45,963 nt of DNA. Source: an uncultured Saprospiraceae bacterium (GTDB lineage Bacteria; Bacteroidota; Bacteroidia; Chitinophagales; Saprospiraceae). Positions 1 to 45,963 of this stretch are shown one piece after another. The stretch lies in NCBI GenBank assembly GCA_938008185.1, contig CALLLR010000022.1, positions 1-45,963 on the forward strand. The letters are read 5' to 3'. The notes beneath the pieces were generated by a model. It was not told the DNA's origin. It searched no databases and saw only the letters and a program-made list of their open reading frames with translations. Both the position numbers and the translations under genes were made by a program. The first letter of the stretch is position 1, and the number at the start of each line of letters is the position of its first letter.

Positions 1-202
1 TAAGCCTTCCATTTTATTTAGTAACTTTCCAGCGAGAGCCTGGCTCTTATTGGAAGCCTTTTTTGTACGTAGTTGCATACAACAAAAATTAGGCTTCCTT
101 TTTTTATTAAAAAAATGCAGAAAAAGTTACCGCACTATTGATAAAGAAGAAATTGAAAAAATTATTGGAGCTACCTTAACTAAACTTAAATACTCAATTT
201 AA
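1..202 (+). CDS. 3' end of an upstream CDS (partial at window edge), product unknown
   Basis: Frame 2 is open from base 2 to the TAA at 200-202: KPSILFSNFPARAWLLLEAFFVRSCIQQKLGFLFLLKKCRKSYRTIDKEEIEKIIGATLTKLKYSI*. The TAA overlaps the next gene's ATG (TAATG). Not in the ORF track because the start lies outside the window. Confidence 0.6.
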   Translation, partial: KPSILFSNFPARAWLLLEAFFVRSCIQQKLGFLFLLKKCRKSYRTIDKEEIEKIIGATLTKLKYSI

Positions 203-1422
203 TGCACGAATTTTCTCGCTTTTTATTTCACCCTTATTGGTTATTATTTATTTGTGCGCTCTTTTGCTCAACATGTAAAGTACAAACTGATAAAAAAACA
301 ACCCCTAGTTCTTATTTTAAGGATACTGAAAAAAGGAATTCAAGTTATTACCTAGAAGATTTTGGAGCAATTGGAGATGGAAAAACCGATGATACCCAGG
401 CCTTTTTAAAAGCGATTCAGCAATCGCAAAAAAGAACTATGGTAAATGATTTCAAGAGGGGAGGGTGGGGTGCTATTACAGCTACTGAAATTAGACTCCA
501 AGGGAATAAAACCTACCGAATCACTCGGCCTATTATTATTCCTCCAAACAAAAATATATCTTTCAGAAGTGACGCTATGGGAGGGGCAATGATTTTGTAT
601 GATGGACCAGGCAATACGGCTATCCGATTTAAAGCAAAGGGAATCAACGCTGCTGTACTTATCGATGGTATAAATTTTAAATATGGAGGCATTGAACTTA
701 TTGGATCTTTGCGTGGGAAAACACTTATTCAAAATAATCAATTTCTTCATACACGTGGACCAGGTATTAACATTATCGACCGAGAAGATGCACCATCTGA
801 AAAGAATGATACTGGTTTCGGAGTTGTACACTGGGTTTTATGGAATAACGAATTTCATTATTGTGACCAAGGTATATATGTCGATTCTAAAAGTATCCTT
901 CTAGGAACTATTAAAATCAATAAATTTCGTTTTACAACCAATGAACCAATCTATATTGATGGAACAGGAATCATCATAGAAAATAATGAATTTCTTGGTA
1001 TAAAAAATCGAAAAAATCCTTTCATTCGATTGTCTCCCAAAAATAATTATGTCGCTGAAATCAAAATTGAAAAAAATAGATTTGGATCTGAAGCATTTAC
1101 TTTTGAAGGAATAGAATATGCACCTCCTGAATCATATGTTTTAATTGATGACCATGCTAATTATATCTCTAATATTGATATTAGAGAAAATATGTTCTTC
1201 ACAAATAAAAAACATATTCAAGTTGAAAAATCTGCAAATCAGGCAATAACTATCCGCAAAAGGGTTGTTAATTTGAGTATTGAGAATAATGACTTTAAAG
1301 GGTTTAAAAAATTTATTATTAATAATGAAGCTCACATAAAAAATGGAAAATTCCTCGACAATAACATCAATTCCCAAGTAAAAATTTTTAAGAAAGAAAA
1401 TGCAGGCTTTACCAAGCAGTAA
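202..1422 (+). CDS. Right-handed beta-helix / pectate-lyase-superfamily-like lipoprotein
   Basis: N-terminal hydrophobic segment plus Cys (LLFICALFCSTCK); motif YLEDFGAIGDGKTDDTQAFLKAI typical of Pectate_lyase_3 beta-helix proteins; repeated N-rich beta-helix turns (IENNEF, IEKNRF, IRENMF). Confidence 0.75.
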   Translation: MHEFSRFLFHPYWLLFICALFCSTCKVQTDKKTTPSSYFKDTEKRNSSYYLEDFGAIGDGKTDDTQAFLKAIQQSQKRTMVNDFKRGGWGAITATEIRLQGNKTYRITRPIIIPPNKNISFRSDAMGGAMILYDGPGNTAIRFKAKGINAAVLIDGINFKYGGIELIGSLRGKTLIQNNQFLHTRGPGINIIDREDAPSEKNDTGFGVVHWVLWNNEFHYCDQGIYVDSKSILLGTIKINKFRFTTNEPIYIDGTGIIIENNEFLGIKNRKNPFIRLSPKNNYVAEIKIEKNRFGSEAFTFEGIEYAPPESYVLIDDHANYISNIDIRENMFFTNKKHIQVEKSANQAITIRKRVVNLSIENNDFKGFKKFIINNEAHIKNGKFLDNNINSQVKIFKKENAGFTKQ

Positions 1423-1605
1423 TTTTTATGATTCGTAGACAGTTTTGGAATTTGTAAAGAATTTCAATCTGGTTAATTGGAAAAATAAAATTCCATTGCC
1501 TAAATTCTTTGGAATCAACATCGCAAATAAATCAATTAGAGTCTCGAAAAACTCAAGATTTAAAAATATCTGAACACTTTTTTATTAATTAAAATATCTG
1601 CTAAA

Positions 1606-2751
1606 ATGATACCCTTATCTATCCCACACCTCGAAGGCAACGAATGGAAATACATCAAACACTGTCTTGATACTGGCTGGGTGTCTTCCGCAGGTAGTTA
1701 TGTTACCCAGTTTGAATCTATGGTCGCAGAATTTGCTGGTGCCAAATATGGTATTGCTGCTTCTAACGGAACTTCTGGACTTCACATGGCTCTTCACCTG
1801 CTCGGAATTAATCGAGACCACCATGTCATAATTCCCAATATTACCTTTATTGCTAGCGCCAACAGCGCAGTTTATACGGGGGCTACACCGATCTTTATCG
1901 ATATTGATCCACAATCTTGGCAGATGGATCTAGACTTGTTGGAAGAATTTCTAACTATAAAATGCTTTATTAATGATGCAGGATATTGCGTTTGTAAAGA
2001 AACAGAAAAAGAAATTCGAGCCATTATGCCCGTTCATGTGCTTGGAAATATCTGCGATATGGACCGCTTTATGCAAATAGTCGGAGAGAAAAATATTGAA
2101 GTAGTAGAAGATGCGAGTGAATCATTGGGTTCTTATTACAAAGGCAAACATTCTGGAGGCTTTGGGAAAATTGGCGTTTTTAGTTTTAATGGTAATAAAA
2201 TTATTACTACTGGTGGTGGTGGCGTGATCGTAACGGATGATGAAGCAACTGCTAAACGGGCCAAGCATCTGACAACCCAGGCGAAAGTAGATCCAGAAAC
2301 TTATTGGCACGATGAAATCGGATTTAATTATCGATTAGTCAATGTACTCGCCGCAATGGGCGTTGCTCAAATGGAACAATTGCCTGGATTCATCAAGAAG
2401 AAAAAATATATAGACCAATATTACCGAGAACATCTTAAGGACGTTGGTGATATTCAATTTCAAAAAGTATCATCTGTTGTAGACCCGAATTGTTGGTTGA
2501 CCACGATTCGTACTAGTCACCAAGATAAAATACTACAAGAACTCAAAAATGCTAGTATTATCGCTCGTCCTTTCTGGACCCCAATGAACCAGTTACCGAT
2601 GTTTACTGAAAGTATTTACCATACGCATCATGACCATTCAAGAGTTATTCATCAAGAGTGTTTGAGTATTCCAAGCTCTGTCAGTCTTACAGATGATCAA
2701 CTAGATCAGGTAACCCAAACTATTTCTTCCGTATTTCAAAAAGTAAATTAG
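1606..2751 (+). CDS. DegT/DnrJ/EryC1 PLP-dependent sugar aminotransferase, LegC-like
   Basis: MIPLSIPHLEGNEWKYIKHCLDTGWVSSAGSYV...NGTSGLHMALHLLGI; EDASESLGSYYKGKHSGGFGKIGVFSFNGNKIITTGGGG PLP-binding region. Confidence 0.88.
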   Translation: MIPLSIPHLEGNEWKYIKHCLDTGWVSSAGSYVTQFESMVAEFAGAKYGIAASNGTSGLHMALHLLGINRDHHVIIPNITFIASANSAVYTGATPIFIDIDPQSWQMDLDLLEEFLTIKCFINDAGYCVCKETEKEIRAIMPVHVLGNICDMDRFMQIVGEKNIEVVEDASESLGSYYKGKHSGGFGKIGVFSFNGNKIITTGGGGVIVTDDEATAKRAKHLTTQAKVDPETYWHDEIGFNYRLVNVLAAMGVAQMEQLPGFIKKKKYIDQYYREHLKDVGDIQFQKVSSVVDPNCWLTTIRTSHQDKILQELKNASIIARPFWTPMNQLPMFTESIYHTHHDHSRVIHQECLSIPSSVSLTDDQLDQVTQTISSVFQKVN

Positions 2752-2752
2752 T

Positions 2753-3964
2753 ATGTTAAATTTTAATGTTAACGAGTTTATAAAAAAACATATTACTCGT
2801 AGATCGGAAAGTATGTTTTTGGCTGATATTATAGCTAACCAAGAACGACTTGAAGAATGTATTACCGGAAAAAATATCTTGGTGATTGGTGGTGCTGGAA
2901 CCATTGGGTCGTCTTTTATAAAAGCTATTCTTCCTTTTCGTCCCGGTGAATTGTATGTAGTTGATTATAGTGAAAATGGATTAACAGAATTGACGCGAGA
3001 TTTACGTAGTGCCTACAATGACTTTATTCCTCAGACCTATATTACTTACCCCTTTGATTTTGGTAGCGAGATATTTAAAAAATTTTTCAGAAAAAATAGT
3101 TTCGATACCGTTGCTTGTTTTGCTGCTCATAAACATGTGCGTAGCGAAAAAGATCATCTTGCGATCGAAGCCATGATTCGTAATAACGTTTTTAATACAA
3201 AACAACTATTAGATCTGGCTCTTGAAAATCCACCAGAAAATTTCTTTTCCGTATCTACTGATAAAGCCGCCAACCCTGTTAACGTCATGGGAGCAAGTAA
3301 AAAGGTAATGGAAAAAGTTTTATTAGCATATACCAATGATCTAAAAATTAGTACTGCTCGATTTGCTAACGTTGCCTTCTCTAATGGAAGTCTACTATTT
3401 GGTTTTATTGAGCGAATGATGAAGCGACAGCCCATCTCTGCTCCTTCGGATGTGAAAAGATATTTTGTGTCACCAGAAGAATCTGGACAACTCTGTATGT
3501 TGGCTTGTATGCTGGGGAAAACGACGGATATCTTCTTTCCTAAATTAGATGCCACTCAGATGCTTACCTTTTCTGCCATTGCAGAAGACTTTCTTAAGAG
3601 TATTGGACTCGAACCGGATTATTGCCAGTCTGATGATGAGGCTCGGAAAAAAGCTAAAAAATGGCAGCCTGGGGATACTAAATATCCCGTCTCTTTTTTT
3701 AAAACTGATACTTCTGGTGAAAAATCTTTTGAAGAATTTTTCACCCAGAACGATACGGTAGATATGGATACCTTTACTGCCTTAGGAATTGTAAAAGATA
3801 GTGATATTCAATCTAAGACAGCGATTCTTGAAATGCTCAAAAATTTTGAAGACTTATTTGTTTCTTCAAATATCAATAAAGCTAAAGTAGTTTCATTACT
3901 AAGTGAATATCTACCTGATTTTAAACATATTGAGACCGGAAAGTCTCTAGACCAAAAAATGTAA
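2753..3964 (+). CDS. Polysaccharide biosynthesis SDR, UDP-GlcNAc 4,6-dehydratase-like (FlaA1/CapD family)
   Basis: NILVIGGAGTIGSSFIKAI Rossmann motif; AAHKHVRSEKD; STDKAANPVNVMGASKKVMEK. Confidence 0.82.
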   Translation: MLNFNVNEFIKKHITRRSESMFLADIIANQERLEECITGKNILVIGGAGTIGSSFIKAILPFRPGELYVVDYSENGLTELTRDLRSAYNDFIPQTYITYPFDFGSEIFKKFFRKNSFDTVACFAAHKHVRSEKDHLAIEAMIRNNVFNTKQLLDLALENPPENFFSVSTDKAANPVNVMGASKKVMEKVLLAYTNDLKISTARFANVAFSNGSLLFGFIERMMKRQPISAPSDVKRYFVSPEESGQLCMLACMLGKTTDIFFPKLDATQMLTFSAIAEDFLKSIGLEPDYCQSDDEARKKAKKWQPGDTKYPVSFFKTDTSGEKSFEEFFTQNDTVDMDTFTALGIVKDSDIQSKTAILEMLKNFEDLFVSSNINKAKVVSLLSEYLPDFKHIETGKSLDQKM

Positions 3965-3969
3965 GCAAC

Positions 3970-4647
3970 GTGTATAAATACATCAAAAGGTTTTTTGATT
4001 TTATCTCTTCCTTAATTGCCATTATCATTCTTTCTCCCTTTTTTATACCTATTATGATCGGTTTAAAACTAACGGGTGAGGGTCATATCTTTTACTACCA
4101 AAAAAGATTGGGATATAAAAATAATTATTTTAATATTTTTAAGTTTGCTACAATGTTAAAAGACAGTCCCAACATGGGGTCTGGTAGTATAACTGTACGT
4201 AACGATCCACGAATCACACCAATGGGAGGATTTTTACGGAAGACTAAAATAAATGAGTTGCCACAATTATTTAATGTTTTATTAGGAAGTATGAGTGTAG
4301 TGGGTCCACGACCACTTATGCAGGCAGACTTTGATGCTTATCCAAAACACGTGCAACCTAAAGTGTACGATGTAAAACCAGGAATAACTGGAATTGGGTC
4401 GGTTGTTTTTAGAGATGAGGAAAAATATTTTGACGAAAATTTAAAAGAAGATCCTAAAGTTTTTTACGAACGGGTAATTGCTCCTTACAAGGGAGAGCTA
4501 GAATTGTGGTATGCTAACAACCAATCGTTTTGGGTAGACTTAAAAATTATTTTTATAACTTTTTACTCCATTCTTGCTCCTGAAAGCGATATTGCAACTA
4601 AGGCCTTTAAAAATTTACCAGAAAAAATGATTCATGATAAAAAATGA
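3970..4647 (+). CDS. Undecaprenyl-phosphate sugar-1-phosphate transferase (bacterial sugar transferase)
   Basis: YKYIKRFFDFISSLIAIIILSPFF N-terminal membrane helix; FKFATM; LRKTKINELPQLFNVLLGSMSVVGPRPLM; KPGITGIG. GTG start. Confidence 0.9.
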   Translation: MYKYIKRFFDFISSLIAIIILSPFFIPIMIGLKLTGEGHIFYYQKRLGYKNNYFNIFKFATMLKDSPNMGSGSITVRNDPRITPMGGFLRKTKINELPQLFNVLLGSMSVVGPRPLMQADFDAYPKHVQPKVYDVKPGITGIGSVVFRDEEKYFDENLKEDPKVFYERVIAPYKGELELWYANNQSFWVDLKIIFITFYSILAPESDIATKAFKNLPEKMIHDKK

Positions 4648-5713
4648 TCAAATAAAAAAAATAGTAATCAGCAAAGATCTTAATTTGCTAGAGGCCATCA
4701 AAATTATGGATGCTGCCGATCGTAAATTGCTGATGGTGTTAGAGGCGGAAAAATTTATCGGATTACTCAGCTTAGGAGATATCCAGCGTGCATTGATTAG
4801 AAAACAAGATTTTTCGATCCCTATATCAGAAATTCTTCGTAAAGAGTTTACCGTAGCTCGGCAACAACTTACCGAGACAGCCATAAAAAAAATGATGCTA
4901 CAGCATCGAACTGAGTTTATGCCTGTGCTGGATAAAGAAGATAAATTAATAGATGTTTTATTTTGGGACGAAGTATTTGAAGAAGAGCGACAGGGAGAAA
5001 AAGAGAAAAAAGATATTCCCGTAGTAATAATGGCTGGTGGTTTTGGAACAAGGCTTCGCCCATTGACCAATATTATTCCTAAGCCACTTATTCCACTTGG
5101 CAATCAAACTATTTTAGAGGTAATCATCGAACGATTTAAAGAGTTGGGATCGCAGGATTTCTATCTTTCTGTTAACTATAAAGCGGATATGATCCGAAAT
5201 TATTTTGATGAGAAAAATAATTTAGATGTCAATATTAGCCATTTTGTAGAGGATAAACCATTGGGCACTGCGGGCAGTTTACACTTGCTTAATAATGAAA
5301 TCACGACTACTTTTTTTGTCTCAAACTGTGATATTATTATTGATCAAGATTATCGTGACATATTAGAATATCATCAAGCAAATAAAAATGAGATTACGCT
5401 CGTCTCCGTCATCAAAAACTTCAATATTCCTTACGGGACTATCGAAACAGGAGAAGGCGGATTAGTAAAATCTATGAAGGAAAAACCTACCTTTACTTTT
5501 TATATCAATGCTGGAATGTATATTTTGGAACCACATCTGATTAATGAGATTCCAAAAAATGAATTTTTTCATATTACAGACCTGATCGATAAAATAATGA
5601 AACGAGAGGGTAGAGTAGGAGTTTTTCCTGTGAGCGAAGGCGCTTGGTCAGATATCGGTGAATGGGATAAATATAAAGCAACTTTAAACAAGCTAGGACA
5701 CGAAACCTGGTAA
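4634..5713 (+). CDS. CBS-domain + nucleotidyltransferase (PtmE-like sugar-1-phosphate nucleotidyltransferase)
   Basis: N-terminal CBS pair, then VVIMAGGFGTRLRPLTNIIPKPLIPLGNQTILE; 14-nt overlap with the upstream CDS. Confidence 0.88.
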   Translation: MIKNDQIKKIVISKDLNLLEAIKIMDAADRKLLMVLEAEKFIGLLSLGDIQRALIRKQDFSIPISEILRKEFTVARQQLTETAIKKMMLQHRTEFMPVLDKEDKLIDVLFWDEVFEEERQGEKEKKDIPVVIMAGGFGTRLRPLTNIIPKPLIPLGNQTILEVIIERFKELGSQDFYLSVNYKADMIRNYFDEKNNLDVNISHFVEDKPLGTAGSLHLLNNEITTTFFVSNCDIIIDQDYRDILEYHQANKNEITLVSVIKNFNIPYGTIETGEGGLVKSMKEKPTFTFYINAGMYILEPHLINEIPKNEFFHITDLIDKIMKREGRVGVFPVSEGAWSDIGEWDKYKATLNKLGHETW

Positions 5714-5717
5714 GAAT

Positions 5718-6521
5718 ATGCTATCTAAAATTTGGAATCAGCATAGAGATATTCAGTCTCTATTCCAAAAAGATGCCTTCTTATACACGATGGGAAAAGC
5801 TGGATCAAATAGTATCTCTTACAGTCTGGAAAAAGCTGGACTCACTGTAGGAAGCAAACATTTTTTTAGCGGAGATCAGCATAATTTTTTTAACAATAAT
5901 AATCATAATTTTGCAGGTAAACTTAGAAAGAAATACGTCAAAACTTATCTAGCTAAGTTGAATCGAAAAATTAAAATAATAACTTTAGTTCGTGATCCTT
6001 TGGCTCGAAATTTATCAATGGCCTTTTTTGCACTTGAAACACTACTTTATAAAACACTTGGACCTGCAGATCAACGAAACTTAAAGGGAAATCATCTTTC
6101 ATTAAATGAAATTATTGAATTAGGTTTTATCGAACAGCTCAATCATCAAGCTCCATTTAATTGGTTTGAAGAAGAGTTTAATTATGTGCTGAACCTCGAT
6201 GTATATCATTATCCTTTTGATCAAAAAAAAGGATATACCCATATTACAAGTGGTAATGTTGAAGTATTAATTTTGAAGTTAGAAAAATTAAACATGCTGG
6301 AAGCGGTTGTTGGAGATTTTCTTAAGTTAAATTCTTTCCAGATGCTCAGTGCCAATAGAAGTGAAAATTATTGGTACGCAAGTCTTTATACAGATTTTAA
6401 AAAAGAATTTAATCCTTCTCAGGAATATCTAGATTGGATGTATCAGTCTAAGTATTGTCAACATTTTTACAGCCCCGAAGAAATAGCTGCTTTTTATCAA
6501 CGCTGGCAAAAAAATGACTGA
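5718..6521 (+). CDS. Putative capsular polysaccharide synthesis / sulfotransferase-like protein
   Basis: AFLYTMGKAGSNSISYSLEKAGL and KIITLVRDPLARNLSMAF resemble the sulfotransferase-fold capsular polysaccharide synthesis family. Confidence 0.6.
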   Translation: MLSKIWNQHRDIQSLFQKDAFLYTMGKAGSNSISYSLEKAGLTVGSKHFFSGDQHNFFNNNNHNFAGKLRKKYVKTYLAKLNRKIKIITLVRDPLARNLSMAFFALETLLYKTLGPADQRNLKGNHLSLNEIIELGFIEQLNHQAPFNWFEEEFNYVLNLDVYHYPFDQKKGYTHITSGNVEVLILKLEKLNMLEAVVGDFLKLNSFQMLSANRSENYWYASLYTDFKKEFNPSQEYLDWMYQSKYCQHFYSPEEIAAFYQRWQKND

Positions 6522-6529
6522 ATTTAAGT

Positions 6530-7540
6530 TCATAGTAGCCTTCTTCCTTTTAATAATAAGTAGGCAATGTCAACTATCCGATTGCGAGTTTTCGAAATAA
6601 CGTAAATAGATTTTTTAACACCGCCAAATTCACGAAATACTGATTCAATATTACTAGGCATGGATCCTTCAAAATCAAAACAAGCAACTTCCTTTTTTGA
6701 CTCCTTTATCATATGCCAGAATAATAAGGACATTGGATTGAAAGAAGGAATATCATGATCAATACCGCTTAGTAAATAATAAGCTTTCTTTTTGTCCTTA
6801 ACAAGGTAGGTAGCTGCTAATATTCTTTGTTCTTTGTCTACACAGAAATATATTTTTCTGAGATTACGTTTTTTGAGTTGTTGATCTAAGTTTTTTAAAA
6901 TAGCAAAATCATAAGGAGGAGTAATGTTTTTACGAGTAAATGAATTTTGGCTCAACTCAAAGAGTTTTTCTAAATTTTGGGATTCCTTTACTTCGTATTG
7001 TTGCGCTGCTTTTCTTACTTCCCATCTTCGCTTAGAACTGATATTCTGATAAAGTGTATCTAAATCCTCAGTTAAATCTATTTGATGTGTATAGTAGGAA
7101 GTCTGGTAATAATTTTTCCAATACAAAGGCTGCCAATTATTGAATTCTGGGATGAAATTTTGTCTAAAATAAGCGAATTTTTCTACTTGAGATTCTAATC
7201 CATAAATAACTTTCTGATCAAAACTATAACGACTATTAGGAGTTTTTAGATAGCTTGGATAATCAATATATATGCCTAAAAAAGGAGTCAATTGTGGATG
7301 GCGCGAAACTTTAAATCCAAGTAATTTTTCTTCATAATAAGGCCATATACCTCTAATAACACCTGTTTTATCTTTAAATAAAACAACATCCCAATTATCT
7401 ACTCCACAAACTATATCAAGCCACCAATCATAAAAAAATATGGGTAATATCTTTGAATTTAGACAATATGTACGGTATATCTGTTTATTCATCATTAACA
7501 TAGAATCAATAAAAAGGCAAAATAAGGCTTTCTTCTTCAA
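6530..7540 (-). CDS. GNAT/FemAB-like acetyltransferase
   Basis: SSKRRWEVRKAAQQYEV...AATYLVKDKKKAYYLLSGIDHDIPSFNPMSLLFWHMI; FDFEGSMPSNIESVFREFGG typical of Acetyltransf_6. Confidence 0.75.
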   Translation of the reverse strand: MKKKALFCLFIDSMLMMNKQIYRTYCLNSKILPIFFYDWWLDIVCGVDNWDVVLFKDKTGVIRGIWPYYEEKLLGFKVSRHPQLTPFLGIYIDYPSYLKTPNSRYSFDQKVIYGLESQVEKFAYFRQNFIPEFNNWQPLYWKNYYQTSYYTHQIDLTEDLDTLYQNISSKRRWEVRKAAQQYEVKESQNLEKLFELSQNSFTRKNITPPYDFAILKNLDQQLKKRNLRKIYFCVDKEQRILAATYLVKDKKKAYYLLSGIDHDIPSFNPMSLLFWHMIKESKKEVACFDFEGSMPSNIESVFREFGGVKKSIYVISKTRNRIVDIAYLLLKGRRLL

Positions 7541-7611
7541 TGTTACAAAATTGCCTCTTCAAAACCTAAAAACTAATTTTATATTCAAAATATAAAACAA
7601 AATAACTCTAA

Positions 7612-7810
7612 TCACTGGACGAGACGGAACGCACCTTTCTGGGCTACTCTTCTCAAAAGAATATGGTAGTCCGAGATGTCAAACGTCTTGCTTCCCAGCA
7701 CGATTTAGAAGCACAATGCCTCTTTTTATTATAGAGAATGCTTTTATTGTTGCTAACGATGAAAAATTGTTTATTGGATCGCTTAATCTAACCATTTCAT
7801 TTGGCTTTTA
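7612..7810 (+). pseudogene. Decayed coding fragment between divergent genes
   Basis: Frame A 7612-7734: SLDETERTFLGYSSQKNMVVRDVKRLASQHDLEAQCLFLL*. A shifted frame continues as FIIENAFIVANDEKLFIGSLNLTISFGF*. Protein-like but split by a frameshift and with no start codon. Confidence 0.35.
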
Positions 7811-7870
7811 ATTCGGATAAATGACTAATTTAATATTCGAAATTTTATTTTACTTCAAATAATATTTAAA

Positions 7871-8890
7871 ATGTTTAAAAATAAAACACTATTAATTACA
7901 GGAGGAACAGGTTCATTTGGCAATGCTGTCTTAAAACGATTTCTTGATACTGAGATCAAAGAAATCAGAATATTTAGCCGTGATGAAAAAAAACAAGATG
8001 ATATGCGTCGGAGACTTCTATCTGATAAAGTAAAATTCTTTATAGGTGATGTACGCGACATAAATAGCATAAACAACGCCATGAGAGGAGTAGATTATGT
8101 ATTTCATGCAGCTGCTTTAAAGCAGGTACCTTCTTGTGAATTTTTTCCTTTGGAAGCCGTAAAAACGAATGTGGTCGGAGCAGGTAATGTTATGGAATCG
8201 GCTATTCAACATGGAATAGAAAAAGTAGTTGTACTTAGTACCGATAAGGCCGTATACCCTATTAATGCGATGGGAATGAGTAAAGCCTTAATGGAAAAAG
8301 TGATGGTTGCAAAATCAAGAAATACTACGAAAACAATCCTCTGTGGAACAAGATACGGAAACGTAATGGCTAGTAGAGGCTCCGTTATTCCGCTTTTTGT
8401 CAATCAAATAAAAACCAATCAGTCTATCACGATTACCGATCCGAGTATGACAAGATTCATGATGACACTTGAAGACGCTGTTGATTTAGTTTTGTTTGCC
8501 TTTAATAACGCAGCACCAGGAGATATTTTTGTTCAGAAATCTCCTGCATCTACTATTGAAGATCTAGCTAAGGCGTTAAAATCATTGTACAAGAGCAATA
8601 GTCCAATTAAAATCATTGGGACGAGACATGGAGAAAAACTCTATGAATCTTTAGTGAATAAAGAAGACATGATGAAAGCGATAGATATGGGAGATTATTA
8701 CAGAGTTCCTGCTGATACCCGAGATTTAAATTATGAAAAATATTTTTCTAAGGGGGAAGAGGATGTTTCTAAGATTGAAGATTATCATTCGCACAATACT
8801 GAACGTCTCGATGTTGAAGGAACAAAAAAATTACTTTTAAAACTAGACATTATTCGAAATGATGTCGAAGTAACCTCACCTAAAGTATAA
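7871..8890 (+). CDS. capE: UDP-GlcNAc 4,6-dehydratase/5-epimerase (CapE/FnlA/WbjB-like)
   Basis: KTLLITGGTGSFGNAVLKRFL; FSRDEKKQDDMRRRL; AAALKQVPSCEFFPLEAVKTNV; followed by capF- and capG-like genes. Confidence 0.9.
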   Translation: MFKNKTLLITGGTGSFGNAVLKRFLDTEIKEIRIFSRDEKKQDDMRRRLLSDKVKFFIGDVRDINSINNAMRGVDYVFHAAALKQVPSCEFFPLEAVKTNVVGAGNVMESAIQHGIEKVVVLSTDKAVYPINAMGMSKALMEKVMVAKSRNTTKTILCGTRYGNVMASRGSVIPLFVNQIKTNQSITITDPSMTRFMMTLEDAVDLVLFAFNNAAPGDIFVQKSPASTIEDLAKALKSLYKSNSPIKIIGTRHGEKLYESLVNKEDMMKAIDMGDYYRVPADTRDLNYEKYFSKGEEDVSKIEDYHSHNTERLDVEGTKKLLLKLDIIRNDVEVTSPKV

Positions 8891-8896
8891 CTTTTT

Positions 8897-9322
8897 TTGA
8901 AGCCTTATTTAATAAAAGGAGAAAGATTTTCTGATCAAAGGGGAGCAATCACGTTTGTGAATGACTTTGATATGAGTCGAATAAAACGATTTTATTTGAT
9001 TTCTCCGGCCAATCGATCGATCGTGAGAGCATGGCAAGGGCATCAAAATGAATCGAAATGGTTTCATGTTGTATCAGGTAAATTTCTTATTAGATTGATT
9101 CAAATTGATAATTGGGACCAACCTTCTGCCTCCCTACCGGTTTCAGAATTTGTTTTATCGGTCGATGATTATTCAGTATTACATATTCCTGAAGGGTATG
9201 TAAATGGGTTTCAAATGTTGGAAAATAACTCTTCTTTGATGGTTTATTCTGATGCAAATCTGGAAACGTCTAAATTAGATGATTATCGCTTTGATCAAAA
9301 TTATTGGTTTAACTGGAAATAA
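8897..9322 (+). CDS. RmlC/WxcM-like cupin sugar epimerase/isomerase
   Basis: KGERFSDQRGAITFVNDFDMSRIKRFYLISPANRSIVRAWQGHQNESKWFHVVSGKF; TTG start. Confidence 0.72.
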   Translation: MKPYLIKGERFSDQRGAITFVNDFDMSRIKRFYLISPANRSIVRAWQGHQNESKWFHVVSGKFLIRLIQIDNWDQPSASLPVSEFVLSVDDYSVLHIPEGYVNGFQMLENNSSLMVYSDANLETSKLDDYRFDQNYWFNWK

Positions 9323-9328
9323 TAATAA

Positions 9329-10435
9329 ATGAAAATTGGAATTACTGGACAAAATGGGTTTATTGGAAAACACTTGTTTAATTTTTTAAACTTGAAAGAA
9401 GAGATGGAACTCATTCCTTTTCAAAAAGATTTCTTTCAAAAACAAGAAAAATTGCAAGTCTTCGTAAGTAAGTGCGACACAATTGTCCATCTAGCTGCGA
9501 TGAATAGACATGAAGATCCTCAAGTGATTTATGATACGAATATTGATTTGGTAAATAAACTTATCAATGCTTGCGAAGCAGAAAATGCTGCACCACATAT
9601 TCTGATCTCCTCATCAACTCAAGAGGCAAAAGACAATCTATATGGTCAGTCTAAGAAGAAAGGCCGCGAACTATTAGAAAACTGGGCTAAAAAAAATAAT
9701 TCGATTACCACGGGAATGGTAATCCCAAACGTATTCGGCCCTTTTGGAAAACCATTTTACAATTCTGTGGTTGCTACCTTTTGTCATCAAGTAGCCGTTG
9801 GAGAGTCACCTACGATAGTTAATGATGGGACCGTTCATTTAATTTATGTCAATGAATTAGTGGAGGAGATTTTTAAATTGATTAAAAATAAAACAAACGA
9901 ACGGGTAATTATTCCTCATTTTCACGAGATAACAGTTTCTGGTTTATTAAACAAATTGAAAAAATATGCTTCCGAGTACATAGATAAGGGAGAATTTCCA
10001 GGTATTGACACACCACTTGATTTAGCATTATTTAATACCTTTCGATGTTATGTTTCGCCAGATCACTATCCACGACTTTTTACCAAACATACCGACAATC
10101 GTGGATCCTTTGTTGAAATTGTAAGAGCCAATACTTCTGGGCAATTTTCTTTTTCAACAACCAAACCTGGAATTACTCGGGGTAATCATTTCCATACCAG
10201 AAAAGCAGAACGATTTGCAGTAATAAAAGGAAAGGCTAAAATCTCTCTACGGAAAATTGATTCGGATGAAGTCATTGATTATATCATCGACGGAGTAAAC
10301 CCCGCATATGTTGATATGCCGATTTGGTACACCCATAATATAACTAACATTGGTGATGAAGAAATGATAGCCCTTTTTTGGATCAATGAACCTTATAACC
10401 AAGATGATCCAGATACTTATTTTGTAAACGTGTGA
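9329..10435 (+). CDS. capF: CapF/FnlB/WbjC-like bifunctional reductase + cupin
   Basis: MKIGITGQNGFIGKHLFNFL; NVFGPFGKPFYNSVVATFCHQ; C-terminal cupin TTKPGITRGNHFHTRKAERFAVIKG...WYTHNITNIG. Confidence 0.92.
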   Translation: MKIGITGQNGFIGKHLFNFLNLKEEMELIPFQKDFFQKQEKLQVFVSKCDTIVHLAAMNRHEDPQVIYDTNIDLVNKLINACEAENAAPHILISSSTQEAKDNLYGQSKKKGRELLENWAKKNNSITTGMVIPNVFGPFGKPFYNSVVATFCHQVAVGESPTIVNDGTVHLIYVNELVEEIFKLIKNKTNERVIIPHFHEITVSGLLNKLKKYASEYIDKGEFPGIDTPLDLALFNTFRCYVSPDHYPRLFTKHTDNRGSFVEIVRANTSGQFSFSTTKPGITRGNHFHTRKAERFAVIKGKAKISLRKIDSDEVIDYIIDGVNPAYVDMPIWYTHNITNIGDEEMIALFWINEPYNQDDPDTYFVNV

Positions 10436-10447
10436 TAAGATTAAATA

Positions 10448-11599
10448 ATGCAATTAGATAAAAAATTTAAAATTGTTTCTGTTGTCGGAACTCGACCAGA
10501 AATTATTCGCCTTTCAAGAGTATTAGCAGCCCTTGAGGCATCAGAAAGTATTGATCATGTTTTAGTCCATACGGGACAAAACTATGACTATGAACTTAAT
10601 GAAATTTTCTTTAAAGACCTGAAAGTCAAAAAGCCAGATCATTTTTTAAATGCGGCCGGAAAATCAGCGATTAATACAATTGGTAATATCATTAGTGCGA
10701 TTGAACCAATTTTAAAATCAGAAGCGCCGGATGCATTTTTAGTATTGGGAGATACCAATAGCTGTCTATGTGCTATCCCTGCCAAGAAAATGAAAATTCC
10801 TGTTTTCCATATGGAAGCAGGTAATCGTTGTTTTGATTTAAGAGTTCCTGAAGAAATCAATCGTAGAATAGTCGATCATGTAAGTGATATTAATATGACT
10901 TACAGTAGCATCGCAAGAGAGTATCTACTGAGCGAAGGATTATCTCCTGAGCGGGTGATCAAAACGGGTAGCCCGATGTTTGAGGTGCTTGATTTTTATA
11001 AAGAAAAAATAGAAACATCGGATGTTCTCAAAACATTGGAACTTCAATCAGGAAAGTACTTCGTGGTATCTTCACATCGGGCCGAAAACGTTGATCCAGA
11101 TGATCAGTTTACTAAAATTGTAAACATTCTTAATACGGTTGCAGAACGGTATGATATGCCTATTATCGTTTCTACTCACCCACGTACTAGAAATAGAGTA
11201 GAACAATTGGGTGTTACGTTTCACCCAAATGTGCAATTATTAAAACCATTGGGATTTTTTGATTATGTGAAATTACAAAAAGATGCCAAAACAGTGTTGT
11301 CGGATAGTGGTACCATTTCAGAAGAATCGTCTATCTTAAATTTTCCAGCGTTAAATATACGGGAAGCCCATGAACGACCAGAAGCGATAGAAGAAGCATC
11401 TGTAATGATGGTTGGTTTAAATATAGAACGAGTACTGCAAGGATTAGTAGTCCTCGAAAGTCAGAAAAGAGGCATCGAAAGAAACTTAAGACCAGTATAT
11501 GATTATTCTATGCCTAATGTATCGGATAAGGTTTTGAGAATTATTTTATCCTACACGGACTATATTAATAGAGTGGTTTGGTCAAAAAAATTAGATTAG
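10448..11599 (+). CDS. capG: Non-hydrolysing UDP-N-acetylglucosamine 2-epimerase (CapG/FnlC/WbjD-like)
   Basis: VVGTRPEIIRLSRVL; VHTGQNYDYELNEIFF; LGDTNSCL; HMEAGNRCFDLRVPEEINRRIVDH; SSHRAENVD; SDSGTISEES. Confidence 0.93.
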   Translation: MQLDKKFKIVSVVGTRPEIIRLSRVLAALEASESIDHVLVHTGQNYDYELNEIFFKDLKVKKPDHFLNAAGKSAINTIGNIISAIEPILKSEAPDAFLVLGDTNSCLCAIPAKKMKIPVFHMEAGNRCFDLRVPEEINRRIVDHVSDINMTYSSIAREYLLSEGLSPERVIKTGSPMFEVLDFYKEKIETSDVLKTLELQSGKYFVVSSHRAENVDPDDQFTKIVNILNTVAERYDMPIIVSTHPRTRNRVEQLGVTFHPNVQLLKPLGFFDYVKLQKDAKTVLSDSGTISEESSILNFPALNIREAHERPEAIEEASVMMVGLNIERVLQGLVVLESQKRGIERNLRPVYDYSMPNVSDKVLRIILSYTDYINRVVWSKKLD

Positions 11600-11619
11600 A
11601 AAATACCGTCTAGGAAGCA

Positions 11620-12843
11620 ATGAAAATTTTATTTATTAAGCAACTATTTTATCCTGAGCCTACTGCTCGAAGTCTTGATTTCGCTTTGGAATTAAAGAAA
11701 AATGGACATGAAGTTCAAGTTTTAACAGGGTTTCCTTCTTATCCTATAGGAAAAATATATAAAGGCTATAAACAGAAGTTTTTTTATCGGGAGAAAATAG
11801 AAGGAATTGATGTAATACGAGTACCTATTTTTCCTGATCAAAGTGGAAGGGCGATATTTAGGATTTTAAATTATTTGAGTTATGCTATTTCAGCAACCAT
11901 ATTTGGGTTGCCAAGAGTATCCAAACCTGATGTCGTTTTCGTTTATCATGGAGCACTGCCAGTAGGCATTCCAGCAATGATTTATAAATTCTTTAGAAGG
12001 GTCCCCTTTGTATATGATATTAATGATATATGGCCAGAAACACTGGCTGTTTCTGGGTTGTTAAAAAACAAATTTCTATTAAACTTTGTTGAGAGGTGGT
12101 GTAGTTTTACTTATAAGCGTGCAGATAAAATAACTGTTCTTTCTGAAGGGTTTAAGACATTATTAATATCTAAAGGAGTACCAGAGAAAAAAATACATAT
12201 TGTATATCATTGGAGCAGAGATCCTATTTCTTATGTGGAATTAGAAGATAAAGTAGTAAAAGAGAAATTTTTCCCTAAAGAGAAAATAAATTTTCTGTTT
12301 CCTGGTAATATTGGAATTGGCCAATCTCTATTAAGTATTTTGAAAGTTGCTAAATCGTTAAATGTGCCTGGTTCTAATGTTAATTTTACTTTTCTTGGGG
12401 AAGGAGTTAGTTTGAAAGAATTAAAAGATTTTGTGGAAAAGGAAAAGCTTAGCAATGTTTGTTTTCACCCCAGAGTTCTTTCTTCTGAAGTATCAAGTTA
12501 TTTGCAATCTGCAGATGTATTAATTGTACACTTGAAAAATACGACTCTTTTTGAAATCACAATTCCATCTAAAACAATTGCTTTTATGAAAGCAGGAAAA
12601 CCTATTCTTGCTGGGTTAAAAGGAAATGGAGCTCAATTAGTGAAAAGTGCAAAAGCTGGACTTGTTTGTACTCCTGATGATGTAAATGATATTAAAGAAA
12701 AAGTGATTCAGTTTGCATCGATGGATAAAGAGCAACTTTCTGATATGGGAAAAAATGGGCTTGGCTTTTATGAAAAAAACCTTTCAATAGGAAAAAATAC
12801 AAAAAAATATATTAGTATCTTTGAAGAAATAAAAAGACGATAG
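11620..12843 (+). CDS. Glycosyltransferase family 4 (WbuB-like)
   Basis: MKILFIKQLFYPEPTARSLDFALELKKNGHEVQVLTGFPSYPIGKIYKGYKQ; VYDINDIWPETL; located directly after capEFG. Confidence 0.88.
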   Translation: MKILFIKQLFYPEPTARSLDFALELKKNGHEVQVLTGFPSYPIGKIYKGYKQKFFYREKIEGIDVIRVPIFPDQSGRAIFRILNYLSYAISATIFGLPRVSKPDVVFVYHGALPVGIPAMIYKFFRRVPFVYDINDIWPETLAVSGLLKNKFLLNFVERWCSFTYKRADKITVLSEGFKTLLISKGVPEKKIHIVYHWSRDPISYVELEDKVVKEKFFPKEKINFLFPGNIGIGQSLLSILKVAKSLNVPGSNVNFTFLGEGVSLKELKDFVEKEKLSNVCFHPRVLSSEVSSYLQSADVLIVHLKNTTLFEITIPSKTIAFMKAGKPILAGLKGNGAQLVKSAKAGLVCTPDDVNDIKEKVIQFASMDKEQLSDMGKNGLGFYEKNLSIGKNTKKYISIFEEIKRR

Positions 12844-12850
12844 TATAATA

Positions 12851-13711
12851 ATGAAAGAAAAGAATTGGAAACCAGTTATTATTGTTGGAGCAGCTCGATC
12901 AGGTACGAATATGCTTAGAAATACTTTAACTAAAATTCCTGACTTTGGAACGTGGGATTGTGATGAGATTAATCCTATCTGGAGACATGGAAATATTATG
13001 AATCCAAATGATGAGTTTATGCCTTCAAATTCTTCTTCTAAACTTAAAGACTTTATTAATAATGAATTCGCAAAGATTGCAAAGAAGGAAAATGTAAGGC
13101 ATGTAGTTGAAAAGACAGCAGCAAATTCACTTAGAGTCTCGTTTTTGTATGAAATATTTCCAGACGCTAAATATATATTTTTATTTCGAAATGGACTTGA
13201 CGTCGTTCCCTCTGCGATGAAAAGATGGGTGGTTCCTATTGATTGGCCATATACCTTCAAAAAGTTGAAATATACACCAAAATTTGATTTACTATACTAC
13301 GCTTACTCTTATATAGTAAAGCGTACATTTAATCGAAATAAAGATAATAGAATGCCAGTCTGGGGACCTTGCTATATAGGAATGAGAGAGGATGCTAAGA
13401 ATTTATCTTTACCTGAAGTTTGTGCTAAGCAATGGAGTAAATCCGTTTTAAAAACGATAGAGCAGATGAAAGATATTCCTGCTGCGTCTAAAATTTCTAT
13501 AAAATATGAGGATTTTGTTTTAAATCCGGAACAGGAATTAGAACGTATTTTAGACTTTTTGGGAGTTGAAAAAAGTATTATTCATTCACATAATCTTACA
13601 AGTGGTATTTCTTCTAAAAGCATTGGAACACGAAAAAAACTCAGTGAAGAAGACCTTTCAATCGTGAGATCTATCAGCCAAAAAGCTATGGAAAAACTTG
13701 AATATCCTTAA
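12851..13711 (+). CDS. Sulfotransferase family protein
   Basis: PVIIVGAARSGTNMLRNTLTKIP (5'-PSB loop); YIFLFRNGLDVVPSAMKRW; ISIKYEDFVLNPEQELERILDFLGV. Confidence 0.85.
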   Translation: MKEKNWKPVIIVGAARSGTNMLRNTLTKIPDFGTWDCDEINPIWRHGNIMNPNDEFMPSNSSSKLKDFINNEFAKIAKKENVRHVVEKTAANSLRVSFLYEIFPDAKYIFLFRNGLDVVPSAMKRWVVPIDWPYTFKKLKYTPKFDLLYYAYSYIVKRTFNRNKDNRMPVWGPCYIGMREDAKNLSLPEVCAKQWSKSVLKTIEQMKDIPAASKISIKYEDFVLNPEQELERILDFLGVEKSIIHSHNLTSGISSKSIGTRKKLSEEDLSIVRSISQKAMEKLEYP

Positions 13712-13750
13712 TATAAAACTTAATTTTTTTGAACATAAAATAGACTACTA

Positions 13751-13978
13751 ATGGATAAGTTATTAGATATTATTAATGAGATATTAGAAACTAAAGGGGA
13801 AGAGAAGATTGCTTCACTGACTGACGAGATGTCGTTGAGAGATCATATTGGTTTAGATTCTTTAGACCTAGCAGAACTTACTGCTGTGATTGAAGCAGAA
13901 TTTGGAATTGATGTATTTGAATCAGGAATTGTAAATACAATAGGAGAGGTAGTAACTAAATTGGAATTAACGCAATAA
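13751..13978 (+). CDS. Acyl carrier protein
   Basis: 75 aa, acidic; DHIGLDSLDLAELTAVIEAEFGID contains the DSL phosphopantetheine site. Confidence 0.9.
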   Translation: MDKLLDIINEILETKGEEKIASLTDEMSLRDHIGLDSLDLAELTAVIEAEFGIDVFESGIVNTIGEVVTKLELTQ

Positions 13979-13982
13979 CTAA

Positions 13983-15230
13983 ATGGCACAAGAGAAAAAA
14001 ATATTTTTCATTGACTATTTTAATAGCATAGAAAAAACATATGCTGATCTTCTATCTGATATTTCTGGAAATGATCTTGAATTTACGCCCTTTTGCTATA
14101 CGTCAGATTATTATTTAATCTTTAAACAGATTATTATTTCTTTAATGTTAGATAAAGAAATTACAATTTTAGATTACGATTTATCAGGAGAAGAAATAGA
14201 AGGCTTAGGAATTAAAGAGGCTTTGATAACGCAACGATTTGAGAACCCACTTCGATCTTCCTTAACTTTTGATAATTTTTTAAGCACTTTTTCTAACCAT
14301 GACAAATGGAGAATTAATCTGTTTACTTCTGGAACAACTGGGCAACCTAAAAAAGTAAGTCATACCTTTAAAAGTATAACTAAATCTACAAGACAGGCTG
14401 AGAAACACGCTAAGAGTATCTGGGGATATGCTTATAACCCGACGCACATTGCAGGTATTCAAGTTTTTTTTCAAGCATTACTAAATAAAAATTCGATTAT
14501 TAGAATTTTTGGATATTCAAAAAAAGATATTCAGCTTTGTTTGAAGAAATTCAAAGTTACTCATCTTTCTGGTACTCCTACCTTTTATAGATTGCTTGTT
14601 GATAATATAGCAGTTTTTCCTTCCATAAAAAATTTAACTTTTGGAGGAGAAAAATTCGATAAGCGCTTATCTGACTCTTTGAGTCGATCCTTTCCTAATG
14701 CAAAAATATTAAACGTTTATGCTTCGACAGAAGCAGGGACTATATTTGCCTCAAGTGGTGAAACATTCACTATTAAAGAAAAATTTGAATCAAACGTCAA
14801 AATTAAAGATAATGAAATATTAATCCATGAATCAATCATCGGAATCTCTTCCAACATAAAGCTTATTGATTCTTGGTATCATACAGGAGATCTTGTAGAA
14901 GTAATTTCTAAGGATCCATTAGAATTTAAATTTTCATCTAGAAAAAATGAAATGATAAATGTAGGGGGATACAAAGTAAATCCAAATGAGGTGGAACAAG
15001 TGATACTTTCAATGCCTGAAGTATATGATGTATCGGTATTTTCAAAACCTAATTCAGTTGTGGGAAACTTATTATGCTGTAATATCGTCTTACAAGAAAA
15101 TTATCAACTATCTGTTAAGCAACTTAAAGATCAACTTTCTGCAACCCTTCAACCCTTTAAAATCCCAAGGATTGTCAAGTTTGTAGACTCGATAGAAAAA
15201 ACAAAAACTGGAAAAAAGAAAAGATTATGA
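13983..15230 (+). CDS. AMP-dependent acyl/aminoacyl synthetase-ligase (short form)
   Basis: NLFTSGTTGQPKKVSHTF; VYASTEAG; YHTGDLVE; GGYKVNPNEVEQVI; KTKTGKKKRL C-terminal Lys motif. Confidence 0.88.
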   Translation: MAQEKKIFFIDYFNSIEKTYADLLSDISGNDLEFTPFCYTSDYYLIFKQIIISLMLDKEITILDYDLSGEEIEGLGIKEALITQRFENPLRSSLTFDNFLSTFSNHDKWRINLFTSGTTGQPKKVSHTFKSITKSTRQAEKHAKSIWGYAYNPTHIAGIQVFFQALLNKNSIIRIFGYSKKDIQLCLKKFKVTHLSGTPTFYRLLVDNIAVFPSIKNLTFGGEKFDKRLSDSLSRSFPNAKILNVYASTEAGTIFASSGETFTIKEKFESNVKIKDNEILIHESIIGISSNIKLIDSWYHTGDLVEVISKDPLEFKFSSRKNEMINVGGYKVNPNEVEQVILSMPEVYDVSVFSKPNSVVGNLLCCNIVLQENYQLSVKQLKDQLSATLQPFKIPRIVKFVDSIEKTKTGKKKRL

Positions 15231-15955
15231 ATAAAAATATTATGCTCACAGGAGCATCTAAAGGACTAGGGATAGAAATAGCTAAAAGTATTGTAGAAAA
15301 TGGATGGAATGTGATAGCCATCAATAGGAGTGAGTCCGAAGAACTTAAAGGATTGCAAAATAAATATAAAGAACAAGTTAGGATCATTCAGTTTAACCTT
15401 GAAAATACTTCTCTTATAAAAGAGACGATTTTTAAAAAAGAATTAGGTTTTAAATTCCCTATACATGGCCTAATAAATAATGCTGCCTTTGCTTATGATG
15501 ACATCGTTACCAATATTAATTTAGAACATTTACAGAAAATGTACCATGTAAACGTTTTTTCACCTTTTGTTTTAACTAAATATGTTATTCGTAACATGTT
15601 GATGCATAAGATTAAAGGTAGTATCATTCATCTTTCTTCAGTTAGTGTGCATACTGGCTATAAAGGGTTATCTATGTATGCCTCCACTAAAGGAGCACTG
15701 GAAGCTTTTTCTAAAAATACTGGTAGAGAGTGGGGGCAAAGAGGGATTCGATCAAACTGCTTGGTCGCTGGTTTTATGGAGACGGGTATGAGTAGTACTT
15801 TGGACGAGTCGCAGAAAAATAGAATATACAATCGAACTAGTATGAAAGAACCTACTTCTAAAAAATCTGTAGCAGATACTATAAAATTTCTTTTATCTGA
15901 TGGTGCTTGTTCTATTACCGGTCAGAATATCTTTGTTGATTCAGGCACGATATGA
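15227..15955 (+). CDS. Short-chain dehydrogenase/reductase, FabG-like
   Basis: IMLTGASKGLGIEIAKSI; LINNAAFAYDD; SMYASTKGALEAFSKNTGREWGQRGIRSN; ITGQNIFVDSG. ATGA overlap with the upstream CDS. Confidence 0.9.
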   Translation: MNKNIMLTGASKGLGIEIAKSIVENGWNVIAINRSESEELKGLQNKYKEQVRIIQFNLENTSLIKETIFKKELGFKFPIHGLINNAAFAYDDIVTNINLEHLQKMYHVNVFSPFVLTKYVIRNMLMHKIKGSIIHLSSVSVHTGYKGLSMYASTKGALEAFSKNTGREWGQRGIRSNCLVAGFMETGMSSTLDESQKNRIYNRTSMKEPTSKKSVADTIKFLLSDGACSITGQNIFVDSGTI

Positions 15956-16956
15956 AAAAAATAAATGTTAGTGAGCTAGAATATAAATTTTACCTGACGA
16001 GTGAAATTCCATCTCACTTGTTTGATTCTCTTACTAGTTCTTATAACGAGGTCTTTGAAAAAGATATTGATTCTGGACACTTTAGAAATAAGTACCTCAA
16101 TACGATTTTATCTAATTCTTTCCATTGCTTTTTAGTATATGAAAACAAAGTTGTAGGGAATTGTAGTATAATTCCTTTTGAGTATAAGTACTTTGACAAA
16201 ATAGTAAGATTCGGTCTCGCAGTGGATGTTTTTATTATTGAGAAATATCGGAAAGATCCATTTAGTTTAAGGAAAATGTATAAAATTTTATGTAAAGAAC
16301 TAATACAAAAAAATATTAGCCTTGTCATTGCTATCCCAAATGACGTAGCATATCCTTATTGGAAAAGAATTGTAAAATGGAAAGATATTGGACTATTGAA
16401 CTATTATGTTTTACCAATAAAACTTGGTAACGTTTTAGTTCGTAATTCATTTTTAAATATACCAAACTATATTTTTTCTTTCCTCTTAGTAAAATTTTCT
16501 TTCTTTCTTTCCTTATTTTTTCGTGCAAGTGAAAAAAAATCTAAAATAGAACTTAAACAAGGAGAAAATCTTAAAACCTTTGAAAAACATAGGTACTCTT
16601 CTAATCATTGTCAAATAACTACTAAAGGTAACTGTTCTTTTCGTTTTATTACTTTATTAGAAGGAACTGTAAAGACAACATACTTATTGGATTATTATAA
16701 TGAGAAATTCGAAAAAAATTACCTGACGCTTACAAAGGCCGTTAGTCATATCTTAAAAAAAGAAAATACTGACCTCATTGTTTTTGTTGGGAAAATAGCT
16801 TTTCCTCAACTGTTACTTTTTAAATTGCCTCGGTCAAAAGAACCCAAAAAACTATACTTTACAAGTGATGTATTACTTCCCGATATTATTGATGAAAAAG
16901 AAATCAATAATATAGAAAATTGGAATTTTGGATTGCTTAATTATGATGTAAGGTAA
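15952..16956 (+). CDS. GNAT-like N-acyltransferase
   Basis: VYENKVVGNCSIIPFEYKYFDKIVRFGLAVDVFIIEKYRK; AIPNDVAYPYWKRIVKWKDIG; ATGA overlap with the SDR. Confidence 0.6.
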   Translation: MKKINVSELEYKFYLTSEIPSHLFDSLTSSYNEVFEKDIDSGHFRNKYLNTILSNSFHCFLVYENKVVGNCSIIPFEYKYFDKIVRFGLAVDVFIIEKYRKDPFSLRKMYKILCKELIQKNISLVIAIPNDVAYPYWKRIVKWKDIGLLNYYVLPIKLGNVLVRNSFLNIPNYIFSFLLVKFSFFLSLFFRASEKKSKIELKQGENLKTFEKHRYSSNHCQITTKGNCSFRFITLLEGTVKTTYLLDYYNEKFEKNYLTLTKAVSHILKKENTDLIVFVGKIAFPQLLLFKLPRSKEPKKLYFTSDVLLPDIIDEKEINNIENWNFGLLNYDVR

Positions 16957-16972
16957 CCTTTAAATTTTATTC

Positions 16973-17839
16973 ATGAAAAATAACTCAATAATAACAATAG
17001 ACGTTGAAGGTTGGGCTCAATCCACATTAGATCCTAATATTCCTATTACAAGTATCGCTGAAAAAAATACATACTATGTGTTAGATTTATTTCAGGAACT
17101 AGGTATAAAGGCAACCATGTTTATCTTAGGAAAATACGCAAAAAAATTTCCTGCTTCAGTGAAAAGAATTCAAAAAGATGGGCACGAGATAGCCAGTCAT
17201 GGATTTGGACACATTAATGTCTTTGAACAAACACCTGATAAATTTAAGGAAGATATTACAAGTGCTAAAAAATTATTAGAAGATTTGACGGGAGTGGAAG
17301 TGAAAGGCCACCGAGCACCTGCGTTTTCTATTCTAAAAAAAAATATTTGGGCATTGAATGTAATAGCTGAATCTGGTTACCTCTATGATTCGTCTATTTA
17401 CCCAATCAAACATCCCAGATATGGAATAGAAGACTTTCCTATTTCTCCTGTGAAAATTCAGCTTAACGATAGTTTAGAACTTTATGAGTTTCCAATCTCT
17501 GCGTATAATTTCAAAGGAAAGTTACTCCCTGTTGCAGGAGGTGGGTATCACAGACTTTTGCCAAGCAAAATTATACAGTTAGTTACTAAGAATATTTTAT
17601 CCTCACGTGATTTTATCTACTATTGTCACCCTTATGAATTTAATGGAAATGAATTTAATTCAAATGAATTTAAAAATTTAAACCTAAACATTTCTACGTA
17701 TACCAAAATTCACCAAGGTCTTGGAAGAGGTCGAATTTTCGAAAATAGATTTAGGCATTTTGTCAAAAAATTTCCCCCTCAAAAAACAATGATAAAAGCC
17801 TTAGAGAGTAGAGAACAATGGGAAACAATAAAAATTTAA
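16973..17839 (+). CDS. NodB-type polysaccharide deacetylase
   Basis: SIITIDVEGWAQS; IKATMFILGKYAKKFP; GHEIASHGFGH; GHRAPAFSI; YYCHPYEF. Confidence 0.9.
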   Translation: MKNNSIITIDVEGWAQSTLDPNIPITSIAEKNTYYVLDLFQELGIKATMFILGKYAKKFPASVKRIQKDGHEIASHGFGHINVFEQTPDKFKEDITSAKKLLEDLTGVEVKGHRAPAFSILKKNIWALNVIAESGYLYDSSIYPIKHPRYGIEDFPISPVKIQLNDSLELYEFPISAYNFKGKLLPVAGGGYHRLLPSKIIQLVTKNILSSRDFIYYCHPYEFNGNEFNSNEFKNLNLNISTYTKIHQGLGRGRIFENRFRHFVKKFPPQKTMIKALESREQWETIKI

Positions 17840-17953
17840 AATACTAATATACACTACTTTGAACCATTCGTTTCAGTAGAAAAATTATAATCAAGATTCC
17901 TTTGTTTTTGTAATAATGGTATTTTAATTCTGCCAAAATAAAATCAAATAAAA

Positions 17954-20275
17954 ATGAAAAAAGCCCTTATCACCGGTATCACCGGCCAAGACGGAGCCTA
18001 CCTCTCCGAACTCCTACTCTCCAAAGGATACGAAGTCCACGGCATCAAACGTCGTGCCTCCTCCTTTAACACCGCACGCATCGACCACCTCTACCAGGAT
18101 CCACACGTAGACAATCGGAATTTCATCCTCCACTACGGAGACCTCACCGATTCCACCAATCTCATCCGCATCATTCAGGAAATTCAACCTGACGAAATTT
18201 ACAACCTCGGTGCCATGTCGCACGTAAAGGTAAGTTTTGACGCACCGGAATATACCGCGGATGTAGATGGAGTAGGGACGTTGCGTATTTTAGAAGCCGT
18301 TCGTTTATTGGGATTGGCCAAAAAAACGAAAATTTATCAGGCTTCTACTTCTGAATTATACGGATTGGTACAGGAAGTACCACAAAAAGAAACGACCCCG
18401 TTTTACCCACGCTCGCCGTACGCCGTCGCAAAAATGTACGCGTACTGGATTACGGTCAATTACCGGGAAGCATACGATATGTTTGCTTGTAACGGCATCC
18501 TCTTCAATCACGAAACCGTAGCGGGTTTTATGCCGGTAATTTTTAAAATTGGAAAAGAAGGGCCCATTGATATCAAACCAATTGAAGAGGTCGTAATCAA
18601 TCATACTGGAAATCCCAATGGAATAAATAAATCGACTGCGAAATACCAGGAAACATTTGTAACAGAAGATTTATACGTTTGGGATAATAATGAATGGACA
18701 AAAGTATTATACGCATCTGGTTATCCGCACGATAAGAACAATGATAACAAAAGACCACGGTATCTAGTAGCAAAAAATGCTGCTTATCTTGCGACTAGTA
18801 GCCATGTTTGTATTATGGAAAATGGTGCGGAGAAAGAATTTGGAGAGATAGAAAAAGGAGATAAGGTAAACTTGATTGACTACCCGGAAACAGGCGGTAC
18901 AACGAACGATCTATCGATAGCGGAGTCTCGACTTTTGGGATTCATTGTCGGAGATGGTTACAGAAAAGGACATAAACTACAGTTAACTTCTAAAAATAAA
19001 GAAAAGTTAATTCCTTACGCAGATATCTGGTTAGCTATCAATGCCGAAAATTCTGTGCATTTCTGGGAAACTAAATCAGGATTTGATGAAGATAATGTTA
19101 TCTGGCAAGTACGACTGAATAATGCTACCAAATGGATTAGTCAGTTTTCTATTTACGACGAGCAGCGTAGAAAAAGAATCCCCCAGCAGATACTCAACGG
19201 AAACAAAAAAAATCAAATGGCTTTTTTGGAGGGTTATAATCATGCTGATGGACTAAAGGCGAATCCTTGTAATTATAAGTTCAAAAATTTTAAAACTAAT
19301 TCCGCAACGTTGGCTGCTGGCTTGATCTTTTTATTACAAAAAACAACCCGGCAGGATTATAATATCAACATCGAAGAAACGGATAAGTGGGGTGGCCACC
19401 AAATGTACTATTCAATTAATATTTCCAGTGATTCCACGGATGGACAAAATCATCGAAATTCAAAAAATAAAAAAGAAACGGTGCTCGAATTAGTTGGTCA
19501 GGGCGTCAGTCAGCGTGCTATCCAACGGGATACTGGTATCAGTCGTACCTTTATCAGAAAAGTACAAAATGGATACGAGCCAACAGGATTACATCCGCTG
19601 GAAATTGAAAAAAATAGCATAAAAAAAATTATAGAATTAGATCAGTATGATGGTTGGTTTTTTGATTTGACTACTGAAAGCGGAACCTTCCACTGTGGAA
19701 TTGGTCAGGGACATGTGCATAATAGCCCATTAAGAGGAGAGACTTTTGTTACAAGAAAAATCACCCGTGCCGTCGCAAAAATTGCTCTCGGTTTACAAGA
19801 CAAACTTTACCTCGGTAACATGGACGCCAAACGGGATTGGGGACACGCCAAAGACTACGTCGAGTGCATGTGGAAAATCCTTCAACAAGATAAACCCGAA
19901 GATTGGGTGATTGCTACTGGCGTGACTACCAGTGTACGGGATTTTGTCCGCATGTCTTTTAAAGAAATTGGCGTAGAACTAGAATTTAGAGGGAAAGATG
20001 AACAGGAAGTAGCCATTATTAAGTCGACAACAAAACCAGAATATCAGGCAAAAGTAGGACAGGAAGTCGTCGCCGTCGATCCGGCGTACTATCGTCCCAC
20101 GGAAGTAGAACTTCTAATCGGTGATTCTTCTAAAGCACAACAAAAATTAAACTGGACTCCGAAGTATGATCTGGAAGCCCTTTGCAGCGAAATGGTCGCC
20201 GCGGATATTGAATTGTTTAAGCGGGATCAGATTTTGAAGGAGGCGGGGTTTGAGGTGAAGAATGAGTATGAGTAG
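17954..20275 (+). CDS. gmd: GDP-mannose 4,6-dehydratase precursor containing an intein
   Basis: [45 protein letters not shown]...[32 protein letters not shown] | intein | [47 protein letters not shown]. Removing 403 aa leaves a standard 370-aa Gmd. Confidence 0.96.
18515..19723 (+). mobile_element. Intein (403 aa) with LAGLIDADG homing endonuclease, inserted in gmd
   Basis: Block [14 protein letters not shown] at codon 188; block [15 protein letters not shown]...EIEKGDKV (TxxH); LAGLIDADG motifs LLGFIVGDG (18932-18958) and [10 protein letters not shown] (19223-19252); block [21 protein letters not shown]; block G GHVHN followed by +1 Ser. Confidence 0.93.
19475..19578 (+). other. Helix-turn-helix-like DNA-binding segment inside the intein
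   Basis: [35 protein letters not shown]: classic HTH pattern ([21 protein letters not shown]), lying between the second LAGLIDADG motif and block F. Confidence 0.65.
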
Positions 20276-20329
20276 TTATTGCTTTAGCCAGAATTATTTT
20301 CTAAAGTGTGTAAGCGCAGAAGCTTTCCT

Positions 20330-21451
20330 TTAACTAGCTAACAGACGATCCAGCTCTTTCTGAAAATGATTTTTTCTTGCTTTAATTCCAAAAAGATCAA
20401 CAAGAAAAGAGGTGTCAGGAATAGACTGCACTCCTGAAGTTAAATTTTCAATCAAGGAAATTAGATCAGGTAGTTCTTGATACCTTAGTACAGCTGGTTC
20501 TAGTCCCGATTCTAGTTGGTAACTGATGGGTAATATGATGGCCTTGTCGTAGTTGACGAAATCATTAATATTACCAGAAACATGGGAATAACTATTTTTT
20601 TCAACGGTAAACCCACTTACCGTCGTAGGAGGAATTGGACAAAGTAATATATCTGCCTGAGTGATTAATTGTTTGTATTTTTCGGCAGGTAAATAATTTG
20701 TAAAGCATCTTATTTTTAAATTATGCTTTTTAACGGCCTTCATCTTTGTTACTATTTTCATCCCCGCTTTTCCCGATGGTTTGCCCACCAGTATTATTTC
20801 CAGTTGTTGATCGAAGAGATTAATGGCGTTGATCATATGGTAGATGATCTCATAATCCCGACTACCAGGGTGTACAGAACCTGGAACTACAATTTTAAAA
20901 GGATCCTTCTTTAATCGCTGATAAGATGTTCTGGGTTCATAAAGGTAAAAAGGAAAATCGTAAAATAGATTTTTTTGGAAATAAGACTGCTCTTCCAGAT
21001 ATGCTAAAACAGTAGGCGCCCCCGCTATAAAACCGTCCATGCAATCTGGCGATAAAACCGTAGAAAATAAACTACGGATAAGATTAATTATTGAACGGAA
21101 AGGTCTGATATAGAAGTCAAAGTGCCTCCAGGGGGCAAAATAACGGTGAAACGCGTGAACCACCGCATACTTTGGGGGTTGAATTTTTAGATACGGTTTA
21201 ACCTTTTGATCGAAAGTAGTGAAGATAACCAGATCGCATTTATTTAAGATGACTTTGATCGCAACCGGCTTAGTCAGGAGATGCCAGACTAACTTTGGAT
21301 GGTCAGGAACGGATTCCATTAAAGCGTTCGCTTGTGGTGTCAATATTGCGTGAACTTGAATCTCCATGGCCGAAAAAATAAGTGCATAATTCCTCAGTAC
21401 CTCTACATGTAAAGCGGTTTCTAATATCCCGATTTTTATTTTTTTTTTCAT
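20330..21451 (-). CDS. Glycosyltransferase-like protein
   Basis: MKKKIKIGILETALHVEVLRNYALIFSAM; KIVVPGSVHPGSRDYEII; LPAEKYKQLITQADILLCPIP. The ORF track begins at 21511, but the Met at 21451 (MKKKIKIGI) is the better start. Confidence 0.65.
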   Translation of the reverse strand: MKKKIKIGILETALHVEVLRNYALIFSAMEIQVHAILTPQANALMESVPDHPKLVWHLLTKPVAIKVILNKCDLVIFTTFDQKVKPYLKIQPPKYAVVHAFHRYFAPWRHFDFYIRPFRSIINLIRSLFSTVLSPDCMDGFIAGAPTVLAYLEEQSYFQKNLFYDFPFYLYEPRTSYQRLKKDPFKIVVPGSVHPGSRDYEIIYHMINAINLFDQQLEIILVGKPSGKAGMKIVTKMKAVKKHNLKIRCFTNYLPAEKYKQLITQADILLCPIPPTTVSGFTVEKNSYSHVSGNINDFVNYDKAIILPISYQLESGLEPAVLRYQELPDLISLIENLTSGVQSIPDTSFLVDLFGIKARKNHFQKELDRLLAS

Positions 21452-21472
21452 CTTTCTAAAAATTGACCAGGA

Positions 21473-22390
21473 ATAATCGATCCGTTCTTTTCTATTATTA
21501 TTCCCACTCATAATCGTGCGGACTTATTGGATATTGCTATTCAAAGTGTACAGGCACAAACTTACGCAAATTGGGAATTACTCGTTATCGATGATGCTTC
21601 TGACGACCACACTGCGGAAGTGGTAAAAAATAGGGCGGACCAACGTATAAAATATCTTTACCAGCAAAAATCTGAACGTAGTAAAGCTAGAAACAAAGGT
21701 ATAGAAAATGCACGTGGTAAATACATTTGTTTTTTAGATGATGACGATTTTTTGCAAGTAAACTTTTTGAGCGATTTTAATAAAGCGATCCCATCTTATC
21801 CGAATGCTATTCTTCGGACAGGATTTAATTATCACTTTCTAAGTGATAATACGGCTAAACCAGGAAAGTTAATTAAGAATACTCAACATCCTTTCCATTT
21901 TGCTCTAAAAGAAATGTGTGGAGTGTGGAGTTTGTGCATTCCCGTAACTTACTTATTGGAAGACAGATTTGCAGATTTTCCGCACTGGCAGGATACGCAT
22001 TTAATCCTCCGGTTATTTGCCAAGTATCCGGTTGTTCAGCTAAATTCCCATAACTATGTGTATGTACAGCATTCAGAAATGGGAACCCAAAAGATTTTTA
22101 CTGATAATTCAGAAATAGAAAAACGACTAACGCTCAACTTGGCTGCGATACGGGACTTTTTTAACCGTTATTCCCAGGATGTTCAACAATTTATTACCCC
22201 CACAACTGAGAAAATACTCTTGTCGGGAAAAATCTTACATTACGCTAATGTAACTGTTGCTCGCAATAACTCTCAAAAAGCCTGGAATTTATTTATTCGT
22301 TCTTTAAAAATGGGTTTATTTTTGCAACATTATAAATTATATATGGTTTTTCTTAGAAAATACTTTTTAACAAAATGGAAAAAATCGTAA
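21473..22390 (+). CDS. Glycosyltransferase family 2, with no canonical start codon
   Basis: In-frame N-terminus (IIDPFFSIIIPTHNRADLLDIAIQSVQAQTYANWELLVIDDASDDHT) extends upstream of the ORF-track TTG (21527). In-frame TGA at 21464 with no ATG/GTG/TTG between; exact start uncertain. Confidence 0.75.
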   Translation: MIDPFFSIIIPTHNRADLLDIAIQSVQAQTYANWELLVIDDASDDHTAEVVKNRADQRIKYLYQQKSERSKARNKGIENARGKYICFLDDDDFLQVNFLSDFNKAIPSYPNAILRTGFNYHFLSDNTAKPGKLIKNTQHPFHFALKEMCGVWSLCIPVTYLLEDRFADFPHWQDTHLILRLFAKYPVVQLNSHNYVYVQHSEMGTQKIFTDNSEIEKRLTLNLAAIRDFFNRYSQDVQQFITPTTEKILLSGKILHYANVTVARNNSQKAWNLFIRSLKMGLFLQHYKLYMVFLRKYFLTKWKKS

Positions 22391-22872
22391 ATCCTGTTTT
22401 TCAAAAGATAGAAACTCAACTCACCAACCTCGGCTTCACCTTCGAACGTACCGACTTCAACCGCCCCTGGGGCGGTTTTTTCGTTATAGAGGAGTCGCAG
22501 TCAAAAAAATTCTGTGAGACTTATTACCCCGATGAGGACGTAGCCCAGCTCACCAAAGGCGGGAAGGTCAGTCCAAAAATTCTTATCGTTCTGCCCGGTA
22601 AACGACTCTCCTGGCAGTACCACCACCGCCGCTCCGAAGTCTGGAAATTGATCGAAGGCGAGGCGGGCGTCATCCGCAGCGATACCGACGAGCAGCAGGG
22701 CCTCGAAATCATGGCCATCGGAGAAAATGTGGTCTTACAATGCGGGGAACGTCACCGCCTGGTAGGCCTGGACAACGTGGGCATTATCGCCGAAATCTGG
22801 CAACACGTCGATCCCGATAATCCATCGGATGAAGAGGACATCGTCCGGGTGCAGGATGATTTTGGACGGTAA
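22375..22872 (+). CDS. Phosphomannose-isomerase-like cupin protein
   Basis: DFNRPWGGFFVIEE; SPKILIVLPGKRLSWQYHHRRSEVWKLIEGEAGV; GERHRLVGLDNVGIIAEIWQ. Confidence 0.8.
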   Translation: MEKIVNPVFQKIETQLTNLGFTFERTDFNRPWGGFFVIEESQSKKFCETYYPDEDVAQLTKGGKVSPKILIVLPGKRLSWQYHHRRSEVWKLIEGEAGVIRSDTDEQQGLEIMAIGENVVLQCGERHRLVGLDNVGIIAEIWQHVDPDNPSDEEDIVRVQDDFGR

Positions 22873-22991
22873 AAATCTGTTCCAGGTAAACCTGCGGACC
22901 GTGCATAACCTTCCTGCAAATACTCAATAGACAGGATTCGGAGATGCTAACCTCAGGTAGTTTTATTTTAAACATATAAAGAAAACAATAA

Positions 22992-25900
22992 ATGCTATTC
23001 GCAGCTGAAACCCTATTGCGCTTTTTAAATCAGGAATTTTCCGGTTATGTCCTTAGTGATGCCTACAGAAGAGCAGAGAACGGAGCTTACTATAAATTTG
23101 TAAATAGTGGTCCCAATTATTATCAGACAACCGTTAATTCAGGTACTTTGAAACGCCGGACGGTTACCCTGAGAGCAGAAAAAAAAGGCCGAAATTTAGT
23201 GCCTGAGGTAGTATGTAATTGTTCTACCAGAAGATGCAGGCATCAGGCAATTTTGCTTTACCTGCTGATTAAAGAAGATAAACAAGTTAGTGAGGAACCA
23301 TCCGTTATTGAATCTTATGAATTAGAGAGTCCCAATCCTGCGACGTTTAGGGCGCTAGATTTTAATAGTGACGAAATTATTGGAATTCTGAGCGAGGATA
23401 CCAGAGATTTTGACTTTGATCGAAAGATAAACTTTAGTGGATTTTTTAATGATCCGGATACGCTGATTATTAATTTAAAAATTGGAAATTTAGCGGGCTG
23501 GCCACATAAATATACAGATCACACCATCATTCTCAAAAAAACAGAAACGGAAATAAAAATAAAATGTGAAAACTGTAAGGAGAAAACGACCCAACTTTGC
23601 AGCCATCAATTCATAGCTATTGATGAGGCCTTCGAAAAAATAGGTTTCATGTTTGATGATAATGAATGGCAAAAATTTTACAATGACATCACCAGCGAAA
23701 TTGCAGACCGGGCGAAGGTCCCGCCTCATTTGGTCGGGAAATATTTTGAAATTTTTTTTTCAGAAAGAGCATGGTCCTATAAGAAAAAATCAAAGAATTT
23801 ACTTGGCATTGACTGGATTAAAAAAATAAATGACAAAATTTCAAACCATAAACGGGTTCGCAACCAAAAACAAAAAGAATTAACGGAACAATTAGAAAAG
23901 GGCAAACATAAAATTTCAGCTTACTATTGGACTACGTTAAATCACTGGCACGAATATAGAGAAATAACCGGTCTATGCTTTTGTACTGGTAAAGCACTGA
24001 AAACAAAGGAAGGAATACAAAAAAGCAGTCGTAAGCTTACCGATACACCGGAAGTCCTTTCAGATGCTCAAATTGAACTGGCTAATAAACTATTAAGAGC
24101 TACTAAACTGAAAAATGATCAGGAACGTTTTGCATCTGCAAAGGCATTGATTCTCGAAAATGTCGATTTGTTTAATCAGGCATATCATTATGTTCACCCT
24201 AATTTTCCAGCTGCAACAACGCCAAGGACAAGTGAGGCTTTTATGACCAAAATTTATCCCGAAGTTATAGAAATAGAATTAGAGGCAATTGCCAAAGATG
24301 GAGTTACTCACCTAAACCGAAAAGCTATAATTGAAAAACATGATTTTTCCTTTGGAAAAATTAAATTTGTTAATGAGTTTTTCTGTGCCGATGACGAATT
24401 TATTTATCTTTTTAAAAACAGGCAATACGAACTTATTTTTGAATTATTTAAAAGTACAGAAAGCAACGTTATTGAAATGCTCGTAGATACTGGTTCTGCC
24501 CGCCAGCTTCTGGCTAATTTACGTACCATCTGTGAGGTCAAAATCGAAGATTCCGAGTTGGAAATACAGGAGAAAATAATTAAGGAGGCAGGTTATCAGA
24601 TTGTTCTTCGCGAAGTAGGAGCATTCATAACTTTTGAACCCCGCCTGATTTTTGGTGACGAAACCTTTAATATCTTTGATTCAGAATTAACCTATCTTAA
24701 TAACGGGGTGCTTTACACTATTGATTCTCAGAAAAGAGATTTTCTCTTATCTTTTATTCAACAGGCACACCCAAACTTTAATGTTAAAAATCAGGTGCAG
24801 GAATACGTCTATCTTTCTGTCACAGAAATGATGAATAACTACTGGTTTCTGCATTTTGTCGAAGCGTGTGCGGCTAATGAAATTGAGATTCTTGGTCAAA
24901 AAGAACTGAGTAAATTTAATTATTCTAAACACCGTGCTAAAACTTATTCGCATCTAAAATCGGGTATCGATTGGTTCGAGGTGGATATGGGTGTCTCTTT
25001 TGGTAAGGAAAAAATAAAAACGGCCGACTGGATCAAAGCACTTCGTAATAACGAATCTTTTATTATCCTTAAAGATGGCTCAATGGGAATGCTGCCCGAA
25101 GAATGGCTGGCGCAGGCCCGGAAAATACTCGCGGTAGCTGATGTTGAAAAGGGAGACATCAAAATTTCTAAATACCGCTTCAATATCATTGACGATCTTT
25201 TTGAAGAACTGGATGATAAAAAAATTATTAAAGAACTGGCCGAAAAGAAAAAAAGATTAGCGGAGTACGATACTGATAAAAAATATAAATTACCTGAAAC
25301 GGTAACGGCAGACCTCCGGCCTTATCAAAAACATGGATTCGCCTGGCTGAAATTTTTGGACGAATCGGGTTTTGGGGGTATCCTGGCCGATGATATGGGA
25401 TTGGGAAAAACCCTTCAGGTGATCTCTTTGTTAGCGGATCAAAAAAATAAAAACAGTTCAATGGTGATTGTTCCACGCAGCTTGTTGTTTAACTGGGCGG
25501 CGGAATTAGACAAGTTTTGTCCTAAACTTACCTACGTTATCCATCATGGACCTAACCGGATAAAAGAGATCGAAGCGTTGACAAAAAGAGACCTGGTGAT
25601 TTCTACTTACGATACCACCGCAGCGGACATCGAATTGTTCCGGCACTATCGGTTTAACTATATTGTACTCGACGAATCACAGGCCATCAAAAATCCGGAT
25701 TCTAAACGCTACAAAGCAATGCGGCTGTTACAGTCGGATAATAAAATTGCGATGACTGGTACACCGATTGAAAATAACACATTTGATTTGTACGCACAGC
25801 TTAGTTTTACTTCGCCGGGATTATTGGGAACGAAAACTTCTTTTCGTAACAACTTCGCCATCCCCATCGACAACGATGGTAATCAGGAGGCCGCTAATTT

Positions 25901-26690
25901 GTTAAGAAAACTAATTCATCCTTTTATTTTACGGCGTACCAAAGAACAGGTCGCCAACGATCTGCCGGATAAAACCGAGACTGTATTGTTTTGTGAAATG
26001 GCACCCGCACAACGAAAACTTTACGATAAACTCAAACAACAAATCAAACTCGATCTGGAAGAGGAGGTAGAAGAAAAAGGACTGGCCAAATCTAAATTTA
26101 AAATTCTGGATGGACTTTTACGCCTCCGCCAAATGTGCAATTCTCCTTTGTTAGTCAATCCTGCCTTTACTGGAAAAAATGCAGAATCCGTAAAAATAAA
26201 AGTGCTATTACAAAATATAACCGAAGAGCTGGACCAACATAACGCGCTGGTTTTTTCTCAATTCACCAGCCTGTTATCCATCGTACGGGCAGAATTGGAC
26301 AAGCGGGAAATCCCATATGCTTATCTCGATGGTAGCACCAGAAAGCGGCAGGAGGAGGTCGCAAAATTTATGGAAAATAGTGAAATTAAAATTTTCTTAA
26401 TCAGCATCAAAGCCGGAAATACGGGACTCAATCTCACCAAGGCCGACTACGTCTACATCCTCGATCCCTGGTGGAATCCCGCCGTGGAAGCTCAGGCCAT
26501 TGATCGTACGCACCGTATCGGTCAGGATAAGCAAGTGTTTGCTTACAAGCTGATTTGTAAAGATTCCATCGAAGAAAAAATTCTGAAACTCCAGGAAAAA
26601 AAGAAAAAACTGGCACAAGATCTTATTCGGACGGATGAGAATATTTTGAAGAGTCTGGATAAAGATACGCTGATGTCGCTTTTTGATTAG
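22992..26690 (+). CDS. SNF2-family helicase with SWIM-type zinc finger
   Basis: VCNCSTRRCRHQ (CxC..CxH SWIM); LRPYQKHGFAWLKFLDESGFGGILADDMGLGKTLQVISLL; VLDESQAIKNP; MTGTPIENN; AGNTGLNLTKADYVYILDPWWNPAVEAQAIDRTHRIGQ. Confidence 0.95.
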   Translation: MLFAAETLLRFLNQEFSGYVLSDAYRRAENGAYYKFVNSGPNYYQTTVNSGTLKRRTVTLRAEKKGRNLVPEVVCNCSTRRCRHQAILLYLLIKEDKQVSEEPSVIESYELESPNPATFRALDFNSDEIIGILSEDTRDFDFDRKINFSGFFNDPDTLIINLKIGNLAGWPHKYTDHTIILKKTETEIKIKCENCKEKTTQLCSHQFIAIDEAFEKIGFMFDDNEWQKFYNDITSEIADRAKVPPHLVGKYFEIFFSERAWSYKKKSKNLLGIDWIKKINDKISNHKRVRNQKQKELTEQLEKGKHKISAYYWTTLNHWHEYREITGLCFCTGKALKTKEGIQKSSRKLTDTPEVLSDAQIELANKLLRATKLKNDQERFASAKALILENVDLFNQAYHYVHPNFPAATTPRTSEAFMTKIYPEVIEIELEAIAKDGVTHLNRKAIIEKHDFSFGKIKFVNEFFCADDEFIYLFKNRQYELIFELFKSTESNVIEMLVDTGSARQLLANLRTICEVKIEDSELEIQEKIIKEAGYQIVLREVGAFITFEPRLIFGDETFNIFDSELTYLNNGVLYTIDSQKRDFLLSFIQQAHPNFNVKNQVQEYVYLSVTEMMNNYWFLHFVEACAANEIEILGQKELSKFNYSKHRAKTYSHLKSGIDWFEVDMGVSFGKEKIKTADWIKALRNNESFIILKDGSMGMLPEEWLAQARKILAVADVEKGDIKISKYRFNIIDDLFEELDDKKIIKELAEKKKRLAEYDTDKKYKLPETVTADLRPYQKHGFAWLKFLDESGFGGILADDMGLGKTLQVISLLADQKNKNSSMVIVPRSLLFNWAAELDKFCPKLTYVIHHGPNRIKEIEALTKRDLVISTYDTTAADIELFRHYRFNYIVLDESQAIKNPDSKRYKAMRLLQSDNKIAMTGTPIENNTFDLYAQLSFTSPGLLGTKTSFRNNFAIPIDNDGNQEAANLLRKLIHPFILRRTKEQVANDLPDKTETVLFCEMAPAQRKLYDKLKQQIKLDLEEEVEEKGLAKSKFKILDGLLRLRQMCNSPLLVNPAFTGKNAESVKIKVLLQNITEELDQHNALVFSQFTSLLSIVRAELDKREIPYAYLDGSTRKRQEEVAKFMENSEIKIFLISIKAGNTGLNLTKADYVYILDPWWNPAVEAQAIDRTHRIGQDKQVFAYKLICKDSIEEKILKLQEKKKKLAQDLIRTDENILKSLDKDTLMSLFD

Positions 26691-26959
<269 letters not shown>

Positions 26960-26966
<7 letters not shown>

Positions 26967-27538
26967 AACAAAATCCACAAATACACCCCACTGCCACGAT
27001 TGACCAACCCGTCACCATCGGAGCCGGCACTAAAGTCTGGCACTATACCCATATCATGCCCGAAGCGGTCATTGGCGAAAATTGCAATGTCGGACAAAAC
27101 GTTTTTATCGCTTCCGGAGTAGTGTTAGGTAATAATGTCAAGGTACAAAATAACGTTTCGCTTTACGCAGGAATCACCTGTGCGGACGATGTATTTCTCG
27201 GGCCGTCCATGGTATTTACCAACGTGAAAAATCCGCGAAGTGCAATTAATCGAAGGGGACAATATGATAAAACCCACGTTGGAAAAGGTGCTACGATTGG
27301 AGCGAATGCCACGATTGTTTGCGGTAATGACATTGGGGAATATGCTTTTATCGGAGCGGGGACGGTGGTTACCAAATCGGTCAAACCTTACGCTTTGGTA
27401 GTCGGTAATCCGGGAACGCAAATTGGCTGGATGAGTCAGTACGGGCATCGGTTAGCATTTGATGAAAATGGAATAGCGACTTGTCCGGAAAGCCAGCAGG
27501 AGTATCGTTTGGAGGAGGGAAGGGTAAAGTGTTATTAA
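26960..27538 (+). CDS. Hexapeptide-repeat acyltransferase, WbpD/WlbB-like
   Basis: Frame extends upstream of the ORF-track Met at 27056: LIKQNPQIHPTATIDQPVTIGAGTKVWHYTHIMPEAVIGENCNVGQNVFIASGVVLGNNVKVQNN. In-frame TAA at 26942; no ATG/GTG/TTG in between; start codon uncertain. Confidence 0.8.
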
Positions 27539-27596
27539 ATGTATGGACCGAGAACTAAAAAAAATAGTATCTTTAGAATACAAAATTTAATGATCA

Positions 27597-28160
27597 ATGA
27601 CTAGTTACTTACAACGTAAATTATTTAGTGTTGCCGAATATTACCAACTCGCCCAGGTTGGTATATTAAACGAATCTGATCGGGTAGAACTGATTAATGG
27701 TGAAATTATTAAGATGAGTCCAATTAATAGCCCACACGGAGGTATGGTCAATCGACTTACCCGTATTTTGTATAAAATGTTGGATGATCAGTTAATGATC
27801 ACCGTTCAGAATCCGATTAGCTTAGATAACTATTCTGAGCCAGAGCCTGATTTAGTAGTTGCTAAATTTGATTCGGATGATTACGCGAAGAAACATCCCT
27901 GTCCGGCAGATGTATTGTTAATTATTGAAGTGTCTGATTCGACGCTTGAAAAAGATCGTTCCGTAAAAAGTCCGCTTTATGCCAAGGCAGGAATAAAAGA
28001 ATATTGGATCGTTGATTTGGTGAACAAAAAAATAGAAATTTACAGAGAACCCGTTGAAGATGAGTATCATTTTAAGCAGATAATTTCTAAAAAAGATCAA
28101 ATCGTAACGGCAGACTTCAAGGATTTGAATATTCTTTATCAGACAATTTTTCCCAAATAA
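27597..28160 (+). CDS. Uma2-family (DUF820) PD-(D/E)XK-like protein
   Basis: [87 protein letters not shown]. Confidence 0.92.
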
Positions 28161-28197
28161 TTTTACATTCAGGTTGAAAATTATAGTTAATAAAATC

Positions 28198-29133
28198 ATG
28201 AAAAAAGACGCTACTATCTACATCGCCGGCCATCGGGGAATGGTTGGCTCCGCGCTTCAGCGGAAACTACAAAGCGAAGGATTTACCAACTTCCTTACCC
28301 GCACCTCCCGCGAGCTCGATCTGCGTAATCAGGCCGCTGTCAACGAATTTTTTGCCACCGAAAAGCCAGATTACGTTTTCCTGGCCGCCGCAAAAGTAGG
28401 CGGTATTCTGGCCAATAATACCTACCGCGGTGAGTTTATTTACGACAACCTGATGATTCAAAACAACGTTATTCATGCTTCACACGTGAATGGTGTTAAA
28501 AAACTGATGTTTCTCGGCTCTTCCTGTATTTATCCCAAACTCGCTCCGCAGCCGCTCCGGGAAGATTATTTACTAACCGGACCGTTAGAACCGACCAACG
28601 AGCCTTACGCTATCGCAAAAATTGCGGGCATTAAGTTGTGCGATGCGTATCGTTCACAATATGGAAGTGATTTTATTTCCGTCATGCCGACCAACCTCTA
28701 CGGCCCGAACGATAATTATGACCTGGAAAAGTCTCATGTGCTACCGGCTTTGATGCGTAAATTTATTGAAGCCAAAAGAGAAAATAAACCAACCGTCGTA
28801 ATGTGGGGAACCGGTAGTCCAAAGCGAGAATTCCTGCACGTAGATGACCTGGCTGATGCGTGTTATTACCTGATGCAAAATTACAGCGAAGAAGGATTGG
28901 TGAATATTGGAACCGGAGTCGACGTGTCTATTTTATCATTAGCTCAACTTATCAAGGAAACCGTTGGCTATCATGGCGTAATCAAGCACGATCTAACCAA
29001 ACCCGACGGTACGCCCCGAAAATTAATGACCATCGATAAACTAAAAGGACTGGGATGGGAACCGAGTATTACTTTGGAAGAAGGAGTGAGAATGGTTTAT
29101 GAGGAGGTGAGGGAGGAAGCATGGGCGGTGTAG
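28198..29133 (+). CDS. fcl: GDP-L-fucose synthase
   Basis: [101 protein letters not shown]. The Met at 28198 is preferred over the ORF-track start at 28174. Confidence 0.96.
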
Positions 29134-29140
29134 GAGGCTC

Positions 29141-29326
29141 TTCAATTGGTGAGGGTTTTTCTTCGATTGATGAGGGCTTTCGGTTGGCTTTCAGTAGGCT
29201 TTCGATGGGCGCTCTTTTGATGCGGGTTCTTCAATTGGTGAGGGCTCTCGGTTGGCTTTCAGTAGGCTTTCGATGGGCGCTCTTTTGATGCGGGTTCTTC
29301 AATTGGTGAGGGCTTTAGATAGGTGG
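29141..29326. repeat. 68-bp direct tandem repeat (two near-identical copies plus partial copies)
   Basis: ggctttcggttggctttcagtaggctttcgatgggcgctcttttgatgcgggttcttcaattggtgag at 29175-29242 and 29243-29310 (ggctctcgg variant); partial flanking copies. Confidence 0.93.
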
Positions 29327-29405
29327 TCAGTTTATCTTTTTTTAGGTAGCAATGGGGCATATCTTATGCGATTAAAACTTTATTTTACAAGCATAAACTT
29401 TTATT

Positions 29406-29768
29406 ATGAGAAATTTTAAAGACCTTAAGGTCTGGCAAATTGCGATGGATTTATCCGTTAAAATCTATCATTTCACTCAAGCGGAAGGCCCAATTAAAAA
29501 AGATTTTGGTCTAAAGGATCAACTACAGAGGTCGTCCGTATCCGTTCCCTCAAATATCGCCGAAGGTGAAACACGGAGTAGTTTAAATCAAAGACTTAAT
29601 TTCTTCAACTACGCCACCGCCTCACTCGCTGAACTCCATACCCAAGTCATCCTCAGCCACCGAATCGGTTATCTATCAGATGAAAAGTATCAAGAACTCG
29701 ATCGGGATTGCATCGACCTCAGCGTTTGCCTCCAAAATTTTATCAACTACCGAAAGAAAAATGGATAA
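29406..29768 (+). CDS. Four-helix bundle protein (S23 / 23S rRNA intervening-sequence family)
   Basis: FKDLKVWQIAMDLSVKIYHFT; KDFGLKDQLQRSSVSVPSNIAEGETR; FNYATASLAELHTQV. Confidence 0.92.
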   Translation: MRNFKDLKVWQIAMDLSVKIYHFTQAEGPIKKDFGLKDQLQRSSVSVPSNIAEGETRSSLNQRLNFFNYATASLAELHTQVILSHRIGYLSDEKYQELDRDCIDLSVCLQNFINYRKKNG

Positions 29769-29776
29769 AACCAAAA

Positions 29777-30062
29777 ATTACGAAAGAAGAACACCGATTG
29801 TCCACCATCGTTAATTCACGAAAGAAGAGCGCCAATTGTCCGCCGAATTGTTAGCCCAAGTCCGCCAATCGTCCGCCCATTATTAATTCACGAAAGAAGA
29901 GCGCCAATTGTCCGCCGATGGTTAGCCCAAGTCTGCCAATTGTCCGCCAATCGTTAATTCACGAAAGAAGAGCGCCAATTGTCCGCCAATCGTTAGCCCA
30001 AGTCCGCCAATTGTCAGCCTATTATTAATTCACGAAAGAAGAAAGCCAACCGTCCGCCAATC
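29777..30062. repeat. ~71-72-bp tandem repeat with internal ~11-12-bp subrepeats
   Basis: ttaattcacgaaagaaga(g/a).gccaa..gtccgcc starts at 29811, 29883, 29954 and 30025; partial copy at 29777 (aattacgaaagaagaacaccgattgtcc). Confidence 0.93.
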
Positions 30063-30123
30063 GTCTTCGAAACCCACCCCCCAAAAAAACCGTACAATCA
30101 TCCAAACCACAACTTAAAATAAA

Positions 30124-31233
30124 ATGAACAAAAAAAACACATACGTCGCCATTATGGCTGGAGGCATCGGATCTCGATTTTGGCCCGCCAGTCGCACCGC
30201 ACGTCCCAAGCAATTCCTGGATATATTAGGCGTTGGAAAATCCTTGATTCGATTAACATTTGAGCGTTTTCTGAATCTTTGTCCTGCCGAAAACATTTTT
30301 ATTGTTACAAACGAGATGTACAAAGGCTTGGTCTTAGAGCATCTCCCAGAATTATCGGATAATCAAGTACTTTGCGAACCCTCCCGTAACAATACCGGAC
30401 CCTGTGTGGCCTATACCGCCTTCAAATTACACAACCTCAATCCCGACGCAAATTTCATTATTGCTCCTTCCGATCATATCGTGTTAAAAGAAGATATTTT
30501 TGTTGATGCCCTGGAAAAAGCGTTGGAATTTACCGGAAAAGAAGACGCACTGTTGACCCTGGGAATTCGTCCTTCCCGGCCCGACACTGGATACGGTTAT
30601 ATCAACTACGTCCAGGAATTTGTCGAAACACCCCACCAGAATGATAATATTGGAGGCGTACACAAAGTGATCAAATTCACCGAAAAACCTCAATTAGCGA
30701 AAGCCAAAGAATTTGTCAATAGCGGAGATTACCTCTGGAATGCCGGTATTTTTATCTGGCGCACCAAAAGTATCCTGGCAGCCTTCGAAAAATATTCCAA
30801 CGAAATATATAAGATCCTCGAAGCAGGCAGCGCCAACTATAATACGGCCGAAGAACAAAATTTTATCAACAAAGCATACCCAACCACCCCCAGTATCTCC
30901 GTCGATTACGCCATCATGGAAAACGCCGATAATATCTATACCATTCCCGTCGATTTTGGCTGGTCGGATCTTGGTACCTGGGCTTCCCTCCACGCCGAAG
31001 GAGACCGGGACGAACAAGGCAATCTCCTCCAGGCCGACAACGTCTTCCTCGATGACGTAACCAATTGCCTGGTCCGAATGCCCAAAGATAAACTGGTCGT
31101 CCTTCGGGATCTGGACAATTATATTATTGTCGACGAAGACGATGTCCTGATGATCTATCCCAAGTCTAAAGAACAGGAGATTAAGATATTGACCAGGCAG
31201 ATTAAAGAAGTAAAAGGAGATTTGTTTTTGTGA
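30124..31233 (+). CDS. manC: Mannose-1-phosphate guanylyltransferase
   Basis: YVAIMAGGIGSRFWPASRTARPKQFLDILG; EPSRNNTGPCVAYTAF; APSDHIV; GYGYI; FTEKP; NAGIFIW; SVDYAIMEN. Confidence 0.95.
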   Translation: MNKKNTYVAIMAGGIGSRFWPASRTARPKQFLDILGVGKSLIRLTFERFLNLCPAENIFIVTNEMYKGLVLEHLPELSDNQVLCEPSRNNTGPCVAYTAFKLHNLNPDANFIIAPSDHIVLKEDIFVDALEKALEFTGKEDALLTLGIRPSRPDTGYGYINYVQEFVETPHQNDNIGGVHKVIKFTEKPQLAKAKEFVNSGDYLWNAGIFIWRTKSILAAFEKYSNEIYKILEAGSANYNTAEEQNFINKAYPTTPSISVDYAIMENADNIYTIPVDFGWSDLGTWASLHAEGDRDEQGNLLQADNVFLDDVTNCLVRMPKDKLVVLRDLDNYIIVDEDDVLMIYPKSKEQEIKILTRQIKEVKGDLFL

Positions 31234-31268
31234 TTTTAAAAAGGAATAAATTAGTGAAAGGTGTAAGA

Positions 31269-32615
31269 TCAATAACATAACGCGTAAAGTTCTTTTTCGT
31301 AAAAATAACGAAGTGCTTGTCCGGTATTAAGCAAAGGATCAAAATTACTGTTGTGAAAATTTAGCATTAAGTGTGTATTTTTTTTGTTTTTTAATATAAA
31401 AATCTTGATTAAATAGGTAAGATCTTCTCCGGTTTTCCTGGCCTGATGGATCGCCGAACTTTCCATCATCGTCATGGGGTATTCTGTCCAGCTAAAGGCT
31501 TTATTATTTTTAAAATCGTACATTTTATAAGGAAAGCCCGTGCCACACCGGAAGCCCAGATGTTGACTATAGGCCATGGTTGAATCGCTGGTGATTGCAT
31601 TGCTTTCAAGCAAATAAGGTGTTATTTTCCAAGACCAGCGCAACCAGTGTTGCCGATTGTTGACAATCGTCTGACCGATAACACTTTCCAATCTTTCCTT
31701 TTCTTCTTTAAAACACCCAGCTTTAAATCCTGCATTGTAGCTAGAATGTAACCCTATCGAATAGCCACGATCAATGGCCGTTTGAATAAGCTCCTTAGCC
31801 CTCGGATCATCAATCTTGTATTTGTTATCATAAGTTGTTTCTCCTCCGGTCATCATAAAGATATGTTTTCCCTCCCATTCATTTCCCCTTTGCAATAAAA
31901 TATCAAAATAATCGTAAGGATCTTTCTCTTTCTGTAGAATCATTTTTTTATAATAATTCAAGCTGTTCCAAAATTGCGACCAGGATTTTCGCTTAATAAT
32001 CGTTGCGGCCAGAGAACGGAAGAATTTATAATTTGGTGTGAACCGGGTAAGTATATCTACATCGTGTGAAATAGAATAAGTGGATTTCTGTTCTATTTTT
32101 TTATTAGAAATTATTTCAAAAAAAGCTGCGAGTAACTGATCTACAACAGGAAATTCGTGCAAATTATTTTTCACTAGAAAGTGTTGATCTTCTGCCAACC
32201 ATCCGGCTTGTCCGTTTTGAGAAGGGAAGGCGAAGTATTCTTCGTATCGACTGATATAAAAAAAAAGAGTATTGAAAATATCAAACCCAAAGTGGTTGCT
32301 TTGAAAGAACCGCCCACCCTTTATTTTTTGATTGCTAACGGCGAAAAAGTCAGGGGCATTTGAATGTGAAAATGGGGTAGGATAAAAATGCGTAAAGGCG
32401 GTAGTCTCTTCTAAAAAGCAGGCATCAATGGGGACGGTAAAAAAAGACCCACTATTATTCCCGTAAAATAAATCGTTGTCAACTGTTCCGTTGTCAATGA
32501 CTAGTAATAAATCGACTGGCTTTAAAGGGTGTGCGTTGATGAAATTCACTATGTAGTGAAATCTATTCAATGCGATATCCGGGAGTTTATGTTGAATGAC
32601 AAATTTTTTAGGCAT
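31269..32615 (-). CDS. Polysaccharide deacetylase-family protein
   Basis: YSISHDVDILTRF; HIFMMTGGETTYDNKYKIDDPRAKELIQTAIDRGYSIGLHSSYNAG; RQHWLRWSWKITPYLLESNAITSDSTMAYSQHLGFRCGTGFPY. Confidence 0.85.
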   Translation of the reverse strand: MPKKFVIQHKLPDIALNRFHYIVNFINAHPLKPVDLLLVIDNGTVDNDLFYGNNSGSFFTVPIDACFLEETTAFTHFYPTPFSHSNAPDFFAVSNQKIKGGRFFQSNHFGFDIFNTLFFYISRYEEYFAFPSQNGQAGWLAEDQHFLVKNNLHEFPVVDQLLAAFFEIISNKKIEQKSTYSISHDVDILTRFTPNYKFFRSLAATIIKRKSWSQFWNSLNYYKKMILQKEKDPYDYFDILLQRGNEWEGKHIFMMTGGETTYDNKYKIDDPRAKELIQTAIDRGYSIGLHSSYNAGFKAGCFKEEKERLESVIGQTIVNNRQHWLRWSWKITPYLLESNAITSDSTMAYSQHLGFRCGTGFPYKMYDFKNNKAFSWTEYPMTMMESSAIHQARKTGEDLTYLIKIFILKNKKNTHLMLNFHNSNFDPLLNTGQALRYFYEKELYALCY

Positions 32616-32704
32616 TACCTTTTGCTTTATTTATTTAATCAAGCTGAAGTTAGTTTTTAATTCTGAGTTTTTAAATTCAGAATTTAGCATCCTCCGGTAA
32701 ATAA

Positions 32705-33904
32705 TTATTTAAATTCTGATATTATTTTATCGTAAAGATACTTCAGACCTAAAGCATTTTTAGAGATATCATAATTTTTTTCAACGTGATTTCTCCCATT
32801 ACGAGCAAAACACTGATACGTATCATTATCCATCTGATAAAAAACTTTGATGTTTTGAACTAGTTCCAAAATATTTTTTTCTGTACTCAATAACCCCGTT
32901 TGTTTGTGAATCACTTCATCCGGAATATCACAATGAGTGGTAGAAATAATCGGCATCCCCGTGGCTTGCGCATCTAACAAAACAACCGGAGCACCCCCTT
33001 CACAATCGCGGTCTTCAGCATAGCAACTCGGATGGATGAATACGTCATACGCTCCCAGTGTAGTATACAAATCTGCGTAGTCAATGGCTGGTAAAAAATG
33101 AACATGACTGGATAAATCTAATTTTAATACTTGTTGTTCCAGTTTTTCTCTACGTCTCAATTCGTTGTCATTTCCAATAAAAGTCAATTCAATGTTTGGA
33201 CATTCCTGAATGATACTAGCAAGCGCTTCAATGGTATAATAATGTCCTTTCTTTTCAGTAAAAGAAGCAATCTGGACCAGCTTTAACTGGTTAGGTAATT
33301 TCTTACGGGGGATAAAGTCAATCTTATCTGGTTGGATACCTAACGGAACAATCGCAATTTTTGCTTCGGGGCAACCATGTGCTGCCAATACCGAAGCACC
33401 ATGACGTCCTTCACAGATAAATTGATCAGCAGTTTTAAAAAGCTTTTTGAGATGACCTGCATACTCAGGTTTTACGTGCGGAAGCTTTTCGTAGTCCCAA
33501 CCGTAAAAGGACACGAAAAAAGGTACTTCCAACCGCCGGGCAATATTTTTAAAATACCAGGCATTATCGGCGAAATGCGCATGAACCAGTTGTATTTTTT
33601 CTCGCTTTCCATAATTTATCAGGGATTCCTCTAAATTACCAAATAAAAGCGGCATGGCTTGGAGAGCTAATTTTTTTAGTAGGTCCGAAATGTTTTTTTT
33701 ATCCAGACGACGATCTATTTGATCAAAAGGTCCGAAAAGATTATCCGTAAAATGAAATTGAGGATTATAAAAATTATTTTTCAAATATTTTTTTGCCCCA
33801 ATATGAATTTCAGAATTTGGTAATGCGGATAATAAATTATAAGCCCAATTTTCGGTTTGAGGAAGGTAGGAATTGAATAGGTGGAGGACTTTGAGTTTAT
33901 TCAT
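32705..33904 (-). CDS. Glycosyltransferase family 4
   Basis: LVHAHFADNAWYFKNIARRLEVPFFVSFYGWDYEKLP; KLVQIASFTEKKGHYYTIEALA; FIHPSCYAEDRDCEGGAPVVLLDAQATGMPIISTTHCDIPDEV. Confidence 0.9.
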   Translation of the reverse strand: MNKLKVLHLFNSYLPQTENWAYNLLSALPNSEIHIGAKKYLKNNFYNPQFHFTDNLFGPFDQIDRRLDKKNISDLLKKLALQAMPLLFGNLEESLINYGKREKIQLVHAHFADNAWYFKNIARRLEVPFFVSFYGWDYEKLPHVKPEYAGHLKKLFKTADQFICEGRHGASVLAAHGCPEAKIAIVPLGIQPDKIDFIPRKKLPNQLKLVQIASFTEKKGHYYTIEALASIIQECPNIELTFIGNDNELRRREKLEQQVLKLDLSSHVHFLPAIDYADLYTTLGAYDVFIHPSCYAEDRDCEGGAPVVLLDAQATGMPIISTTHCDIPDEVIHKQTGLLSTEKNILELVQNIKVFYQMDNDTYQCFARNGRNHVEKNYDISKNALGLKYLYDKIISEFK

Positions 33905-35357
33905 TTAAGCTAGATTTGTATTGTCTGACAAAACTAGACAAATCATCGATTACCTGTCCATTAAACTTTAAGGAGACAAAAAAATAAGTAAGTAGGGCAA
34001 AAATACCGGATAGTAATAATTTTATAAAATTAATATCGGTTGGTATGATATAATACATCCCCCACCCGATAACACCGATAAATAAGGAAATTATCAATGG
34101 CGTTATTAGTGGTTGCACCAACTCAGTAAAGGTGGCATCTATTATTTTACCAGCGTAGTGAAAGGAAGGTAACGCAGCTAAAAAGCTTGTGACAGCATAA
34201 CTTAATGCTGTAATTTCGATTGATTTAAATAAGTAGATGGATCCAACAATCACAAAAATCATAGTGCCGCTAATAATTAAATTTATTTTGAACAATAATA
34301 CATTTTTATCAAATACCATGTAAATTAAACCAATCAACGCGCCTACACTCTGCAGCATTCCAATAAGGCAAAGTATACTTAAAACAGTGGACATACCTAT
34401 CCATTGATCTCCAAATAAAAGTAGCACAGTAGGTTCTGATAAAAAGGCTAAAAGTGTCATTACAGGAAAAGTGATAAATGCAATGATACCCGATATTTTA
34501 ATATACAACCTTTTTATTTCAGGTATGTCATCCTGCATTTTAGACCAGGAAGGGAAAAGAACGGTACTTATGACAGAAGTGATATTTGCCATCGGTAATA
34601 ACATTAGCATATAAGCTCGATTATATAAACCTAGCGCACTAGCACCAACTACCCGGCCAATGAAAAAGTCATCGCTATTCCTAACTAGATAGTTTAATAT
34701 TCGATTTCCAGTTGCTGGGATTCCATAATTTAAAAGAGCTGACAAATATTCTGATGAAAATTTAAAAGCTGGCCGCCATTTTATCGCTAGAAATGTACCG
34801 ATATTATTGATAGTAGTCCAAACCAGCATCTTTCCAATTAGGCTGAATATTGACATACCGTTTAATGCCATGTAAATTCCGACTATGGAAGAGACAAAAA
34901 GTGAGGTTAATTGAATCTTGAATAGCGTTTTGAAATTTAATTCTTTTTGTAATAAAGCCAATGGAATTAAACCAAAAGATCCAATCAGAAAATCAATGCC
35001 CAACCAAAAAGAAATTTGATCTAATATTGTTTCGTTATAAAAAATATTAAAAATTTGTCCAAAAAATAATAGAAAGGTAGTGAGAATTAAAGCGATTAAA
35101 GTTTGAAACCAAAAAGCGGTAGAAAGATATAAATTATCCGAGTCTTTTCTTTGTATAATGGCTGCTGAAAGGCCAAGGTCACTAAAAACTCTAAAAAAAG
35201 AAACAACAATAAGGACCATCGCAAACTTCCCAAAATCATCAGGAGAAAGTAACCTCATCAAGATTATTCCAACTGCAAAATTAATCGCTTGAGTGCAAAT
35301 TTGAGTTTTGAAATTCCAGCTCAACCCATTTATTACATTATGTTTTTGTTCGTTCAT
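33897..35357 (-). CDS. Polysaccharide flippase (Wzx/MOP superfamily)
   Basis: NGLSWNFKTQICTQAINFAVGIILMRLLSPDDFGKFAMVLIVVSFFRVFSDLGLSAAIIQRKD; multiple hydrophobic segments. Confidence 0.92.
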   Translation of the reverse strand: MNEQKHNVINGLSWNFKTQICTQAINFAVGIILMRLLSPDDFGKFAMVLIVVSFFRVFSDLGLSAAIIQRKDSDNLYLSTAFWFQTLIALILTTFLLFFGQIFNIFYNETILDQISFWLGIDFLIGSFGLIPLALLQKELNFKTLFKIQLTSLFVSSIVGIYMALNGMSIFSLIGKMLVWTTINNIGTFLAIKWRPAFKFSSEYLSALLNYGIPATGNRILNYLVRNSDDFFIGRVVGASALGLYNRAYMLMLLPMANITSVISTVLFPSWSKMQDDIPEIKRLYIKISGIIAFITFPVMTLLAFLSEPTVLLLFGDQWIGMSTVLSILCLIGMLQSVGALIGLIYMVFDKNVLLFKINLIISGTMIFVIVGSIYLFKSIEITALSYAVTSFLAALPSFHYAGKIIDATFTELVQPLITPLIISLFIGVIGWGMYYIIPTDINFIKLLLSGIFALLTYFFVSLKFNGQVIDDLSSFVRQYKSSLNE

Positions 35358-36133
35358 TCAACTTTATAGCCTATTTTTTTCATGTGTACTTCGCAGGTAG
35401 TTTCAATCTTTTTTAAGTTTTTAGTTCCAAAAAAATCATCCCAACTAATATTTTGGTTTCCTTTGGGCTGGTACTGAATATCTGCGTATGCTGAAATGTC
35501 ATTTTTAGGTTGATATCCCATTTTTTTAGAAAGCTGATTAATAAAGTAAACTTTATCTCTAATAAAATTTTCATATTTTACTAAATGAAAATCCTTTTTT
35601 GAATTTAAAAAAATATCTACAGCAGTCACCCATCTTTCTGCCAGCTGTACAATGTAGTGGTCAGAAGAATAAGCTATTAAATTTTTGTCAAATAAATTTT
35701 TTTCGTGAATTGTGAAATTTTCTTCATAAGCTGAAATTTCAGACAAATTCCCTGGTACATTGATTCGATTTAATAAACTCCGAATATGGTCTCTGGGATC
35801 TCGAACAATATAGATGAATTTTACGGAAGAAGAATAAATTGACTTTAATTCATCATAGAAAAAGGTAAGATTGGGTTCTTTAATAATCGATCGAGCAAAA
35901 TAATATTTGTTTCGGATTATCAAATCCTTAAGCTGAATTTTCCCGCTACGTATTTTACTAAAATTTGGCTCCCAAAGCAATGGACTATCGAGCAATACAC
36001 TTTCTCCCGTATTTATTGCTAATAATTTAGCAATCGCAGTTGTACCCGATTTTTGATTGCCTAGAATAATTATTTTAGTATTGTCAAGGCTGTACAAAAA
36101 ATTAGTGTTTTTTAAAATTAATGATTTAATCAT
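35354..36133 (-). CDS. Sulfotransferase
   Basis: TKIIILGNQKSGTTAIAKLLA; KFIYIVRDPRDHIRSLLNRI; FHLVKYENFIRDKVYFINQLSKKMGY. ATGA overlap with the flippase. Confidence 0.85.
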   Translation of the reverse strand: MIKSLILKNTNFLYSLDNTKIIILGNQKSGTTAIAKLLAINTGESVLLDSPLLWEPNFSKIRSGKIQLKDLIIRNKYYFARSIIKEPNLTFFYDELKSIYSSSVKFIYIVRDPRDHIRSLLNRINVPGNLSEISAYEENFTIHEKNLFDKNLIAYSSDHYIVQLAERWVTAVDIFLNSKKDFHLVKYENFIRDKVYFINQLSKKMGYQPKNDISAYADIQYQPKGNQNISWDDFFGTKNLKKIETTCEVHMKKIGYKVE

Positions 36134-36679
36134 TTAGGTAAATTCTTTTATAAATTTTGCTGGTATACCTCCAGCAAGGCAATTGGCAGGAATATTAGTT
36201 AGAACCACAGATCCAGCTCCTACAAAGGTATTACTTCCAATCGTCACGCCAGGACTGATGACAACATTTGCCCCAAGTTGTACATTGTCTCCAAAGGTGA
36301 CAGATTCAAAAATATGATCATTTAGTGATTTAGAATAGTTTTGAGTTGAAGAGAATATTTTTACTCCTGGACCACAGCCAAAGTTTTTTCCTGCTTTAAC
36401 TCCTCCTGGTCCGGCAGCATATATAACTACATTTGGTGAAATAATACTGTCTTCTCCTATCTCTAGTGATCCCTTATTTTGACACCATTCCATTCCTCCT
36501 AAATGAATTGTTACATTAGATTGAATGACTACATTGTTTTTCAATCTCATGTTCTTTAATGGACCCTTAATAATTAATCCTTGTTCAAAATAACAGTTTG
36601 GGTAATGCTTTTCTAAAGCTTTTCTAAAAATGTATTCTTTCCTTAAAGTCGAATATAATTGTCTGAAAATTTTAATCAT
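36134..36679 (-). CDS. Hexapeptide-repeat acyltransferase
   Basis: IGEDSIISPNVVIYAAGPGGVKAGKNFGCGPGVKIFSS; FGDNVQLGANVVISPGVTIGSNTFVGAGSVVLTNIPANCLAGGIPAK. Confidence 0.88.
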   Translation of the reverse strand: MIKIFRQLYSTLRKEYIFRKALEKHYPNCYFEQGLIIKGPLKNMRLKNNVVIQSNVTIHLGGMEWCQNKGSLEIGEDSIISPNVVIYAAGPGGVKAGKNFGCGPGVKIFSSTQNYSKSLNDHIFESVTFGDNVQLGANVVISPGVTIGSNTFVGAGSVVLTNIPANCLAGGIPAKFIKEFT

Positions 36680-36739
36680 CTGACCTGAGTATTATAATGA
36701 TTTAATACGCCTAGATAAACTGATAAACTGCTATTACAT

Positions 36740-37687
36740 TCATCCCGTAATGTTTTTTCTAAATAAATCATTTAGTCTATAAATAAAAGGCTGTGTTTTA
36801 AAAATATTCGAATAATTAATATTGGTACCGAAACCCTTTTTAAATTTTACCACTCCTTCATGCCCACCACTTGGATTGAAATCATACCATTTGAACCCTT
36901 CTTGAATCGCTTCTTGAATAATATGATATTGCAAAACATGGACAGGCTTCAGATGAAAAAAAGCCTCTAAACTAGCTCCATGCCAATAAACAACATGTTG
37001 ATTATAATAAAAGCACAAACATCCAGAGATAATCTTATTATCTTTTAGAGCGAGCCATAGTTTACATACCCCTGACTTTAATTGACTTAATTGATCAAAT
37101 AAATCCCAAAGGTAATTATTGCTGGCCTTTTCTCCCCATCGTCTCCTGCTGTCTTGATAAATATCATAATATGCTTTCCAGTCATTCTTATTGGCGATTC
37201 TGATCTGAACTCCTTCCCTAATCCCTTTTTTTGCAGCAGAGGAATGTCCCTTTGTCCATTGCTTGAAAATAGTTGTCCATTCCTGTGATAAATCTATCAT
37301 TTGAGTGAAATCCTCTCTCGTGAAATAAGTATTCCTAAATATCGGAGCCAATGGATTTATTCGTATTTGTAGCGAACTGAAACTACTGATGTGTTGCTCC
37401 AGTTTTATCAATTCTTCTTTCGCTAATTGGGTGTTAGAGATAACGCCTCCATAAGTACCTACCGGTCCAGAATTGTATCCTTTAATCAATCCTTTTAGCC
37501 TTTTTTTGGAACATAGTGGTAATAATGCGGTTCTTCCACTTTTAAACCTAAAGCATCTTGCTTCCATTCCCCATCCTTTATATTCCTTCCACACCCGATA
37601 CCAATCCGGAGTATGAAAAAAAGTAGCAGTCGGGCAGTTTTCAACAAAATCCCACCATTCTAATTCATCAATTTTTCTCACTTGCAT
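36740..37687 (-). CDS. FemAB/GNAT-like acetyltransferase
   Basis: WDFVENCPTATFFHTPDWYRVWKEYKGW; AAKKGIREGVQIRIA; HVLQYHIIQEAIQEGFKWYDFNPSGGHEGVVKFKKGFG. Confidence 0.85.
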   Translation of the reverse strand: MQVRKIDELEWWDFVENCPTATFFHTPDWYRVWKEYKGWGMEARCFRFKSGRTALLPLCSKKRLKGLIKGYNSGPVGTYGGVISNTQLAKEELIKLEQHISSFSSLQIRINPLAPIFRNTYFTREDFTQMIDLSQEWTTIFKQWTKGHSSAAKKGIREGVQIRIANKNDWKAYYDIYQDSRRRWGEKASNNYLWDLFDQLSQLKSGVCKLWLALKDNKIISGCLCFYYNQHVVYWHGASLEAFFHLKPVHVLQYHIIQEAIQEGFKWYDFNPSGGHEGVVKFKKGFGTNINYSNIFKTQPFIYRLNDLFRKNITG

Positions 37688-38795
37688 ACACAGAATGATA
37701 AAATTCGTTTAAACTTTCAACCACCAACGCTATCTGCTCTAGGTCGTAATACAACGGTAGTCTTAGTAACCGTTCACTCTCCTTAGTGGTAAACAAATCC
37801 TGACCATTAAACCGCCCCGATTCTATTCCTTTTTTGGAAGAATGCAAGGGGACATAATGGAAGGCAGTATTTATTTTTTTCTTTTTTAGAAATTGAATAA
37901 GCTTAGAACGTTCCGCTTTATTTTTACATTTAATAAAATAAATATGGGCGTTGTGCTGTAAATTTTTCTTGAAGCTCTTTGAACTAAATGCTTCTAAACT
38001 CTGGTTATAGGTTTTCCAGAAAGTTAATCTTTTTCTGGTTACTTCAGTTGTGTTTTTTAACTGTGCGTACAAAAACGCAGCGTTTAATTCACTCATCAAA
38101 TAGCTGGAACCTATATCAACCCAGGAATACTTATCTACTTCGCCTCGTATAAACGACTTTCGATTCGTTCCTTTTTCGCGGATGATTTCCGCTCTTTTTG
38201 CCAACCGCTCATCATTAACCAATAAGGCTCCTCCCTCACCACAATGAATATTTTTGGTAGAATGAAAACTAAAAGTACCTAAATGACCAATCGAACCGAG
38301 ATGTTTTTTATGATAATACGAATCGATACATTGTGCGGCATCTTCGATGACAAATAAACCATGATGCTCAGCGATAGTCATTATTTTATCCATTTCACAG
38401 GCCACCCCGGCATAATGCATGACCAGTATTGCTTTGGTCGCTTTGGTAATCGCCGCCTCAATGAGATTTTCGTTGATATTCATCGTGTCAGGGTGAACAT
38501 CTACAAAGACGATTTTAGCACCTCTCAACACAAATGCATTGGCACTGGACACGAATGTAAAGGATGACATAATGACCTCATCTCCGAGCTGAATATGACA
38601 AAGCAGAGCAGAAAGCTCTAAGGCGTGTGTGCAGGAACTCGTTAATAAAACACTATCAGCTTTAGTAAAGGAGGCTAAGAATGATTGACATTCTTTTGTA
38701 AAGTAACCATCTCCTGCCAGGTTTTTTCCACTGATAGCTTCTTTTACATATATTTCTTCCGCTCCGGAAATGTAGGGTATATTGAATGGAATCAT
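37668..38795 (-). CDS. wecE: dTDP-4-amino-4,6-dideoxygalactose transaminase (WecE/RffA-like)
   Basis: MIPFNIPYISGAEEIYVKEAISGKNLAGDGYFTKECQSFL; LTSSCTHALELSALL; GDEVIMSSFTFVSSANAFVLRGAKIVFVDV; FHSTKNIHCGEGGAL. Confidence 0.92.
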   Translation of the reverse strand: MIPFNIPYISGAEEIYVKEAISGKNLAGDGYFTKECQSFLASFTKADSVLLTSSCTHALELSALLCHIQLGDEVIMSSFTFVSSANAFVLRGAKIVFVDVHPDTMNINENLIEAAITKATKAILVMHYAGVACEMDKIMTIAEHHGLFVIEDAAQCIDSYYHKKHLGSIGHLGTFSFHSTKNIHCGEGGALLVNDERLAKRAEIIREKGTNRKSFIRGEVDKYSWVDIGSSYLMSELNAAFLYAQLKNTTEVTRKRLTFWKTYNQSLEAFSSKSFKKNLQHNAHIYFIKCKNKAERSKLIQFLKKKKINTAFHYVPLHSSKKGIESGRFNGQDLFTTKESERLLRLPLYYDLEQIALVVESLNEFYHSVYASEKN

Positions 38796-38887
38796 TGTAC
38801 TGAAAAATTACTAATTAGTAAAACAATGATACGAACAAATACTCAAACTTTAAACAAGGAGCAAGATTAATGAAAACAGGGAATGTA

Positions 38888-41800
38888 TTATCTCATGATG
38901 ACCAGTTTACCAAAATCACGATGGAAGAAACTATTGGCCTTCGTATTATATTTTTCGTAAGATTCTCCGTTAGCCTTCTCCATAACCATTCTATACAGAT
39001 AAACGCCATTGGCTAATCGCCCTCCGTACTCATCCGTCCCATCCCACTTGTAGTCCGTTAAATGAGTCCCTATTTTTAAAGGGCCAATTTCATCCTGGGT
39101 GATCTCTTTAATTACTTTGCCCGAAACAGTAAAAATTTGAATTTTAAAGAATTCGGGAAGTTCCTCTCCGGTAAGCGTATAGGCAAATTGGGTAGAAGTA
39201 GTAAATGGATTTGGATAATTTATGACATTAGAAATCGCAGAGCGGGTTATAATCTCAAAATTAACTTTGTAATCCAAACTGCCTGACTGATTACCCGTAA
39301 CGTCCTCAGCCTGAACTAACAACTCATAAATACCATCTTCCGTGAAGATGGGGCGAAGCTCTACCGAAGCAGCGTTTTCTCCTCCCTGAGTATTTGGTGT
39401 AAAAGTAATCAAATCACTCTCAAAAGGAATCAGCGTAACTGTTTGGTCGGGATATTTAATGAAAATATTAAACAAAGAGGTGTCTGAAAGAGATAAAAAT
39501 GGATTTTCATCAACTAGAGAAATTAAAATATTGGGCCTCGGAGAAACGATATCTCCTTGCATGATATGTTGCCCGTCAAAGGTGACATTAAGCAATGGAT
39601 TAATATCATCTTTAGTAACAAAAAAGTCGTTAACTACGAAATTATTAAATTGACGCAGTTCCGGTTGGTCATCATTCGGATTAACTTCAAAGACCACTTG
39701 CTGGACTCCGCCAATGGTTTCCGTATCAAAACTAAATGCCGTATTAATAACTTCATTCTTGCTTAATGGCGGATAACGTTTTGATTGAATAATCTGATTA
39801 TTGGCTTCATCTGTCAAAGACATTTGAACCAATAAACTATCCATGTCGTAATCACTGATGTTTTCAACGGCAACTTCAAATTCCATTTGTTCTCCTTGCT
39901 GTAACGTATCTCTGTTTAAAACGTAATTTTCATTTGGGTTAACGGCTGCGTCCGGAAGACCAGTGTACAGTACTCGCCAATAGTCTAGTTGGTTAGGTGT
40001 TCTTTCTACTTCATCAACCGCGCTATAAGTCAGTCTTAAATAAGGATAGGTGGCCGCATCAACGAAATCCAGGGGCGTGTCTTTATCATAAAGCCTGTCA
40101 AGTAATAAAGTTTCATTATTGTTTTGATCAACACCAAAAATACTGACGTACGCAGTATCTGATACTACATTATCAATTTCACTGGTTTGCCACTTAATAT
40201 TATCCCACTCTTTAGCTGGTCCAATCAGGGTGGATCTCATTGCTCCCGAAGTTTGATTTATCGGAACAAAGACTTCGGTGAAAATCTCTTCGTCAATAGT
40301 GGTCGCAATGTCTTCTCCTAATACATTTACGCCTTTTCTATAGACAAAAGTATAAGGAACCGTTCCTTTATCCGCTAATTCTCTGACTCTTAAAGCTCCC
40401 TGATTTTCTAAAACACTAAAAATATTTTTTCCAAGTGTAGTGGAATCTTGTGCCCAATCTTCGGGATCAAAACTAAATCCTGGTTTTTGTACGGAAAAAA
40501 GAAAAATATAATTATTATTTGGAATGACTTCTTCTAAAAAAGTAATCAAGCTTTCTCTCTGATCTATTGTATTTGTCGGAAACGCAAACACTCTGGTTGA
40601 TCCGGAATTTACACTTCCATAATTACCTCCAGGAGGATTTAGCCAACCTCCTCCAGTTACACTATCTCCAACCACAACTGCTATCCCTGCATTCAGAAAA
40701 TTCCAGGGTTTGACAGAAGCAGCAGGATTATCTAAATTGTAAATATACGCAGGAGGGTTAGTTGGGGCATATAAAAGATTTTTAACCCCAATAAAAAAAC
40801 CATTCACACCAAAGGAGAAATCTTGATCCTGATCCAGAGACATTCCCTCAAACTCATCCTTTTTATACTGATAAAAATGAGACTGATTCCAGCCATTCCC
40901 ACTTTCTGGTAAATAAACAAATGAACTATTATTCCAAATAAAGCCTGTCTGTGGACTAATACTATCGGGACTAACTCGCCAATAATAAACAGTACTGTCT
41001 TGCAAAACAACTCCCGGCGTCCATTTCAATATCCCGCCTCCTTGCGTAATTTCAGTGCTGATTTTTGTAGAGCTATTAAATAACTCGGTGGTATCCATCT
41101 CCAACACATATTTTCTGGAAGCACTCAATCCATTGGATGTCGAGGCTTTTAAGGTTACATTTGCATCACTCACAATGGCAAACTCAGTCGGATAAACGGG
41201 TATCGCACTCGCATCGAATATATAAAATTCAATTCCTGGACTGCCATTTGAACTTATCAGCGTATTGTTTAACTCTGCAGTTGGGGATGGTGATTCTTCC
41301 ACATCATTATTTACGTCTATCTCAATATACAATTTGTTTTGCCCGACTGCTGCCCTTTTATAAGAGGCAACGGTATATGCATACTGATTACTACCACTGG
41401 GAGACTTTATCCGGTCTGTCACAATGGTTAGCAAATTTCCACCTGGTAACTCCTGACGAATGACAATATCAATGGAATCAGGGACTCCAAACCCAAGGTT
41501 TATTATCTTGAAATTGACCTGGATGCTATCCAAAGAAGAGGTAAGGTTAGTAGGCTCAAGGCTCACCGAACTGGCATCTACCACAAAATCTGGGCCGGGG
41601 GACGGATTAATCTTTACCGCCGGATCTCCCTGCAACGTAAACTGCTGAGCTAAAGGTCCCAAAATAAAACTATTGGCCGTATTGTATGTTTCCACCGTTT
41701 CTCGTAAAATATCACCCATGCCTTGTCCATACATGGTCCCTCCTGCCAATTCATAAAAACGGGACATAAAAGGATTTAATCCCGAAATATAACCCAACCC

Positions 41801-43894
41801 GGTTGTTGCTCCAAAACCAATGGCGCCCCGATCTTTATAATAAACAAATCGTTCACTAATCCCTCTGGCAGAGGTATGAATATTCCCAGAATAACATCCC
41901 AATGAAAACATCAATGGATATTTTTCGTAATTTTCGTAATTGTCCGGATTGTCAATGTTGAAATCAAAAGTTCCAACTCCCGAATGACCAAAAAACGTAA
42001 GAATTGATACTCCTTCGTTAATTGTACTAAAAATCTCTTCTGACTCAGAAATTTGTACCGGATCGTTACTACTCTTAAACACCGATGTCACCTCCGCTCC
42101 AAAAGTATTATTCTCAATAATTTCTTCCATCCCTTCCAAATGCCGACGGATCACATCACGTTCGCCATTATTACCGCCACCTCCAAGATGCAATATCTGC
42201 TTCATCCACGCCCGCTCCTCGATGGTCTGACTGCTATTCTGCTGCACCGCTTCCAGGTCTCTCACCTTCTTCAAATAAATAGCAACATCTTCCGGACTGG
42301 TCGCCGCTATCCGTCCGGTAGCAACGGCTGGAAAACGCTCACCATTTTCTGATGCCAGCATATTATCACTCCCCGGATATCCGTAGGTAGGCACAAACAG
42401 GGTAGACTGCGCTCCGGCTACTTGTGCTGGGGTGCGGACCGTATGGTATTCTCGCCCTTTTCCAATAATCAGCAGATAGGATAAATCATCCCATTGCCTG
42501 TTGACACGTTGGACAAAATTCTTCACGGATAAGGGATGACGACGGATACCGTAGGCGTATTGATCATACAAATTTTCTATGTCTACAATTCGCGTAGTAA
42601 ACCCGCCGCCGGCCATCGAACTTCGATAGTTGGCATATTCGACTACCTGATTGGTGCCTTGTGCGTCGTTAAATAAACGGGAATTGGAAATGATCAGATA
42701 AGTGGCGGGGTCTTGTCCATAATCAATAAAATTGGTTGCACTAATACTATTAATTGAAGTAGCCGCAGTATTATTTTCAAATAGAATCAGATCACGGTCA
42801 GCAGTAGAAGGAGGTAATACCATCCGCGTACGGCCGTTTTCCACAATGGCCTCTATTCGTAGCCCATTGGTCAGATCGTATAAAACGGGACTGCCCATGC
42901 CATCGGAAAAATTTTCTATATCTAATAACTTCCTGTCGGTTGATGCTTCTACCGAAAATGCAAAAGAGGTCACGCCACCAAAGTCAAAACTACGGGGATA
43001 GGTAAGGGTGATCACTCCTACGGAATGTCGGTCGTTGGTTCCGCCTGTTCCTGCAAATTTTACCGCAATATTATTATTCAAAAGACTATTGGTAACTGGA
43101 GCAGTTACTTTCTTTAGCTTTACACCACTAAAGCTTTCTTCGTATATCGGTGCTCCACCATTTAAGGTAATGGCAATGGCATGGCCAGATTGCGCGGGGA
43201 GGTTGGTCGCGAATCGGGCACTGAAAGTACTTTCCGGACCAGTAATTACCGGATTTACCGGAGTGATTGTATGATTGGTAATAAGCCTGAAAGGAGAACC
43301 AAAACCTTCCGTTTCATTATAATCAGAATAGGAGGTGCCATCGGTGGTTTCTCTTTTTTTAATATGGGTATTGGTAAAGATTTGTTGCTCATCGTACCAG
43401 AAAAAAGGCTCCGCCGGAGGAGGATTACTCAAATCATTAGTAATGGAATTAAAACGCAGACTATTGTTTCCATTACCGGATACCCACGTCAAAAAATAAC
43501 TGATCGTATCTGTTACCAAACTATACTCGGGATTCAACATCTCTTCGTCCGGATTGGCAAATAGGTGTCGATCCAGCTCGGAGCGATTTTTCTGACCAAA
43601 AAATTCTATATAATCGTCAGCTCCCAAAAGACCAGCGGTAGATACATAAATAGGCACTTGCGCTCCCATTCTAAAAAGCTGATAATTGCCCGTAGCTATC
43701 TGGGAAACGGGAATTCCCGCTTGCACCAGCGCACTTTGTGAAATGCGGTATACGCCATCTTCGGCAACGGCCACCTTAAAGTACGACTGATCAAAATTGA
43801 TCCACTCGTCTCCAAAATTACCATCCGACATTTGCGCATAGCTGGCAGTGAAAGAAAGCGTAAAGAACAGGGCCAATGAATATAAATACTTCAT
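38888..43894 (-). CDS. C25 (gingipain-like) peptidase, type IX secretion sortase PorU/PorU2-like
   Basis: Signal peptide; SILTFFGHSGVGTFDF and YPLMFSLGCYSGNIH (catalytic His and Cys contexts); C-terminal NYPNPFTTSTQFAYTL...YKWDGTDEYGGRLANGVYLYRM domain. Confidence 0.88.
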   Translation of the reverse strand: MKYLYSLALFFTLSFTASYAQMSDGNFGDEWINFDQSYFKVAVAEDGVYRISQSALVQAGIPVSQIATGNYQLFRMGAQVPIYVSTAGLLGADDYIEFFGQKNRSELDRHLFANPDEEMLNPEYSLVTDTISYFLTWVSGNGNNSLRFNSITNDLSNPPPAEPFFWYDEQQIFTNTHIKKRETTDGTSYSDYNETEGFGSPFRLITNHTITPVNPVITGPESTFSARFATNLPAQSGHAIAITLNGGAPIYEESFSGVKLKKVTAPVTNSLLNNNIAVKFAGTGGTNDRHSVGVITLTYPRSFDFGGVTSFAFSVEASTDRKLLDIENFSDGMGSPVLYDLTNGLRIEAIVENGRTRMVLPPSTADRDLILFENNTAATSINSISATNFIDYGQDPATYLIISNSRLFNDAQGTNQVVEYANYRSSMAGGGFTTRIVDIENLYDQYAYGIRRHPLSVKNFVQRVNRQWDDLSYLLIIGKGREYHTVRTPAQVAGAQSTLFVPTYGYPGSDNMLASENGERFPAVATGRIAATSPEDVAIYLKKVRDLEAVQQNSSQTIEERAWMKQILHLGGGGNNGERDVIRRHLEGMEEIIENNTFGAEVTSVFKSSNDPVQISESEEIFSTINEGVSILTFFGHSGVGTFDFNIDNPDNYENYEKYPLMFSLGCYSGNIHTSARGISERFVYYKDRGAIGFGATTGLGYISGLNPFMSRFYELAGGTMYGQGMGDILRETVETYNTANSFILGPLAQQFTLQGDPAVKINPSPGPDFVVDASSVSLEPTNLTSSLDSIQVNFKIINLGFGVPDSIDIVIRQELPGGNLLTIVTDRIKSPSGSNQYAYTVASYKRAAVGQNKLYIEIDVNNDVEESPSPTAELNNTLISSNGSPGIEFYIFDASAIPVYPTEFAIVSDANVTLKASTSNGLSASRKYVLEMDTTELFNSSTKISTEITQGGGILKWTPGVVLQDSTVYYWRVSPDSISPQTGFIWNNSSFVYLPESGNGWNQSHFYQYKKDEFEGMSLDQDQDFSFGVNGFFIGVKNLLYAPTNPPAYIYNLDNPAASVKPWNFLNAGIAVVVGDSVTGGGWLNPPGGNYGSVNSGSTRVFAFPTNTIDQRESLITFLEEVIPNNNYIFLFSVQKPGFSFDPEDWAQDSTTLGKNIFSVLENQGALRVRELADKGTVPYTFVYRKGVNVLGEDIATTIDEEIFTEVFVPINQTSGAMRSTLIGPAKEWDNIKWQTSEIDNVVSDTAYVSIFGVDQNNNETLLLDRLYDKDTPLDFVDAATYPYLRLTYSAVDEVERTPNQLDYWRVLYTGLPDAAVNPNENYVLNRDTLQQGEQMEFEVAVENISDYDMDSLLVQMSLTDEANNQIIQSKRYPPLSKNEVINTAFSFDTETIGGVQQVVFEVNPNDDQPELRQFNNFVVNDFFVTKDDINPLLNVTFDGQHIMQGDIVSPRPNILISLVDENPFLSLSDTSLFNIFIKYPDQTVTLIPFESDLITFTPNTQGGENAASVELRPIFTEDGIYELLVQAEDVTGNQSGSLDYKVNFEIITRSAISNVINYPNPFTTSTQFAYTLTGEELPEFFKIQIFTVSGKVIKEITQDEIGPLKIGTHLTDYKWDGTDEYGGRLANGVYLYRMVMEKANGESYEKYNTKANSFFHRDFGKLVIMR

Positions 43895-44202
43895 TTTGTT
43901 TATAATATAGTGTGATTTGTAAAAATTCAGACAGGTACCAATAGCAAACGGCTATTTTTGGTTATTTGACAGGTTATACTAGCTGTCTAAAACAGCGAAG
44001 GGTTCTTTCCGCTGATTCAACGAAAAATACAATGAAGTTGTTTAAGAATTCGAAAAGCAGCCGAGAGCTAGAGAATTTTATCAGATCGTAGGCAATTTTG
44101 GAGTTGTTAAACAACTTCAATATAAAAGTACCCAAAATAGTACCATTTTCCAATAAAAATACCGGAAACAGCGTCTTTTGTCTGGTTGTTTACGCTGTGG
44201 CA

Positions 44203-44240
44203 AAAAAATAACCCGTTTCAGCTTCGGCTAAGACGGGTTA
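44203..44240 (-). terminator. Rho-independent terminator of the prohibitin-family gene
   Basis: Hairpin AACCCGTtt.agc TTCG gct..gACGGGTT (44210-44239). On the minus strand it is followed by TATTTTTTTG; it lies ~50 bp past the stop of the 44290..45105 gene. Confidence 0.8.
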
Positions 44241-44289
44241 TCCTTTATTGTTAAACAGCTTCTAAGTGTTTTTTATTTTCAATACAGCG

Positions 44290-45105
44290 TTAGTTGCCTA
44301 AGATCAGCGGTAGCCCATTATCTCCTCCTCCGACGATAATTACCTTGGAATTAGGGGAATTGGCCAGCTCTAAGGTCGCTTCAATCCCTTTATCCTGTAA
44401 GATTTTATCGGTCAAACTGGCATTTAGAATTCGGTTGGACTCAGCTTTGGCCTCGGCTTCAATAATTTTACGTTCTGATTCCTTGCGTTCCCGGTCCAGC
44501 AGGAAATCATATTGGAAGGCTAGCTGCTCTTCTTCCAGTTTCTGTTCAATGGCTGCTTTTAGCTTTTCGGGTAATTGTACCGAACGAATCAGTACGGCAT
44601 CAATGACAATGTACTTGTTTTGGACTGCTTTTAAAGTTGATTGCTCAATTTCGTCCTGAATAGCTTCTCTTTTGGTCGAGTAAAGCTCTTCGGGAAGGTA
44701 TTTTCCAATCACTTCCCGCACGGCTGAACGAATCTCAGGCTTAATGATTCGCTCTACGTAGTCAATCCCGATTTCATCGTGTAAATGCCCGATTTTTGCC
44801 GGTAACGGATTAAAACGGTAGGATAATTCTACGGCAATCGACAGACCGTTTTTGGATAATACATCCATTTTTTCAAACGCTTCGTTGACCCGGACATCAT
44901 AGATATACATCTTGTTCCAGGGGGCAATGACGTGAAATCCTTGATCGTAAACAGTCTCTTTGTCTAGCCCACCACTAAACGGGCGAAAGATGATTCCCTT
45001 TTCACCCGGATCAATATTGAGAAAAAGACTATTGGACAAACTAACCAGCAGGATCAATATGATAAAGCCAACAATGGCAAAACCCATAAATTTATTTTGT
45101 TTCAT
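44290..45105 (-). CDS. Prohibitin-family / SPFH (Band 7) membrane protein
   Basis: N-terminal TM; DPGEKGIIFRPFSGGLDKETVYDQGFHVIAPWNKMYIYDVRVNEAFEKMDVLSKNGLSIAVELSYRFNP; IKPEIRSAVREVIGKY. Confidence 0.95.
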   Translation of the reverse strand: MKQNKFMGFAIVGFIILILLVSLSNSLFLNIDPGEKGIIFRPFSGGLDKETVYDQGFHVIAPWNKMYIYDVRVNEAFEKMDVLSKNGLSIAVELSYRFNPLPAKIGHLHDEIGIDYVERIIKPEIRSAVREVIGKYLPEELYSTKREAIQDEIEQSTLKAVQNKYIVIDAVLIRSVQLPEKLKAAIEQKLEEEQLAFQYDFLLDRERKESERKIIEAEAKAESNRILNASLTDKILQDKGIEATLELANSPNSKVIIVGGGDNGLPLILGN

Positions 45106-45408
45106 GATAATAGTTTAATGATTAAAGTGTAGAGGTTTTTTAAAAAATCTTGTTCAAAAAGGTAACAACCAAACAGAAGTATTAGTTTTTCGGGGAAGGA
45201 TACCTATTAATAACATTATTGACAAATTTAGTGAAAACCACTGGCATTCTATAATTTAAGTTCTCAAACAACTTCTGTAAAAATCATTTTTTAAATAAAG
45301 TGACCTTATCTGAATAAGAGGCTATTTCGACCGGATAACCAGTCTAAATGGGGTTTGCTGACGTAGAGACACCTTGTCATTATTGGTTTTTCACTTATTT
45401 TTACCAAT

Positions 45409-45963
45409 ATGAAGCGATCCTTTCTTATTGTTGTCATCAGTTTGCTATGCTGCTCCGTGAGTTCGTTGATCGCGCAGATAGAGAAGCCCAGTGGGTTTTT
45501 TGCTCCGTCCGATACGTTGAATAAGGCTCGCACTTACACCCTGATCGGCGGTACTTCCGCAGGCTACGTAGCGACGATGATCGGACTTAACGCCGCGTGG
45601 TACTCCGATTTTGAACGCTCTGAATTTCAATTTTTTAACGATTGGGGCGAATGGAACGACATGGACAAAGTAGGGCATTTCTATTCCGCTTACAACGAAA
45701 GCCTGATTCTTATGTACGGTGGAATCTGGGCCGGAATGCCCCGTAAAAAAGCGATGTGGTTAGGCGTCGGATTCGGAGCGCTCTTTCAAACCAGCATCGA
45801 GGTACTGGATGGCTTTTCTGCTAAATGGGGATTCTCCGTTGGAGATATTGCCTTCAATACCGGCGGACTCGCCTTGCTCGCCGCACAGGAACTAGCCTGG
45901 CAGGAACAACGGATTACCTTAAAATTTTCTGCTCATCCGGTTAGCTATCCCCAAACGATTGTC
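45409..45963 (+). CDS. DUF2279-like (YfiM-type) protein, 3' truncated by window edge
   Basis: Open frame with signal peptide: MKRSFLIVVISLLCCSVSSLIAQIEKPSGFF...NDWGEWNDMDKVGHFYSAYNESLILMYGGIWAGMPRKKAMWLGVGFGALFQTSIEVLDGFSAKWGFSVGDIAFNTGG. Not in the ORF track because the stop is outside the window. Confidence 0.78.
   Translation, partial: MKRSFLIVVISLLCCSVSSLIAQIEKPSGFFAPSDTLNKARTYTLIGGTSAGYVATMIGLNAAWYSDFERSEFQFFNDWGEWNDMDKVGHFYSAYNESLILMYGGIWAGMPRKKAMWLGVGFGALFQTSIEVLDGFSAKWGFSVGDIAFNTGGLALLAAQELAWQEQRITLKFSAHPVSYPQTIV

Follow-up and report, generated by a model that had tools for sequence, protein, structure and literature searches.

Here we describe an intein with an intact-looking LAGLIDADG homing endonuclease, inserted in the GDP-mannose 4,6-dehydratase gene (gmd) of an uncultured Saprospiraceae bacterium; the whole analysed stretch of 45,963 nucleotides is referred to as the window. 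This intein begins with Thr instead of the usual Cys or Ser, and the features set out below make it likely that the element combines Thr1-initiated splicing, homing and phage carriage with a dependence of GDP-fucose synthesis on its removal.

The insert and its host gene

The open reading frame at 17954-20275 (+) encodes 773 aa, with Gmd at both ends and 403 aa of other sequence (18515-19723) between them. The gmd profile TIGR01472 matches it with 579 bits (cut-off 415), in one stretch on either side of the insert, which is in frame and splits Gmd between Glu187 and Ser in the NHE/SP motif (a slash marks a splice junction throughout). Codons 188-590, which the initial annotation had singled out as a removable segment, correspond exactly to 18515-19723; when codons 1-187 and 591-773 are joined, a 370-aa Gmd is restored. 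Alignment of this extein to the structure of E. coli GMD (1db3, E 5e-171), a comparison that the annotation had also proposed, is ungapped across the junction and runs unbroken through a 21-residue stretch. The G+C content of the intein (37%) equals the window mean (37%), and that of the Gmd extein is 46%. The features of the gene are as follows.

17954..18514, +, gmd N-extein, codons 1-187, ending CNGILFNHE (TIGR01472 positions 1-187; congeners 95-96% identical over the whole Gmd)
18515..19723, +, Thr1 intein, 403 aa, TVAGFMPV...GHVHN (same-site homologues; PDB profile matches to VMA, PI-PkoII and TFIIB inteins; AlphaFold2 model; Foldseek)
18515..18538, +, block A with Thr1, TVAGFMPV (Thr1 in 14/14 members; Cys or Ser in other gmd inteins)
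18728..18730, +, His72 (SGYPH), candidate activating base (invariant in the Thr1 clade)
18794..18805, +, block B TxxH, Thr94-Ser-Ser-His97 (His97 in 32/32 aligned inteins, Thr94 in at least 90%)
18932..18958, +, LAGLIDADG motif 1, LLGFIVGDG (32-intein alignment; weak PF14528 match from residue 139)
19223..19252, +, LAGLIDADG motif 2, 10 residues (32-intein alignment)
19463..19567, +, helix-turn-helix segment, about residues 317-351 (sub-threshold HTH_28/HTH_23; three helices at 317-351 in the model)
19646..19699, +, block F, 18 residues, with Asp384 at F:4 (W381, D384, T387, F392 and G395 invariant in 32 inteins)
19700..19723, +, block G, IGQGHVHN, with penultimate His402 and Asn403 (HN invariant in the 32-intein alignment)
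19724..20275, +, gmd C-extein, starting with Ser+1 (second TIGR01472 stretch; aligns to 1db3)

Two congeners have an uninterrupted Gmd, 96% and 95% identical to that of the window, and their DNA around the junction is identical to the window's at 261 of 300 and 252 of 300 positions (87% and 84%), with zero bases gained or missing at the junction. Exact removal of the insert thus restores the host protein with a junction that matches these intein-free relatives to the base. A third congener has a partial Gmd that spans the insertion site, again uninterrupted. Because congeners with such similar, intact Gmds carry an exact empty site, parsimony suggests that the intein is probably a recent gain in the window's lineage; across the order to which the window belongs, only 2 of 399 sampled genomes carry it. 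A stable domain insertion in Gmd was ruled out by the intein-free congener proteins, and a chimeric assembly by the identical exact boundary in unrelated records.

Identification through relatives and predicted fold

Taken alone, the insert goes almost undetected by profile libraries. The Pfam intein profile PF14890 does not recognise it, which counts against reading it as an intein; LAGLIDADG_3 (PF14528) matches weakly and below cut-off (E 0.013, from residue 139), HTH_28 and HTH_23 give sub-threshold matches only, and a PDB profile search returns a weak match to PI-PkoII. Searches with the insert alone against Pfam, NCBIfam, phages, plasmids, GTDB and IMG/VR gave nothing useful, and the phylum sample searched with the single intein sequence gave a 24% partial match only. 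We therefore adopted a DNA pattern search for the C-terminal splice junction, HN/SP.RGE[TN]FVTRK.

An alignment of 32 same-site gmd inteins has 18 invariant columns, splicing residues among them, and 2 of the 32 relatives match PF14890. The profile made from this alignment finds solved inteins (TliVMA, 1.6e-18; PI-PkoII, 1e-14; TFIIB intein, 1e-9). Furthermore, the AlphaFold2 model of the insert has a pLDDT of 89, and its best Foldseek matches are the TliVMA intein (E 8e-19), PI-PfuI and PI-PkoII, and also I-DmoI. Homology to the Hint fold is therefore established via the family profile and the model and not via PF14890: the Pfam check suggested in the initial annotation came out negative for the single sequence and positive through relatives and structure. 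The splicing blocks, the HN end, Ser+1 and the two LAGLIDADG motifs (19 residues together, both catalytic Asp kept) are all present as that annotation had read them, although it passed over the initial Thr and the clade of Thr1 inteins that bacteria and phages have in common. To judge from sequence and predicted fold, then, the insert is an intein carrying a LAGLIDADG homing endonuclease, and the central proposal of an endonuclease-bearing intein lying with exact boundaries in a conserved gmd motif is borne out by extein restoration, relatives and model alike.

Distribution of gmd inteins

GTDB species genomes yielded 37 stretches with the junction pattern and IMG/VR yielded 7; wherever the N-terminal junction is readable, the codon boundary is identical (FNHE/X...HN/SP). 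This gmd boundary is occupied by an intein in phage contigs and in at least 11 bacterial phyla (Cyanobacteriota, Pseudomonadota, Myxococcota, Bacteroidota, Campylobacterota, Planctomycetota, Actinomycetota, Thermodesulfobacteriota, Atribacterota, Omnitrophota and Liptoniibacteriota), a list that may include binning errors since many hosts are MAGs. Position 1 is Cys in most of these inteins, Ser in some and Thr in one set. A gmd intein (type II) was reported in Thermosynechococcus in 2022 (PMC9403480), and one of the two Thermosynechococcus inteins found here (L044, MAG M46_R2017_013) comes from a strain in that paper. Both it and the second (L039, aligned over its full length) occupy the same NHE/SP site as the window's, so that the window's element shares insertion site and intein homology with the Thermosynechococcus allele. 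With 37 GTDB and 7 viral same-site stretches and this earlier report, gmd no longer appears the remarkable host that the initial annotation had taken it to be.

The Cys1 gmd inteins of Laspinema, Oscillatoria and Phormidium (L027, L031, L032, L033, L035 and L049) have lost both LAGLIDADG motifs (LLGV.VAAAE; FLDGFKAVSPL) and kept every splicing residue. A dead endonuclease beside an intact splicing domain, as the sequences of this set suggest, is what would be expected late in a homing cycle.

Several further arrangements were observed. The gmd intein region of a Sulfurovum MAG (L076; G651 contig 16) contains stops and frame changes, owing to either decay or long-read errors, and one Omnitrophota MAG (G653) contains one gmd with an intein and another that is uninterrupted (L070, L080). 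A viral contig (L098:4246-7572) encodes a Gmd with two inteins, a Thr1 intein at the usual site and a second one that starts with Cys1, ends in GN and lies inside the catalytic QA/STSEL motif. The window's own genome harbors a second intein on contig 55 (L134:162-2954), a Cys1 intein in the replicative helicase DnaB (DLRE/CITGDS...HN/SGAIEQDAD).

A Thr1 clade shared by bacteria and phages

Fourteen inteins start with Thr, all of them in gmd at the same site: five are bacterial (the window, L068 and L028 in Bacteroidota, L022 in Liptonbacteria and L029 in Omnitrophota) and nine lie in viral contigs (L054, L056, L058, L092, L093, L096, L098, L099 and L140). An independent N-junction pattern (GILFNHE/T) and further searches converged on the same set. 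The 13 members included in the intein tree form one clade (SH-aLRT 96), so the traits they share are not statistically independent. Among these traits is His72, within S.Y.H, which occurs in 13/13 Thr1 inteins and in the 14th member as well, and in 0/29 Cys1 and 0/6 Ser1 gmd inteins. The helix-turn-helix segment is likewise present throughout the clade except in L099, whose intein has only 340 aa, and every non-Thr1 row of the alignment is gapped there. The two LAGLIDADG acidic residues are conserved across the clade (Glu replaces Asp in L058).

Host phylogeny tells a different story from intein phylogeny. When intein-free Gmds are included in the Gmd tree, the Thr1 hosts are spread over several unrelated positions, with 8 label changes of which 6 are forced by well-supported branches, and the window's Gmd sits among its intein-free congeners. 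Long branches leave the places of some viral Gmds unsure; the bacterial Thr1 hosts alone (Bacteroidota versus Liptonbacteria and Omnitrophota) are already apart. Since the Thr1 inteins form one clade while their host Gmds are scattered, and a tree holding the latter together is rejected (AU p 4e-78), horizontal homing of the Thr1 intein is strongly suggested. Intein identity exceeds Gmd identity in only 18 of 78 pairs, so raw identities alone do not show transfer and the argument is based on the trees. A phage-terminase match, at least weak, is present in 5 viral records (over the cut-off in 3), and the viral origin of the remaining ones follows the IMG/VR classification. Phages are probable carriers of the Thr1 intein between bacteria.

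Polysaccharide context

Gmd followed by GDP-L-fucose synthase (Fcl) makes GDP-fucose, and the window is a surface-polysaccharide cluster with homologues of FnlA, a WbcJ-like reductase and a WecB-type epimerase as well as Fcl itself:

28174..29133, +, GDP-L-fucose synthase (Fcl), catalysing the step that follows Gmd (matches E. coli Fcl with 58% identity over 5-312, E 1e-114)

A single gmd was found in the genome assembly (281 contigs), which at 64% completeness could be missing a second, intein-less copy. With fcl in the window, the proposal of the initial annotation that GDP-fucose supply depends on splicing is thus plausible, and the dependence can fairly be inferred provided that the genome has no second gmd. 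Two neighbouring genes are also worth recording: a large SNF2-family helicase gene at 22992-26690, which follows closely on the polysaccharide genes and is found close to gmd in a congener as well, and a Uma2-family putative endonuclease gene at 27597-28160, a Uma2 gene adjoining gmd in a congener too.

Splicing class, proposed mechanism and alternatives

Class 1 inteins are described in one account as starting with Ser1, Thr1 or Cys1 (PMC5222942) and in another with Cys or Ser only (PMC7664689). The window's intein has a position-1 nucleophile in Thr1, together with the class 1 motifs T94/H97 (block B TxxH), D384 (F:4), H402-N403 and Ser+1. Class 3 (the WCT set of Trp B:12, Cys F:4 and Thr G:5) was rejected, these positions holding Cys99, Asp384 and Val401, as was class 2 (KlbA type, with Ala1, Ser at G:6 and Cys+1), given Thr1, His402 and Ser+1. 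By its residues it is therefore most likely a class 1 intein that would splice through Thr1 oxyester chemistry, and because of the Thr1/Ser+1 anatomy both ester intermediates would be oxyesters. We propose that the 773-aa precursor would fold and Thr1 undergo an N-O acyl shift, with His97, Asp384 and perhaps His72, which is specific to the clade, as activating residues; Ser+1 would then take over the N-extein and Asn403 cyclise, yielding the 370-aa Gmd and the 403-aa intein. The free intein may cut intein-less gmd alleles at the site, an activity that its horizontal spread supports indirectly, with repair copying the intein in, and phage-borne gmd genes may move it between bacterial lineages. 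As no other gmd was seen, GDP-fucose synthesis would require splicing.

The role of His72 calls for some caution. In Ser1 inteins, an additional 'NX' histidine is required upstream of block B (PMC10189870), and the spacing from His72 to the block B His (22-25 residues in the clade) includes that of Mja TFIIB (22). Sequence alignments (BLOSUM and hhalign) place His72 two residues off the NX His of Mja TFIIB, however, so their equivalence is a lead and not a result. The larger proposition, that the Thr1 gmd inteins form a subclass with a mechanism of its own, in which a Thr-oxyester start is enabled by His72 with no Cys at the junctions, within a gmd element mobile between phages and bacteria, strikes us as evenly balanced.

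Thr is a weaker and bulkier nucleophile than Cys or Ser, which weighs against the preferred mechanism and, through steric hindrance, lends something to a class 2-like route in which Ser+1 attacks the N-terminal junction directly and Thr1 is merely tolerated. We consider this unlikely: a dispensable position would not be expected to keep Thr in all 14 members, whose hosts range from phages to Bacteroidota, and none of Ala1, Ser at G:6 and Cys+1, the hallmarks of class 2, is present. The unproven Thr1 chemistry, the incomplete assembly and the frame-broken gmd intein of the related Sulfurovum MAG could also be taken to mean that the element is homing-competent and splicing-impaired, its precursor building up or being cleaved so that gmd is effectively inactive in this strain. 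Yet a dead splicing domain would decay, whereas splicing residues and both Gmd halves are intact across the clade in very different hosts, phages included, which makes such impairment very improbable.

The initial annotation had further suggested that splicing might be conditionally controlled, serving as a regulatory switch for the fucosylated surface polysaccharide. The only gmd in the assembly and the nearby fcl would suit such a switch, and conditional splicing is known in other inteins (for example PMC5790916, PMC7360933). However, a scattered occurrence, an intact endonuclease and a gain that is recent by comparison with the congeners typify a homing element rather than a retained regulator, and the junctions have no Cys for redox control. 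Nothing points to conditional splicing, the suggestion is unsupported, and we regard the switch as scarcely credible; Thr1-initiated splicing of a homing element explains the data with no need for a regulatory role.

Relation to known inteins and significance

To our knowledge, position 1 of inteins is almost always described as Cys or Ser. Within the open-access literature, we found no natural Thr1 intein described or characterised. As far as that literature shows, the novel aspects are how widely the gmd site is occupied, the Thr1 clade with its distribution between phages and bacteria, and the His72 specific to that clade.

The closest known systems each share part of this anatomy. The Thermosynechococcus gmd inteins have the same host gene, NHE/SP boundary and LAGLIDADG domain and are homologous over the full length, but they start with Cys1, are about 32% identical and are without the helix-turn-helix segment and His72. 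The cysteine-less class 1 inteins PolB16 OarG, PI-TkoII and Mja TFIIB, by comparison, resemble the window's in the oxygen nucleophiles at both junctions, the block B, F and G residues and a histidine upstream of block B, and differ in starting with Ser1 rather than Thr1 (PMC10189870). Indeed, the cysteine-less alignment in that study covers Ser1/Ser+1 and Ser1/Thr+1 only, and Arg or Lys precedes the histidine there, whereas His72 of the Thr1 clade usually follows Pro. Archaeal VMA inteins (TliVMA, 7qss/7qsu; PhoVMA, 7qst) are the nearest solved structures by profile and fold, with Hint and LAGLIDADG domains, and are unlike the window's in their V-ATPase host, about 14% identity in the structural alignment and Cys1 (C1A mutants were solved). 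Mycobacteriophage inteins as vehicles of spread (PMC5050341) offer a further parallel, in that one intein family has alleles in phages and in bacteria; the difference here is that the shared host is a sugar-nucleotide gene in phages and bacteria.

A natural, conserved Thr1 lineage offers a direct test of the chemistry tolerated by the Hint fold and is a candidate cysteine-independent splicing tool. Furthermore, with many phyla, phage and cellular alleles, empty-site congeners and decayed-endonuclease alleles at one gmd site, the homing cycle becomes traceable in a gene for metabolism instead of one for replication, as a clean natural experiment.
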